Shown one piece after another: positions 1-64,000 of a stretch of DNA of 64,000 bases. Position 1 is the first letter of the stretch. Each line of letters opens with the position of its first letter. The notes under the pieces were generated by a model, which had not been told where the DNA came from, ran no database searches, and saw only the letters and a program-made list of their open reading frames with translations. Source of the stretch: Pseudomonas sp. SJZ079. GTDB taxonomy: Bacteria; Pseudomonadota; Gammaproteobacteria; Pseudomonadales; Pseudomonadaceae. The position numbers and the translations under genes are program-made. The stretch spans positions 1-64,000 of the forward strand of contig NZ_VIUH01000015.1 of assembly GCF_007993865.1 (NCBI RefSeq), read 5' to 3'.

Positions 1-62
1 TGCGCCGGAAGTGGTGCGCATTATAGGCCCAGCAGATTTGACGTCAACTGTTATTTCGCAGC

Positions 63-1262
63 CTATTCGGCTTTTAGCGAAATACGCGCAAAGGCCTTCT
101 TGCCTGCCTGGCACACATGCACGCTGCCCACCTTATATATATAGCTACGATCCACCACCTCACCATCCACCCGCACACTTCCAGCCCCAAGCAGGTCCCT
201 AGCCATCGCCGCATTCTTCACTAGGCCTGCCTTGTTCAGCAGGGCAGAGATAGGCATGTCTTCAGCAGCTAGCAATTCGATCTCAGGCAGGTCATCGGGC
301 AGCTCGCCGTCTTTCATGCGGTTACCGGCAGAGCGATGGGCGCCCGCGGCGGCTTCCTCGCCATGAAAGCGCGCGACCAGCTCCTCCGCTAATTTGATCT
401 TGATGTCTCGCGGGTTTGCCCCCTGCTCAACATCCAACCTGAACTGATTGATTTCACCCATTGAACGAAAACTCAGCAGCTCGAAATAACGCCACATCAA
501 AGCGTCGGGAATCGACACTAACTTGCCGTACATGACGCCCGGCGCCTCTTGAATACCGACGTAGTTACCCAAGGACTTGGACATTTTTTTGACCCCGTCG
601 AGGCCTTCAAGCAGCGGCATGGTGACGATGCACTGCGACTCCTGACCGTAAGCCCGCTGCAGCTCGCGCCCCATCAGCAGGTTGAACTTCTGATCGGTCC
701 CACCCAGCTCCACATCAGCACGCAGCGCCACCGAGTCATAACCCTGCACGAGCGGGTAGAGGAACTCATGGATGGCGATCGGCTGATTGGTCGTGTAGCG
801 CTTACTGAAATCATCACGTTCCAGCATGCGCGCGACGGTGTACTGCGAAGCCAGCCGGATGAAATCAGCAGGGGTCAGCTGATCCATCCAGGTAGCGTTG
901 AACGCCACCTCGGTTTTCGCCGGATCGAGAATCTTGAACACTTGGTTCTTATACGTCTCGGCATTCGCCAGCACTTGCTCGCGCGTCAGCGGCGGCCGAG
1001 TTGCGCTCTTGCCGCTCGGATCACCGATCATGCCCGTGAAGTCGCCAATCAGGAAAATCACCTGATGCCCCAACTCCTGGAATTGGCGCAGCTTATTGAT
1101 CAGCACGGTATGCCCAAGGTGGAGATCAGGGGCTGTCGGATCGAAGCCCGCTTTAATTCGTAGCGGTTGACCGCGCTTGAGCTTTTCAACCAGCTCGGAT
1201 TCAACCAGAACCTCTTCTGCACCGCGCTTGATCAGCGCCAGCTGCTCTTCAACCGACTTCAT
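63..1262 (-). CDS. tyrS: Tyrosyl-tRNA synthetase
   Basis: Charges tRNA-Tyr with tyrosine in the cytoplasm. The 399-residue protein has the class I signature HLGH at residues 48-51 and the KMSKS loop at 226-230, followed by a C-terminal S4-like RNA-binding region ([18 protein letters not shown]). I chose the ATG at 1262 because the Pseudomonas family starts [10 protein letters not shown]; an in-frame GTG four codons upstream lacks a better ribosome site. The gene is divergent from the M23 peptidase gene. Only 62 bases lie between its stop and the window edge, and I see no feature in them. Identity is certain from the family motifs. Confidence 0.97.
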
Positions 1263-1475
1263 AACAGGGCTCACGACTACTCAAAAATCAAAGGGAACCA
1301 ACCATACAATATCGCAGACAAATAACAAGTTTTGCCCAGCGCCCACCCACTCCATCACCGCACAACTACGCTCAGGGTTGCCTCGTAGACGATTTGGTTA
1401 TATTTTATACAGTTATTGCATATTCATCATTTTCTTCATCTCTTCTATCCATCTTTTCAAAGTCAAAAGCAGCCT
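1263..1475. promoter_or_regulatory. Divergent tyrS / M23 peptidase intergenic region
   Basis: This 213-base gap between two divergent genes must contain both promoters. The part nearest the peptidase gene (about 1390-1460) is strikingly AT-rich compared with the surroundings and contains several TATA-like hexamers (for example around 1400-1410), but no single -35/-10 pair stands out. No hairpin terminator or riboswitch-like structure was recognised. Confidence 0.4.
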
Positions 1476-4012
<2,537 letters not shown>

Positions 4013-4043
4013 GCACTGCCTTTTACAACCCCCTGAAACGACA

Positions 4044-4066
4044 ACGCCGCGCACAAGGCGCGGCGT
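4044..4066. terminator. Bidirectional terminator-like hairpin between anmK and erpA
   Basis: A perfect nine-base-pair GC-rich stem (ACGCCGCGC / GCGCGGCGT) with a five-base loop lies between the convergent anmK and erpA genes. There is no strong T tract on either side, so efficiency is uncertain, but position and stem strength fit a shared transcription end. Confidence 0.6.
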
Positions 4067-4089
4067 GAGCGTCGAGTCTCTGCTTACGA

Positions 4090-4440
4090 TCAGATCGAAA
4101 AGGACGAACCGCAGCCACAGGTCGTGGTGGCATTCGGATTCTTGATCACAAAACGCGAGCCTTCCAGACCTTCCTGATAATCTACCTCGGCACCCGCCAG
4201 ATACTGGAAGCTCATGGGGTCAACCACCAGGCTCACCCCCTCGCGCTCGACGATAGTGTCGTCATCGGCGACGTCTTCATCGAAAGTAAAGCCATACTGG
4301 AAGCCCGAACAACCGCCACCGGTCACGAATACACGTAACTTCAGGCGTGGGTTGCCTTCTTCATCGACCAGGCTCTTCACCTTGCTCGCGGCGCCCTGCG
4401 TGAATTGCAAAGCTGTAGGGGTGAAGGTTTCGACGCTCAT
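4090..4440 (-). CDS. erpA: Iron-sulfur cluster insertion protein ErpA
   Basis: A-type carrier that delivers Fe-S clusters to apo-proteins. The 116-residue protein has the three conserved cluster-ligand cysteines: C44 in [11 protein letters not shown], and C108 and C110 in the C-terminal CGCGSSFSI. Length and motifs match ErpA rather than a larger NfuA-type carrier. It is the first gene in a leftward direction, facing anmK; the bactofilin gene ends 76 bases upstream in the same orientation. Confidence 0.94.
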
Positions 4441-4516
4441 GCTGACTATCTCCCGGCGCTAAGCGCCATACTGCGTTGGGCCCTGCATTATCCGCTTACC
4501 CTACAAAAGCGGTCAA

Positions 4517-4927
4517 CTATTGTGCGTCGTCCAGTCGTTCTGGCAGTTCCAACGGGCGCGCGTGATCTTTCAGATGACACAAGCGCCCTTCGATCTGCGC
4601 GCCCATGGCCATCTCCATCAACCCGTAATAGAGGTCGCCGCGCACTCGCGCACGGGCGCCCAACTCCAGGTGCTCGCTGGCATGCACATCGCCGATCACC
4701 TCGCCGTCGATCACGATACGAGGCGCGCGGACTTCGCCCTCGACCAACCCTTCGACACTGATTCGCGCCATGCCGTCAGTGGCCAGCAAATTACCAGTCA
4801 CGCGACCATCGACCTGCACCGCCCCCTGGAACTGTAAATCACCACTCAGCTCAGCCCCTGCGGCAATCAGGCTGGTCTTACCGGTAAAACGCTGTAGATC
4901 GGTTCTGCTTTTGTCTTTATTCCACAT
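4517..4927 (-). CDS. Bactofilin (polymer-forming cytoskeletal protein)
   Basis: Small bactofilin-type protein of 136 residues. The beta-helical core (about residues 20-105) shows the typical repeating pattern of hydrophobic positions and glycines: a GELSGDLQFQGAVQVDG-like rung, then GNLLATDG, GLVEGEVRAP and VIGDVHAS. Such proteins self-assemble into filaments involved in shape or polarity in other bacteria; the role here is not known. I chose ATG 4927 (MWNKDK), although a TTG two codons earlier has a closer GAG ribosome site. It lies 10 bases after the DUF6776-type gene, so argC, that gene and bactofilin appear to be one transcript. Confidence 0.87.
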   Translation of the reverse strand: MWNKDKSRTDLQRFTGKTSLIAAGAELSGDLQFQGAVQVDGRVTGNLLATDGMARISVEGLVEGEVRAPRIVIDGEVIGDVHASEHLELGARARVRGDLYYGLMEMAMGAQIEGRLCHLKDHARPLELPERLDDAQ

Positions 4928-4936
4928 ATACAACTG

Positions 4937-5668
4937 TCACTCTTCGTCGATCCATTTGAATGTACGCTCCAGCGGTTTCTCACCTTTGATTTCGGCGCGC
5001 ACCTTGACCTGACGCGGTATAAAACCGTCAGGTAACTTCAGCTCGGCGAAGCGTCCAGCTTCGGGAATGGACTGGAAATGCTTGAACGCGAAGGAAATCA
5101 CCTGATCATCCAGCTGATCAGGCAGCCCTTGGGTCAAGGCCGCCAACTCCAGACTGACCGGCGTGTCGCCCTGCACCCCTTCCACAGTCACCTGCAGTTT
5201 TCCCTCCAGGGGCTTCTCGTCCTTGCCCACCCGGCTGAGCAGCAGTTTGTAGCGAAATAGCTGCGGTGTGTCCGTGGCCTGCAACTCAAAGGCACGAATC
5301 CTCAGCCCCTTTCGTCGGCTCGCCGGCGCCAACACCCCTTTGTAGAAAGCCAAGTCCTGTTGTTGCTTGAATATCTGCTCCTCGAGCAGCTTGATGGTCA
5401 GGCGACTCTGCTCGTTAGCTTGCTGCGCGACTTTTTCGCCGCTGGAAACGACCGCCAGACGCTGGCGCAATTCTTCCAGCTCCTGCTCTTGCTCAGTCAG
5501 GCGCGCCTGCAGCGATTGCCGCTCCGCCACAACCACTTGCATAGTGCGCGCCTGCCACCAGCCTCCGGCATAGAACGCAACAGGAAGCGCCAGGCTCAAC
5601 AGCAGTAGCGCCAAACGCATGCGCTTGGCGCCACGCGGGTCACTCGGCCGGACTTCCCAGCCGGCCAT
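4937..5668 (-). CDS. DUF6776-type membrane-anchored coiled-coil protein
   Basis: Unknown function. The 243-residue protein has a basic N-terminus, a single membrane segment at about residues 17-35 (LALLLLSLALPVAFYAGGWW), then a long coiled coil (about 45-105, rich in E, Q, R and L) and a beta-rich C-terminal domain, presumably periplasmic. Its start codon overlaps the argC stop by one base (TGATG) and bactofilin follows 10 bases later. The conserved pairing with bactofilin suggests it could be a membrane tether for the filament; that is inference. Confidence 0.75.
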   Translation of the reverse strand: MAGWEVRPSDPRGAKRMRLALLLLSLALPVAFYAGGWWQARTMQVVVAERQSLQARLTEQEQELEELRQRLAVVSSGEKVAQQANEQSRLTIKLLEEQIFKQQQDLAFYKGVLAPASRRKGLRIRAFELQATDTPQLFRYKLLLSRVGKDEKPLEGKLQVTVEGVQGDTPVSLELAALTQGLPDQLDDQVISFAFKHFQSIPEAGRFAELKLPDGFIPRQVKVRAEIKGEKPLERTFKWIDEE

Positions 5669-6702
5669 CAGGGCAACATGGCCGCATGCGCCAAGCCGAG
5701 ACGTTCGTCGAGACCGAAGAGGATATTCATGTTCTGCAGCGCCTGCCCCGAGGCCCCCTTAACCAGATTGTCGATCACCGACAACACGACGACCAGGTCG
5801 CCACCTTGCGGGCGGTGCACGGCAATACGACAGACGTTGGCACCGCGCACGCTGCGGGTCTCGGGGTGACTGCCGGCCGGCATCACATCGACAAAAGGCT
5901 CCCGAGCATAACGCTGCTCGAACAACGCCTGCAGGTCGACCGTTCTGTCCGTCACGGTCGCATACAGGGTGGCGTGAATACCACGAATCATCGGCGTCAG
6001 ATGTGGCACGAAGGTCAGACCTACCTCCGCACCGGCAGCCCGCCGCAAGCCCTGACGAATCTCCGGCAGATGACGGTGGCCCTTGACCCCATAGGCCTTC
6101 ATGCTTTCGCCAGCCTCGCTGAACAGTGACCCTACGCTGGCACCACGTCCGGCGCCGCTGACCCCGGACTTGCAGTCGGCGATCAATTGCGCGGTATCGG
6201 CCAGGCCGGCTTCCAGCAGCGGGATCAGGCCCAGTTGCGCCGCTGTGGGGTAACATCCCGGCACCGCGATCAGCCGCGCAGTCTTGATCGCCTCGCGATT
6301 GACCTCGGGCAGACCATAGACCGCCTCAGGCAGCAGATCCGGGGCGCCGTGCGGCTGGCCATACCATTTCGCCCACTCTTCGGCGTCTTGCAGACGGAAG
6401 TCGGCGGACAGATCGATGACCTTGGTACCGGCCGCCAACAGCTCACCGGCCAAAGCGTGGGCCACCCCGTGCGGGGTGGCGAAGAACACCACATCGCAGG
6501 CGCCCAGGGTCGCCACATCCGGCACGCTGAACGCTAGGTCGGCGTAATGCCCGCGCAGGTTCGGATACATCTCATCGACGCGCAGGCCCGCTTCGGAGCG
6601 TGAAGTGATGACCTCGACGTGCGCCTGCGGATGCTGCGCCAACAGGCGCAGCAGCTCGACACCGGTGTAACCCGTGCCGCCAACGATCCCGACCTTGATC
6701 AT
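5668..6702 (-). CDS. argC: N-acetyl-gamma-glutamyl-phosphate reductase
   Basis: NADPH-dependent reduction of N-acetylglutamyl-phosphate, third step of arginine synthesis. The 344-residue protein has the [14 protein letters not shown] nucleotide-binding loop (residues 8-21) and the catalytic cysteine C150 in [11 protein letters not shown] 6702 is chosen because it is preceded by a good AAGGGG ribosome site; the longer in-frame opening does not add conserved sequence. It is followed without a gap by the DUF6776 and bactofilin genes and is divergent from hemJ. Confidence 0.96.
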
Positions 6703-6836
6703 CACTTGCCCCTTGAAAAAGCCATTGGAAAGCTGTCGATGATAAAGCCGCTGCGGCCAGGGGCCAACCGCCAGTGATGACGTATGCGGCATCGCCCACT
6801 ACTATCGAGGCACTTTAATCGCGTGGAAATCGAATA

Positions 6837-7265
6837 ATGCTCTACCTGTGGCTCAAAGCCCTGCACATCATCGCCATGGTCTGTTGGTTCGCCGGGCTGT
6901 TCTATCTGCCACGCCTGTTCGTCTATCACGCGATGAGTGACGACGAGACCAGCCGTCAGCGTTTCTGCGTGATGGAGCGCAAGCTGTATCGCGGCATCAT
7001 GTTGCCGTCGATGCTCGCCACCCTGGTTTTCGGCATCTGGCTGCTCAGCCTCAACCCAAGCCTTTATCTCAGCCAGGGCTGGATGCACGCCAAACTCATC
7101 CTGGTGCTCCTACTGATCGGCTACCACCATGTCTGCGGCGCCCAGCTCAAGCGCTTCGCCCGTGGCGAAAACCAACGCAGTCACGTGTTCTACCGCTGGT
7201 TCAATGAAGCTCCGGTGCTCGCCCTGATCGCCATTGTCGTCCTGGTGATCGTTCGTCCGTTCTGA
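6837..7265 (+). CDS. hemJ: Protoporphyrinogen oxidase HemJ-like membrane protein
   Basis: Membrane protein of 142 residues with about four hydrophobic helices, beginning MLYLWLKALHIIAMVCWFAG. The N-terminal LKALHI...FY..RLFVYH and later Y-HH pattern are typical of the HemJ/UPF0093 family, which oxidises protoporphyrinogen IX to protoporphyrin IX in bacteria lacking HemG or HemY. The family assignment is from sequence; the heme-pathway role is taken from known family members. Divergent from argC, 32 bases ahead of the nitronate monooxygenase gene. Confidence 0.85.
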   Translation: MLYLWLKALHIIAMVCWFAGLFYLPRLFVYHAMSDDETSRQRFCVMERKLYRGIMLPSMLATLVFGIWLLSLNPSLYLSQGWMHAKLILVLLLIGYHHVCGAQLKRFARGENQRSHVFYRWFNEAPVLALIAIVVLVIVRPF

Positions 7266-7297
7266 CCCTGCCACACTCCTCAGCCGAAGGTGTCGCC

Positions 7298-8260
7298 ATG
7301 TCCCTGCCCGCCCTGTTCGAACAACGTTTGCGTCTGCCAGTGGTTGCTGCCCCGATGTTCCTGGTATCCAACCCGCAGCTGGTATTGGCCTGTTGCCAAA
7401 GTGGCATCGTCGGCAGCTTTCCGGCGCTGAACCAGCGCGACAGCAGCGGCTTTAACGCTTGGCTGGACGAGATCGAAGCTGGACTTAGTCCCGAGGCGGC
7501 GCCCTACGCCGTTAACCTGATCGTGCATGGCAGTAACCCACGCCTGCAGGCGGATCTAGCGATCTGCGTAGAACACCGTGTGCCCATCGTCATCACCAGT
7601 CTCGGCGCGGTGAAGGAAGTGGTCGATGCGGTGCATAGCTACGGCGGCCTGGTGTTCCATGACGTGACCACCCGCCGCCATGCGGAGAAAGCGGCGGAAA
7701 CCGGCGTCGATGGGTTGATCGCCGTGGCCGCAGGTGCCGGCGGGCATGCCGGCACCTGGAGTCCATTCGCGCTGATCGCCGAAATCCGCCAGTTTTTCGA
7801 CAAAACCCTGCTGCTCGCCGGCTGCCTCAACCGTGGCCATGAGATTCTTGCCGCGCAGTTGCTCGGCGCCGACCTGGCTTACCTCGGCACACGCTTTATC
7901 GCCACGCAGGAAAACAATGCCACTACGGCTTACAAACAGATGATCGTCGATGCCAAAGCCGCCGATATCATTCACACCCCGGCAGTCTCCGGCGTACCGG
8001 CCAGCTTCATGCGCCGCAGCCTGGAGCTCGCCGGCTATGACCTGAAGCAGCTGCAAAACAAGGCCGAGGTCAATTACGGCGAGAAGCTCAAGCCGATCAG
8101 CGACGAGGCAAAAGCCTGGAAAACCGTGTGGTCGGCCGGCCAGGGCGTCGGCGCAATCGGCGACCTGCCAACGGTCGAGGCGCTGGTCGCGCGCCTGGAT
8201 CGCGAATATCGCGCGGCACACAGCCAGGCCCAGCACCTGAAAAACTGCTGGCTACGCTGA
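7298..8260 (+). CDS. Nitronate monooxygenase family flavoprotein
   Basis: TIM-barrel FMN enzyme of 320 residues of the 2-nitropropane dioxygenase/nitronate monooxygenase family. Visible family motifs are the N-terminal LPVVAAPMFLVSNPQL, the phosphate-binding AVAAGAGGHAGTWS (about residues 143-156) and AGCLNRG...LGADLAYLGTRFIAT near 172-204. It probably oxidises alkyl nitronates such as propionate-3-nitronate, but this family also contains other FMN enzymes. ATG 7298 has an AAGG ribosome site. Probably cotranscribed with hemJ. Confidence 0.88.
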   Translation: MSLPALFEQRLRLPVVAAPMFLVSNPQLVLACCQSGIVGSFPALNQRDSSGFNAWLDEIEAGLSPEAAPYAVNLIVHGSNPRLQADLAICVEHRVPIVITSLGAVKEVVDAVHSYGGLVFHDVTTRRHAEKAAETGVDGLIAVAAGAGGHAGTWSPFALIAEIRQFFDKTLLLAGCLNRGHEILAAQLLGADLAYLGTRFIATQENNATTAYKQMIVDAKAADIIHTPAVSGVPASFMRRSLELAGYDLKQLQNKAEVNYGEKLKPISDEAKAWKTVWSAGQGVGAIGDLPTVEALVARLDREYRAAHSQAQHLKNCWLR

Positions 8261-8427
8261 AACTCGCAGCCTGTTCAGCCCAGACCCGGGAGGCTGCTCG
8301 ACGGCGCCAACGCCCAGCCTGCCGCCACGCAGCCAGTAAATCTGTCCCCCGAGCAGTTTGTTTGGCAAGCGCCGTGCCCGCTAAGCTATCTTGATTATTC
8401 CTCCATGGCGCCGACAAGGAAGCCCGC

Positions 8428-9417
8428 ATGACCCAAGCCCGTTTCAAGATTGTCTTCAATGGTGAACTGATGCCCGAAGTGGCCCTCGATACCGCCAAAG
8501 ACAACCTTGCCCGACTGTTCAAGAGTGACCGCACGCGAATCAATAGCCTGTTCAGCGGCAGCACCTTCGCCCTCAAACGCGACCTGGGTGAAAGCGAGGC
8601 CGACCAGTATCTGGCGGCCTTGCAACGCGCTGGCGCCAACGCGCGCAAGGAGCCGGACCTGGCAGCCAGCCTAACCCTGGTGGAAACCGAAGAGCACAAC
8701 CCCGTCGTAGCAGCCGACACGGTCAGTGGCGCTGAGATGACCTGCCCCAAGTGCGGGAAACAGCAAGCTAAAACAGCAGAATGCTCGGCATGCGGGATCA
8801 TCATCGAGAAATACCTGGCTCGCCAAGCCTTGCTGGCCGAGAGCGCGCCGAGAGTTGCCTCGAACAACGTCAGCTCCAATACCCCCTATGCGCCGCCACA
8901 GGCCGCCGTCGGCGAGGCCGTGGCGGAAATCGGCGATCTCAAGGTGTTCTCCACCGATGGCCGGATCGGTCGCTTACGCTACCTGGCCTGGTCGCTGGTG
9001 CTGATGTTCGCCGCCAGCGGCGTCATGGCCGTAGTGGCCATCGCCGCCAGCATCTCCGAGGTACTCGGCGGCTTGCTCGGCATCGCGGTAGTGATCGGCA
9101 TGCTGGTGGTCAGCGTGCAGATAGGCGCACAACGCCTGCATGACATCGGCTGGAGTGGCTGGCTGCTGCTGCTGAACATTGTGCCCATCATCAACAGCGT
9201 GTTCTGGTTGCTGATGCTAGTGATTCCCGGCACCCTTGGCGCCAACCGTTTCGGCCCACCGCAACCGGCCAACAGCACTGCGGTCAAGGTACTGGCCGGG
9301 TTGTTCCTGGCGTTGCTGCTCGGCGGCGTCCTGACCTTGTTTCTCGGCGGTTTTGCCATGCTCGGCTTGGCCTTGAGCGGCCTCGATCTCGGCGCGTTGG
9401 GCACACCCAGCAACTGA
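8428..9417 (+). CDS. Zinc-ribbon plus DUF805 membrane protein
   Basis: Three-part protein of 329 residues. Residues 1-80 form a small soluble domain (FKIVFNGELMPEVALDTAKD..) resembling regulatory segments found beside other Pseudomonas membrane proteins. Residues 106-122 form a zinc ribbon with Cys at 106, 109, 119 and 122. The C-terminal half (from about 175) is a DUF805 domain with four membrane helices and the family motif GRIGRLRYLAW. Function unknown. The start ATG follows an AAGGAAG ribosome site. It stands alone between the nitronate monooxygenase and the SDR. Confidence 0.8.
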   Translation: MTQARFKIVFNGELMPEVALDTAKDNLARLFKSDRTRINSLFSGSTFALKRDLGESEADQYLAALQRAGANARKEPDLAASLTLVETEEHNPVVAADTVSGAEMTCPKCGKQQAKTAECSACGIIIEKYLARQALLAESAPRVASNNVSSNTPYAPPQAAVGEAVAEIGDLKVFSTDGRIGRLRYLAWSLVLMFAASGVMAVVAIAASISEVLGGLLGIAVVIGMLVVSVQIGAQRLHDIGWSGWLLLLNIVPIINSVFWLLMLVIPGTLGANRFGPPQPANSTAVKVLAGLFLALLLGGVLTLFLGGFAMLGLALSGLDLGALGTPSN

Positions 9418-9507
9418 CCGGTCACTGGGCCGCAGTCATTTACTTGCAGGCCCAGGCAACCCTCGGCCACCGCCGCGGTCGAAGCCGACCCGTCACGGAG
9501 AAACGCA

Positions 9508-10299
9508 ATGCCCCGTTATGCCCTGATCACCGGTGCCTCAAGCGGTATAGGCCTGGCCCTGGCCGAAGCCCTGGCGCGCCAGGGGCGCAATGTAATTCTG
9601 GTGGCGCGCCAACGCCATGCACTGGAAAGCATCGCCTGTGAGCTGAGCCAGCGCTTTGGCGTAGAGGTACTGTTTCGGGTCTGCGACCTGAGCGAGCCGC
9701 TGCAGTTGTCCGGCTTACTGCATGAGCTGGAGCAAAGCGAACTGAGCATCGACTTGCTGGTGAACAACGCCGGGCTGGGCAACTCCGGCGCCTTTGTCGC
9801 GCAGGACTGGAAGCGCGAACAGCAACTGATCGAAGTCAACATCCTCGCCCTCGCCCGGCTCTGTCATAGCATCGGCACCATCATGGCGGGTCAAGGCCAC
9901 GGGCAAATCCTCAATGTCGCCTCGGTAGCGGGCTTTCAGCCCGGCGCCTGGATGAGCAACTACTACGCGAGCAAGGCCTATGTATTGCACTTCTCCGAGG
10001 GGCTGCGTGAAGAGCTCAAGGAGTACGGCGTCAGCGTGTCGGTGCTGTGCCCCGGACCGACACGCAGCGCCTTCTTTCGCAACGCGCAGCTTGATAGCGC
10101 ACCATTGGAAAGCAGCAAATTACTGATGAGCGCCGAGGAAGTGGCGCTCATCACGGTCAGAGCGCTGGAAAAGAAGCGCGCGATCATCATTCCCGGCTGG
10201 CGCAATCGGCTGATGTCCATGCTGCCGCGCTGGGCCCCACGCTGGCTGGTACGCAAAGCTGCAGCCAGGATCAATCGACGCTTTACCCGCGCGGATTGA
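9508..10299 (+). CDS. Short-chain dehydrogenase/reductase
   Basis: Classical SDR of 263 residues. It has the NAD(P)-binding TGASSGIG at residues 8-15, the NNAG motif, a catalytic Ser in NVASVAG and the Y152-x3-K156 pair (YYASK). The basic, hydrophobic C-terminus (MLPRWAPRWLVRKAAARINRRF) suggests membrane association, as in several fatty-acyl or steroid-type SDRs. Substrate cannot be told from sequence. A GGAG ribosome site precedes the ATG. It converges with the AAA ATPase gene only 11 bases away. Confidence 0.88.
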   Translation: MPRYALITGASSGIGLALAEALARQGRNVILVARQRHALESIACELSQRFGVEVLFRVCDLSEPLQLSGLLHELEQSELSIDLLVNNAGLGNSGAFVAQDWKREQQLIEVNILALARLCHSIGTIMAGQGHGQILNVASVAGFQPGAWMSNYYASKAYVLHFSEGLREELKEYGVSVSVLCPGPTRSAFFRNAQLDSAPLESSKLLMSAEEVALITVRALEKKRAIIIPGWRNRLMSMLPRWAPRWLVRKAAARINRRFTRAD

Positions 10300-10310
10300 C
10301 CCTTGGCGGC

Positions 10311-11795
10311 TTAGCCATTGGCATTCACCGTGCGGCCGTCGGCCCAGCTGCGCAGGGCGTTGAGATTTTCTGCCATGACCACTGACAACGGCGCCGTGCT
10401 CTGGATGCTCTGCAGCAGCAAGGCCTGATCGACAGCCTTCTGCTGCGCCTGAGCGGCGTACAGCGCACTGACCACCACCTGCTCGATCTCCGCTCCGGAA
10501 AAACCCTCGCTGGCGTCCACCAACAGGCTCATATCGAAATCGCCGGGTTCCAGCTCGCGCCGGGCCAGGTGGATACGGAAGATATCCAGGCGCACCTCAG
10601 CATCCGGCAGGTCGACGAAGAACAGCTCATCGAAGCGTCCCTTGCGCACCAACTCGGGCGGCAGGCGTTCGATGACGTTGGCGGTGGCCACCATAAATAC
10701 CGGCGCTTTGCGCTCGCTCATCCAGGTCAACAGGGTCCCCAGCACACGCTGACTGACCCCGCCGTCGTGCTCGCCACTGGCCAGGCCCTTCTCGATTTCG
10801 TCCATCCACAGCACGCAAGGCGCCATCTGCTCGGCCAACTTCAAGGCCTCGCGCAGGTTGCGTTCGGTCTCGCCGAAGAACTTGTTGTACAGGCAGGCGA
10901 AGTCCAAGCGCAGCAACGGCAAGCCCCACAGCCCAGCCACCGCCTTGGCCGCCAGACTCTTGCCACCGCCCTGCACCCCGACCAGCAGCACGCCCTTGGG
11001 CAAGTCGACGCCCTTGGCGTCGAGGAAAACCGCCTGACGCTCGGCCAGCCAGCGCTTCAAATTGTTCAGCCCGCCGACTTCGGCAAAACGTGCGGTGTCG
11101 TACTCGAAGCTCAACACCCCGTCCAGGTCGAGCAGCTGGAACTTGGTCTTGTTCAGCTCGGGCAGGTCTTCCTGAGTAATGGCGCCGTCATCGCAGATGA
11201 CGTTGCGCGCCAAGGTGCGCGCCTCGGCATGGCTCAGACCGCGCAGGTTCTTCACCACCTGCTGCAAGGTGCGGTTATCGGTGCGCACGCGGGCGTTGTG
11301 GTTGCGCTCGCTCCAGTGACTGGCCTCCTCGCGAACGATGGCCAGCAGCTCGTCCTCAGAAGGCAAGGCCAAGCTGAAGCGCGCGGCATAACGCTGCACG
11401 TCTGGCGGCAGCTTGCAGGCGTAGGACACCAGCACCAGCGTCGGCTTGTGCGGGCTGGTGCACATGGCAATCTCCTTGAGCAGGCGCACCAGCCTGGGGT
11501 TGTCGTCGAGAAAGGGATGCAGGTCGCACATGACGTAGAGATTCGCCAGCGGATCGGCCTTGATCAACCGTAGGGCGGCCTCCGGCTCCTGAGTCTGACC
11601 ATCGCCCAGCGGTTCTCCGCCAAAGCCGAGGCGCTGCAAACCCTCGGTCACCGACCAGGTATGCAAGCCGAGTCCGCGCTTGACCGCCAAGCCGGTAAGG
11701 GTTTCCAGCACCCGGGGTTCGTCCCAGGATTCGACAAGGACCAGCTTGACCTTGGAGTCGAGCACCAGGCCCAGGTCATGAATATCGTTTTTCAC
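10311..11795 (-). CDS. AAA-family ATPase (FtsH-like AAA core, no protease domain)
   Basis: Cytoplasmic AAA ATPase of 494 residues. The N-terminal 220 residues are variable; the AAA core has Walker A GVQGGGKS (about 271-278), Walker B LWMDEIEKG (about 327-335), a sensor/arginine-finger region (VATANVIERLPPELVRKGRFDELFFVDLP) and a C-terminal helical lid. No metalloprotease HExxH is present, so it is not FtsH. The best start is GTG 11795, six bases after an AAGGAG site; the longer reading frame has no ribosome site. Client and role are unknown. Confidence 0.83.
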   Translation of the reverse strand: MKNDIHDLGLVLDSKVKLVLVESWDEPRVLETLTGLAVKRGLGLHTWSVTEGLQRLGFGGEPLGDGQTQEPEAALRLIKADPLANLYVMCDLHPFLDDNPRLVRLLKEIAMCTSPHKPTLVLVSYACKLPPDVQRYAARFSLALPSEDELLAIVREEASHWSERNHNARVRTDNRTLQQVVKNLRGLSHAEARTLARNVICDDGAITQEDLPELNKTKFQLLDLDGVLSFEYDTARFAEVGGLNNLKRWLAERQAVFLDAKGVDLPKGVLLVGVQGGGKSLAAKAVAGLWGLPLLRLDFACLYNKFFGETERNLREALKLAEQMAPCVLWMDEIEKGLASGEHDGGVSQRVLGTLLTWMSERKAPVFMVATANVIERLPPELVRKGRFDELFFVDLPDAEVRLDIFRIHLARRELEPGDFDMSLLVDASEGFSGAEIEQVVVSALYAAQAQQKAVDQALLLQSIQSTAPLSVVMAENLNALRSWADGRTVNANG

Positions 11796-11883
11796 GCAAA
11801 CTCCTTGTACGTGCGTCACCACTGGCCGGGACAAACACCCACCGTTAAACTCGAATTTCTTTCAACAGGCCGGGAGACTGTCC

Positions 11884-12222
11884 ATGGACTGTCTGTTCTG
11901 CAGAATCGTCGCCGGTGAAATACCCGCGCGCAAGCTTTATGAAGACGACCAAGTGTTTGCCTTTCACGATATTGGCCCGCAGGCGCCCGTGCACTTTCTG
12001 GTCATCCCGAAAAAACATATCCCCACGCTGAACGATCTCACTGAAGAGGACAAAGCCCTGACCGGACACATGCTCTTCACCGCGCAACGCCTGGCCAACG
12101 AGCTCGGCTGCGAGGCCGGCTTCCGCGTGGTGATGAATTGCAATGATCAAGGCGGGCAAACCGTCCACCACATTCATATGCATGTACTCGGTCAGCGCCA
12201 GATGACCTGGCCACCGGGTTAA
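11884..12222 (+). CDS. HIT family nucleotide hydrolase (HinT-like)
   Basis: Histidine-triad protein of 112 residues that hydrolyses adenylated amines or nucleoside phosphoramidates. The N-terminus MDCLFCRIVAGEIPARKLYEDD and the active-site HIHMH at residues 96-100 are diagnostic. It is transcribed divergently from the AAA ATPase gene. Physiological substrate in Pseudomonas is not established by sequence. Confidence 0.93.
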   Translation: MDCLFCRIVAGEIPARKLYEDDQVFAFHDIGPQAPVHFLVIPKKHIPTLNDLTEEDKALTGHMLFTAQRLANELGCEAGFRVVMNCNDQGGQTVHHIHMHVLGQRQMTWPPG

Positions 12223-12375
12223 TCGAAAACATTACCGGACTGGCCGGCCACCCGGAAGCTGGACGATATACCCCACAGGCTTGGCTGATAGCGAGGCAAA
12301 ACGCCTCAGACCTGGCTCAAGCCTATGCTCGACGATTGGAGTAAACTGGGCCGCGTTGCTCACGCCGGAGGTTCC

Positions 12376-13023
12376 ATGGCCAACGAACGCCTTTACTCAC
12401 CCATCGACCGCCTGTTGCTGCAAGCCGATGTGGCACTGCGCACCCTGCTGCCCTTCAGCGGCCAACCCAGCCGCCCTTCGCCGGCCATTGTGCAGCCTGA
12501 AGCCGAACTGGATGAGCAGGTAGCGCAGCACGTTGCCGGCCTGATGCGCATCAACCACACGGGCGAGGTATGCGCCCAGGCGCTGTACCAGGGACAAGCG
12601 CTGACCGCCAAGCTACCCGCGGTACGCAGCGCCATGGAGCACGCCGCCGACGAGGAGGTCGATCATCTGGCCTGGTGCGAACAGCGCATCCGTCAGCTCG
12701 GCAGCCACCCCAGCGTGCTCAATCCACTGTTCTATGGCTTGTCATTTGGCGTGGGCGCGGTCGCCGGCTTGATCAGCGACAAGGTCAGCCTGGGCTTCGT
12801 CGCCGCCACCGAAGACCAGGTGGTCAAACACCTCGACGAACACTTGCAGCAGATCCCGCCCAGCGACGAAAAGTCCCGGGCAATTCTCGAGCAGATGCGC
12901 GAAGACGAGGCCCTGCACGCCACCAGCGCCCTGGAAGCCGGCGGCCTACGTTTCCCGTTGCCGGTTAAATTCGGCATGAGCCTGGTCGCCAAGGTCATGA
13001 CCACAAGCACCTACCGCATCTAA
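12376..13023 (+). CDS. coq7: Ubiquinone biosynthesis hydroxylase Coq7
   Basis: Di-iron 3-demethoxyubiquinol hydroxylase, a late step of ubiquinone synthesis. The 215-residue protein shows the iron-ligand pattern [20 protein letters not shown] and [13 protein letters not shown] 12376 is chosen over an upstream in-frame ATG because the family starts at the [11 protein letters not shown] segment and a GGAGG-like site (ccggaggttcc) lies just before it. A strong terminator follows at 13041. Confidence 0.94.
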
Positions 13024-13040
13024 ATCCAGCGGACAGCAAA

Positions 13041-13066
13041 AAGGGGCGCTTGAGGCGCCCCTTCTT
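13041..13066. terminator. Rho-independent terminator after coq7
   Basis: A nine-base-pair stem (AAGGGGCGC / GCGCCCCTT) with a five-base loop is followed by a T-rich stretch on the plus strand, and preceded by an A run, so it can also end the converging speD transcript. Confidence 0.88.
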
Positions 13067-13105
13067 ATTGTCAGCTTCAGCAAGCACAACTGCTTGGCGT
13101 CTGGA

Positions 13106-13900
13106 TCAACGCGGCATATTGCGCGCGTAAAAGATCTCCAGCATCTCGTGGCGCACGCGCTCTTCCACCTGAGCGCGCTGCTCAGGGGTCAGATTGTTGG
13201 TGGCATCGCCGAACAGGTAGCTGTCCAGTTCGAAGTCCTTGAGCAACATCTTGGTGTGGAACAGGTTCTCCTGATACACATTGACGTCGGTCATCTGGTA
13301 CGACGCCTGGGTATCGTCGGAGAGGTAGTTCTGAATCGAATTGATCTCATGGTCGATGAAGTGCTTCTTGCCTTCCACGTCACGGGTGAATCCGCGCACG
13401 CGATAATCGACGGTGACGATGTCCGAATCGAACTGATGAATCAGGTAGTTCAACGCCTTGAGCGGAGAAATCACCCCGCAGGTCGACACGTCGATGTCCA
13501 CACGGAAGGTAGCGATGCCATCCACCGGATGAATCTCCGGATAGGTGTGCACGGTGATGTGGCTCTTATCCAGATGGGCGAGAATGGTCTCGGGCAACGG
13601 GCCTGGCGACTCCTCAATCTGACTTTCCGTCGGGTCAACCGGCTGCTCGGAAATCAAAATGGTCACGCTGGCGCCTTGCGGGTCGTAATCCTGCCGGGCG
13701 ATGTTGAGGATATTAGCGCCGATAATGTCGACAACATCCGTGAGAATCTGGGTCAGGCGCTCGGCATCGTACTCTTCGTCGATGTACTGCACATAGGCCT
13801 GCTGGTCTTCCGCGGTTTCCGCGTAGCAGATGTCATAGATGTTGAAGCTCAAGGTCTTCGTCAGGTTGTTGAACCCGTGGAGCCTGAGTTTGCTTTTCAT
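13106..13900 (-). CDS. speD: S-adenosylmethionine decarboxylase proenzyme
   Basis: Makes decarboxylated SAM, the aminopropyl donor for spermidine. The 264-residue protein is of the E. coli-type class. Self-cleavage is expected at K112-S113 in the conserved [13 protein letters not shown] segment, turning S113 into the pyruvoyl group; the downstream [19 protein letters not shown] block is also conserved. I take ATG 13900; a GTG codon lies immediately before it. No speE gene is adjacent. Confidence 0.95.
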
Positions 13901-14116
13901 CACCGTTGAAACTCTCTATATGGATGCGGCCTGACCGCGTGATCGAGCATGCCCGTCAGATGCGCAGTGCGCTCCTGCGTAGGACGATGAACACCTCTTC
14001 GCATTGGCGATTTTGATTGCTTGCATGGCGCGCAAAGCGCCCCGAAAAAAGGCGCGGCTATCCAGGTGACGCGCACCGGCCGCCAGGGTGTGGCCAATGC
14101 AACTGCTCAAAGGATT
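13901..14116 (-). promoter_or_regulatory. speD upstream region
   Basis: This 216-base stretch between the speD start and the OsmC gene end (both leftward) must carry the speD promoter and any OsmC terminator. A small GC-rich inverted segment (gcgccccgaaaaaaggcgcg, near 14036-14055) may act as a hairpin. I see no recognisable riboswitch or gene. Confidence 0.35.
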
Positions 14117-14539
14117 TCAGCCCAGTTCGATGATTTCATAGTCGTGACTGATCTCGACCCCTGCGCGGCCGAGCATGATCGAAGCCGAGCAGTACTTCTC
14201 TGCCGACAGCTCCACCGCACGCTTGACCTGCGCCTCTTTCAAACCACGGCCCTTGACCACGAAGTGCAGGTGGATTTTGGTAAACACCTTGGGCTCTTCA
14301 CTGGCGCGCTCGGCCTCCAGAAATGCTTCACAGCTCTCTACCGGCTGTCGGGATTTTTTCAGGATGCTGACCACATCGAAGTTGCTGCAACCGCCAAGGC
14401 CGATCAGCAGCATTTCCATGGGGCGCACACCCAGGTTACGCCCACCGCTCTCCGGCGGACCATCCATCACTACCGCGTGGCCGCTGCCCGACTCGCCGAG
14501 AAACAGGGCTTCGCCGGCCCACTGAATGCGCGCTTTCAT
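14117..14539 (-). CDS. OsmC family protein
   Basis: OsmC/Ohr-superfamily protein of 140 residues. The Cys at residue 51 in LIGLGGCSNFDVV matches the first reactive cysteine of the family; other cysteines are at 70 and about 120, so the classic Ohr two-cysteine spacing is not obvious and it looks closer to the YhfA-type branch. Possibly a thiol-dependent peroxidase, but activity is not certain. ATG 14539 follows a GGAGG ribosome site; an upstream TTG in frame is less likely. Divergent from vfr. Confidence 0.87.
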   Translation of the reverse strand: MKARIQWAGEALFLGESGSGHAVVMDGPPESGGRNLGVRPMEMLLIGLGGCSNFDVVSILKKSRQPVESCEAFLEAERASEEPKVFTKIHLHFVVKGRGLKEAQVKRAVELSAEKYCSASIMLGRAGVEISHDYEIIELG

Positions 14540-14772
14540 TACCAAGCCTCCGCTGTTAAAAAGGGACGCAGCTTACCACAGCGCTTTTTGTTGCCAGGCT
14601 ACAGCTGATAACCTGAAAGTTCCTTGGCAAGGTGTTATCCAGGTCGCAAAATCGCCCCCCATCACTGACCCTCTGTTAAGCTGGCGCCGGATTACTGGCA
14701 CACTTAGCCGGATAACTAATAAAAAACTTGCCTGTCGGACAAAGGCTCATCTTTTATATTCGGGAATCGGGC

Positions 14773-15417
14773 ATGGTCGCTATTACCCTCACACCTAAAA
14801 TCAAGAATCTCGACAAACTCCTCGCACACTGTCACCGCCGCCGCTATACGGCGAAAAGTACCATCATCTATGCGGGCGATCGTTGCGAAACCCTGTTCTT
14901 CATCGTCAAAGGCTCGGTCACCATCCTGATCGAAGATGACGATGGTCGTGAAATGATCATCGCCTACCTCAACCCCGGAGACTTTTTCGGCGAGATGGGC
15001 CTGTTCGAAAAAGAAGGTGCGGAGAAAGAGCGCAGCGCCTGGGTACGGGCGAAAACCGAATGCGAAGTCGCTGAGCTCAGTTACGCCAAATTCCGTGAGC
15101 TGACCCAGCAAGACCCGGACATCCTCTATGCCCTGGGTAGCCAGATGGCCGAGCGCCTGCGCAACACCACGCGCAAGGTCGGCGACCTGGCTTTCCTCGA
15201 CGTCACTGGGCGTGTAGCGCGCACCCTGCTCGACCTGTGCAAGCAACCCGACGCCATGACCCACCCGGACGGCATGCAGATCAAGATCACTCGCCAGGAA
15301 ATCGGCCGCATCGTCGGCTGCTCGCGAGAGATGGTCGGTCGCGTATTGAAGACCCTGGAAGAGCAGGAATTGGTCTACGTCAAAGGCAAAACCATGGTGG
15401 TGTTCGGCACCCGCTGA
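14773..15417 (+). CDS. vfr: Cyclic AMP receptor protein Vfr (CRP family)
   Basis: Global cAMP-binding transcription factor of 214 residues. It has an N-terminal cyclic-nucleotide domain with the phosphate-binding cassette ([11 protein letters not shown]...RSAWVRAKT, about residues 72-97), a dimer helix, and a C-terminal helix-turn-helix ([26 protein letters not shown], about 173-198). In P. aeruginosa, Vfr controls virulence and quorum-sensing genes; here only the family identity is shown. ATG 14773 fits the known N-terminus [15 protein letters not shown] bidirectional terminator follows. Confidence 0.95.
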
Positions 15418-15430
15418 ATTCTTCAGATCT

Positions 15431-15460
15431 AAAAAAACCGGCGCATGTGCCGGTTTTTTA
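15431..15460. terminator. Bidirectional terminator between vfr and trpC
   Basis: The stem ACCGGC / GCCGGT is flanked by an A run on the left and a T run on the right, so it can end both the rightward vfr and the leftward trp transcripts, which converge here. Confidence 0.92.
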
Positions 15461-15479
15461 TTCAACTTATTCAGGCTGG

Positions 15480-16316
15480 TCAGTCGACATCCAGACCGCT
15501 GACCACCCGCTTGCCTCCGGGAAAGAACAGGCGCTCCAGCTCGGCGCCGGGATTTTCCGCGCGCATAAACGCCTCGCCGACCAGAAAGGCGTAGACCTCA
15601 CTGATTTCCATCAACTCGACATCGGCGCGATTGAGGATGCCACTCTCGGTCACCACCAGACGGTCGCGCGGAATCCGCGGCAACAGGTCCAGGGTAGTTT
15701 CCAGGCTCACCTCGAAGCTGTGCAGGTTGCGGTTGTTGATCCCCACCAGCGGCGTATCCAGGGTATTCAGCGCGCGATCCAGTTCATCGCCATCGTGCAC
15801 TTCCACCAGCACATCGAGATCGTGAGCCTTGGCGGTCGCCGCCAGCTCGGCCATCTGCGCATCGGACAGGGCCGAGACGATCAGCAACACGCAGTCCGCG
15901 CCCAAGGCACGGGCCTCGACGATCTGGTACGGGTCGATCATGAAGTCCTTGCGAATCACCGGCAGCGAGCAGGCGCTGCGGGCCTCCTGCAAATAACGGT
16001 CAGCGCCCTGAAAGAAATCCACATCGGTCAGCACCGAGAGGCAGGTCGCCCCCCCGGCCTGGTAACTCTGAGCCAGCTCCGCCGGCACGAACTGCTCGCG
16101 CAGCACGCCTTTGCTTGGTGAGGCCTTCTTGATCTCGGCAATCACCGCCGGCTGCTTGCGCTTGGCCTGGGCCAGCAAGGCCTGGGCGAAGCCACGGGGC
16201 GCATCGGCGGCCCGCGCTTGCTGTTCGACCTCGGCGAGGCTGACCAGGGCGCGGCGTGCGGCCACTTCTTCGGCCTTGCGGGCGAGAATCTTTTCCAGAA
16301 CGGTCGGCAGGCTCAC
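15480..16316 (-). CDS. trpC: Indole-3-glycerol phosphate synthase
   Basis: Ring closure to indole-glycerol phosphate in tryptophan synthesis. The 278-residue TIM barrel has the N-terminal [17 protein letters not shown], the [12 protein letters not shown] phosphate-site segment and the [13 protein letters not shown] and VTESGI motifs. It is not fused to trpF, as usual for Pseudomonas. Its start overlaps the trpD stop by four bases, so it is translationally coupled in trpGDC. Confidence 0.96.
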
Positions 16317-17359
16317 CCTTCATTCTCCTGTTTGAACACTGCGGTGAAGGACACCAGCTCCTGCAGCTTTTCCCAGGCCAGGCCGGTGTGCAGTGCATCG
16401 TGGGCCATGTCCATGCCTTGCTGGAGACTGCTGGCCAGATCGGCAGCATAGAGCGCGGCGCCGGCGTTGAGCACGATCATGTCGACGGCTTTCTGCCCGG
16501 CCTCGGTCTTGCGCCGACCCAGCGCGTCGCGAATCAGCGCCAGGGACTCGGCGGGGGTTTCCACGGTAAGCCCGATCAGGCTCTGGCTCTTGATGCCAAA
16601 GTCTTCCGGCTGGATACGGTACTCGCTGACCACGCCACCTTTCAGCTCGGCCACATAGGTCGGCGCAGCCAGGCTGATCTCATCCAGGCCATCATGGGCA
16701 TGCACCACCAGCACGTGCTCACTGCCCAAGCGTTGCAACACTTCGGCCAGCGGCCGGCACAGCGCCTGGCTGAACACTCCGATCACCTGGTGCTTGACCC
16801 CGGCCGGATTGGTCATCGGCCCGAGCATATTGAAAATAGTCCGTAGCCCCAACTCACGACGCGGGCCAATGGCATGCTTCATCGCGCCGTGATGGGCCGG
16901 GGCGAACATGAAACCGACACCGACGCTCTCCACGCAACGCGCGACCTGCGCCGGCGTCAGGCTGAGGTAAACCCCGGCCGCCTCCAACAGATCGGCACTG
17001 CCGCTCTTGCCGGAGACCGCACGATTGCCGTGCTTGGCCACCTTGCCGCCGGCCGCCGCGACGACGAAGGCCGCCGCCGTGGAGACGTTGAAGATGTTCA
17101 TGCCATCGCCGCCGGTACCGCAGGTGTCGACCAGGCGCTCGGCGTCGATCTGCACCGGTGAGGCCAGCTCGCGCATCAGCTTGGCTGCACCGGTGATCTC
17201 GTCGATGGTCTCGCTCTTCATGCGCAGGCCCATGAGGAAGGCGCCGATCTGCGCGTCGCTGCACTGCCCGGTCATGATCTCGCGCATCACGTCCTGCATT
17301 TCCTCGGTACTGAGATCGAGCTGACCGACCACCCGATTGAGGGCTTCCTTGATGTTCAT
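16313..17359 (-). CDS. trpD: Anthranilate phosphoribosyltransferase
   Basis: Transfers phosphoribose from PRPP to anthranilate. The 348-residue protein has the PRPP-binding [16 protein letters not shown] (about residues 79-94) and the [19 protein letters not shown] segment of the family. Overlaps of four bases with trpG upstream and trpC downstream indicate one operon. Confidence 0.96.
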
Positions 17360-17952
17360 TGGCGCACGCCTCCGTGTTGGTTGAGGAAATTGGCAAACAG
17401 CTCGTGACCCTGCTCGGTGAGAATAGACTCGGGGTGAAACTGCACACCTTCGATGTTCAGGGCCTTGTGGCGCAGGCCCATGATTTCATCGAGCGAGCCG
17501 TCGTCCAGCTGAGTCCAGGCCGTGACCTCCAGACAGCCCGGCAGGGTTTCGCGCTTGACCACCAGCGAATGATAGCGGGTCACCGTCAGCGGCTTGTTGA
17601 GCCCGGCGAAAACGCCCAGGTCCTGGTGAAACACCGGACTTGTCTTGCCGTGCATCACCTGACGCGCGCGCACCACATCGCCGCCGAAGGCCTGGCCGAT
17701 GCTCTGGTGGCCCAGGCAGACGCCGAGAATCGGCAGCTTGCCGGCAAAATGAGCAATCACCGCCAGCGACACCCCGGCCTCGGTCGGCGTGCAGGGGCCC
17801 GGGGAAACGACGATGCGCTCGGGCTTTAGCGCCTCGATCTCGGCGACGCTCAGTTCGTCGTTGCGAATCACCTTGACCTCGGCACCCAGTTCGCCGAGGT
17901 ACTGCACCACGTTGTAGGTAAAGGAGTCGTAATTATCGATCATCAGCAGCAT
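17356..17952 (-). CDS. trpG: Anthranilate synthase glutamine amidotransferase subunit
   Basis: Supplies ammonia from glutamine to TrpE. The 198-residue class I amidotransferase has nucleophile C79 in [11 protein letters not shown] and the His/Glu pair in VQFHPES. ATG 17952 is preferred, with an AGGAG ribosome site 6-11 bases upstream, over a long in-frame extension that runs back through trpE. The gene begins only 11 bases after the trpE stop, so trpE, G, D and C are contiguous here. Confidence 0.96.
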
Positions 17953-17963
17953 GGCAGGACTCC

Positions 17964-19457
17964 TTAGTTCTTGGTCTGGACAGGGGCGGTTTGTTCGGCG
18001 AGCGCCACGGCGCGGAACATGGCGCGGCGCTTGTTCAGCGTCTCCTCCCACTCCAGCGCCGGCACCGAGTCGGCGACTATGCCGGCGCCGGCCTGCACGT
18101 GCAGCTCGCCGTCCTTGATCACCGCGGTGCGAATGGCGATGGCCGTGTCCATATTGCCGTTCCAGGCCAAATAGCCGACCGCGCCGCCATAGACGCCACG
18201 CTTGACCGGCTCAAGCTCATCGATGATTTCCATGGCGCGGATCTTCGGCGCGCCGGACAGCGTGCCGGCCGGCAGGATGGCGCGCAAAGCATCCATGGCG
18301 CTCAGGCCGTCCTTGAGCTGACCGGTGACGTTGGAGACGATGTGCATGACGTTGGAATAACGCTCGATCACCATTTTCTCGGTGAGCTTGACGCTGCCGG
18401 TGCTCGACACGCGACCGACATCGTTGCGCCCCAGGTCGATCAGCATCAGGTGTTCGGCGAGCTCCTTGGCGTCCGAGAGCAGGTCCTGCTCCAACGCCAC
18501 ATCGGCCGCTTCATTGGCGCCGCGCGGGCGGGTGCCGGCGATCGGCCGCACCGTCACCAGGTTGTCCTCCACGCGCACCAGCACCTCCGGCGAGCTGCCC
18601 ACCACATGGAAGTCGCCAAAATTGAAGAAGTACATATAGGGCGTCGGATTAATGCAGCGCAGCGCGCGATACAAATCGATCGGCGCGGCCTTGAAGGGAA
18701 TCGACATGCGTTGGGAGATCACCACCTGCATGCAGTCTCCCGCCAGGATGTACTCCTTGATGGCATTCACCGAACGCTCATAGTCGTCACGGCTGAAGCT
18801 GGAGCGGAATGCCGGCTCGGCAGCCGACGCGGCATTCAAATCGACCCCCAGGCGCGGAGTGATCGGCTGGCGCAGCTTGCTCAGGATGTTTTGCAGATGT
18901 TCCAGCCCGTTCTCAAGCGCGTTGGTTTCGGCCGGGTCGGCGAGCACGATGGCGTGCATTTTGCCGGCCAGGTTGTCGAACACCACCACGGCATCCGAGA
19001 CCATCAGCAGAATGTCTGGAGTGTCCAGTGGATCGGGATTAGGGCAGGCGCCCAGACGCTTCTCCACATAACGCACGCTGTCGTAACCGAAGTAGCCCAC
19101 CAGCCCGCCATTGAAGCGCGGCAGCCCCGGCAGGGTCGGCACCTTGTAGCGCCCCTTGAACTGCTCGACGAAGTCCAGTGGGTCCGCGCACTCGTGGCGC
19201 TCCACTTCGACACCATCGACGCTGATACTGACGCTATGGCCGTAGGCGCGCAGCACGGTGCGGGCTGGTAGGCCGATAATCGAGTAACGCCCCCACTTCT
19301 CGCCGCCCTGCACGGACTCCAGCAAGTAGGTGTTGGCCTGATCGGCCAGTTTCAGGTAGATCGACAACGGCGTGTCGAAGTCGACCAGGGTTTCACAGGC
19401 AAGGGGGATGCGGTTATAGCCGGCAGCGGCCAAACGCAGGAATTCTTCGCGGATCAT
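17964..19457 (-). CDS. trpE: Anthranilate synthase component I
   Basis: Converts chorismate to anthranilate with TrpG. The 497-residue chorismate-binding enzyme has the N-terminal [18 protein letters not shown] segment, whose LLES is the feedback tryptophan site, and the C-terminal catalytic motifs ([46 protein letters not shown]). Followed 11 bases later by trpG. A short Trp-containing reading frame lies upstream (19526-19570) and may be a leader peptide. Confidence 0.97.
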
Positions 19458-19757
19458 GATCAGCCTCGTGGCTTGAGGGTAAAACGGTCGTGTGCAAACC
19501 TGCCGACTAAGCGGCCAAGATCAGTTCAGAGGCGCCAGCGCCAACGGGCCAGAGACTTGATGATTTTCATCCCAGCTCGTGCGAGCCAGTGTTTGCAGGT
19601 AACCACCACGGGGGGATCTCTTGGGCGGGAGTAAAGACTGGCCACACTAGCGTAGCCGCCGAGGCGAATCAACCCGCCGAACTTGCTCTCAGGCCAACTG
19701 CCGCCCTGTTTCCTCAATGGTGGCGAGCCCGCGCAAGCATCGCCTGCAGGCTCCTGC
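19458..19757 (-). promoter_or_regulatory. trpE leader and gph-trpE intergenic region
   Basis: Three hundred bases separate gph from trpE, both leftward. The trpE-proximal part holds the candidate leader peptide; just upstream of its ATG is a short hairpin (GCTCG-CA-CGAGC, about 19575-19586). The distal part (19640-19757) has no recognisable gene; it presumably carries the trpE promoter. Confidence 0.4.
19526..19570 (-). CDS. trpL: Candidate tryptophan leader peptide
   Basis: A 14-codon reading frame, MKIIKSLARWRWRL, lies 68 bases upstream of trpE on the same strand. Its two tryptophan codons, separated by one residue near the end, are the pattern expected of an attenuation leader peptide. 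A purine-rich GAGCTGGG ribosome site precedes the ATG. The segment between it and trpE has some self-complementarity, but I could not find a clear hairpin plus T tract, so the attenuator itself is unproven. Trp attenuation upstream of trpE is known in pseudomonads. Confidence 0.5.
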   Translation of the reverse strand: MKIIKSLARWRWRL

Positions 19758-20447
19758 TTACTCTGTAGCCAACAATAACTCTCGTAGGTCGTCGATCACT
19801 CGCGCCGGCGCCTCTTCGGCGATTGGCCGGCCGTGGTTGTAACCATAACTGAGCGCCACACAGGGCACGCCCGCCGCCTTGGCCGCCAGCACGTCGTTGC
19901 GCGAGTCGCCGACAAACAATGCCTGCCGCGCCTCGACCTGGGCCAGCCGCAGGATATGCAGCAAGGCTGCCGGATCGGGCTTCTGCTGCGGCAGCGTATC
20001 GCCGCCGACAATCCAGCGGAAATAGCCACCCAGTCCTTTCTCATCCAACAACGGGGCGACGAAGCGCTCCGGCTTATTGGTGACGATGGCCAGTGCAATA
20101 CCCTGCTCGGTTAGCCAGCCGAGCATGTCCTTCACCCCGGGATAGACACGGGTCAGGGCATGGCTCTCGGCGTAGGCCTGCATAAACAGCTGCAGCGCCT
20201 CGGCCGCGTCCGCCTCGGCGATATGCGCGTGCTGCAGGCCACCGGCCAGGGCGCGGCGCACCAACACGCTGGCGCCATTGCCGACCCAGTCGCGCACTCG
20301 CTCGACGCCTGCCGGCGCCCGGCCAAGGCCGAGCAGCACCTTATCCACGGCGGCGGCGAGATCCGGCACCGAGTCCACCAGGGTACCGTCCAGGTCGAAC
20401 ATCACCAGGCGCGGCAACTGGCCAGCAAACAGCTCGCGCAACTGCAT
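19758..20447 (-). CDS. gph: Phosphoglycolate phosphatase (HAD family)
   Basis: HAD hydrolase of 229 residues that removes phosphate from 2-phosphoglycolate, a DNA-repair by-product. Motif I is FDLDGTLVDS with nucleophile D18; the TNKPERF motif and GDSRNDVLAAKAAG motif complete the active site. Its ATG overlaps the rpe stop by one base (TGATG), so rpe-gph is an operon upstream of trpE. Confidence 0.93.
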   Translation of the reverse strand: MQLRELFAGQLPRLVMFDLDGTLVDSVPDLAAAVDKVLLGLGRAPAGVERVRDWVGNGASVLVRRALAGGLQHAHIAEADAAEALQLFMQAYAESHALTRVYPGVKDMLGWLTEQGIALAIVTNKPERFVAPLLDEKGLGGYFRWIVGGDTLPQQKPDPAALLHILRLAQVEARQALFVGDSRNDVLAAKAAGVPCVALSYGYNHGRPIAEEAPARVIDDLRELLLATE

Positions 20448-21121
20448 CAGCCGCGCACCTGCGCCAGCTCGGCGCGCATCGCCTCGATCACCTCGCGGTA
20501 GTTCGGCTGGTTGAAGATCGCCGAACCGGCGACAAAGGTATCGGCGCCGGCCGTGGCGATCTCGCGGATGTTCTGCACATTGACCCCGCCATCGATCTCC
20601 AGGCGGATATCGCGGCCACTGGCATCGATCAGCGCACGCGCCTCGCGCAACTTATCGAGCGTGCCGGGGATGAACTTCTGCCCGCCGAAGCCCGGGTTGA
20701 CGCTCATCAACAGGATCATGTCGACCTTGTCCATCACGTACTTGAGCACGTCCAGCGGGGTCGCCGGATTGAACACCAGGCCGGCCTTGCAGCCGCCGGC
20801 ACGGATCAGTTGCAGCGAGCGATCGACATGTTCGGACGCTTCCGGGTGGAAGGTTATGTAGCTGGCGCCAGCCTCGATGAAATCGCCGATCAGTCGATCC
20901 ACCGGCTTGACCATCAGGTGGGCATCGATCGGAGCGGTGATGCCGTATTTGCGCAGCGCCGTGCAGACCATCGGGCCGATGGTCAAGTTGGGCACGTAAT
21001 GGTTGTCCATCACATCGAAGTGGACGATATCGGCGCCGGCAGCGAGGACGTTATCCACTTCCTCGCCCAGGCGAGCGAAGTCGGCGGAAAGGATCGACGG
21101 GGCGATGGCGAAGGGTTGCAT
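20447..21121 (-). CDS. rpe: Ribulose-phosphate 3-epimerase
   Basis: Interconverts ribulose-5-phosphate and xylulose-5-phosphate in the pentose phosphate pathway. The 224-residue TIM barrel begins [19 protein letters not shown] and has [39 protein letters not shown] and EIDGGVN, all family landmarks. ATG 21121 is chosen because it begins the conserved [14 protein letters not shown]; six extra codons upstream are not conserved. Confidence 0.96.
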
Positions 21122-21256
21122 GGCGCACCTCGGGAGCATTCACGGAAGGCGCGCAGTGTACCAGCCCAGAGCAAGGCTCGGCATGGCCGGAGACGCCTGA
21201 CAAAACAACCGCAAAACCGCTAGGCTGCGAGCACGATTGCCGCCCGGAGAAGTGCT

Positions 21257-22276
21257 ATGCCCTCGCACCATGCCCCCCTTGCCCTGTGCCTGCTGTTGCT
21301 CGGCGCGCAGGCTTATGCCGAAGGCGAGGTGCCCCCGAGTAGCGCGCCTGTCAGCACAGCTTTGCCCGCAGTTGAGCGCGCAAAGCTGGCGGAGCGCAGC
21401 CAGGCCGACGCCAGCGCACTCGAGCGCCAGCTACAAGATAAACAGCAGCAGCAACTCAAGACCGCCGATGACAGCTTTTTGGCCCTCTGGCTACCCGCCA
21501 ACGTCGGCGAACCAAGCGGCGCGGTGATTCTCCTGCCCGGCGACGATGAGAGCGCCGACTGGCCACAAAGCATCGGACCACTGCGGCGCAAGTTACCGGA
21601 TGCCGGGTGGCACAGCCTGAGCCTGAGCTTGCCCGACCCTCAGGGTGAGAGCCTGCCCTTGCGCAGCGCCTCCACCGACGCCAACGTCAACGCCGCCCCT
21701 GCCAGACAGCCAATAGCAGCCCAAACAGACGAGAGCACCGGCGAGCCTGACCCGACTGAGGCCGCCGACGAACCGCCAGTCGACGATCAGGCGTTGCCCG
21801 CCAGTACTGATCTTGAAACCGCTCGCGAAGCCCAGCGCAAGACCCACGCAGAGCGCGTCCTGACGCGCATCGAAGCCGGCATCGCCTTCGCCCAACAGCA
21901 ACAGGCGAAGACCATCGTCCTGCTCGGCCATGGCAGTGGCGCTTATTGGGCGGCACGCTTTCTGGCCGAACGCCAGCCAACGGAGGTGCAGAACCTGCTG
22001 CTGGTCGCCGCCGAACTGCCCGACGGATTCAGCCCGGCGCTGGATGAACTCATCCCCGGCCTGAAGCTGGCCACCGGCGATTTCTACTACCAAGAGCAGA
22101 ACAGCGATCGCAATGCCGCGCTCAAGCGCATGCAGACGAGCAAGCGACAAAAGCACCCGGCCTACACTCAGATCGCCATGCAGGCGCTACCCGGTAATCC
22201 GCCAGCGGAGCAGGAACAGTTGTATCGGCGCATCCGCGGCTGGCTCAACCAGCACCTGCACGCCAGCGCACAGTAG
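21257..22276 (+). CDS. DUF3530 family secreted protein
   Basis: Protein of 339 residues with a signal peptide (about residues 1-22, cleavage near AYA-EG), a long disordered Pro/Ala/Glu-rich middle and an alpha/beta-hydrolase-like core. The core contains VILLPGDDESADWPQSI near the start and LLGHGSGAYWAARFLAERQ (about 218-236), where GHGSG resembles the nucleophile elbow G-x-S-x-G. Family DUF3530 has no known function; periplasmic or outer-membrane esterase is only a guess. Divergent from rpe. Confidence 0.8.
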   Translation: MPSHHAPLALCLLLLGAQAYAEGEVPPSSAPVSTALPAVERAKLAERSQADASALERQLQDKQQQQLKTADDSFLALWLPANVGEPSGAVILLPGDDESADWPQSIGPLRRKLPDAGWHSLSLSLPDPQGESLPLRSASTDANVNAAPARQPIAAQTDESTGEPDPTEAADEPPVDDQALPASTDLETAREAQRKTHAERVLTRIEAGIAFAQQQQAKTIVLLGHGSGAYWAARFLAERQPTEVQNLLLVAAELPDGFSPALDELIPGLKLATGDFYYQEQNSDRNAALKRMQTSKRQKHPAYTQIAMQALPGNPPAEQEQLYRRIRGWLNQHLHASAQ

Positions 22277-22308
22277 CTAATCGCCCCGACGGCAGGCCTG
22301 CCTGGCGC

Positions 22309-23067
22309 CTAGCGAAAACCGTGGCGCTGGCGGATCAGCTCGTAGGCCCGGTGCAGCTCGCCGGTTTTTTCCGTGGCTTCGCGCACCCGCTCGGGGCCTG
22401 CGCCACTGCCGGTCAGCTTGTCGGGATGGTGACGACTCAACAACCGTCGATAAGCGCGCTTGATCTGCAGTGGTTCGCTATCGGCCGCGACCCCGAGCAA
22501 ACGCAGCGCGTCCTGATAGCTACCACCGGCCGAGGCCAACGGGCCTTGCCTCGGCGCGTAGGCCGCACTCAGCGCCTCCTGGGTCGCAGCGGGGACATTC
22601 AGCCACTTGCCCCACAACAGAATGAGCTCGCGCTCGGTTCGCGACACCCGACCATCCACCCAGGCCATCCGCCAGCACGCGCGCAACAAGGCTTCACCGC
22701 GCACCGTCTGATGACGCAGCGGCGCGCGCAGACTGTCACGCCCGGTCTTGCCGCGCGCAAACGCCTCGATGGCCCGTCGCTGCGCCACCTCATCCAGCCC
22801 CAGGCGCTGCATCTCGGCCCGCGCCTGCTGAATATGTGCATGCAGCACCCGGCCATCGCACTTGGCCAAACGGCCAAGCAGAAGAAACAACACCTCCTCA
22901 TCGCCGGGTATTGCCCGCCCCCCCAGCCGCTCACGCAGCGCGGCCCAACTGCTCAAGCGCAGACGGCGATCCAGCACCTGACCGAGCAGACCACCGAGCA
23001 ATGCCCCGGGAATACTGGCCACGGCCAGACCGGCAAATGCACCGAGCAATGTCGCCGGCCAGAGCAC
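22309..23067 (-). CDS. DjlA-like membrane-anchored J-domain protein
   Basis: Co-chaperone of 252 residues. The N-terminus has a glycine-rich membrane segment (about 1-30, LLGAFAGLAVASIPGALLGGLLG), the middle is a TerB-like helical domain (about 55-165), and the C-terminus is a J domain with the diagnostic HPD in LLSRHHPDK (about residue 222). It should stimulate DnaK ATPase at the inner membrane. The start is GTG with an AGGGGG ribosome site one base after the murU stop. Confidence 0.88.
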   Translation of the reverse strand: MLWPATLLGAFAGLAVASIPGALLGGLLGQVLDRRLRLSSWAALRERLGGRAIPGDEEVLFLLLGRLAKCDGRVLHAHIQQARAEMQRLGLDEVAQRRAIEAFARGKTGRDSLRAPLRHQTVRGEALLRACWRMAWVDGRVSRTERELILLWGKWLNVPAATQEALSAAYAPRQGPLASAGGSYQDALRLLGVAADSEPLQIKRAYRRLLSRHHPDKLTGSGAGPERVREATEKTGELHRAYELIRQRHGFR

Positions 23068-23068
23068 G

Positions 23069-24762
<1,694 letters not shown>

Positions 24763-24886
24763 TACAAGGGTCTCCACGGCGCTAGCCGTTGCGCGGGTCA
24801 TGCTTTATTATCCAGCATCTTTTTCAGCCCATCGAGAGGCGTGCGGCCCCTGGGCCGATAGCGCGCAGGAAGCCCGGAAAAATAAG

Positions 24887-27649
24887 ATGGCAGTAAAATA
24901 CCCCGCGTTCCGTAAAAAATTCCCACTTCTGGTCACTGGCAGCCTTCTTGCCATACAGCCTGTCGCTGGCCAATTCGCCATAGCTGCCGAGCAGTATGAC
25001 TGCCAAGCGTCGGCTTCCGGTAGCTGGGCATGCGCGCCAAAAGCCAGCAGTGCTGCTGTGCCGGCACGCCCGGTGCACAGTGGCTCCGCCGTCAGCGCCG
25101 GCACCTCCGCAGACAAGAGGGGAGAGAGCAAAGCCTCCACCGCCACCCTAGTCACGCAAAGCGGCGGCAAGGCCCTGGCCTCGCGCAGCGCCGACTACAG
25201 CCATCTGGACTGGGTGCCGCGCGAGCAACTGAGCGCCGCGCAGCTGGCCGAAACCGGCCCTTACTGCGCCGGCGCTTACGTTGAGCCGAAGCGCCCGGGC
25301 ATGGGCGACACAACGCCGATGAGCGAAGCGCCGCTGTTCGTTTCCGCCAAAGCCTCGCGCTACGAGCAGGAACAACAGGTCGCGACCCTGGCTGGCGATG
25401 TGGTTCTGCGCCAATCGAGCCTGCAGGTCGAGGCCGACGAGGCCCGCCTGCTTCAAGCCGAAAATCGTGGCGAGCTGATTGGTAATGTTCGTCTGCGTGA
25501 CGATGGCGCGCTGGTGGTCGGCGACCGTGCCGAGCTGCAACTGGACAACGGCGAAGCCAAGATCGATAACGCCGAGTATGTCCTGCACAAAGGCCATGTA
25601 CGCGGCAGCGCGCTCTACGCCAAACGTGAAGAGACGGCGATTATCCGCCTGAAAGACGGCACCTATACCAGCTGCGAGCCCGGCAGCAACGCCTGGCACC
25701 TGAAAGGCAACAACGTCACCCTGAATCCCGCCACCGGTTTTGGCACCGCGACCAACGTCACCCTGCGGGTCAAGGATTTCCCGGTTTTCTACACGCCGTA
25801 TATCCACTTTCCGATTGATGATCGGCGCCAGTCCGGCTTCTTGCCGCCGAGCATCAGCAGCTCCGGCAATAACGGCCTGACGCTGCAGACGCCCTATTAT
25901 TTCAATCTGGCGCCGAACTACGACGCCACGCTCTACCCGACATACATGAGCGACCGCGGCCTGCTCACCGAAGGCGAAATGCGCTACCTGACCAAGAGCA
26001 GCGAAGGTCAGCTGGGCGCCGGCTACATCAGCGACAGCAACGACGACCGCAAGCTGCAATCGGAGTCCAAGCAGCAGCGCTGGCTCTATAGCTGGCAGCA
26101 CAAGCAGGGCCTAGACTCGCGCCTGCTGGCCGAAGTCGACTACACCGACATCAGCGATCCGTATTATTTTCAGGACCTGAGCACCGACCTCGGTATCGAC
26201 AACACGACCTATGTCAATCAGCGCGGCACCCTGACCTATCGTGGCGACGGCTACACCGCCCGCCTGAATGCACACGCTTACGAGCTGGCCAACATCACCG
26301 ATATCACCCCGTACAACCGTTTGCCACAGATCACCCTGGATGGCGCGCTGCCGTTTCACCCGGGCGGCCTGGACTTCAGCTACGGCAGCGAATTGGTGCG
26401 CTTCGATCGCGACCTGCGCTCGGGTCTGTTCAGCGATGAAAATGGCATTACAACCCCTTGGTACGACACGAACTTGCAGGGCCTGGCTCGCGCCAACGGC
26501 AATCGCCTGCACCTGGAGCCGGCCGCCAGCCTGCCGCTGGATTGGAGCTGGGGCTTCGTCAAGCCGCAGGTCAAGTTCCTGCAGACCAACTATGACCTGA
26601 GCCTCGACCAGCAAGGCAAAAACACTCTGCTGGCCGAGCAGGAGTTCAGTTCCAGTCAAAGCCGCAGCCTGGCCATGTACAGCGTCGACAGCGGCCTGTA
26701 CTTCGACCGCAACACCCAGTGGTTCGGCAAAGACTTCCGCCAGACCCTGGAACCGCGCCTGTTCTACCTCTATGTACCCGAGGAAGACCAGACCGACATT
26801 CCGGTCTTCGACTCCGGCGAATACACCTTCAACTATGCGTCGCTGTTCCGCGAGAACCGCTTCTCCGGCAAGGATCGCATCGGCGACGAAAACAAACTGT
26901 CACTGGGTGTCACCAACCGCTGGATCGAAAGCAACGGTTTCGAACGGCAGCGCTTCAGCATCGGCCAGGCCTTCTATTTCAAAGACCGCAAGGTGCAACT
27001 GCCAGGCATCGAGGCAAGCACCCGTGTCGATGCGCAATCATCCGTATCGCCTTACGCCTTGGAATATCTGTACCGCTTCAACCGTGACTGGCGCCTGTCC
27101 GCGGACTTCAACTGGGACCCGGACACCCACCGCACCCGCTCGGGTAGCACCATGTTCCACTACCAGCCGGAAGACAACCCGAACAAGATCATCAACGCCG
27201 GCTATCGCTACCGCAACGACACCGTGCGTTTCGACCAGAGCACCGGTAGCTGGGTGGTTGGCGGCGGCGATTTCGGCACGCCGGGCACCCCCAACTTCAT
27301 CAAGGACTACTACAAGGTCAGCCAGCATGACTTCTCGGTGATCTGGCCAATCGTCCCGCAGTGGAGTGCGATTTCCCGCTGGCAGTATGATTATGGCCGC
27401 AATCGCACCCTCGAGGCCTTCGCCGGCTTTGAGTACGACAGTTGCTGCTGGAAGCTGCGGGTGGTCAATCGCTACTGGATCGACTACGACGAAGTCAGTC
27501 TGAACCCCTCGCTGAATGATCAGGCCGACAGCGGTATCTTCCTGCAAATCGTCCTCAAAGGCCTGGGCGGCGTGACAGGCAACAAGGTTGAAACTTTCCT
27601 CGACCAAGGCATTCAAGGTTATCGTGAACGTGAAGATCAAGCTTTCTGA
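24887..27649 (+). CDS. lptD: LPS-assembly protein LptD
   Basis: Outer-membrane beta-barrel that, with LptE, inserts lipopolysaccharide into the outer leaflet. The 920-residue protein has a signal peptide (about 1-33), an OstA/LptA-like periplasmic domain (about 145-270; [22 protein letters not shown]) and a barrel ending in a strand-rich C-terminus. Cysteines are present near residues 38 and 47, in TYTSCEPG, and as the adjacent pair DSCCW near the end, so a disulfide arrangement similar to other LptDs is possible. Followed by surA with a 20-base overlap. Confidence 0.95.
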
Positions 27650-28925
27650 TTGTCTGCGCCCGCTGCTGTTGGGCGCAGTGTTCCTGAGTGCCGCGGCGCA
27701 GGCCGAGGTACAACCACTCAACCGCGTCGTGGCGATTGTCGACAACGACGTGATCATGCAGAGCCAACTGGACGCACGCGTTCGCGAGGTGCAGCAAACC
27801 ATCGCCAAGCGCGGCGCGGCCGTGCCGCCGGAAAATGTGCTCAGCCAGCAAGTGCTGGAACGCCTGATTATCGAGAACATTCAGCTGCAGATCGGTGACC
27901 GCTCCGGCATTCGCATCACCGATGAAGAACTCAACCAGGCGATCGGCACCATTGCTCAGCGCAACGGCATGAGCATCGAGCAGTTCAGGGCCGCGCTGTC
28001 CAAGGATGGGCTGTCCTTCGCCGATGCCCGCGACCAGGTACGCCGCGAGATGATCATCAGCCGAGTGCGTCAACGCCGTGTGGCCGAGCGCATCCAGGTG
28101 ACCGATCAGGAAGTGCAGAACTTCCTCGCCTCCGACCTCGGCAAGTTGCAACTGTCGGAAGAGTTCCGCCTGGCGAACATCCTCATTCCGGTTCCTGAAG
28201 GGGCGTCTCCCGAGACTATCCAGGCGGCGGATCGCCAGGTGCAAGAGCTTTATACACAACTGAAGCAGGGCGCCGACTTCGCCCAACTGGCGATCGCCCG
28301 TTCGGCCAGCGAAACCGCCTTGGAAGGTGGCGAGATGGGCTGGCGCAAAGCGGCTCAACTGCCCCCACCCTTCGACGCCATGATCGGCGCCCTGTCGGTC
28401 GGCGAGGTCACCGAGCCGGTGCGCACGCCGGGCGGTTTCATCATGCTCAAGCTGCTGGAAAAGCGCGGTGGCGGCGGCAACCAGGTACGTGACGAGGTCA
28501 ACGTTCGCCACATTCTGATCAAGCCCAGTGAAATTCGCAGCGAAGCCGAAACCAAGCGCCTGATCGAGCGCCTTTACCAGCGGGTAAAGGCTGGGGAAGA
28601 CTTCGCCGAACTGGCGAAGAGCTTCTCGGAAGACCCGGGCTCGGCGCTCAATGGTGGCCTGCTCAGCTGGATCGACCCGAACGCACTGGTTCCGGAGTTC
28701 CGCGAGGTGATGAACTCCACCCCCAGCGGCGAGCTGTCCAAACCGTTCAAGAGCACCTACGGCTGGCACATACTGCAAGTCATGGGCCGTCGTGCCACTG
28801 ACAGCAGCGAGGAGTTCCGTGAGCAACAAGCAATGAACCTGCTGCGCAACCGCAAATACGACGAAGAGCTGCAAGCCTGGCTGCGCCAGATCCGCGACGA
28901 GGCCTACGTCGAGAGCAAGCTCTAA
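27630..28925 (+). CDS. surA: Periplasmic chaperone and peptidyl-prolyl isomerase SurA
   Basis: Chaperone for outer-membrane proteins, including LptD. The 431-residue protein has a signal peptide ending near AQA-EVQPL, an N-terminal chaperone domain ([21 protein letters not shown]), and two parvulin domains starting around residues 172 and 283 (the second with [14 protein letters not shown]). The start is GTG at 27630 (another GTG is two codons earlier), overlapping lptD by 20 bases; no ATG fits the family N-terminus. Confidence 0.93.
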
Positions 28926-28944
28926 GCCTGCCCAGCTGGACCCG

Positions 28945-28979
28945 AGCCCGGCGCCTGCAACTAGCAGCACCGGGCTTTT
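28945..28979 (+). terminator. Terminator-like hairpin after surA
   Basis: The seven-base stem AGCCCGG / CCGGGCT with an 18-base loop is followed by TTTT, placed about 20 bases after the surA stop. Confidence 0.65.
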
Positions 28980-29061
28980 CCGTTAAGGGCCGCGTACAGC
29001 ATAAGATAGCGCTCAGTCCCAAAATTAATACCCGCCCTGATAGAGCGATCGAGAACTTGCC

Positions 29062-30063
29062 ATGACTGCACAGCCTCTTTTCGCACTGACCCCCGGCGAG
29101 CCGGCAGGCATAGGCCCCGACTTGTGCCTGCTGCTCGCGCGCCAGGCGCAACCCCACCCGCTAATTGCCGTCGCCAGTCGTGACCTGCTCGCCGAGCGCG
29201 CCAGGCAACTGGACGTGGCGATTGAGCTGATCCCGATCGCCCCCGGCACCTGGCCGCAACAGCCCAGCCCAGCAGGCAGTCTGTATGTGTGGGATACGCC
29301 GCTGGCCGCTCCGGTCGTTGCCGGCCAGCTGAATCAGGCCAACGCCGCCTACGTCCTGGAAACCCTGACCCGCGCCGCTCAGGGCTGCCTGGACGGGCAT
29401 TTCGCCGGGATGATCACCGCGCCGGTGCATAAGGGCGTGATCAACGACGCCGGCATCGCCTTCTCCGGGCACACCGAGTTTCTCGCCGATCTCACCCACA
29501 CCGAGCAAGTGGTGATGATGCTCGCCACCCGTGGCCTGCGCGTGGCCCTGGTGACTACCCATCTGCCGCTCAAGGATGTCGCCGCGGCGATTACCGCCAA
29601 GCGCCTGGCCCGCGTTACCCGCATCCTGCATGCCGACCTGCGCGATAAGTTCGGCATCGACCAGCCGCGCATTCTGGTCTGCGGCCTCAACCCGCATGCC
29701 GGAGAGGGCGGCCACATGGGCCGCGAGGAAATCGAGACCATCGAACCGACGCTCGAACTGTTGCGCGGCGAAGGCATCGACTTGATCGGCCCGCTACCGG
29801 CCGACACCCTGTTTACCCCGAAGCACCTCGAGCACTGCGATGCAGTGCTGGCGATGTATCACGACCAAGGGCTGCCGGTGCTCAAATTCAAGGGTTTCGG
29901 CGCTGCGGTCAACATCACCCTGGGCCTGCCGATCATCCGCACCTCGGTCGATCACGGCACCGCCCTCGATCTGGCCGGTAGCGGCAAGATCGACAGCGGC
30001 AGCCTGCAAGTCGCCCTGGAAACCGCCTACGCCATGGCCGCCAGCCAGACCCAGCAGAACTGA
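29062..30063 (+). CDS. pdxA: 4-hydroxythreonine-4-phosphate dehydrogenase
   Basis: NAD-dependent step of pyridoxal phosphate synthesis. The 333-residue protein has the family motifs [29 protein letters not shown] with the metal-ligand His, [10 protein letters not shown] and [12 protein letters not shown]. It sits in the usual surA-pdxA-rsmA-apaG-apaH order. Confidence 0.95.
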
Positions 30064-30111
30064 GGCGTCAGGCCAGCGCACGCCGGCCGCCCTCTAGCCC
30101 CTAAGCCTAAA

Positions 30112-30136
30112 GGTGGATGGAAAAACACCATCCACC
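30112..30136. repeat. Perfect inverted repeat after pdxA
   Basis: A nine-base perfect stem GGTGGATGG / CCATCCACC with an A-rich seven-base loop lies between pdxA and rsmA. It has no T tract, so it is probably a small palindromic intergenic element or mRNA-stabilising hairpin rather than a classical terminator. Confidence 0.6.
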
Positions 30137-30206
30137 CCACGCCCTGTTAAACTGCCGCACTTTGCATTCGCTTTAAGCTCGCGGCTTGAAGCTTGGAGCC
30201 GTTTGA

Positions 30207-31031
30207 ATGTCCGAACCCTATCAACACCGCGCGCGCAAGCGTTTCGGTCAGAACTTTTTGCACGACGCCGGGGTCATCCACCGCATCCTGCGGGCGATTC
30301 ACGCCCGCGAAGGCGAGCATTTGCTGGAAATCGGCCCGGGCCAGGGCGCCTTGACCGAGGGCCTGCTCGACAGCGGCGCAAAACTCGATGTCGTCGAGTT
30401 GGATCGCGACCTGATCCCGATCCTCAACGCTAAATTCGCCACAGAGCCGCGCTTTCAGCTGCATCAGGGCGACGCGCTGAAGTTCGACTTCAACCGCCTG
30501 GGCGCGCCCCCCCGCAGCCTGCGGGTGGTCGGTAACCTGCCGTACAACATTTCCACGCCGTTGATCTTCCACCTGCTGAGCAATGCCGCGTTGATCCACG
30601 ACATGCACTTCATGCTGCAGAAAGAAGTGGTCGAGCGTCTGGCCGCCGAGCCCGGTGGTGGCGACTGGGGCCGTTTGTCGATCATGGTGCAGTACCACTG
30701 CCGGGTCGAGCACCTGTTCAACGTTGGCCCGGGCGCGTTCAGCCCGCCGCCTAAAGTCGACTCGGCGATCGTCCGCCTGGTGCCCCATGAGACACTGCCG
30801 TATCCAGCCAAGGACCATCACCTGCTCGAGCGCGTAGTGCGGGAGGCCTTCAACCAGCGCCGCAAGACCCTGCGCAACACGCTCAAAGCCCTACTGCCCG
30901 CGACTGCGATCGAAGCGGCCGGCGTTGACGGCAGCCTACGCCCCGAGCAATTGGATCTGGCGGCCTTCGTGCGCCTGGCCGATCAACTGGCCGAGCAGCA
31001 GAGCACCCCAGCAACGCCTGACAGCCGCTAA
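30207..31031 (+). CDS. rsmA: 16S rRNA dimethyladenosine transferase
   Basis: Dimethylates two adjacent adenosines near the 3' end of 16S rRNA (KsgA). The 274-residue protein starts with [13 protein letters not shown], has the SAM-binding [16 protein letters not shown] and the NLPYNIST catalytic motif. An apaG start follows 32 bases after the stop. Confidence 0.96.
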
Positions 31032-31062
31032 ACTGCCTGTTCAGCATACCGAGTCCCAGCAC

Positions 31063-31443
31063 ATGCCCGATCCTCGCTATCAGGTCGACGTCAGCGTCAC
31101 CACTCGCTACCTGCCGGAGCAATCGCAGCCGGAGCAAAATCGCTTTGCGTTTGCCTATACCGTAACCATCGTCAATAGCGGTGAACTATCGGCCAAACTG
31201 CTCTCACGCCACTGGCTGATCACCGATGGCGACGGCCGCGTGCAGGAAGTGCGTGGCGCCGGTGTGGTGGGGCAACAACCACTGATCGAACCTGGCGACA
31301 GTCATACCTATAGCAGTGGCACGCTGATCGCCACTCACGTCGGCACCATGCAGGGCAGTTATCAAATGCTCGCCGAAGACGGTAAACGCTTCGACGCCGA
31401 TATCGCGCCCTTCCGCCTGGCGGTACCGGGCTCGCTGCACTGA
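31063..31443 (+). CDS. apaG: ApaG protein
   Basis: Small beta-sandwich protein of 126 residues ([45 protein letters not shown]). Function in bacteria is unresolved; it is always linked with apaH. ATG 31063 fits the family length; the frame is open further upstream inside rsmA without conserved sequence. The stop overlaps the apaH ATG by one base. Confidence 0.94.
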
Positions 31444-32267
31444 TGGCCACTTACGCGGTAGGCGACCTGCAGGGTTGCCTCAGCCCCCTCCAGTGCCTCT
31501 TGCAACGTGTGGCCTTCGACCCCGACAAAGACCGCCTGTGGTTGGTCGGTGACCTGGTCAACCGCGGCCCGCAGTCGCTGGAAACCCTGCGTTTTCTCTA
31601 CCGCATGCGCGATGCCGTGACCTGTGTACTGGGCAACCATGACCTGCACCTGCTGGCCGTCGCGCAGAACATTGAACGCCTGAAAAAGGCCGACACCTTG
31701 CGCGCAATTCTCGACGCACCCGATCGCGACGAGCTGCTCGACTGGCTGCGCCAACAGAAGCTACTGCATTACGACGCCGAGCGTGACATCGCCCTGGTGC
31801 ACGCTGGGATTCCCCCACAATGGACCCTGGAAAAAGCCCTCAAACGCGCGAGCGAGGTCGAGGAAGCGCTGCGCGACGACGCCCGCTTCCCGCTGTTTCT
31901 CGACGGCATGTACGGCAACGAACCCGCCCGCTGGGACAGGGAGTTGCATGGCGTCCCGCGCCTGCGGGTGATCACCAACTACTTCACCCGCATGCGCTTT
32001 TGCAGCGCAGACGGTACCCTGGACCTGAAGAGCAAAGAAGGCGTCGACAGCGCGCCGCCTGGCTATGCCCCCTGGTTCAGCCATCGCGAGCGCAAGACGC
32101 GTGGACAGAAGATCATCTTCGGTCACTGGGCTGCGCTGGAAGGCCAGTGCAATGAACCCGGCCTGTTTGCCCTGGACACTGGTTGCGTGTGGGGCGGCGC
32201 CATGACCTTATTGAATATCGACAGCGGCGAGCGACACCGCTGTGACTGTAACCTGGAGCACCCATGA
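31443..32267 (+). CDS. apaH: Diadenosine tetraphosphatase
   Basis: Symmetrical Ap4A hydrolase that also removes nucleoside-tetraphosphate caps from RNA in E. coli. The 274-residue metallophosphatase has the [14 protein letters not shown] and GNHDLHLLA motifs. Overlaps apaG by one base and glpE by four bases. Confidence 0.95.
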
Positions 32268-32593
32268 GCGACTTCAAACGCATCCCCCCGAAGCAGGCCA
32301 AGGCCCTGCGCGAACAAGGCGCAGTGGTGGTCGATATCCGCGACCCTGAGAGTTTTGCCCTCGGCCACATCGCCGGCTCGCAGCACTTGGACAATCACTC
32401 ACTGCACGACTTTATCGCCAAGGCCGACCTCGACCGACCGCTGATCGTTGCCTGCTACCACGGCAACTCCAGCCAGAGCGCCGCCGCCTACCTGGTCGGT
32501 CAGGGGTTTTCGGAGGTGTACAGCCTGGATGGCGGCTTCGAGTTGTGGCGCAGCACTTACCCCGAAGACTCCACGCAAACGCAGCCCGAATAA
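32264..32593 (+). CDS. glpE: Thiosulfate sulfurtransferase (single-domain rhodanese)
   Basis: Transfers sulfane sulfur from thiosulfate to thiophilic acceptors. The 109-residue rhodanese has active-site C64 in the loop CYHGNSSQS. Last gene of the apaG-apaH-glpE group. Confidence 0.93.
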
Positions 32594-32874
32594 AAATATA
32601 TTCGGCGGTCAAACCGCACCGGCACTGGGCTGCCGCCCTTTCCTGACGAACGGTAATATCTTGATATCGTTCGCCGCCCCTTGACCTCGCCGATTCCGAA
32701 CTATCCTTTAGCTCAGGCCATCCAAAACAAGGTAGAGCCGGCCAACCGGCATCCGGGCCATCGGTAAGACCTTTTGGTGTACTGGGGGATATCTCTCGAC
32801 TGATTCGTCAGCCGACTACCAGCACCCGCACGACCGATCCCGCGCCGGCTCCTAGCATTGAGCGAGGTGACGTC
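32594..32874 (+). promoter_or_regulatory. Upstream region of prkA
   Basis: This 281-base gap separates glpE from prkA. It has an AT-rich start (aaaaatatattcgg) and presumably holds the prkA promoter, which is stress or nitrogen controlled in relatives, but I could not identify a clear sigma-54 or sigma-S element. The prkA ATG is preceded by GAGCGAGGTG. Confidence 0.35.
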
Positions 32875-34797
32875 ATGACCATTTTCAGCCACTTCCAGCA
32901 GCGCTTCGAAGCGACTCGGCAAGAGGAATACTCCCTGCAGGAGTACCTTGAGCTATGCAAGCAGGACCGCAGCGCCTATGCCACCGCTGCCGAGCGCCTG
33001 CTGATGGCCATAGGCGAGCCCGAACTGCTCGACACCTCGAGCAACTCGCGGTTGTCGCGCATCTTCTCCAACAAGGTCATCCGCCGTTACCCGGCCTTCG
33101 CCGACTTCCACGGCATGGAAGAGTGCATCGACCAGATCGTCTCCTACTTCCGCCACGCCGCTCAAGGCCTGGAGGAGAAGAAACAAATCCTCTACCTGCT
33201 CGGCCCGGTTGGCGGCGGTAAATCGTCGCTGGCAGAGAAGCTCAAGCAGCTGATGGAAAAAGTGCCCTTCTATGCGATCAAGGGCTCGCCGGTGTTCGAG
33301 TCGCCACTCGGCCTGTTCAGCGCGACCGAGGACGGCGCCATCCTGGAAGAGGACTACGGTATCCCGCAGCGCTTCCTCAACAGCATCATGTCGCCCTGGG
33401 CGACCAAGCGTCTGGCCGAGTTCGGCGGCGACATCAGCCAGTTCCGTGTGGTCAAGCTCTACCCGTCGATTCTCAACCAGATCGCCGTGGCCAAGACCGA
33501 GCCGGGCGACGAGAACAATCAGGACATCTCGGCGCTGGTCGGCAAGGTGGATATCCGCAAACTGGAAGAATTCCCGCAGAACGACGCCGACGCCTACAGC
33601 TTCTCCGGTGCCCTGTGCCGCGCCAACCAAGGCCTGATGGAATTCGTCGAGATGTTCAAGGCACCGATCAAGGTGCTGCACCCACTGCTGACCGCCACCC
33701 AGGAAGGCAACTACAACAGCACCGAAGGTCTCGGTGCGATTCCCTACAGCGGTATTCTGCTGGCCCACTCTAACGAATCGGAATGGCACAACTTCCGCAA
33801 CAACAAGAACAACGAGGCGTTCATCGACCGTATCTACATCGTCAAGGTACCGTACTGCCTGCGCGTGACCGATGAAATAAAGATCTACGACAAGCTGCTG
33901 TTCAACAGCTCTCTGGCCAACGCCCATTGCGCCCCAGACACCCTGAAGATGCTCGCCCAGTTCTCCGTGCTGAGCCGGCTGAAGGAACCGGAAAACTCGA
34001 ATATCTACTCGAAGATGCGGGTCTACGACGGCGAAAACCTCAAGGACACCGACCCCAAGGCCAAGTCGATCCAGGAATACCGCGACACCGCGGGCGTCGA
34101 CGAGGGCATGAACGGCCTGTCGACCCGCTTCGCCTTCAAGATTCTCTCCAAGGTGTTCAACTTCGACCCCCATGAGATCGCTGCCAACCCGGTACACCTG
34201 TTGTATGTACTGGAACAGCAGATCGAGCAGGAACAGTTCCCCGCCGAGACGCGCGAACGCTACCTGCGCTTCATCAAGGAATACCTGGCACCGCGTTACA
34301 TCGAGTTCATCGGCAAGGAAATCCAGACGGCCTACCTCGAGTCTTACAGCGAGTACGGACAGAACATCTTCGACCGCTACGTGCTGTACGCCGACTTCTG
34401 GATTCAGGACCAGGAATACCGTGACCCGGAAACCGGCGAAATCCTCAATCGCGTGGCGCTCAACGAGGAACTGGAAAAGATCGAAAAACCGGCCGGCATC
34501 AGCAACCCGAAGGATTTCCGCAACGAAATCGTCAACTTCGTCTTGCGCGCCCGCGCCAACAACAACGGCAAGAACCCAACCTGGCTCAGCTACGAGAAGC
34601 TGCGCGTGGTGATCGAGAAGAAGATGTTCTCCAACACCGAGGACCTGCTTCCGGTCATCAGCTTCAATGCCAAGGCCAGCAAGGAGGACAAACAGAAACA
34701 CAACGACTTCGTCACTCGCATGGTCGAGCGCGGCTACACCGACAAGCAGGTGCGCCTGCTCTCCGAGTGGTATCTGCGGGTTCGCAAATCGCAGTAA
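32875..34797 (+). CDS. prkA: PrkA family serine protein kinase
   Basis: YeaG-type protein of 640 residues. An N-terminal AAA domain has Walker A LLGPVGGGKSSLAEKL (about residues 106-121) and the C-terminal region (about 400-640) is the PrkA kinase-like domain. In E. coli, YeaG acts with YeaH in nutrient-stress adaptation. Here it is followed by yeaH and spoVR in the same order, a conserved stationary-phase trio. Substrates are not known from sequence. Confidence 0.94.
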   Translation: MTIFSHFQQRFEATRQEEYSLQEYLELCKQDRSAYATAAERLLMAIGEPELLDTSSNSRLSRIFSNKVIRRYPAFADFHGMEECIDQIVSYFRHAAQGLEEKKQILYLLGPVGGGKSSLAEKLKQLMEKVPFYAIKGSPVFESPLGLFSATEDGAILEEDYGIPQRFLNSIMSPWATKRLAEFGGDISQFRVVKLYPSILNQIAVAKTEPGDENNQDISALVGKVDIRKLEEFPQNDADAYSFSGALCRANQGLMEFVEMFKAPIKVLHPLLTATQEGNYNSTEGLGAIPYSGILLAHSNESEWHNFRNNKNNEAFIDRIYIVKVPYCLRVTDEIKIYDKLLFNSSLANAHCAPDTLKMLAQFSVLSRLKEPENSNIYSKMRVYDGENLKDTDPKAKSIQEYRDTAGVDEGMNGLSTRFAFKILSKVFNFDPHEIAANPVHLLYVLEQQIEQEQFPAETRERYLRFIKEYLAPRYIEFIGKEIQTAYLESYSEYGQNIFDRYVLYADFWIQDQEYRDPETGEILNRVALNEELEKIEKPAGISNPKDFRNEIVNFVLRARANNNGKNPTWLSYEKLRVVIEKKMFSNTEDLLPVISFNAKASKEDKQKHNDFVTRMVERGYTDKQVRLLSEWYLRVRKSQ

Positions 34798-34813
34798 CGT
34801 AGCCCCAAGCATC

Positions 34814-34872
34814 AGCCACAAGCGGCAAGCCGGAGTGCCCGCGCAACACGGCTCCATTTGCCGCTCGTGGCT
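34814..34872. repeat. Imperfect inverted repeat between prkA and yeaH
   Basis: Two 16-base arms (34814-34829 and 34857-34872), matching at 14 positions, flank a 27-base loop. The arms read AGCCACAAGCGGCAAG and its near complement. It may be a REP-like element or a hairpin that tunes the relative expression of prkA and yeaH within one transcript. Confidence 0.6.
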
Positions 34873-34900
34873 TGCAGCTTAAAGCTCCCCGGAGGGGTCT

Positions 34901-36172
34901 ATGAGCCATGTGATCGACCGGCGCCTGAACGGCAAGAACAAAAGCACGGTAAACCGCCAGCGTTTTTTGCGACGTTACCGTGACCACATCAAGAAAGCGG
35001 TGGAGGAAGCGGTCAGCCGCCGCTCCATTACCGACATGGAGCATGGCGAACAGATCAGTATTCCCGGTCGCGATATCGACGAACCGGTGTTGCACCATGG
35101 CCGGGGCGGCAAGCAGACAATCGTCCACCCGGGCAACAAAGAATTCACCACCGGCGAACGCATTCCTCGCCCGCAAGGCGGCGGGGCCGGCCAAGGCGCA
35201 GGCAAAGCCAGCAATAGCGGCGAAGGCATGGATGAGTTCGTCTTCCAGATCACCCAGGAAGAATTCCTCGACTTCATGTTCGAGGACCTGGAGCTGCCCA
35301 ATCTGGTCAAGCGCCATCTGACCGGCAGCGACACCTTCAAGACCGTGCGCGCCGGCATCAGCAACGAGGGCAACCCGTCACGGATCAACATCATCCGCAC
35401 CCTGCGCTCGGCCCACGCCCGGCGTATCGCCCTGTCCGGCAGCAGCCGCGCCAAATTGAAAATCGCGCAAGCCGAACTGGAGCGCCTCAAGCGTGAGGAA
35501 CCGGACAACCTCGGCGACATTCAGCAACTGGAAGCTGAAATCAGCAAGCTGCACGCGCGCATCAACCGCGTGCCGTTCCTCGACACCTTCGACCTCAAGT
35601 ACAACCTGCTGGTCAAGCAGCCGAACCCCAGCTCGAAAGCCGTGATGTTCTGCCTGATGGACGTGTCCGGCTCGATGACCCAGTCGACCAAGGACATCGC
35701 CAAGCGCTTCTTCATCCTGTTGTACCTGTTCCTCAAGCGCAATTACGACAAGATCGAAGTGGTATTCATCCGCCACCACACCAGCGCCAAAGAGGTGGAC
35801 GAGGAAGAGTTCTTCTACTCCCGCGAGACCGGCGGCACCATAGTCTCCAGCGCACTCAAACTGATGCAGGAGATCATGGCCGAGCGCTATCCCATCAACG
35901 AGTGGAATATCTATGCCGCCCAGGCGTCGGACGGCGACAACTGGAACGATGATTCACCGATCTGTCGGGATATATTGATAAAGCAGATCATGCCGTTCGT
36001 GCAGTACTTCACCTACGTCGAGATCACCCCGCGCGAGCACCAGGCGCTGTGGTTCGAATACGAGCAGGTCTGCGAAGCGTTCGTCGACACCTTCGCCCAA
36101 CAGCAGCTGGTCTCGGCGGCCGATATCTACCCAGTGTTCCGCGAACTGTTCCAGCGGAGGCTCGAAACATGA
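34901..36172 (+). CDS. yeaH: YeaH/DUF444 family VWA protein
   Basis: Partner of the PrkA kinase, 423 residues. The N-terminal 100 residues are basic ([19 protein letters not shown]) with a glycine-rich stretch, and the C-terminal half is a von Willebrand A domain with the MIDAS motif MDVSGSMTQ near residue 253. Starts after GGAGG and overlaps spoVR by four bases (ATGA). Confidence 0.93.
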
Positions 36173-37749
36173 CGGCATATGACGGCGCTGTGCGCAAAAA
36201 GAAAGGCCAACCGATCTCCACCGGCTCGGAATGGACCTTCGAGCTGATCCGCGCCTACGATCGAGAGATCAGCCGGATCGCCGAAGGCTATGCGCTGGAC
36301 ACCTACCCGAACCAGATCGAAGTCATCACCGCCGAGCAGATGATGGATGCCTACGCCTCGGTCGGCATGCCACTGGGCTACCACCACTGGTCCTACGGCA
36401 AGCAGTTCCTCAGTACCGAGAAGAACTATAAGCGCGGCCAGATGGGCCTGGCCTACGAGATCGTGATCAACTCCGACCCGTGCATCGCCTACCTGATGGA
36501 AGAGAACACCATGTGCATGCAGGCGCTGGTGGTGGCCCATGCCTGTTATGGGCACAACAGCTTCTTCAAGGGTAACTACCTGTTCCGCACCTGGACCGAT
36601 GCCAGCTCGATTGTCGATTATCTGGTGTTCGCCAAGCAGTACATCATGCAGTGCGAGGAGCGTCATGGCATCGACGCCGTGGAGGACCTGCTGGACTCCT
36701 GCCACGCCCTGATGAACTACGGTGTCGATCGCTACAAGCGCCCTTACCCGATTTCCGCCGAAGAAGAGCGGCGCCGGCAGAAAGATCGCGAAGAACACCT
36801 GCAAAAGCAGATCAACGACCTCTGGCGCACCATTCCCAAAGGCGCGGACAAAGGCGACGACAAGGACAGCAAGCGCTTCCCCGCCGAACCCCAGGAAAAC
36901 ATCCTGTACTTCCTGGAAAAGCACGCACCGCTGCTGGAACCCTGGCAGCGCGAGGTGATCCGCATCGTGCGCAAGATCGCCCAATATTTCTATCCGCAAC
37001 GCCAGACCCAGGTGATGAACGAAGGTTGGGCGACCTTCTGGCACTACACCCTGATGAACGATCTGTATGACGAAGGCCTGGTCACCGAAGGCTTTATCAT
37101 GGAGTTCCTGCAGTCGCACACCAGCGTGATCTACCAACCGCCGTTCGACAGCCCTTATTACAGTGGCATCAACCCCTACACCCTGGGTTTTGCCATGTAC
37201 CGCGACATCCGCAGGATCTGTGAGGCGCCCACCGAAGAAGACAGGCGCTGGTTCCCCGATATTGCCGGCAGCGACTGGCTGAGCACCCTGAAATTTGCCA
37301 TGAAGAGCTTCAAGGACGAGAGTTTTATCCTGCAGTACCTGTCGCCCAAGGTGATTCGCGATCTCAAGCTGTTCAGCATCATGGACGACGACCAGAAGGA
37401 TGAACTGCTGGTCTCCGCCATCCACGACGATCCGGGCTATCAAATCATCCGCGAAACCCTCGCCGCGCAGTACAACCTCGGCAACCGCGAACCCAACGTG
37501 CAAATCTGGAGCATCGATCGACGCGGCGACCGCTCGCTGACCCTGCGCCATCAACAGCATGATCGCAAGCCACTGGGCAGCTCGACCGAAGAGGTGCTGA
37601 AGCACCTGCACCGCCTGTGGGGCTTCGATATCCACCTGGAAACACTGCAAGGCGACAAGTTGATCAACACCCAGCACGTGCCGCCCAAAGGCGACCCTGA
37701 ACATGACAGCGATCACCCGCGACTGGACCTGATCATTCCCCCCATCTAA
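36169..37749 (+). CDS. SpoVR family protein
   Basis: YcgB-like protein of 526 residues with the SpoVR core ([59 protein letters not shown]). The HxxxH and E/H-rich segments suggest a metal site. The molecular function is unresolved; named after a Bacillus spore cortex gene but common in non-sporulating bacteria. ATG 36169 overlaps the yeaH stop; the longer frame would read through yeaH. Confidence 0.92.
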
Positions 37750-37775
37750 TCGGCTGCCCCCAGCCAGCGCCCGTG

Positions 37776-37812
37776 CGTATCACAGCAGCCTTGGCGCGGC
37801 TGCTGTGATACG
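37776..37812. terminator. Large perfect hairpin after spoVR
   Basis: Arms of 15 bases, perfectly complementary (37776-37790 and 37798-37812, CGTATCACAGCAGCC and its complement), surround a seven-base loop 27 bases after the spoVR stop. No T tract follows, so it may be a Rho-associated or RNA-stabilising hairpin rather than an intrinsic terminator. Confidence 0.6.
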
Positions 37813-37915
37813 CCACTTGCTCATCCGACCGCGCTACCTCGACGTGGCTCCTGGGCGATAAGCCTTTTCCCACCGGCACGCCTAACCGTTATCCTCTGCG
37901 GCAACGGAGGTAGGC

Positions 37916-39148
37916 ATGCAGATTTACAAAGTCGGCGGCGCGGTACGCGACCGTCTGTTGGGGCGACCGGTCAGCGAGATCGACTGGGTGGTAGTCGGCG
38001 CCACGGCCGAGCAGATGTTAGCGCAGGGATTTCGCCCGGTAGGTGCGGATTTCCCGGTGTTCCTGCACCCGAAAACGGGCGAGGAGTACGCCCTGGCGCG
38101 CACCGAGCGCAAGAGCGGGCGCGGCTACGGTGGCTTCACCTTCTACGCCAGCCCGGAAGTCACCCTGGAAGAAGACCTGATCCGCCGCGACCTGACCGTC
38201 AACGCCATGGCCGAGGACGCTCAAGGACAGCTGATCGACCCCTACGGCGGGCAACGCGATCTCGCCGCACGTCTGCTGCGGCATGTTTCCCCGGCGTTTG
38301 CCGAAGACCCGTTACGGGTACTGCGCGTCGCGCGCTTCGCCGCGCGTTATGCGCCGCTGGGCTTTAGCGTCGCCCAACCAACCCTCGATCTCATGCGCCA
38401 ACTCAGCGATTCCGGCGAACTGTCGGCACTCACCCCCGAGCGCAGCTGGAAGGAAATCTCGCGCGCGCTGCTGGAGCCACGCCCGGATATATTTATCCGC
38501 GTATTGCGCGACTGCGGTGCCCTCAAGGCGCTGCTTCCGGAAGTCGACGCGCTATTTGGCGTCCCGCAACCACCCGCCCACCATCCGGAGATCGACACCG
38601 GCGCGCATGTACTCAGCGTCTTGCGACAATGCGCCGAACACCAACAACCGCTGAGCGTGCGCTGGGCCTGCCTGCTGCACGACGTGGGCAAAGGCCTGAC
38701 ACCCGAGGCGGAGTGGCCCCGGCATATTGCCCACGAGCAACGCGGCCTGGCGGCGATCCGCGCGATCAACGAGCGCAGCAAGGCACCGAAAGACTGCCAG
38801 GAGCTGGCCCTGCTGGTCGGTGAATACCACACCCATGGTCATCGTGCCCTGGAGCTGAAGGCCTCGACCCTGCTGGAGCTGCTGCAGCACTTTGACGTCT
38901 ATCGACGGCCGCAGCGTTTCGAGGCATTCATAGCCGCTTGCGAAATGGATGCCCGCGGCCGCGATGGCCTGGAACAGTCCGCCTACCCGCAGGCCGACTA
39001 CCTGCGCGGCGCCATGCGGGCGGCGCGCAGCGTTGCGGTACAACCGCTGCTGCAGCAAGGATTCACGGGCCCAGAGCTGGGCGAGGCACTGAAGCGCGAG
39101 CGCCTGAAGGCGCTCAAGGTCTACAAGAACAGCGCGGAAAAACCTTAG
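37916..39148 (+). CDS. cca: Multifunctional CCA-adding enzyme
   Basis: Adds or repairs the tRNA 3' CCA end. The 410-residue protein has the class II nucleotidyltransferase head ([13 protein letters not shown] and [10 protein letters not shown], residues 3-32) and, in the C-terminal half, an HD phosphohydrolase domain ([15 protein letters not shown] and CLLHDVGKG), so it is the long bifunctional type. Converges with folK, overlapping by four bases at the 3' ends. Confidence 0.95.
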
Positions 39149-39681
39149 GACTTAGGAAAAGCCAGGCGCAGCGACTCGGGGGTCAGCTCGACCCCGCGCC
39201 ACTGAAAGGCCACCGGCCACAGCTGCTGGTCGATTCGCGCCGCCTGCCACAGCTCGGCAAAACTGCGCCGCTCGCCCAAATGCAGGCTATCCGGCGCCAA
39301 TAGCGCCAGAGGCCACAGCACGAAAGCATTCTTCAGAATTTCTACGCGGGGCAATATCAGGCCATCAAAATTGCCGACTTGATCGCCATACAACAGCACA
39401 TCGATGTCCAGCGGCAGACCCTTGCGCTCCGGTGCGTAACGTCCATTGTCCGCCTCGATGAACTTCAGCCGACGATCCAGCTCACGCAGGGGTAACTCGG
39501 TATAGCCCGTCACCACCAGATTGAAGAACGGCCCACTCTTGATCCCCACCGCCTGACTCTCGAACACCGGCGAGCAGCGCATCTCCTGCAGAAAGCCCGC
39601 CAGCGCCTCAAGGCCGGCGCACAAGTGGGCCTGACGCTCGATATTGCTGCCAAGGCCGAGAAAAACCGGAGTTAGCGACAT
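39145..39681 (-). CDS. folK: HPPK-like pyrophosphokinase (second folK type)
   Basis: Protein of 178 residues of the 2-amino-4-hydroxy-6-hydroxymethyldihydropteridine pyrophosphokinase family ([68 protein letters not shown]). The core RxxxxxxRxxDxDxLL segment is altered to [19 protein letters not shown] but retains the two metal-binding aspartates. Pseudomonas usually has another folK beside panB, so this is likely the folB-linked paralogue. Overlaps folB by 10 bases. Confidence 0.85.
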
Positions 39682-40028
39682 CCGCGCTCGATCTCCACGC
39701 CGACACCACCTGCAGCGGCCGGCACTGCGCCGGGCTTGGTCAAGCGCAGACGCATCCAGGGAATCTGGAATTCGTGCATCAGCAGCTCAATCAGACGCTC
39801 GGCAAAGGTTTCCACCAGGATGAACTGCGCCTCGCTGGCGAAAGTCTGCACACGCGTCGACACCGCGGCGTAATCGAGCGCCTTGCTCAGGTCATCGCCC
39901 GCGGCGGCCGGTCGATTATCCCAGCCCAAGCTAAGATCCAGGCGTAAGCACTGGCGAATGGTGCGCTCCCAGTCATAGGCGCCGATCACCGTATCGACTT
40001 CCAGCCCTTCAATAAACACTATGTCCAA
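39672..40028 (-). CDS. folB: Dihydroneopterin aldolase
   Basis: Cleaves dihydroneopterin in folate synthesis. The 118-residue protein starts LDIVFIEGLEVDTVIGAYDWER and has the LVETFAERLIELLM segment with the catalytic region. The start is most likely the TTG at 40028, eight bases after GGAG, because the family begins at this residue; the upstream in-frame codons have no ribosome site. Confidence 0.91.
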   Translation of the reverse strand: MDIVFIEGLEVDTVIGAYDWERTIRQCLRLDLSLGWDNRPAAAGDDLSKALDYAAVSTRVQTFASEAQFILVETFAERLIELLMHEFQIPWMRLRLTKPGAVPAAAGGVGVEIERGCR

Positions 40029-40240
40029 ACACTTTCTCCGCAACTCTTAGGAGGCCACATCATTGGCAGGCCATTGTTAAAAACCACTGCGTCGACACAC
40101 CCCGCCGAGACCCTACTCACACGCTGATTTACCCTGGGTAAACTGCACTCGTTGAGCTTATCTCGCAGGCCAAACCTTCGCTCGCTACCTATTTCAACGG
40201 CCTGCTAGAATCAGGGCGTCCCTCGCCCGGAATGGATACC

Positions 40241-40807
40241 ATGTTTTGGTTGTTGGCGATCCTCGCCTACCTGCTCGGCTCGCTGTCCTTCGCCATTCTA
40301 CTCAGTCGCCTGATCCATGGCCCGGACCCACGCGCCAGTGGCTCAGGCAACCCTGGCGCCACCAACATGATGCGGGTCGCCGGCAAGCGCCTGGCCATCT
40401 TGACCTTATTGGGCGACTCACTCAAAGGTCTGTTGCCCGTGCTAATGGCCCACCAGCTTGGCCTCAACCTGCAACAGCAAGCCTGGATTGGCCTCGCGGC
40501 GGTAATCGGTCACCTCTATCCCTTGTTCTTTCGTTTCCGCGGTGGCAAAGGCGTCGCCACTGCCGCGGGCATGCTGCTGGGGCTTTACCCGCCGGCCGCG
40601 CTTCTCGCCGTTAGCGCCTGGCTGTTGACCTTTTTCCTCACCCGCATCAGCTCAATCGCGGCGTTGATCGCCATACCGCTGATTTTACCGCTACTGGCCT
40701 GGCAACAGCCTGCGGCTCTGTTACCGATGAGCGCCCTCACCGGCCTGGTCGTCTGGCGTCATCGCGGCAATCTACGCGATCTATTCGCCGGCCGTGAGCG
40801 GCATTTC
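40241..40807 (+). CDS. plsY: Acyl-phosphate glycerol-3-phosphate acyltransferase
   Basis: Inner-membrane enzyme that transfers the acyl group from acyl phosphate to glycerol-3-phosphate, the first step of phospholipid synthesis. About 189 residues with five or so membrane helices and the PlsY motifs [22 protein letters not shown] and [14 protein letters not shown] take ATG 40241 ([14 protein letters not shown]), three codons inside the longest frame. The stop codon is 40808-40810. Confidence 0.93.
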
Positions 40808-40849
40808 TGACTCGACAACCTGAACGCTGCTCATCCTCCAGCCGCAACC

Positions 40850-41875
40850 TTACAACGCAGGCAACTGCTCCATCGGCCAACGCGCTTGCACGGTGATGCT
40901 CAAGCCCTCGTGCTGACCGGCCTTGAGGCGCTGACAGCCGGCGTACGCGATCATCGCGCCGTTATCCGTGCAAAAGGCCGGGCGCGCGTAGAACACCTGC
41001 CCCCGCAACTCGCCCAACATACGTTCCAGCGAGGCCCGCAGGGCGCTGTTCGCACTGACGCCACCGGCGATCACCAGGCTGTTCAAACCCGTTTGTTTGA
41101 GTGCGCGACGACACTTGATGGTCAGCGTCTCGACGACCGCCTGCTGAAACGCCAGGGCGATGTCACAGCGCGTCTGCTCCGTGTCGTCGCCGGCCTCGCG
41201 GCAGCGCTGCCAGGTATTCAAGGTGAAGGTCTTCAAGCCACTGAAACTCATGTCCAGGCCCGGACGATCGGTCATGGGCCGAGGAAACTTGAAACGCCCC
41301 GGCGTGCCGCCCTCAGCCATGCGCGCAATTTCTGGCCCGCCCGGGTAGTTCAGGCCCATCAACTTGGCGGTCTTGTCAAATGCCTCACCGGCAGCATCGT
41401 CGAGCGACTCACCCAGCAGTTGATAACGGCCGATACCGTCCACCCGTACCAGTTGGGTATGCCCGCCGGACACCAACAAAGCGACGAACGGAAAGCTCGG
41501 CGGTTGCTCCTCCAACATAGGCGCCAGCAAGTGCCCCTCCATATGGTGCACTCCGAGAGCCGGGATGCCCCAGGCAAATGCCAGAGCCTGGGCACAGGAG
41601 GCACCGACCAGCAGCGCGCCGACCAAGCCGGGGCCCGCGGTATAGGCAATCGCATCGATATCGCTCGACACGCAGCCGGCCTCGGCCAGCACCTCGCGAA
41701 TCAACGGCAGCATGCGTTTGACGTGGTCGCGTGATGCCAGCTCGGGCACCACTCCACCGTAGACTCGATGCAAGTCAATCTGGCTGAATAATGCATCGGC
41801 CAGCAGTCCACGCTCACTGTGATAGAGCGCGACACCGGTTTCATCGCAAGAGGTTTCCAATCCCAGAACCAGCAT
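40850..41875 (-). CDS. tsaD: tRNA N6-threonylcarbamoyladenosine transferase TsaD
   Basis: Installs t6A37 on ANN-decoding tRNAs, with TsaB and TsaE. The 341-residue ASKHA-fold protein begins [16 protein letters not shown] and has the metal-binding H-x3-H in [10 protein letters not shown] and the VSGGHTQLV and [12 protein letters not shown] motifs. ATG 41875 fits the family N-terminus; the longer frame upstream would run into the rpsU promoter. Divergent from rpsU. Confidence 0.96.
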
Positions 41876-41969
41876 GGGCAGTGCCTTGTAGTAGAGAGGG
41901 GGCAGCTTCGAAGGGGCGCATGATAAGGGTGCCTGACGCGGCTCGACCAGTGCTTTTCGATCAGAGGCT

Positions 41970-41998
41970 TTGCATTCCGGGCAATGAGGCGGTAACAT
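41970..41998 (+). promoter_or_regulatory. Candidate sigma-70 promoter for rpsU
   Basis: TTGCAT (-35) and TAACAT (-10) are separated by 17 bases, about 80 bases ahead of the rpsU start codon and pointing at the rpsU-dnaG-rpoD operon. Confidence 0.55.
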
Positions 41999-42080
41999 CC
42001 GCAACCCTTAAAAACCTACGTTCTCCAGCGCCATTTGCCAGGAGCACGTTAACCCCGGTAATAAAGAAGGTACGCCCTGG

Positions 42081-42296
42081 ATGCCAGCCGTCAAAGTTAA
42101 AGAGAACGAACCCTTCGACGTAGCTCTGCGTCGTTTCAAGCGCTCCTGCGAAAAAGCCGGTGTTTTGGCTGAAGTTCGCAGCCGTGAATTCTACGAAAAA
42201 CCGACTTCCGAGCGTAAGCGCAAAGCAGCAGCCGCTGTTAAGCGTCACGCCAAGAAAGTGCAGCGCGAGCAGCGTCGCAGCGTTCGCCTGTACTAA
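42081..42296 (+). CDS. rpsU: 30S ribosomal protein S21
   Basis: Small basic ribosomal protein of 71 residues ([20 protein letters not shown].., ending RRSVRLY), needed for translation initiation. First gene of the macromolecular synthesis operon with dnaG and rpoD. Two hairpins follow before dnaG. Confidence 0.98.
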
Positions 42297-42318
42297 TAAG
42301 TACAGCCGAAACGCCTGA

Positions 42319-42345
42319 AAGCCCGACTTCGGTCGGGCTTCGCTT
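42319..42345 (+). terminator. Hairpin after rpsU
   Basis: Stem GCCCGAC / GTCGGGC with a short TTCG loop followed by a T-rich run, between rpsU and dnaG. In E. coli the equivalent hairpin partly terminates to make rpsU more abundant than dnaG. Confidence 0.85.
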
Positions 42346-42348
42346 TTA

Positions 42349-42386
42349 GACTCCGCGCCACCCTCGGGTGGCGATCGGAGTCTTTT
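42349..42386 (+). terminator. Second hairpin between rpsU and dnaG
   Basis: A longer stem (GACTCCG..CGCCACC paired with GGTGGCG..CGGAGTC, with a two-base bulge) followed by TTTTAG lies just downstream of the first. The tandem arrangement suggests strong attenuation of the dnaG-rpoD part of the operon. Confidence 0.8.
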
Positions 42387-42439
42387 AGTTTCTGCCCGCA
42401 ACTGTCCAGCCGCCTTCCACGACAGTACTCTGAGCGCCT

Positions 42440-44398
42440 ATGGCCGGCCTGATCCCACAATCTTTTATCGATGACCTGCTCAACCGCACCGACATCGTCG
42501 ACGTGGTGGCCTCGCGCATCCAGCTGAAAAAAGCCGGCAAGAACTACACCGCCTGCTGCCCCTTCCATAAAGAGAAAACCCCCTCGTTCAGCGTCAGCCC
42601 GGACAAACAGTTCTATTACTGCTTCGGCTGCGGCGCGGGCGGCAACGCCCTGGGTTTTATCATGGATCACGATCAACTGGACTTCCCCCAGGCCATCGAG
42701 GATCTAGCCAAACGCGCCGGCATGGACATACCGCGCGAAGAAGGCGGACGCAGCAACAAACCACGACAACCAACCGACTCGCCGCTCTACCCACTGCTTA
42801 CGGCAGCCGCCGACTATTACCGACAAGCCCTGAAGAGCCATCCACAACGCAAAGCCGCAGTGGACTACCTGAAAGGCCGCGGCCTGTCTGGCGAAATTGC
42901 CCGCGACTTCGGCCTCGGCTTCGCCCCGCCAGGCTGGGACAACCTGCTCAAGCACCTGACCAGCGACAGCCTGCAACAAAAGAGCATGATTGACGCCGGC
43001 CTACTGGTCGAAAACGCCGAAAGCGGCAAGCGCTACGACCGCTTCCGCGACCGCGTGATCTTCCCGATCCGCGACAGCCGTGGCCGCGTAATCGCCTTTG
43101 GCGGCCGGGTACTCGGCGACGACAAACCCAAGTACCTGAACTCGCCGGAAACCCCGGTATTCCATAAAGGCCAAGAGCTCTACGGCCTGTTCGAGGCACG
43201 CAAGAACAACCGCAACCTCGACGAGATCATGGTGGTCGAGGGCTACATGGACGTCATCGCCCTGGCCCAACAAGGCCTGCGCAATGCCGTCGCCACGCTC
43301 GGCACCGCCACCAGCGAAGAACACCTCAAGCGCCTGTTTCGCATCGTCCCCAGCGTGCTGTTCTGCTTCGACGGCGATCAGGCTGGACGCAACGCCGCCT
43401 GGCGCGCCCTGGAAGCCACACTCTCGAGCCTGCAAGACGGTCGCCGCGCACGCTTCCTGTTCCTCCCGGACGGCGAAGACCCGGATACCCTGGTTCGCAG
43501 CGAGGGCACCGACGCCTTTCGCGCACGCATCAACCAACAAGCACAGCCACTGGCCGACTACTTCTTTCAGCAACTCAGCGAAGAAGCCGACCCACGTTCC
43601 CTGGAAGGCAAAGCGCACCTCGTCACACTGGCCGCCCCACTGATCGACAAGATCCCTGGCGCCAACTTGCGCGCCCTGATGCGCCAGCGCCTCACTGAGA
43701 TCACCGGGCTCAGCGGCGAAGCCCTGAGCCAGGCCGCGCCCGCCAGCAAACCCAGCGTAGCGCCCAACGACCACTCAGAGATTCCCGACAGCGCCTATTA
43801 CGACGCTGCGCCCAGCTATGACGACTACGACAAGCCCAGCCCAGCGCAAGGCTTCGAGCGCAGCAACAAGGGCAAAGGCAAAGGCAACTGGAAGAAAGAT
43901 GGCAACAAGTGGATCAAACAGGACCGCAGCGACTTCTCTCCCCGCGCACCACGCACTGCCGTCAGCGTCGAATCGCCGCACCTGAGCGCCCTACGCACCC
44001 TGTTGCACCACCCTGAACTCGCGCAAAAAGTAGAAGACGTCAGCCACTTCGCCGCCGAAGACGACACCTACGCACAACTACTCGTCGCCCTGCTCGGCGC
44101 CCTGCAGAAAAGCCCCACATTGCGCTCGCTGCAACTAATCGCACGCTGGCACGGAACCGAACAAGGGCGTCTACTGCAGGCATTGGCGGAAAAGGAGTGG
44201 CTAATTTCGGCCGACAACCTTGAACAACAGTTTTTCGACACTATAACTACTCTTATAGCCCGCCAACGTGAGCGCACATTGGAACATTTGCTGCGCAAAG
44301 CCCGTCAAAGTGAGTTAAGCGCAGAGGAAAAAAATCAGCTGCGCAACCTGTTGAGTCGTAATACCTCACCAGTAATCCCGAGCCCAACTGGCGCGTAA
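42440..44398 (+). CDS. dnaG: DNA primase
   Basis: Synthesises RNA primers at the replication fork. The 652-residue protein has the N-terminal CHC2 zinc finger (CCPFHKEKTPSF...YYCFGCGAGG, about 35-67), the RNA-polymerase domain with TOPRIM motif MVVEGYMDVIAL (about 265-276), and a C-terminal DnaB-interaction region after a low-complexity linker (about 430-510, rich in K, G, D and N). Confidence 0.97.
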   Translation: MAGLIPQSFIDDLLNRTDIVDVVASRIQLKKAGKNYTACCPFHKEKTPSFSVSPDKQFYYCFGCGAGGNALGFIMDHDQLDFPQAIEDLAKRAGMDIPREEGGRSNKPRQPTDSPLYPLLTAAADYYRQALKSHPQRKAAVDYLKGRGLSGEIARDFGLGFAPPGWDNLLKHLTSDSLQQKSMIDAGLLVENAESGKRYDRFRDRVIFPIRDSRGRVIAFGGRVLGDDKPKYLNSPETPVFHKGQELYGLFEARKNNRNLDEIMVVEGYMDVIALAQQGLRNAVATLGTATSEEHLKRLFRIVPSVLFCFDGDQAGRNAAWRALEATLSSLQDGRRARFLFLPDGEDPDTLVRSEGTDAFRARINQQAQPLADYFFQQLSEEADPRSLEGKAHLVTLAAPLIDKIPGANLRALMRQRLTEITGLSGEALSQAAPASKPSVAPNDHSEIPDSAYYDAAPSYDDYDKPSPAQGFERSNKGKGKGNWKKDGNKWIKQDRSDFSPRAPRTAVSVESPHLSALRTLLHHPELAQKVEDVSHFAAEDDTYAQLLVALLGALQKSPTLRSLQLIARWHGTEQGRLLQALAEKEWLISADNLEQQFFDTITTLIARQRERTLEHLLRKARQSELSAEEKNQLRNLLSRNTSPVIPSPTGA

Positions 44399-44412
44399 GG
44401 GTCCTACTCGGG

Positions 44413-44418
44413 TATAAT
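44413..44418 (+). promoter_or_regulatory. Candidate -10 element ahead of rpoD
   Basis: A perfect TATAAT lies 48 bases before the rpoD start codon. The -35 match is poor (CTGGCG, 19 bases upstream). An internal rpoD promoter within the dnaG end is usual for this operon. Confidence 0.45.
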
Positions 44419-44465
44419 CCTCGGCTTGTTTTTTGCCCGCCAAGACCTTCAGTGGATAGGGTGTT

Positions 44466-46310
44466 ATGTCCGTAAAAGTGCAACAGCAGTCTCGTATCAA
44501 AGAGTTGATCCTCCTGGGTCGTGAGCAGAAGTATCTGACTTACGCAGAGGTCAACGACCACCTACCGGAAGATATTTCTGATCCGGAGCAGGTGGAAGAC
44601 ATCATCCGCATGATCAACGACATGGGGATCCCCGTACACGAGAGTGCTCCGGATGCGGACGCCCTTATGTTGGCCGACGCCGATACCGACGAAGCCGCCG
44701 CTGAAGAAGCCGCTGCAGCGTTGGCAGCGGTCGAAACCGATATCGGTCGAACCACGGACCCCGTGCGCATGTACATGCGTGAAATGGGTACCGTGGAACT
44801 GCTGACTCGCGAAGGCGAGATCGAAATCGCCAAGCGCATCGAGGAAGGCATCCGCGAAGTCATGGGGGCTATCGCCCACTTCCCTGGCACCGTAGACAGC
44901 ATCCTCGACGAGTACACTCGCGTCACCACCGAAGGTGGCCGTCTGGTAGAAGTACTGAACGGCTATATCGATCCGGATGACGGCGTCGTACCGACTCCTG
45001 CCCCGCCAGCTCCTGTCAAAGACGACAGCGCTGACGACGACAAAGACGACGACGACAAAGACGACAGCGACGACGAAGAGGAAGAAGAAGGAGATGGCGG
45101 TCCGGATCCGGAAGAAGCCCTGCGCCGCTTCACCGCAATTGGCGAGCAGCTGGAACTAGCCAAGAAAGCCCTGAAGAAGCATGGCCGCGGCAGCAAGCAA
45201 GGCATTGCCGAGCTGAAAGCCCTGGCCGTACTGTTCATGCCAATCAAGCTGGTGCCTAAGCAATTTGACGCGCTGGTGGTACGAGTACGCGACGCTTTGG
45301 TGCGTTTGCGCGCCCAAGAACGCGCCATCATGCAAATCTGCGTGCGGGATGCACGCATGCCGCGTGCTGACTTCCTGCGCCTGTTCCCAGGCAACGAAGT
45401 CGACACCACCTGGGCCGAGCAACTGGCAAAGGGTAAGGCCAAATACGCCGAAGCGCTTGGCGAACGACTGGCAGACATCCAGCGCGGCCAGCAGAAGCTC
45501 ACCGCACTGCAAGCCGAGTGCGACCTGACCCTGGCCGAGATCAAGGATATCAATCGACGCATGTCGATTGGCGAAGCCAAGGCCCGCCGGGCGAAGAAAG
45601 AGATGGTCGAGGCCAACTTGCGCCTGGTTATCTCGATTGCCAAGAAGTACACCAACCGCGGCCTGCAATTCCTCGACCTGATCCAGGAAGGCAACATCGG
45701 CCTGATGAAGGCGGTGGACAAGTTCGAATACCGTCGCGGCTACAAGTTCTCGACCTACGCCACCTGGTGGATTCGCCAGGCGATCACCCGGTCGATTGCC
45801 GACCAGGCGCGCACCATTCGAATTCCGGTGCACATGATCGAAACGATCAACAAGCTCAACCGCATTTCCCGGCAGATGCTGCAGGAAATGGGTCGCGAAC
45901 CGACCCCGGAAGAGCTGGGCGAACGCATGGAAATGCCCGAGGACAAGATCCGCAAGGTATTGAAGATCGCCAAAGAGCCGATCTCCATGGAAACCCCGAT
46001 CGGCGACGACGAAGACTCGCATCTGGGCGACTTCATCGAGGACTCCACCATGCAATCGCCGATTGATTTGGCGACCGTGGAAAGCCTCAAAGAAGCCACC
46101 CGCGAAGTACTCGCCGGCCTCACCGCACGTGAAGCCAAGGTACTGCGCATGCGCTTCGGCATCGACATGAATACCGACCACACCCTTGAGGAAGTCGGTA
46201 AGCAGTTCGACGTGACCCGCGAGCGAATTCGCCAGATCGAAGCCAAGGCGTTGCGCAAGCTACGCCACCCGACGCGGAGCGAGCATCTACGCTCCTTCCT
46301 CGACGAGTAA
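44466..46310 (+). CDS. rpoD: Primary sigma factor RpoD (sigma-70)
   Basis: Housekeeping sigma factor of 614 residues. Region 1.1 occupies the N-terminus; a very acidic Asp/Lys/Glu insert (about residues 180-215) is typical of the Pseudomonas non-conserved region; region 2 contains [27 protein letters not shown] and [12 protein letters not shown]; region 4 contains [28 protein letters not shown]. Followed by a strong terminator. Confidence 0.98.
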
Positions 46311-46313
46311 AAC

Positions 46314-46341
46314 AAAACCCCCGGCCGAAACCGGGGGTTTT
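46314..46341 (+). terminator. Rho-independent terminator of the rpsU-dnaG-rpoD operon
   Basis: Eleven-base stem AAAACCCCCGG / CCGGGGGTTTT with a six-base loop, three bases after the rpoD stop. Confidence 0.95.
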
Positions 46342-46508
46342 GCTTTCTGCCGCCTCGACACAGCTCGCCCCAGCAGAAAAAGCCACAAGCAAAGCCCGCG
46401 CGCACGGCGCCCTCCACTACAGAGCACATGCACACCCTTGGCCTCACAGCCAAAGGCGTATTTGCGACAGCCTCTTTAATCGACAATACCTTCATGCACG
46501 CCGTTCCG

Positions 46509-46538
46509 TTGGCGCTAGCGTGGCAGGGCCGGTATAAT
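46509..46538 (+). promoter_or_regulatory. Promoter of the CAU tRNA gene
   Basis: TTGGCG (-35) and a perfect TATAAT (-10) separated by 18 bases, followed by a GC-rich discriminator (CCGCCCGC) typical of stringently controlled stable-RNA promoters. The tRNA begins 14 bases after the -10. Confidence 0.8.
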
Positions 46539-46552
46539 CCGCCCGCTTCTGA

Positions 46553-46629
46553 GGGCCCATAGCTCAGTTGGTTAGAGCAGAGGACTCATAATCCTTTGGT
46601 CCACGGTTCGAGTCCGTGTGGGCCCACCA
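46553..46629 (+). tRNA. tRNA with CAU anticodon, probably tRNA-Ile2
   Basis: 77-base cloverleaf with encoded CCA end: acceptor GGGCCCA/TGGGCCC, D arm AGCTCAGTTGGTTAGAGC, anticodon loop CTCATAA and T arm CACGG-TTCGAGT-CCGTG. The anticodon CAT would be read as methionine unless lysidine-modified. The body resembles E. coli ileX (GACTCATAATC..TTGGTC) much more than elongator tRNA-Met, so I call it the AUA-reading isoleucine tRNA. Its 3' 46 bases are the left attachment repeat of the island. Confidence 0.85.
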
Positions 46630-46659
46630 CCTTTAAAGCCGCGCATTGCGCGGCTTTTT
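46584..46659. repeat. attL-like direct repeat, left end of the island
   Basis: The 76 bases from the anticodon loop of the tRNA to the end of its terminator recur at 54995-55070 with only five substitutions. A tRNA 3' end as duplicated target is the signature of tyrosine-recombinase integration, so this copy, inside the intact tRNA, marks one island boundary. Confidence 0.88.
46638..46659 (+). terminator. Terminator of the tRNA gene
   Basis: Perfect stem GCCGCGC / GCGCGGC with a three-base loop followed by TTTTT. This terminator is part of the direct repeat and has a decayed twin at 55049-55070. Confidence 0.88.
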
Positions 46660-46802
46660 CATGCCTGCAAGAAAAACAGCTAGACCAACCATCTCGTCCA
46701 AAGGTAGAAATTCCGCACCGTGTCATTCGAGAATCTTTCGTTTCAAACGGACGGTTCGCCCGTAGTTTGATAGCGCCTCATTTGACCACCCATAAAATGT
46801 AC

Positions 46803-46840
46803 CGTATACGTTACTTTTATATTTTAAAGTAATGTATACG
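46803..46840. promoter_or_regulatory. Palindromic operator of hipBA
   Basis: Two 15-base arms (46803-46817, CGTATACGTTACTTT, and 46826-46840) match at 14 of 15 positions when inverted, with an eight-base AT spacer. The right arm ends four bases before the hipB ATG, so the palindrome spans the probable promoter and ribosome site; the expected role is HipB autorepression. Confidence 0.75.
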
Positions 46841-46844
46841 AGAC

Positions 46845-47096
46845 ATGGACATATCGACCCTCTCGCAACGACTGAGCCGACAGATACGTGAGAAACGCCT
46901 CAATCGTGGCCTCACCCAGGCTGCGCTTGCCGAGCTTGCGGGCCTGCCCCGGCAGAAGGTAATCGCAATCGAACAGGGCAGCCTGTCAGTTGCCATGAAT
47001 GCCTATGCGCGGGCGCTGGTCGCGCTGGACTGTGAACTGGCTGTTGTCCCTGCCGCCATGCCGACGCTCGATGAGATCGAAGGACTGTTCGAATGA
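46845..47096 (+). CDS. hipB: HipB-like antitoxin, XRE family
   Basis: 83-residue DNA-binding protein with one helix-turn-helix (LTQAALAELAGLPRQKVIAIEQG, about residues 23-45), followed by a short helical tail. It lies four bases after a long palindromic operator and overlaps the hipA start by four bases (ATGA), the classical type II toxin-antitoxin layout. It should neutralise HipA and repress its own promoter. Confidence 0.88.
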   Translation: MDISTLSQRLSRQIREKRLNRGLTQAALAELAGLPRQKVIAIEQGSLSVAMNAYARALVALDCELAVVPAAMPTLDEIEGLFE

Positions 47097-48295
47097 AGAC
47101 TACTGCCCTGCAGGTCAGCACCCCACAAGGGTCAAGCGGCAGCGTGCTGAGCGGTGCCGAAGACTTCATTTTTCGTTATCACAACGAAGCCTCTCCTCAA
47201 GCAGCCATTAGCCTACTAATGCCCGTTCGCCCCGATGAGTTCAGGCGGCGCGAGCTGCATCCGATCTTTCAGATGAACCTGCCCGAAGGCTACGTCCTCG
47301 AGCAACTGCGCAACCGGCTGGCGAAGACCGTCAACGTCGATCCCTTTCTGCTGCTGGCACTATCGGGAAGCAGCGCACCGATTGGTCGAGTTTTCGTACA
47401 GTCTGCAGCGGTAGACAAGCTGCTTCAGGGCCGACAGGCACCGAGCGGCGAGAAGCTCGAGGAAATCCTGCACTGGGACGGTACCGAGGATATTTTTGCC
47501 GACCTGGTTGACCGCTACATCCTACGAGCGGGTATCTCTGGCGTGCAGCCCAAGGTACTGGTCCCGGAGCAAACCGAGGCGCAAGCACGCAAGGTCACGT
47601 CCAGAACAGCGGACTTGATCATCAAGAGCGGCCGTGAAGAGTTCCCAGGACTCGCAATCAACGAATTCCTCTGCATGAGCATGGCCAAGGAGGCCGGCCT
47701 ACCCGTGCCAGAATTTTACCTGTCGGACAACATGAAGCTGTTCGTCATGCGCCGCTTTGACCGGGACGACCAGCTCAACGCCCTGGGCTTCGAAGACATG
47801 GCCGCCTTGATGGGGCTTTCGGCCCAGCAGAAATACAGCAAGAGCTACGCTGCGATCGCCAAAGCGATTCGGCTGTACTGCCCTCCCGAGCACGTACGCA
47901 GCTCACTGCAGCAACTGTTCGACAGCGTCGCCCTGAGCTGCATCGTCGGCAATGGCGACGCCCACCTGAAGAACTTTGGCCTGCTCTATTCAGAACCAAC
48001 CAAGCGCGATGGGCAGCTCGCCCCCGCCTACGACATCGTTAACACCACAGCCTACCTTCCCGAAGACTCGCTGGCCCTGGACCTTGCGGGCAACAAGTCG
48101 CTATTTGCCGCCCGCCTAGGCCTTCTGGAGTTCGCCCACAACTGCGACATCGAACAACCCAAGGAACGCATCCGCAGGCTGCTGGAAGCCGTGGAACGGG
48201 TGCTCGCTCGCCACCGGGAGCACTGCGAGCAAGCAGTGCAGGTTGTCCAGGCGATCCGCAGTAGCGCAGCACCCTACCTGCACACGTTCGGATAA
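47093..48295 (+). CDS. hipA: HipA-like serine/threonine kinase toxin
   Basis: Full-length HipA of 400 residues. Visible parts are the N-terminal couple_hipA domain (about 1-125; MPVRPDEFRRRELHPIFQMNLPEG), the nucleotide loop SGVQPKVLV (149-157), the catalytic loop GNGDAHLKNFGLLY (287-300, with D289 and N294) and the metal-binding D314 in APAYDIVNT. All kinase landmarks are kept, so it should be active; E. coli HipA phosphorylates glutamyl-tRNA synthetase and causes persistence. The target here is unknown. Confidence 0.9.
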   Translation: MKTTALQVSTPQGSSGSVLSGAEDFIFRYHNEASPQAAISLLMPVRPDEFRRRELHPIFQMNLPEGYVLEQLRNRLAKTVNVDPFLLLALSGSSAPIGRVFVQSAAVDKLLQGRQAPSGEKLEEILHWDGTEDIFADLVDRYILRAGISGVQPKVLVPEQTEAQARKVTSRTADLIIKSGREEFPGLAINEFLCMSMAKEAGLPVPEFYLSDNMKLFVMRRFDRDDQLNALGFEDMAALMGLSAQQKYSKSYAAIAKAIRLYCPPEHVRSSLQQLFDSVALSCIVGNGDAHLKNFGLLYSEPTKRDGQLAPAYDIVNTTAYLPEDSLALDLAGNKSLFAARLGLLEFAHNCDIEQPKERIRRLLEAVERVLARHREHCEQAVQVVQAIRSSAAPYLHTFG

Positions 48296-48322
48296 CCTTG
48301 CTGGTGGCTGTTAACCCCTCGA

Positions 48323-48351
48323 TGAGCCGAATAAAACCGCTAATCGGCTCA
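48323..48351. promoter_or_regulatory. Inverted repeat ahead of the fic remnant
   Basis: Arms TGAGCCGA and TCGGCTCA are separated by 13 bases and lie 17 bases before the fic start codon, downstream of hipA. Possible operator or weak terminator; no T tract. Confidence 0.4.
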
Positions 48352-48367
48352 CAGATGAGCAAGCCCC

Positions 48368-48652
48368 ATGAACGAACCCTTCTGGATCTGGCAGCAGCCC
48401 AACTGGCCGCACTTCAGCTGGCAGGCCGAACCGCTTCCCCTACGCGCCTGCACCCAGGCTCAGGGGCGCTTGCTCGGCATGCTCGGTGCTGTCGGTGGTG
48501 ATAGCGAAGTACAGAGCAGCCTGGATGCCCTGCTGCAGAAACCTAGGCGACCTCGTTGAAAAGGCCGCATCACCCGCCTGCCCGGCGGTGGTCGCAGCAC
48601 CCGCTATCAAGTTAATTACTCCGCCGGTGTGCAAGGCAGCAAGACAGCCTAA
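48368..48652 (+). pseudogene. Fic family protein, internally deleted remnant
   Basis: The first 57 or so codons encode MNEPFWIWQQPNWPHFSWQ.. and RLLGMLGAVGG, the N-terminal DUF4172 signature of a Fic (AMPylating) protein. The frame ends at a TGA at 48557-48559, but two codons later the same frame resumes with RITRLPGGGRSTRYQVNY and stops at 48650-48652, which fits a Fic C-terminus. The whole catalytic Fic core (HPFxxGNGR) is missing, so the gene has lost about 250-300 codons by internal deletion and must be inactive. Confidence 0.75.
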
Positions 48653-48976
48653 GCAAGCGACATCAAGTCATCCCCATGACATTGGTTACAGGCATTACGC
48701 AAGCGCTCCGCAGACGCAGGGAATACCAGGAACAATGCTTTGCCCCTATTGCCCTTCCCACGCAATAACCAGCGCCCCATCGAACAACAAGATACCGCCC
48801 ATCTTGGGTCGACCTTCCCTAGCAAAACTTGTGGCCTGAGAGCTACATAATATGGCCAACCATCCAATTATGTAGCTCTCAAGCTACAAACCAATGTGGA
48901 CTGCCTCTTGTGCAACTGTAGCCCGAGGGCTACAGTTTTCGGCATATCACCCATTTTTGGCGCACGAGAGCTACAA
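48653..48976 (+). promoter_or_regulatory. Operator array ahead of the second HipB-like gene
   Basis: This 324-base region holds no gene but several related palindromes on a TGTAGC.../...GCTACA core: a perfect 14-base inverted repeat with arms at 48838-48851 and 48867-48880; an overlapping palindrome at 48871-48888; a perfect 10+2+10 palindrome at 48915-48936; and a half-site GAGAGCTACA (48966-48975) ending one base before the start codon. It is likely autoregulatory DNA for the protein starting at 48977. Confidence 0.65.
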
Positions 48977-49237
48977 ATGTCCTCCCTATACGATGTCTCC
49001 GAAATGCTGAAACAGGCGCGAAGTGAATCGAAGCTGAGCCAAGAAGCATTGGCCAGCAGTGCCGGCGTATCACGCTCTACAGTGGCACGCATGGAAACAC
49101 TGGCTAGAGGCGACATGAGTGTCTTGGCGCTTGTTCGCCTGCTAGAAGCGGCGGGGTATAACTTGAAGCTGGTTAAGGCCGGCCATGAACGCACGGTTGA
49201 GGACATTCTTAACGAGCAACGTTCAGGGAAAGGCTGA
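48977..49237 (+). CDS. Orphan HipB-like XRE regulator
   Basis: 86-residue protein with a helix-turn-helix (LSQEALASSAGVSRSTVARMETLARG, about 19-44) and a C-terminal tail. I start at ATG 48977, just after an operator half-site; the longer frame would read through the palindromes. It is followed two bases later by the beginning of a hipA-like gene that is cut off after 40 codons, so this is an antitoxin that has lost its toxin. Confidence 0.75.
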   Translation: MSSLYDVSEMLKQARSESKLSQEALASSAGVSRSTVARMETLARGDMSVLALVRLLEAAGYNLKLVKAGHERTVEDILNEQRSGKG

Positions 49238-49239
49238 CC

Positions 49240-49362
49240 ATGATTCTCGACGTCCACGTCAACTCAAGGCTAGTAGCCAAGCTCTATCGGAAACGAGGTG
49301 AATACGCCCTGAAATACTTAGCGGCGCTGCGTTACTCGCCTGTTTTCCGTACATGGCCCTAG
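49240..49362 (+). pseudogene. Truncated hipA-like N-terminus
   Basis: A 40-codon frame, MILDVHVNSRLVAKLYRKRG..YALKYL, matches the start of HipA toxins (L-x-V-x-x-x-x-x-LVA-x-LY), then runs into unrelated sequence (AALRYSPVFRTWP) and stops. The kinase domain is absent. It directly follows the second HipB-like gene and shows that a complete second hipBA once stood here. Confidence 0.65.
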
Positions 49363-49425
49363 CTTGCGAGATCGGGAAAAACTCTGAATTGCGTTGCATT
49401 GACAGCTGAGCTGCCCGGCAAGCAG

Positions 49426-49448
49426 ACTGTCCTCAGTCCATGGACAGT
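49426..49448. promoter_or_regulatory. Promoter and palindromic operator before the winged-helix gene
   Basis: A consensus TTGACA -35 is at 49399-49404. Just downstream, ACTGTCC (49426-49432) and GGACAGT (49442-49448) form a perfect inverted repeat, with a nested GTCCATGGAC palindrome at 49437-49446. The position over the expected transcription start suggests autorepression by the winged-helix protein. Confidence 0.55.
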
Positions 49449-49466
49449 GGACGAGGAGCGACTGCA

Positions 49467-50027
49467 ATGATGAAAGGTCAAGACATACTGTTAATGCTCA
49501 AGCTGGTTAGCCTGGAAAACCAGCACCCCAAGCCCGAGCAAGCTGCCGAGCACTTCTCCATGCGTGCGCTGGAGCAATCCACCGGCATCAGCAAATCCGA
49601 AGTCAGCAATGCACTTAACCGCTGCATTGCCGCAGGGCTCGCCAAGCTGGGGCGCAACAGCGCACTGCCGCAGGTCAACACTCGCGCCCTAAACGAATTT
49701 CTCGGTCACGGTTTGAAGTACGTGTTCCCGGTTCGGCCCGGCTCTATCGTGCGTGGCCTGGCCACCGCACATGCTGCGCCCGTGCTGGCCGGCAAGTTGT
49801 TGTCCGGTGGTGACCATATCTATGTGTGGGAGGATGCACTGGGCAGCGACATGGGCCAAAGCATTGAGCCCCTGTTCAAGAGCGCGCCCAAAGCGGCGCG
49901 CCAGGATGAGATGCTGTACGCCATGCTCGCTCTGGTGGACGCCATTCGCCTGGGCAACGAGCGCGAGGCCAGCCTGGCCAAAACCCTGCTGACGCAACAG
50001 CTGCGAGGCGAGCCTAATGGCAGCTGA
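49467..50027 (+). CDS. Winged-helix protein, probable antitoxin partner
   Basis: 186-residue protein. The N-terminal 75 residues form a winged helix-turn-helix (MKGQDILLMLKLV..; FSMRALEQSTGISKSEVSNALNRCIAAGLAKL), and the rest is an uncharacterised domain (YVFPVRPGSIVRGLATAHAAP). I chose the ATG at 49467; a second ATG is the next codon. It overlaps by 11 bases a nucleotidyltransferase of AbiEii type, so the pair resembles a toxin-antitoxin module, with this gene as regulator or antitoxin. I do not recognise a named family. Confidence 0.65.
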   Translation: MMKGQDILLMLKLVSLENQHPKPEQAAEHFSMRALEQSTGISKSEVSNALNRCIAAGLAKLGRNSALPQVNTRALNEFLGHGLKYVFPVRPGSIVRGLATAHAAPVLAGKLLSGGDHIYVWEDALGSDMGQSIEPLFKSAPKAARQDEMLYAMLALVDAIRLGNEREASLAKTLLTQQLRGEPNGS

Positions 50028-50701
50028 ATGGCACATGCAGGAGCTGATGCTGCAAACCGTCGCCGATGCACTGGGCCCGGACTTACTGCGCGAGGCGGCC
50101 TTTGTCGGCGGCTGTACCACCGCGTCGCTGATCACCGACGCCTTCGCCCGTGAAGCCGTGCGCTTTACCGAGGATGTCGACGTGATCGTCCATGTGCTCG
50201 GTTACGGCAACTGGCAACGCTTGCTGACTGAACTACGGCAGCGCGGCTTTCGTGAATCCCAGAGGATGACGTTATCTGCCGCCTGCGCTTGCCCAATGCG
50301 CTGATCGGTCGTGATCTGCTGGTCGACTTCATGCCCGACGACGAAGCCATCCTCAACTTCACCAACCGCTGGTACCGCGATGCCCTGCAAACGGCCGCCG
50401 ACTATGCGCTGCCCTCAGGCACGCTGATCCGCGTTGTAACCCCCAGCTACTTCCTCGCTACCAAGCTGGAAGCCTATCGCGGCCGGGGTCGCAACGACCC
50501 GCTGGGCAGCCGTGACATTGAAGACATCCTAGCGGTGGTAGACGGCCGCGATAGCCTGCATGCCGAACTAGCCCAGACCGAACCCGCCTTACAGCACTAC
50601 ATAGCCCACGCTATCAGCGCGCTGCTCGCCAGCAACAGGCGCGGGAAGAACTCATATTTCAGCGCCTGGAAGCCATCACCGTGCTTTCAGCAGCCCAGTA
50701 A
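50017..50701 (+). pseudogene. AbiEii-like nucleotidyltransferase, frameshifted
   Basis: The first frame (50017-50304) encodes FVGGCTTASLITDAFAREAVRFTEDVDVIV, a nucleotidyltransferase head (GG..T..D-x-D) like AbiEii toxins. The homologous sequence then continues in another frame from about 50260 (DDVICRLRLPNALIGRDLLVDFMPDD..SYFLATKLEAYRGRG), so one base appears to be missing near 50257-50262. A second shift near 50630 would restore a C-terminus AREELIFQRLEAITVLSAAQ ending at 50701. Two shifts point to a dead gene, unless they are sequencing errors. Confidence 0.7.
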
Positions 50702-50851
50702 CGGAAACGACCCTATCCACCACGTTTCTCAACGGCTTAGCTCCATGCCCTAGGGCCAGAGGCCCAGGCTAGAGCGCCGAAGAATACTTTCGTCCATTTA
50801 CGCTTACTTTCGGTACTATCCGGGTAACTCAGGATTACCGAAGGTCAGGAA

Positions 50852-51622
50852 ATGGACTTCACCCCCGTCATCGCCCAAGTCTGGGGCACGCTGGGATGGT
50901 TTATCCCGCTGATGCTGCTGATCGGCCTGCTCAAGTCACCTTGGGCCAAGGGCCAGATCGGTGAACTCCTGGTGCGCCTGTTCGCTCATTGGCAGCTGGA
51001 TAAACGGACCTACCGCCGCCTGCACAATGTCACCCTGAACACGCCAGACGGCACCACCCAGATCGACCACGTATTCCTCTCGCCCTATGGCATCTTCGTG
51101 CTGGAAACCAAGAACATGAGCGGCTGGATCTTCGGCAGCGAGAAGCAGCCGCAGTGGACGCAGAAGCTCTACAAACGCACCTTCAAGTTCCAGAACCCGC
51201 TGCGCCAGAACTACAAGCACCTCAAGGCGCTGGAAGCCGCCCTCGGCGTCAGCCCCGAGCACCTGCACTCGGTCATCACCTTTGTCGGCGGCAGCACCTT
51301 CAAAACCGAGGTGCCGGCCAACGTGACCCAGGGCGTCGGCTTTATCCGCTATATCCAGTCATTCCAGCAGCCGCTATTCACCGAGGCTGAAGTCGACGCC
51401 ATGCTGCACGCCCTGCAAACCGGCCGCCGCGCCCCCACCCTGGCCACTCACCGCGAGCATGTGCAAAACCTCAAACGCCGAAGTGATCCAACCGCCGAGC
51501 GGCAATGTCCGAAATGCGGCAGCGCCATGGTTATTCGCACCCGTAAAACTGGAATTAATGTAGGCGAGCAATTCTGGGGCTGCTCAACCTTTCCCAAATG
51601 CCGAACCATGCAGAGCTGTTGA
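50852..51622 (+). CDS. NERD domain protein with C4 zinc finger
   Basis: 256-residue protein: an N-terminal membrane segment (about 8-28), a NERD nuclease-like domain (about 35-150) with PD-(D/E)xK-type residues in QIDHVFLSPYGIFVLETKNMSGWIFG (D, E and K kept), and a C-terminal topoisomerase-type zinc finger (CPKCGSAMVIRTR...FWGCSTFPKC). NERD proteins are often near defence genes; substrate is unknown. It has its own upstream gap of 150 bases and is 47 bases ahead of the RloC-like gene, so it may be cotranscribed with it. Confidence 0.82.
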   Translation: MDFTPVIAQVWGTLGWFIPLMLLIGLLKSPWAKGQIGELLVRLFAHWQLDKRTYRRLHNVTLNTPDGTTQIDHVFLSPYGIFVLETKNMSGWIFGSEKQPQWTQKLYKRTFKFQNPLRQNYKHLKALEAALGVSPEHLHSVITFVGGSTFKTEVPANVTQGVGFIRYIQSFQQPLFTEAEVDAMLHALQTGRRAPTLATHREHVQNLKRRSDPTAERQCPKCGSAMVIRTRKTGINVGEQFWGCSTFPKCRTMQSC

Positions 51623-51669
51623 GAGCCAATCACAGTCCGAAGTAGGCCATTTCAAAAAGGAAGCGAGAA

Positions 51670-54099
51670 ATGATCGAGTCAATAACCCTGGCGAATATTG
51701 CTAGCTACGCTAGCCCTGTTACGGTGGACAAGCTCAAACAAATAAACTTCTTTTACGGGGCCAATGGGGCCGGAAAAACCAGTATCAGTCGGTTAATCGG
51801 TAATCCATCACTTTCAACCACATCTCAGGTAAATTGGCTCAAAGGCCTACACCTCGAAACCTTGGTCTATAACAACGACTTTATAGAGAAAAACTACACA
51901 TCAGTTCCTAATCTGAAGGGTGTATTCACCCTGGGCGAAGCGCAACAGACCCAGCTAGACGAGATCAGCGCGCTTAAGAAAGAGATAGGTGCGCTCGGCG
52001 ATGGTAGAGACAAGCATCAGGAGAACTTGGAGAACCCTGATGGAAAGAGCGGAAAACTGTTAGAACTTGCCACCTTAGAGGCCGCCTTTAAGGATAAATG
52101 CTGGGCCCAAAAGCGAAAATACGATGATGCATTTGCAGGAGCGTTTAGTGGCCTCAGAAGTAACTCTGAGCATTTCAAAACCAAGATTTTATCGGAAAAA
52201 GTCTCCAACACATCCGAGCTGATTGAAATTGCGACTCTTACTGAAAAAGCGAAATTGCTTTACGGGAATGTTCCCGATCAGCTTGTCACTATTCAATCAC
52301 TGAACGCCACATCACTAATCCAGTTAGAGACAGACCCGATACTTCAGAAAAAGGTTTTGGGTAAGAGCGATGTTGATATCGCCGCAATGATCGTCAAACT
52401 TAATAATAGCGACTGGGTCAGACAAGGCCTAGCGTATTTCAAAGAGAGCGACAATAACTGCCCATTTTGCCAACAAACAACCTCCACAAATTTCGAGAAA
52501 AGTTTAAGTGAGTACTTTGACGAATCATTCGAAACTGATACAAAATCAATTGAAACACTACGCAACTCCTACAAAACAGGCGCTGACTTACTACTCCAGC
52601 AGATAGCCTATCTAGCCGAAGCAGAATCAGAGTTCATAGACAAAGAAAAACTAGATGCAAATCTAGGACTACTGAGCTCCCTCATCACAATCAACCTTCA
52701 GCGCATCGAAAGCAAAAAATCTGAACCCAGCTCCGAAATAAATCTTGAACCAATAAGTCAAGCCTCCGCAGAAATAGTCAAAATCATAAACGATGCAAAC
52801 ACGAAAATTTCAGAACAAAATAAACTTGTAGAAAATTTCAAATCCGAACAATCAAAACTGACAGGTCAAGTTTGGAAGTACATCCTCGAAACAGAACTGA
52901 AAGACACCATCGCCGATTATGACAAGGCTAAGACAGCATTAGTTAAAGCAATTGCAGGTCTCACTGCTCAGATCGACAAGGCTAAAGCAGCAATACTTCT
53001 GAAAGACAAAGAGCTCAAGGAGTTGGAAAGCAAGACCACCAGCATTCAGCCTACAGTCACTGCCATCAACCGCCTGCTAAGAAGTTTTGGCTTCAAGGGG
53101 TTTTCACTCGCAGTAACGACTACCGGTGATTCGTACAGGCTTATTAGGGCTGATGGCACTGACGCCAAAACGACCTTAAGCGAAGGCGAGAAAACCTTCG
53201 TCACCTTTCTGTACTTCTATCACCTGCTGAAGGGAAGCCCTACCACCACGGGTATGACGGCCGACCGAGTAGTGGTGATAGATGATCCAGTCTCCAGTCT
53301 GGATAGCGACATCCTGTTCATCGTGGCCAGTCTGATCAAGAAGCTATTCGCTGAGATCCGGGAGGGCAACGGGTATCTCAAACAGATCTTTATCCTCACC
53401 CACAACGTGTACTTTCATAAAGAAATCACGTTTCACCATAAACGAAATGCTAAGGGCAGCGCGCTGTCGGAAGAATCCTTTTGGATCGTACGAAAGCCTG
53501 ACCTGCACTCAAAGGTGGAGCGTTACGACACCAACCCAATCAAAACCTCTTATGAGCTTCTGTGGGCAGAGCTGCGCAAGCCAGACCCACAGAGCCTGAC
53601 AATTCAGAATACCTTGCGGCGTATCCTGGAAAATTATTTCAAAATCCTGGGTGGCATTGATTTGCAGGATTTGTGGGAGCACTTTGACGGGGAAGAAGCT
53701 GTTCATTGCAAGTCACTTATTTCATGGGTCAATGACGGTTCTCATTTTGCCCATGATGACCTGTACGTGGTTATTGACGAGCCTATGGTCAGCAACTACT
53801 TGAAGGTGTTCTTTAAGATTTTCAAACAAACAAAGCACATGCCCCACTACCAGATGATGATGGGTGAGCAGTACATCGACCTTGATCCTGACGTCGTTGA
53901 AGCCGAGACGGGGCCAGAGCTAGGCACAGAGCCTGTCGAGGAAACTCATGCAGAGCCAAAGCCTTTTGAGCTTTCTGAGGACACGGAATTGCCCATCCAT
54001 GCGCCCCAAAAGACTGCGCCTGACCAAGAGCCTCCACTTGCTCTGCCAAGCATCGCCACTCCTCAAACACCAACGAATCAGGATTTGCCGCCCTTTTGA
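51670..54099 (+). CDS. RloC-like ABC ATPase / anticodon nuclease
   Basis: 809-residue protein. An ABC/SMC-type ATPase head is split: Walker A GANGAGKTS at residues 30-38, then a coiled coil from about 95 to 460 with a zinc-hook CPFC at 264-267, then signature TLSEGEKTF (502-510), Walker B VVVIDDPVSSLDSD (534-547) and H-loop LTHN (576-579). The C-terminal domain has R650-x3-E654 (NTLRRILENYF) and H692 (NDGSH). This order and the R/E/H triad match RloC and PrrC anticodon nucleases, which cut tRNA in the anticodon loop under phage attack. Nuclease activity is inferred. The last 70 residues are a variable acidic and Pro-rich tail. No restriction genes adjoin it. Confidence 0.8.
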   Translation: MIESITLANIASYASPVTVDKLKQINFFYGANGAGKTSISRLIGNPSLSTTSQVNWLKGLHLETLVYNNDFIEKNYTSVPNLKGVFTLGEAQQTQLDEISALKKEIGALGDGRDKHQENLENPDGKSGKLLELATLEAAFKDKCWAQKRKYDDAFAGAFSGLRSNSEHFKTKILSEKVSNTSELIEIATLTEKAKLLYGNVPDQLVTIQSLNATSLIQLETDPILQKKVLGKSDVDIAAMIVKLNNSDWVRQGLAYFKESDNNCPFCQQTTSTNFEKSLSEYFDESFETDTKSIETLRNSYKTGADLLLQQIAYLAEAESEFIDKEKLDANLGLLSSLITINLQRIESKKSEPSSEINLEPISQASAEIVKIINDANTKISEQNKLVENFKSEQSKLTGQVWKYILETELKDTIADYDKAKTALVKAIAGLTAQIDKAKAAILLKDKELKELESKTTSIQPTVTAINRLLRSFGFKGFSLAVTTTGDSYRLIRADGTDAKTTLSEGEKTFVTFLYFYHLLKGSPTTTGMTADRVVVIDDPVSSLDSDILFIVASLIKKLFAEIREGNGYLKQIFILTHNVYFHKEITFHHKRNAKGSALSEESFWIVRKPDLHSKVERYDTNPIKTSYELLWAELRKPDPQSLTIQNTLRRILENYFKILGGIDLQDLWEHFDGEEAVHCKSLISWVNDGSHFAHDDLYVVIDEPMVSNYLKVFFKIFKQTKHMPHYQMMMGEQYIDLDPDVVEAETGPELGTEPVEETHAEPKPFELSEDTELPIHAPQKTAPDQEPPLALPSIATPQTPTNQDLPPF

Positions 54100-54185
54100 T
54101 CGAAAAGTGCTGCCCCAGCTTCCGGCGAATGCTAAAAATGGGGTAGTACCACTCCAGTGTAGTGAAATAAATCAATGGAACAACT

Positions 54186-54803
54186 ATGAGTAAACTCCAT
54201 AAATTATTAGATACGAAATGTACTGAAGCAGACGTTCAAAAGCTCTTCGAAGCTCGACCTGAAGCAATCTGTGGAAGTTTATACGTCATGAACAATGCTG
54301 TAATACGAAAATTCCCTTTAGGGAGAGACCACGTCACTGACTTTACGTACGTCAACCCACAGTCAGGGCAAACACTTATTTACTTAATAGAAATAGAGTC
54401 TCCATCAAAGAAAATATTCAATAAAGACGACTCCTTTACCTCTGAATTCAGCCAGGCATTACAACAAGTAAATGATTGGCTAGTTTGGTGCTCACTTAAC
54501 GATGACGCCCTTTCACAACAACTTGAGCCGCTAAGACGCCGAAACGGAGACTGCATACTTCACTACGTCCCTCGCGGCATCCTTATCTATGGCCGCGAAG
54601 AAGAAATCAACAGTATCCGAAGAAAAGAACGCTGGCTTGGAAAAGTTAAAGAAAACCCGTTTATTTCAATTAGAACATTCGACGGCTGGAATAAAGAGCA
54701 CTCACGGTTTCTTTCTGACAACAGATTTGATATTGGCATTCGCAGCGTTATATATCATGGAAGAGATTACTCTGACTTACAGACAGTAGTATCAGGCATT
54801 TAG
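54186..54803 (+). CDS. Shedu-like DUF4263 domain protein
   Basis: 205-residue protein of the DUF4263 (Shedu, SduA) type. The N-terminal part shows EADVQKLFEARPE (14-26), and the nuclease-like core has D52 (DFTYVNPQSG), then E69-I-E71 with SP in YLIEIESPSKKIFNKD, and Q90/Q93 in SQALQQVNDW, matching the D...E-x-(K/E)...Q pattern of PD-(D/E)xK folds. The usual Lys is Glu here, so catalytic activity is uncertain. It is 86 bases after the RloC-like gene, is AT-rich, and is the last gene of the island. Family known from anti-phage systems. Confidence 0.72.
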   Translation: MSKLHKLLDTKCTEADVQKLFEARPEAICGSLYVMNNAVIRKFPLGRDHVTDFTYVNPQSGQTLIYLIEIESPSKKIFNKDDSFTSEFSQALQQVNDWLVWCSLNDDALSQQLEPLRRRNGDCILHYVPRGILIYGREEEINSIRRKERWLGKVKENPFISIRTFDGWNKEHSRFLSDNRFDIGIRSVIYHGRDYSDLQTVVSGI

Positions 54804-54866
54804 AAATTTTGAGAAAACAACACCGTAAACACTGACCGTTTCGCGGTACAAAAAACAGTACACTGG

Positions 54867-54947
54867 AGGTACAGTGCCCAGCTTTTACAGCTTTCGCCAA
54901 ATTACGCTTAAACCCGTCTACGACGCTACTTCCAGCTCACTGTACCT
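54867..54947. repeat. Inverted arms AGGTACAGTG next to attR
   Basis: AGGTACAGTG (54867-54876) recurs inverted at 54938-54947, with 61 bases between. A related ggtacaaaaaacagtac lies just upstream at 54845. Paired sites close to an attachment repeat resemble arm-type integrase/excisionase binding sites, which would fit a lost integrase; this is inference. Confidence 0.4.
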
Positions 54948-54994
54948 GCGCTAAGCTACGCACGATTTCACTGGGTTTGCAGCGTTTCCAGGCA

Positions 54995-55070
54995 ACTCAT
55001 AATCCCTTGGTCCACGGTTCGAGTCCGCGTCGGCCCACCACCTTTAAAGCCGCGCACTGTGCGGCTTTTT
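54995..55070. repeat. attR-like direct repeat: partial tRNA plus terminator
   Basis: Copy of 46584-46659 with five substitutions. It carries the 3' half of the tRNA (from the anticodon loop), but one change breaks the T-arm stem (CCGCG against CACGG) and another alters the acceptor stem, so it could not fold as tRNA. It marks the right boundary of the island; the chromosome resumes with the sigma-54 regulator. Confidence 0.85.
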
Positions 55071-55185
55071 GCTTGCCGCGTGCGGGGTTTCTGTCGCTGA
55101 CCCGCTTGGGTGACTGGGCCGCCTTGCCGCTTTCGCACGGCGCCGCCCATAATCGGCCGCACTCTTTCTTCGGAACCCTGCTGCC

Positions 55186-56664
<1,479 letters not shown>

Positions 56665-56678
56665 AATGTCGGATCATT

Positions 56679-56749
56679 GTAGGGTGGGTTAGCGGCGCCA
56701 AGCGCCGAAGGTTCAGGCAGCGCTAGCGTGACGCGCCGCGTAACCCACC
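56679..56749. repeat. YAACCCACC-type palindromic repeat
   Basis: Begins GTAGGGTGGGTTAGCGGCG and ends CGCCGCGTAACCCACC, so the outer 10 or so bases are inverted. The same ends are at 60455-60566. This is a small dispersed intergenic repeat of pseudomonads. Confidence 0.65.
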
Positions 56750-56909
56750 AGGCGATAGGCCTGCGTCGCGCCGATGGAGGGTTAGGGCGCAACCGATCTT
56801 GCAGGCTCATCGCTATCGGGAGCATGCGCCTAACCCAGCCTTGGGATCGCGGCACATGGCTAAGACCGCGATTAACAGGCATTTAAACGTTGTCGTGACA
56901 CCAGCCTGG

Positions 56910-56978
56910 TGTCCAACCAAATGGACAGTCACCCTCAATAGCGTCCAGGAATATGGACACTGTCTAGCCAAGTAGACA
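56910..56978. promoter_or_regulatory. Three upstream activator sites (UAS)
   Basis: Three copies of TGTCYA-N6-TRGACA: TGTCCA/TGGACA at 56910-56927, CGTCCA/TGGACA at 56942-56959, and TGTCTA/TAGACA at 56961-56978. Each has a six-base spacer. They lie 113-181 bases upstream of the -24 element, the usual position for enhancer-binding proteins, and the activator gene is immediately upstream. Confidence 0.8.
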
Positions 56979-57090
56979 GTCAAAGCCGCCCAACCCAGCA
57001 TCACAGCCCCCGCACAAACCCCACTTGCTGCGCATCCAGGCCCCGAACTAGAGCGCCTTACCGCCCACGCGAGCGGGCTAGCTCCCTACC

Positions 57091-57106
57091 TGGCACGGCT
57101 TTCGCT
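57091..57106 (+). promoter_or_regulatory. Sigma-54 promoter (-24/-12)
   Basis: TGGCACG, four bases, then TCGCT, against consensus TGGCACG-N4-TTGCW: one mismatch at the -12 element. It is 106 bases before the permease start and downstream of the three activator sites. Confidence 0.8.
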
Positions 57107-57211
57107 CTAGGGTTGTGCATGGATTGCGCGAACCTGCCAAGGCGCCTCACGCAACCACTACCGGCCCGCCACAGAGCGGCGCCTAAAACAACAACAAAAG
57201 GAATAACCTGC

Positions 57212-58597
57212 ATGGGTACCCTCGGTATTCTGATTTCTCTGGCCCTGTTGATGTACCTCGCCTACCGCGGCATCAACGTGCTGATCCTCGCTCCCCTGCT
57301 GGCCCTGCTCGCCCTGCTGTTCTCCGGCGAAGTGGCCATGCTGCTGCCGACCTACACCCAGGTGTTCATGAAGGCCATGGGCGGCTACGTCATCCAGTTC
57401 TTCCCCTTGTTCCTGCTCGGCGCACTGTTCGGCAAGCTGATGGACGACTCCGGATCGGCCCGCGCCATCGCCCACGGCATAGTCGCCAAGGTCGGCAGCC
57501 AGCGGGCGATCCTGGCCATAGTTTTGGCGTGCGGCATCCTCACCTACGGCGGCGTCTCGCTGTTCGTGGTGGCCTTCGCGGTCTACCCGATCGGCGCCGC
57601 GCTGTTTCGCGAGGCCGGCATCCCCAAGCGCCTGATCCCCGGCGCCATCGCCCTCGGTTCGTTCACCTTCACCATGACCGCGCTGCCGGGCACCCCGGCG
57701 ATCCAGAACGCCATCCCCAACCCCTTCTTCGGCACCGATGCCTTTGCCGCGCCGGGCCTGGGCCTGATCGCCGGGCTGATCATGTTCGGCCTGGGCACCT
57801 GGTGGCTGAGCAGCCAGGCGCGCAAGCTGAAAGCCGCCGGTGAAGGCTATGGCGAGCACCGCGACGACCCTATCGCCCAGGACAACAGCGGCATTCCCGG
57901 TTTCTGGCTGGCGCTGCTGCCGATTCTGCTGGTGATTGCCCTGAACTACCTGATGGCCAAGCAAGTGTTGCCGAACATCGACGCCAGCTTCCTGGCCAAG
58001 CCGGAGTTCGGCGGGCTGCAGGACGCCAAGTCGCTGATCGGGATCTGGTCGATCATCGTCGCCCTGGCCGCCGCCATCCTGCTGCTGGTCGGGCTGCACT
58101 GGAAGCGCTGGGCCAACCTGCAGAAAAGCGTCAACGACGGCGCCTTCGGCTCCATGCTGCCGATCCTCAACACCGCAGCGGAAGTCGGTTACGGCACGGT
58201 GATCGCCTCGCTGGCCGGCTTCGTGATCATCCGCGACCTGGTGCTCGGCGTCTCCAGCAACCCGCTGATTTCCGAGGCGGTGGCGGTGAACATCCTCGCC
58301 GGCATCACCGGCTCGGCCTCCGGCGGCATGTCGATCGCGCTGAAGACCCTCGGCGAGCAGTACCTGAGCCTGGCCACCGCCGCCGGCATCAGCCCCGAAC
58401 TGCTGCACCGCGTCGCCGCCATGGCCTCGGGCTGCATGGACACCCTGCCGCATAACGGCGCGGTGATCTCGCTGCTGGCGATCTGCAAGCTGACCCACCG
58501 CGAGTCGTACAAATTCATCTTCGTCAATACCGTGGCCTTCCCCATGGTCGCGCTGGTTGTGGTGATTATGTTGGGCACCCTGTTTGGCAGCTTCTAA
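57212..58597 (+). CDS. GntP/Na+-H+ antiporter-type permease
   Basis: Inner-membrane transporter of 461 residues with 12-14 predicted membrane helices of the GntP-like family (MGTLGILISLALLMYLAYRGINVLILAPLLALLALL). Conserved features are LPGTPAIQNAIP and GITGSASGGMSIAL and MDTLPHNGAV near the end. Its substrate is probably a short-chain hydroxy acid or keto acid, since a sigma-54 activator lies upstream and a CoA transferase downstream. ATG 57212 follows AAGGAAT. Confidence 0.88.
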   Translation: MGTLGILISLALLMYLAYRGINVLILAPLLALLALLFSGEVAMLLPTYTQVFMKAMGGYVIQFFPLFLLGALFGKLMDDSGSARAIAHGIVAKVGSQRAILAIVLACGILTYGGVSLFVVAFAVYPIGAALFREAGIPKRLIPGAIALGSFTFTMTALPGTPAIQNAIPNPFFGTDAFAAPGLGLIAGLIMFGLGTWWLSSQARKLKAAGEGYGEHRDDPIAQDNSGIPGFWLALLPILLVIALNYLMAKQVLPNIDASFLAKPEFGGLQDAKSLIGIWSIIVALAAAILLLVGLHWKRWANLQKSVNDGAFGSMLPILNTAAEVGYGTVIASLAGFVIIRDLVLGVSSNPLISEAVAVNILAGITGSASGGMSIALKTLGEQYLSLATAAGISPELLHRVAAMASGCMDTLPHNGAVISLLAICKLTHRESYKFIFVNTVAFPMVALVVVIMLGTLFGSF

Positions 58598-58771
58598 CAG
58601 ACCACTGAAAAGCTGCTGCGCTCGGCTATACGGCGTTGCGCTCAGGCTCGGATGCTCATGTACAGCCGTACATTGCGCGTCCTCGCCTGAGCGCGCCTTG
58701 CCTAGCCTTCGCTCGCGACGCTTTTAAGCGCCCTGTACTTCTTGTTGTTTAACCGCTTTCGAGTACCCGCC
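58598..58771. repeat. Nested palindromic intergenic element
   Basis: Between the permease and the CoA transferase. GCGCTCAGGC (58638-58647) and GCCTGAGCGC (58685-58694) form a perfect ten-base stem, and inside it ATGTAC-AGCC-GTACAT (58658-58673) forms a second. Likely a dispersed Pseudomonas repeat that can fold in RNA and separate the two genes' expression. The CoA transferase ATG is 38 bases beyond its last conserved part. Confidence 0.6.
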
Positions 58772-60340
58772 ATGAGCAAGATCATGAGTGCCGCCACCGC
58801 GGTGGCGCGCATCGCCGATAACGCCAACGTCGCCACCGGCGGTTTCGTCGGCATCGGCTTCGCCGAGGAAATCGCCATCGCCCTGGAGCAGCGCTTCCTG
58901 GCCGAGCAGGCACCGCGTGACCTGACCCTGGTGTATGCCGCCGGCCAAGGCGACGGCAAGGGCCGTGGCCTCAATCACCTGGCCCACGAAGGTTTGCTGC
59001 GGCGGGTGATAGGCGGACACTGGGGACTGGTGCCGGGCCTGCAGAAGCTGGCGGTGGACAACCGCATCGAGGCCTACAACCTGCCGCAGGGGGTGATTTC
59101 CCAGCTGTTTCGCGACATCGCCGCGGGCAAGCCGGGGCAATTGTCCAAGGTCGGCCTGGGCACCTTCGTCGACCCCGAGTTCGGCGGCGGCAAGCTCAAC
59201 GCCCGGACCACCGCCGAGCTGGTGCGGCGCATGCCGATCGATGGAGTGGACTACCTGTTCTACCCGACGTTACCGATCCATGTCGGCATCATCCGCGCCA
59301 CCAGCGCCGACCCCGACGGCAACCTGAGCATGGAACGCGAGGCGCTGACCATCGAGAGCCTGGCCATCGCCATGGCCGCGCACAACTCGGGCGGTTTGGT
59401 GATCGCCCAGGTCGAGCGCATCGTCGAGCGGGGCTCACTGAACCCGCGCGAGGTGAAGGTGCCGGGCATCCTGGTCGACTGCGTGGTGGTCGCCCAGCCA
59501 GACAATCATCAGCAGACTTTCGCCACCGGCTATAACCCGGCCTTTGCCGCCGAGACCCGCGTGCCCATGGACAGCCTGAGCCCCATGCCGCTGGATGTGC
59601 GCAAGTTGATCGCCCGCCGCGCCGCCCTGGAGTTGAGCGCCGGCACCGTGGTCAATCTGGGTATCGGCATGCCCGAAGGCGTCGCTGCGGTGGCCGCCGA
59701 GGAAGGCATGATCGAGCGCCTGACCCTGACCGCCGAACCCGGGGTGATCGGCGGGGTGCCGGCCTCTGGCCTGGATTTCGGCGCGGCAAGCAACCACAGC
59801 GCGCTGATCGACCAGCCCTACCAGTTCGACTTCTACGACGGCGGCGGGCTGGATCTGGCCGTCCTCGGCTTGGCCCAGGCGGACGCGGCAGGCAATCTCA
59901 ACGTGTCCAAGTTCGGCTCGCGCCTGGCCGGCGCCGGCGGTTTTATCAACATCAGCCAGAACGCCAAGCGCGTGGTGTTCGTCGGCACCTTCAGCGCCGG
60001 CGCGCAGGATATCCGCATCGAGGACGGTCAGCTGCGCATCCTCCAGGACGGCGAGGTGCGCAAGTTCGTCGCTGAGGTCGAGCACCGCACCTTTGCCGGC
60101 CGCCAAGCCGCCGAACGCGGCCAGCCGGTGCTGTACGTCACCGAGCGCTGCGTATTCCAGCTGACCCTGGACGGCCTGGAGTTGATCGAGATCGCCCCCG
60201 GCGTCGACCTGCAACGCGACATCCTCGCGCGCATGGACTTCCAACCGATCATCCGCCAGCCCAAGCTGATGGATGCGCGGCTGTTCGCCGAGACAGCTAT
60301 CGGCCTCTGCGAGCGGCTGGGCCAGCCTGGCGACGCCTAG
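58772..60340 (+). CDS. Acyl-CoA:acetate/3-ketoacid CoA transferase
   Basis: 522-residue fused alpha/beta class I CoA transferase. N-terminal half has [33 protein letters not shown] and [25 protein letters not shown]; the second half has [14 protein letters not shown] and the catalytic glutamate in [15 protein letters not shown], the E-x-G motif of this family. It transfers CoA between short-chain acids, consistent with the upstream permease. Followed by a terminator. Confidence 0.9.
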
Positions 60341-60372
60341 CTGCGAATGCAGCGGGCAGTTTTGCGTGACTG

Positions 60373-60397
60373 GGCAGCCTTCGGGCTGCCTTTTTTT
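60373..60397 (+). terminator. Terminator of the CoA transferase gene
   Basis: Stem GGCAGCC / GGCTGCC with a short TTCG-type loop followed by a seven-base T run. Confidence 0.93.
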
Positions 60398-60454
60398 GAC
60401 TATGTCCTAGTTACGTGTTGGCCGCGCTGATGGCTGTAGAGTCTCGGCTTTTCC

Positions 60455-60566
60455 GTAGGGTGGGTTAGCCGCGTAGCGGCGTAACCCACCATTGATACCG
60501 TAAGACCTCACCCTTGCCGGCCTAACGGCCGGGTGGCGGGTTACACCTTCGGCTAACCCACCCTAC
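60455..60566. repeat. Paired YAACCCACC palindromes
   Basis: GTAGGGTGGGTTAGCC...GTAACCCACC (60455-60490) forms one palindrome; an inverted copy, GGGTTACACC...GGCTAACCCACCCTAC, ends at 60566. The outer ends are perfectly inverted, giving a cruciform-like element with the same ends as 56679-56749. Confidence 0.7.
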
Positions 60567-60674
60567 GCAAGACCTTGCACCACACAGCTGGGGCAGAGCC
60601 TTTTTATCAAGGATTTTTTATCCAGGATAAGCCGGCGCCCTGAGAGCGACCCGACGGGCACGGTACCGCGCGCA

Positions 60675-60702
60675 GGGCCAGCCCATGGGCTGGCCCTTTT
60701 TT
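60675..60702 (+). terminator. Strong hairpin downstream of the BMP gene
   Basis: Perfect stem GGGCCAGCCC / GGGCTGGCCC followed by TTTTTT on the plus strand. The T run is on the right, so it is an intrinsic terminator for rightward transcripts entering the BMP gene; for the leftward BMP mRNA it would be a stabilising 3' hairpin. Confidence 0.8.
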
Positions 60703-60710
60703 ACGACGAC

Positions 60711-61808
60711 TCAGTTTTGCCGCAGCTTGGAGGCGACACCTTCGACGAAGTACTTCATCTTGCCCAGGTCGCTGTCGCTGATGACCTCGCCAGCGGGCAC
60801 GCGAGTCCTGCCGTCCTGATCGACTATCGGGCCGGTGAACGGATGGAAAGTACCGGCGCGCATCTCGGCTTCCAACTTCTCCACCTGCGCTTTGACATCC
60901 GCCGGTACAGAGGGGTTGAGCGGCACGATCTCGATCATCTCGTCCTTGATCCCACCCCAGGTGGACGCCGGCTTCCAGGTGCCGTCCAGCACGCTCTGGG
61001 TGGTATCGGTATAGAACTTGCCCCACTGGTGGGTGGTGCCGGAGAGCTGCGCCTTGGCGCCGTACTTGCTCATGTCCGAGTGGTAGGAGAAGGCATTCAC
61101 GCCCTTCTCCTCTGCGGCTTGCACCACCGCGGTCGAGTCGGTGTGGTGGGTGAGCATGTCGGCGCCCTGGGAGATCAGGGTCAGCGCGGCTTCGCGCTCC
61201 TTGCCCGGGTCATACCAGCTATTGACCCAGATCACCCGCACTTCGGCATTCGGGTTGACGCTGCGCGCACCACGGGCGAAGGCGTTGATGCCCATCACCA
61301 CCTCGGGGATGGGGAAGGCGGCGACATAGCCCAGTACGTTGGACTTGGTCATCTTGCCGGCGACCACGCCATTCAGGTAGCGGCCCTCATAGAAGCGCGC
61401 GTTGTAGTTGCCGAAGTTCTTGCCCATCTTGTAGCCGGTGGCATGCATCAGGGTCACGTTGGGGAACTGCTTGGCGACACGCTCGACGTAGTTCATGTAG
61501 CCGAAGCTGGTGGCGTAGATCAGGTTGTAGCCGCTACTGGCCAACTCGCGGATCACCCGTTCGGCGTCGGCGCCTTCCGGTACGTTCTCGATGTATTTGG
61601 TTTCGACCTTATCGCCCAGGGCTTTTTCCATTTGCAAGCGCCCTTGATCATGCTGGTAGGTCCAGCCGGCGTCGCCGATCGGGCTGATATAGACGAAGCC
61701 AACCTTGAGCGGATCGGCCGCCTGCGCGTAGCCGAGCAAACCGACGCCGAACGCTGCCGCCACCGCCATGCCACCCGCTGCCTTGATGAAATGTCTGCGA
61801 TTACCCAT
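60711..61808 (-). CDS. BMP family ABC transporter substrate-binding protein
   Basis: Periplasmic solute-binding protein of 365 residues of the basic membrane protein/PnrA family, whose known members bind nucleosides. A Tat-like signal (NRRHFIKAAGG..LGYAQA, residues 1-28) precedes PLKVGFVYISPIGDAGWTYQHDQGR. No lipobox cysteine is present. ATG 61808 follows AGGAG; the longer frame would add 33 unconserved residues. Two permeases lie upstream on the same strand. Probable purine nucleoside or nucleobase uptake, inferred. Confidence 0.9.
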   Translation of the reverse strand: MGNRRHFIKAAGGMAVAAAFGVGLLGYAQAADPLKVGFVYISPIGDAGWTYQHDQGRLQMEKALGDKVETKYIENVPEGADAERVIRELASSGYNLIYATSFGYMNYVERVAKQFPNVTLMHATGYKMGKNFGNYNARFYEGRYLNGVVAGKMTKSNVLGYVAAFPIPEVVMGINAFARGARSVNPNAEVRVIWVNSWYDPGKEREAALTLISQGADMLTHHTDSTAVVQAAEEKGVNAFSYHSDMSKYGAKAQLSGTTHQWGKFYTDTTQSVLDGTWKPASTWGGIKDEMIEIVPLNPSVPADVKAQVEKLEAEMRAGTFHPFTGPIVDQDGRTRVPAGEVISDSDLGKMKYFVEGVASKLRQN

Positions 61809-61899
61809 CAGTTCCTCTCCTAGCCTAGTGCTGTGATTGTTTTTGTTGTCGGGGGAAATAAATGCAGCAGACCCTTCCCCTTCAGAGCCCGCCAACGGA

Positions 61900-62832
61900 T
61901 CAGGCATCCGGCCGGTAAGGCTGGCCGAGCGACATCGGCGAGTTCAGCCGGATGGTCTGTTGATTACGCGAAATCAGCACCAGCACGATGATCGTCGCCA
62001 GGTACGGCAGCGCCGAGAGCAACTGCGACGGCACCTCGATCTGCAGGCCCGAGCCCTGGATAAACAACTGACTGATCATCACCCCGCCGAACAGGTAGGC
62101 CCCGGCCATCACCCGCAGTGGCCGCCAGGTGGCGAACACCACCAGCGCCAGGGCGATCCAGCCACGGCCCGAGACCATGCCCTCGACCCACAGCGGCGTG
62201 TAGAACACCGACAGGAAGGCGCCGCCGATACCGGCCATGGCGCCGCCGAAGATGGTGGCCAGGTAGCGGATGCCGATCACTGAATAGCCGATCGAATGCG
62301 CCGACGAGGGTGACTCGCCAACCGCGCGTAGGATCAGTCCGGCGCGACTCTTGTAGAGGAACCAGATCACCCCGCCGAGCAGGGCCCAGGAGAAATACAC
62401 CAGGGACTGCTGATTGAATAGCGCCGGGCCGATATAGGGGATATCGGCCAGCAGCGGGATGCGGATCGCCGGCACCGCCTGCAGGGTCAACGACTCGAAG
62501 GGTTTGCCGATGAAGGCCGAGAGGCCGACACCGAAGATCGTCAGCGCCAGTCCGGAGGCCACCTGATTGGCCATCAGCGTCAGGGTCAGCAGGCCAAACA
62601 GCAGGCTCATCAGCGCACCGGCAGTCATCCCGGCCAACACCCCGAGATAAGGATTGCCGGTGTAATGGGTGGCGGCGAAGCCGGCCACCGCACCCATGGC
62701 CATGGTGCCTTCGGCGCCCAGGTTGAGCACCCCGGACTTTTCGGTGATCAACTCACCCAGGGCCACGATGATCAGCGGGGTGCCGGCCACCAGGGTGGCG
62801 AACAGCATTGAGGTAATCAGGCTCTGCTCCAT
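61900..62832 (-). CDS. ABC transporter permease (YufQ-like)
   Basis: Integral membrane protein of 310 residues of the branched-chain/nucleoside permease family (BPD_transp_2), with about eight to nine helices and the cytoplasmic-loop pattern AVGESPSSAHSIGYSVIGIRYLATIFGGAMAGIGGAFLS. Pairs with the permease just upstream, separated by one base; the substrate-binding protein gene follows after 91 bases. Confidence 0.9.
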   Translation of the reverse strand: MEQSLITSMLFATLVAGTPLIIVALGELITEKSGVLNLGAEGTMAMGAVAGFAATHYTGNPYLGVLAGMTAGALMSLLFGLLTLTLMANQVASGLALTIFGVGLSAFIGKPFESLTLQAVPAIRIPLLADIPYIGPALFNQQSLVYFSWALLGGVIWFLYKSRAGLILRAVGESPSSAHSIGYSVIGIRYLATIFGGAMAGIGGAFLSVFYTPLWVEGMVSGRGWIALALVVFATWRPLRVMAGAYLFGGVMISQLFIQGSGLQIEVPSQLLSALPYLATIIVLVLISRNQQTIRLNSPMSLGQPYRPDA

Positions 62833-62833
62833 C

Positions 62834-63916
62834 TCACGCCCCCGCCTTGGTCAGCGTCCTGCGCATGCGCAGCCGGTAGTTGATAAATAGATCCGAACCG
62901 AGCAGGAAGAACAGCAACATTCCCTGGAATACCTTGGAGATCGACGCGGGCAGACTCATATACAGCTGCGCCTGCTCGCCGCCGAGAAACAGCAGCGCCA
63001 TCAACAGGCTGGCAAAGAAGATCCCGAGGGGATTCAGCCGCCCGACGAAAGCCACGATGATGGCGGCGAAACCGTAGCCGCTGGCAACCTTGTCGGTCAG
63101 TTGGCCCATGGGCCCCGCTACCTCGGCCATGCCGGCCAGGCCCGCGCAGGCCCCACCCACCAGCAGGCCGATCCAGACCATACGCTTGGCCGAGAAGCCG
63201 GCATAGCGCGCCGCATCTGCCGCCTCGCCGGCCACGCGCATCTTGAAGCCGAGAAAGCTCCGGTGCATGAACACATAGCCGACCACCAGCACCCCCAGCG
63301 CCATGACGAAGGCCAGGTTCAGCCGCGTGCCTTCGACCAGCAGCGGCAACAGCGCCGAGTCGGAGAACATCTTGCTCTGCGGGAAGTTGAAGCCGTCTGG
63401 GTCCATCCAGGGGCCGAACACCAGCCAGGACACCAGCAGCTGGGCGACGTACACCAGCATCAGCGAGACCAGGATCTCGTTAGCGTTGAAGCGGGTGCGC
63501 AGGAACGCCGGGATCGCCGCCCAGGCGGCACCACCCAGCGCCCCGGCGACGATCATCGCCAGCAACACCAGCGGACCGCTCTGCTCCGCCAAGGCCAGCG
63601 CAACCCCAGTCGCCGCACAGGCGCCAAGGATGAACTGGCCCTCCGCGCCGATATTCCACACATTGGCCCGGAAACCGATGGCCAGGCCCACCGCAATGAG
63701 CATCAGCGGGACGGCCTTGAGCAGCAACTCGGAAACCCCGTACCAGCTGCGCACCGGGTTGAGAAAGAACACCTGGAAGCCTTCCAGCGGGTCTTTGCCC
63801 AAGACGGAGAACAACAGCAGCCCGCCGAGCACAGTCAGGACCACCGCAATCAGCGGCGACAGGTAGCTCATGGTGCGCGAGGCTTCGGGCCGGGCTTCAA
63901 GCTTGAAGGACAACAT
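62834..63916 (-). CDS. ABC transporter permease (YufP-like)
   Basis: Second membrane subunit, 360 residues with about nine to ten helices (SYLSPLIAVVLTVLGGLLLFSVLGKDP...) and the loop VAGEAADAARYAGFSAKRMVWIGLLVGGACAGLAGM. ATG 63916 is taken as start; the frame is open further upstream to the window edge, so a longer N-terminus cannot be excluded. The first gene of the operon, an ATPase, is expected to the right. Confidence 0.9.
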   Translation of the reverse strand: MLSFKLEARPEASRTMSYLSPLIAVVLTVLGGLLLFSVLGKDPLEGFQVFFLNPVRSWYGVSELLLKAVPLMLIAVGLAIGFRANVWNIGAEGQFILGACAATGVALALAEQSGPLVLLAMIVAGALGGAAWAAIPAFLRTRFNANEILVSLMLVYVAQLLVSWLVFGPWMDPDGFNFPQSKMFSDSALLPLLVEGTRLNLAFVMALGVLVVGYVFMHRSFLGFKMRVAGEAADAARYAGFSAKRMVWIGLLVGGACAGLAGMAEVAGPMGQLTDKVASGYGFAAIIVAFVGRLNPLGIFFASLLMALLFLGGEQAQLYMSLPASISKVFQGMLLFFLLGSDLFINYRLRMRRTLTKAGA

Positions 63917-63932
63917 GGCGCGCTTTCCCTTG

Positions 63933-64000
63933 TTATAGATGGCTGGTTGATTGATCGCGGGGCGCTGCCGGCGCGCGCTCGGCGCCTGGCCACATGCCGC
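63933..64000 (-). CDS. Possible 3' end of the ABC transporter ATPase gene
   Basis: On the minus strand one frame ends with GMWPGAERAPAAPRDQSTSHL and a stop codon 16 bases before the permease start. That is where the ATP-binding subunit of a BMP importer usually ends. Too short to recognise on sequence alone. Confidence 0.3.
   Translation of the reverse strand, partial: GMWPGAERAPAAPRDQSTSHL

Follow-up and report, generated by a model that had tools for sequence, protein, structure and literature searches.

A predicted sigma-54 control region between an enhancer-binding protein gene and a probable operon for organic-acid import and activation in Pseudomonas sp. SJZ079

The region at positions 56891-57106 of the window (the whole stretch of 64,000 nucleotides from Pseudomonas sp. 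SJZ079 that was analysed) has the features of a sigma-54 switch placed between an activator gene and a likely operon for the import and activation of an organic acid, a reading that we regard as well supported. Judging from the sequence, the switch very probably controls the uptake and activation of a carboxylate, with the activator acting on UAS sites and through a sigma-54 promoter. It is a further example of an already known type of switch. A preliminary description, made from the letters alone, had pointed to this control region, to the activator and to the permease; the second gene of the operon (a YdiF-like CoA-transferase), the relation to HbcR and the repeat inserted before the sites were absent from it. 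The features are the following.

55186-56664, + strand: enhancer-binding protein gene (P0001, 492 aa; PAS, sigma-54 AAA+ and Fis-type HTH domains; from ORF and Pfam)
56644-56905, no strand assigned: interspersed repeat (MITE-like), with approximate boundaries, overlapping the last codons of the activator gene
56910-56927, no strand assigned: predicted UAS site 1, TGTCCA-N6-TGGACA, TGTCCAACCAAATGGACA; second-ranked in the window with a matrix built on other loci
56942-56959, no strand assigned: predicted UAS site 2, CGTCCA-N6-TGGACA, CGTCCAGGAATATGGACA, one mismatch; rank 1 in the window
56961-56978, no strand assigned: predicted UAS site 3, TGTCTA-N6-TAGACA, TGTCTAGCCAAGTAGACA; rank 7 in the window
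57091-57106, + strand: sigma-54 -24/-12 element, TGGCACGGCTTTCGCT; rank 1 over both strands; TGGCAC-type in 14 of 15 window-type loci (see below)
57212-58597, + strand: GntP-type permease (461 aa; from Pfam), first gene 3' of the promoter
58772-60340, + strand: YdiF-like fused CoA-transferase of 522 aa, probably the operon's second gene (Pfam CoA_trans, 108 bits; PDB 2ahu)

The genes around the region fit this reading. The adjacent gene previously called an activator encodes a protein with PAS (PAS_4, 29 bits), sigma-54-interaction AAA+ (PF00158, 228.4 bits) and Fis-HTH (PF02954, 46.1 bits) domains, in which the GAFTGA and Walker motifs can be read; the AAA+ domain, the GAFTGA loop and the Fis-type HTH are those of a bacterial enhancer-binding protein. 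The model for rpoN has one match in the same genome. Downstream, the permease starts with an ATG at 57212, shortly preceded by AAGGA, and the earlier assignment to the GntP type agrees with Pfam (30.7 bits for a cut-off of 22.5). A gluconate permease, or gluconate specificity, was considered and ruled out by the NCBIfam GntP cut-offs (26.8 vs 647 and 19 vs 292.75 bits), and the protein is assignable by similarity to the GntP superfamily only. The product of the next gene aligns with E. coli YdiF (PDB 2ahu) over residues 4-512 (E 3e-138). Because a gap of 174 bases (58598-58771) separates the genes for permease and CoA-transferase, we infer rather than observe their co-transcription; at another locus (L117) they are close together, with matches 13 bases apart. 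By eye, the gap is rich in inverted repeats.

Three TGTCYA-N6-TRGACA palindromes had been described 113-181 bases before the promoter. Two of them are exact, and the middle one has a C for the first T; re-reading the sequence gave the same distances, with the array of three sites lying 181 to 113 bases upstream of 57091. Sigma-54 promoters have the consensus TGGCAC-N5-TTGCW, with GG and GC ten bases apart. Ten bases likewise separate GG from GC in TGGCACGGCTTTCGCT, whose -12 part is TCGC and not TTGC, and the ending CGCT is also common to 118 of 143 tabulated promoters. This element, already proposed as the -24/-12 promoter, ranks first in the window by an independent matrix built from 128 promoters of the HbcR type (see below), scoring 16.1 over the two strands vs 10.1 for the runner-up. 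A symmetrised matrix of 30 sites from 12 loci, which excludes the copy of this genome and its near twin L004, ranks position 56942 first, 56910 second and 56961 seventh among those of the + strand of the window; site 3 is thus weak, with a score close to that of an unrelated place.

Taken alone, the loose patterns are weak evidence: TGTC-N10-GACA is found twice in the window (0.82 expected; 22 of 100 shuffles reach two), and so is TGGCAC-N5-Y-N-GCW (1.04 expected; 32 of 100 shuffles). Since neither is significant in the window, we used conservation and the matrices. The search of the genome for further pairs, proposed in the preliminary description, returned the exact pattern TGTCYA-N6-TRGACA at sites 1 and 3 and at no further place in 5,022,697 bases (reversed control, 0). 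When up to two mismatches are allowed, TGTCCA-N6-TGGACA has 408 matches in the genome vs 114 in the reversed control, so isolated weak matches elsewhere carry little meaning.

Conservation lifts the sites and the promoter above chance. Activators 82-96% identical to that of the window, here called window-type, are present in 13 of 199 genomes of the genus (this one included) and amount to 15 copies, because two genomes (G060 and G063) carry two each. Sites of this type together with a TGGCAC-type promoter follow 14 of the 15 copies, in line with the sigma-54 control region first proposed, and the repeated dyads lie about 100-200 bp upstream; in the remaining copy (L012), neither sites nor promoter were found 3' of the activator. 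Of the 14 site-bearing copies, eight have three sites passing the threshold and six have two; a looser threshold adds a weak third site in L008, L009 and L010. A discovery of inverted repeats to which no motif was given, allowing one arm mismatch, recovered GTCCA-N6-TGGAC in 10 of 11 window-type copies (11 of the 15, the window's own excluded), where 100 mononucleotide shuffles reach at most 5; an overlapping repeat on this core, TCCAG-N4-CTGGA, did equally well. The order activator, permease, CoA-transferase is kept in 8 of the 11 copies whose wide gene context was read, the window included in both counts.

The geometry of the region is also regular. Where three sites are present (eight copies), the second begins 30-33 bp after the first and the third 18-19 bp after the second (49-52 in total), with 32 and 19 bp in the window, and a locus with two sites (L006) has them 20 apart. 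From the last site to the -24 element, the 14 copies measure 99-101, 111-113, 122 or 130-132 bp, distances that step by about one helical turn among loci that are related. At 10.5 bp, the phasing of the 14 distances has an R of 0.79, which none of 20000 uniform draws reaches, again with related loci; when they are collapsed into four clusters, a grouping chosen after the data were seen, p is 0.029. For the HbcR type, R is 0.93 in 65 copies with near sites, 0.60 in 41 others and 0.63 combined. Such regularity hints at a helix-face constraint on looping that, in the window clade, would operate without an IHF-like site.

What the genomes show directly is the set of sequence elements, how these are conserved and spaced, which genes surround them, and an rpoN gene; established enhancer-binding-protein biology suggests how they would work together in terms of binding, looping, signal, start site and direction of control. 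The adjacent one-component PAS activator would bind as dimers to the three 18-bp sites of the TGTCCA-N6-TGGACA type. A small carboxylate, or a signal derived from one, would meet the PAS domain and lead to the assembly of a hexamer, which would bend the 110-180 bp between sites and promoter into a loop and remodel the sigma-54 RNA polymerase at 57091-57106. Transcription would then start near 57117 and run through the gene for the GntP-type permease, probably continuing into that for the YdiF-like CoA-transferase; the acid could thus be imported and then converted to its CoA ester.

The sister group of the window-type activators (50-55% identical to that of the window; 134 read, one each from 134 genomes) corresponds to HbcR, judging from its neighbourhood and from the parts of the published descriptions consulted, with the PAO1 and SBW25 sequences outside the comparison. 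HbcR (PA2005 / PFLU2630) is the sigma-54 activator through which Pseudomonas controls the catabolism of (R)-3-hydroxybutyrate and, in the part of the report consulted, responds to R-3-hydroxybutyrate (PMC10482368). The neighbours of the HbcR-type genes are a permease, a BDH and an acetoacetate-CoA ligase in all 10 loci with wide context, which include five of the named Pseudomonas contigs; NCBI models name the BDH and the ligase in L122. Both types have TGGCA[CT]-type promoters, palindromic sites with a 6-bp gap and a PAS-AAA+-Fis activator whose gene precedes that of a GntP-like permease. They differ in the half-site (GTCCA in the window type vs GTCTC in the HbcR type), in the operon (CoA-transferase vs BDH and ligase) and in the distance from the last site to -24, which is 99-132 bp in the window type vs 50-63 bp in 65 of 106 HbcR-type copies and farther in the other 41. 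The same discovery of inverted repeats, with one arm mismatch allowed, gave GTCTC-N6-GAGAC in 14 of 17 HbcR-type loci (shuffles, at most 4). Perfect GTCTC-N6-GAGAC accompanies 110 of the 130 copies with the recognition helix RSTLYK, and perfect [GA]TCCC-N6-GGGA[TC] the three copies, all of one subclade, with RSTLYR.

The promoters of the two types differ as well in an IHF-like block, which we take to be defined by 8 of the 9 bases of the IHF consensus WATCAANNNNTTR. It is present anywhere in the last 60 bases before -24 in 111 of 128 HbcR-type promoters (shuffles, 14%), starting 18-19 bases 5' of -24 in 105 of the 128 (e.g., L021 and L023), vs none of 14 window-type promoters, in which the last 95 bases were scanned. 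In the few HbcR-type blocks read by eye the same base is missed, and the block may therefore be another element.

An alternative reading, which we consider unlikely, is that the activator is simply the local HbcR and that the operon serves (R)-3-hydroxybutyrate, the compound to which HbcR is described to respond. The similarity of the activators and of the permeases (46-49% identical to those of the HbcR-type group) speaks for it, as do the second window-type activator copies near BDH genes in G060 and G063. Yet window-type and HbcR-type copies separate in a tree that sampled 35 of the 130 RSTLYK copies, with support of 94 for the window-type group and distant genera on the HbcR side; this is a quick tree with long branches. 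Together with an operon of permease and CoA-transferase in place of permease, BDH and acetoacetate-CoA ligase, and with a different half-site, this argues against the window activator being the orthologue of HbcR. Moreover, the best match of an HbcR-type query in this genome is the protein of the window (55%), followed by one of 48% over part of its length. A search with BdhA returned nothing at E<=1e-40 in this genome and nothing at 1e-60 in 10 of the 13 window-type genomes, while the same query matches 6 of 16 genomes. Because the BdhA search of the genome was empty, our guess is a short-chain carboxylate that needs CoA activation and no BDH, such as acetoacetate, rather than (R)-3-hydroxybutyrate.

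The loci that depart from the common gene order bear on this point. The second activator copies of G060 (L033) and G063 (L006/L116) adjoin OprD and BDH genes; the clade is therefore not confined to a single substrate. In L033 and L116, OprD and BDH genes replace those for permease and CoA-transferase, preceded in L116 by a tannase-family gene, and in L118 the activator is followed by the CoA-transferase, without permease. The cluster of L006/L116, which has the second activator copy, then a tannase-family esterase, an OprD porin and a BDH, is perhaps one for 3-hydroxybutyrate esters or oligomers. A further pair of site and promoter, TGTCTATATTTTTGGACA and TGGCACAGAAATCGCT with 104 bp between them, lies in G060 (L033, at about 1270-1410, reading the reverse complement) 5' of a gene for a TRAP solute-binding protein, which is likely a second target of this activator clade.

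These exceptions also help to assign the sites to the activator. The palindromes could in principle serve another regulator, e.g., a repressor or another enhancer-binding protein, the adjacent activator acting elsewhere. Adjacency alone is no proof of assignment, and an HbcR-type query has 12 matches in the genome at E<=1e-60, P0001 included. However, in 14 of the 15 copies the sites come after the activator gene, even when the next gene is a different one (CoA-transferase in L118/L008, OprD in L033, the tannase-family esterase in L006/L116), and the type of half-site tracks the activator clade, which makes this explanation quite improbable. That chance inverted repeats stand beside a chance match to -24/-12 can be dismissed: looser patterns by themselves are no rarity in the window, but other genomes repeat both sites and promoter 3' of the activator, and matrices to which this genome did not contribute give those of the window high ranks.

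The preferred reading, a sigma-54 switch worked by the adjacent activator, has parallels beyond HbcR. GcsR, the activator of glycine cleavage in P. aeruginosa, likewise has three 18-bp tandem palindromic sites 5' of the RpoN promoter of the adjacent operon; it differs in its site (TGTAACG-N4-CGTTCCG), activator and operon, and binding to its sites was tested by EMSA, according to the part of that study consulted (PMC4894688). Comparative genomics of the sigma-54 regulons of Desulfovibrio, in the sections seen, made the same kind of inference from EBP motifs beside promoters, one of which is yGTCA-N6-TGACr, in other organisms and for other activators than those of the window clade (PMC4641369). 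Among the literature matches listed, no title or abstract start concerns this activator or TGTCCA-N6-TGGACA as its site, and none concerns a sigma-54 operon of GntP permease and CoA-transferase. Our analysis supplies a candidate binding motif, promoter and operon for the activator in a genome that yielded no HbcR-type copy, and it leads to a testable prediction: among comparable activators, the half-site should vary with the clade.

This prediction could extend to more distant relatives. TGTC-N10-GACA is present near the activator in 4 of 25 distant loci (L052, L056, L262 and L265), and none was found in the 400-base stretches on either side of the activator in the other 21. The sites have TGTCCT in L052 and L262, both with RSVLY helices, TGTCTG and TGTCCG in L056, and TGTCCG in L265. 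Perfect six-base arms with TGTC occur in three distant loci; 200 shuffles never gave more than one, and two other tetramers came to two. No such site was found in L264, whose activator, from another genus of the family, is 79% identical and where the downstream region holds a gene on the reverse strand, nor was TGTC-N10-GACA found in the scanned stretches of L049, which has a helix (RSRLYDK) much like the one of L265. We tentatively raise the possibility, more doubtful than not, that the activator family forms a natural series in which the scaffold TGTC-Y-X-N6-X'-R-GACA is kept and X (sometimes Y and the outer bases) tracks the recognition helix. In such a series, X may be A with RA[AS]LY[NS] (the window type, TGTCCA) and with RAG[LF]Y[AT], which would have looser outer bases (NNTCCA); C with RSTLYK (GTCTC) and with RSTLYR, where Y would be fixed as C (GTCCC or ATCCC); T with RSVLY[DE] (TGTCCT, in both arms in L262 and in one arm in L052); and G with RSRLYER (L265) or RANLYEK (L056).

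If the series were true, replacing the K that follows the conserved tyrosine by R would switch GTCTC to GTCCC, and part of the DNA-recognition code of the helices of Fis-type enhancer-binding proteins could be read from genomes. In the tree sample, 33 of the 35 RSTLYK copies are assigned TCTC and 13 of the 15 window-type copies TCCA, with no type in two copies of each. Because the tree has only two changes of half-site type, the correlation between helix and half-site rests on few events; the contrast between K and R is based on one clade of three, and the clade-wise series is thinly sampled. The activator family is coupled to carboxylate handling. Six of 19 distant loci (L036, L037, L041, L042, L049 and L056) have, near the activator, a CoA-transferase 62-70% identical to that of the window; the transporter could be typed in four of them: GntP-type by similarity in L036, MFS in L037 and TRAP in L049 and L056. 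Other distant loci differ, e.g., L035, which has an amino-acid-type ABC solute-binding protein.

The control region of the window also appears to carry the mark of an insertion. A repeat of about 262 bases lies between the end of the activator gene and site 1, and it has five further matches in this genome, 72-90% identical over 163-262 bases of the query, and eight shorter ones (the flanks were read for two copies). In the near twin L004, site 1 directly follows the stop codon of the activator. The activator ends in VSCQS in the window vs G in L004, a changed C terminus that the insertion of the repeat may have caused. The palindrome GACACCAG-C-CTGGTGTC at 56897-56913 was considered as a fourth activator site and rejected, being read as the end of the repeat abutting site 1. 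Repeat end and host flank together form this palindrome.

Elsewhere in the window, the 3' end of a tRNA-Met (46553-46629), whose 5' neighbour is presumably rpoD-like, is repeated at 55018-55040 with 2 mismatches in 23. The two copies bracket about 8.4 kb that include an AAA_13 gene, a Shedu-type (SduA_C) gene and, we presume, a HipA-like gene, a stretch that looks like a small defence island.
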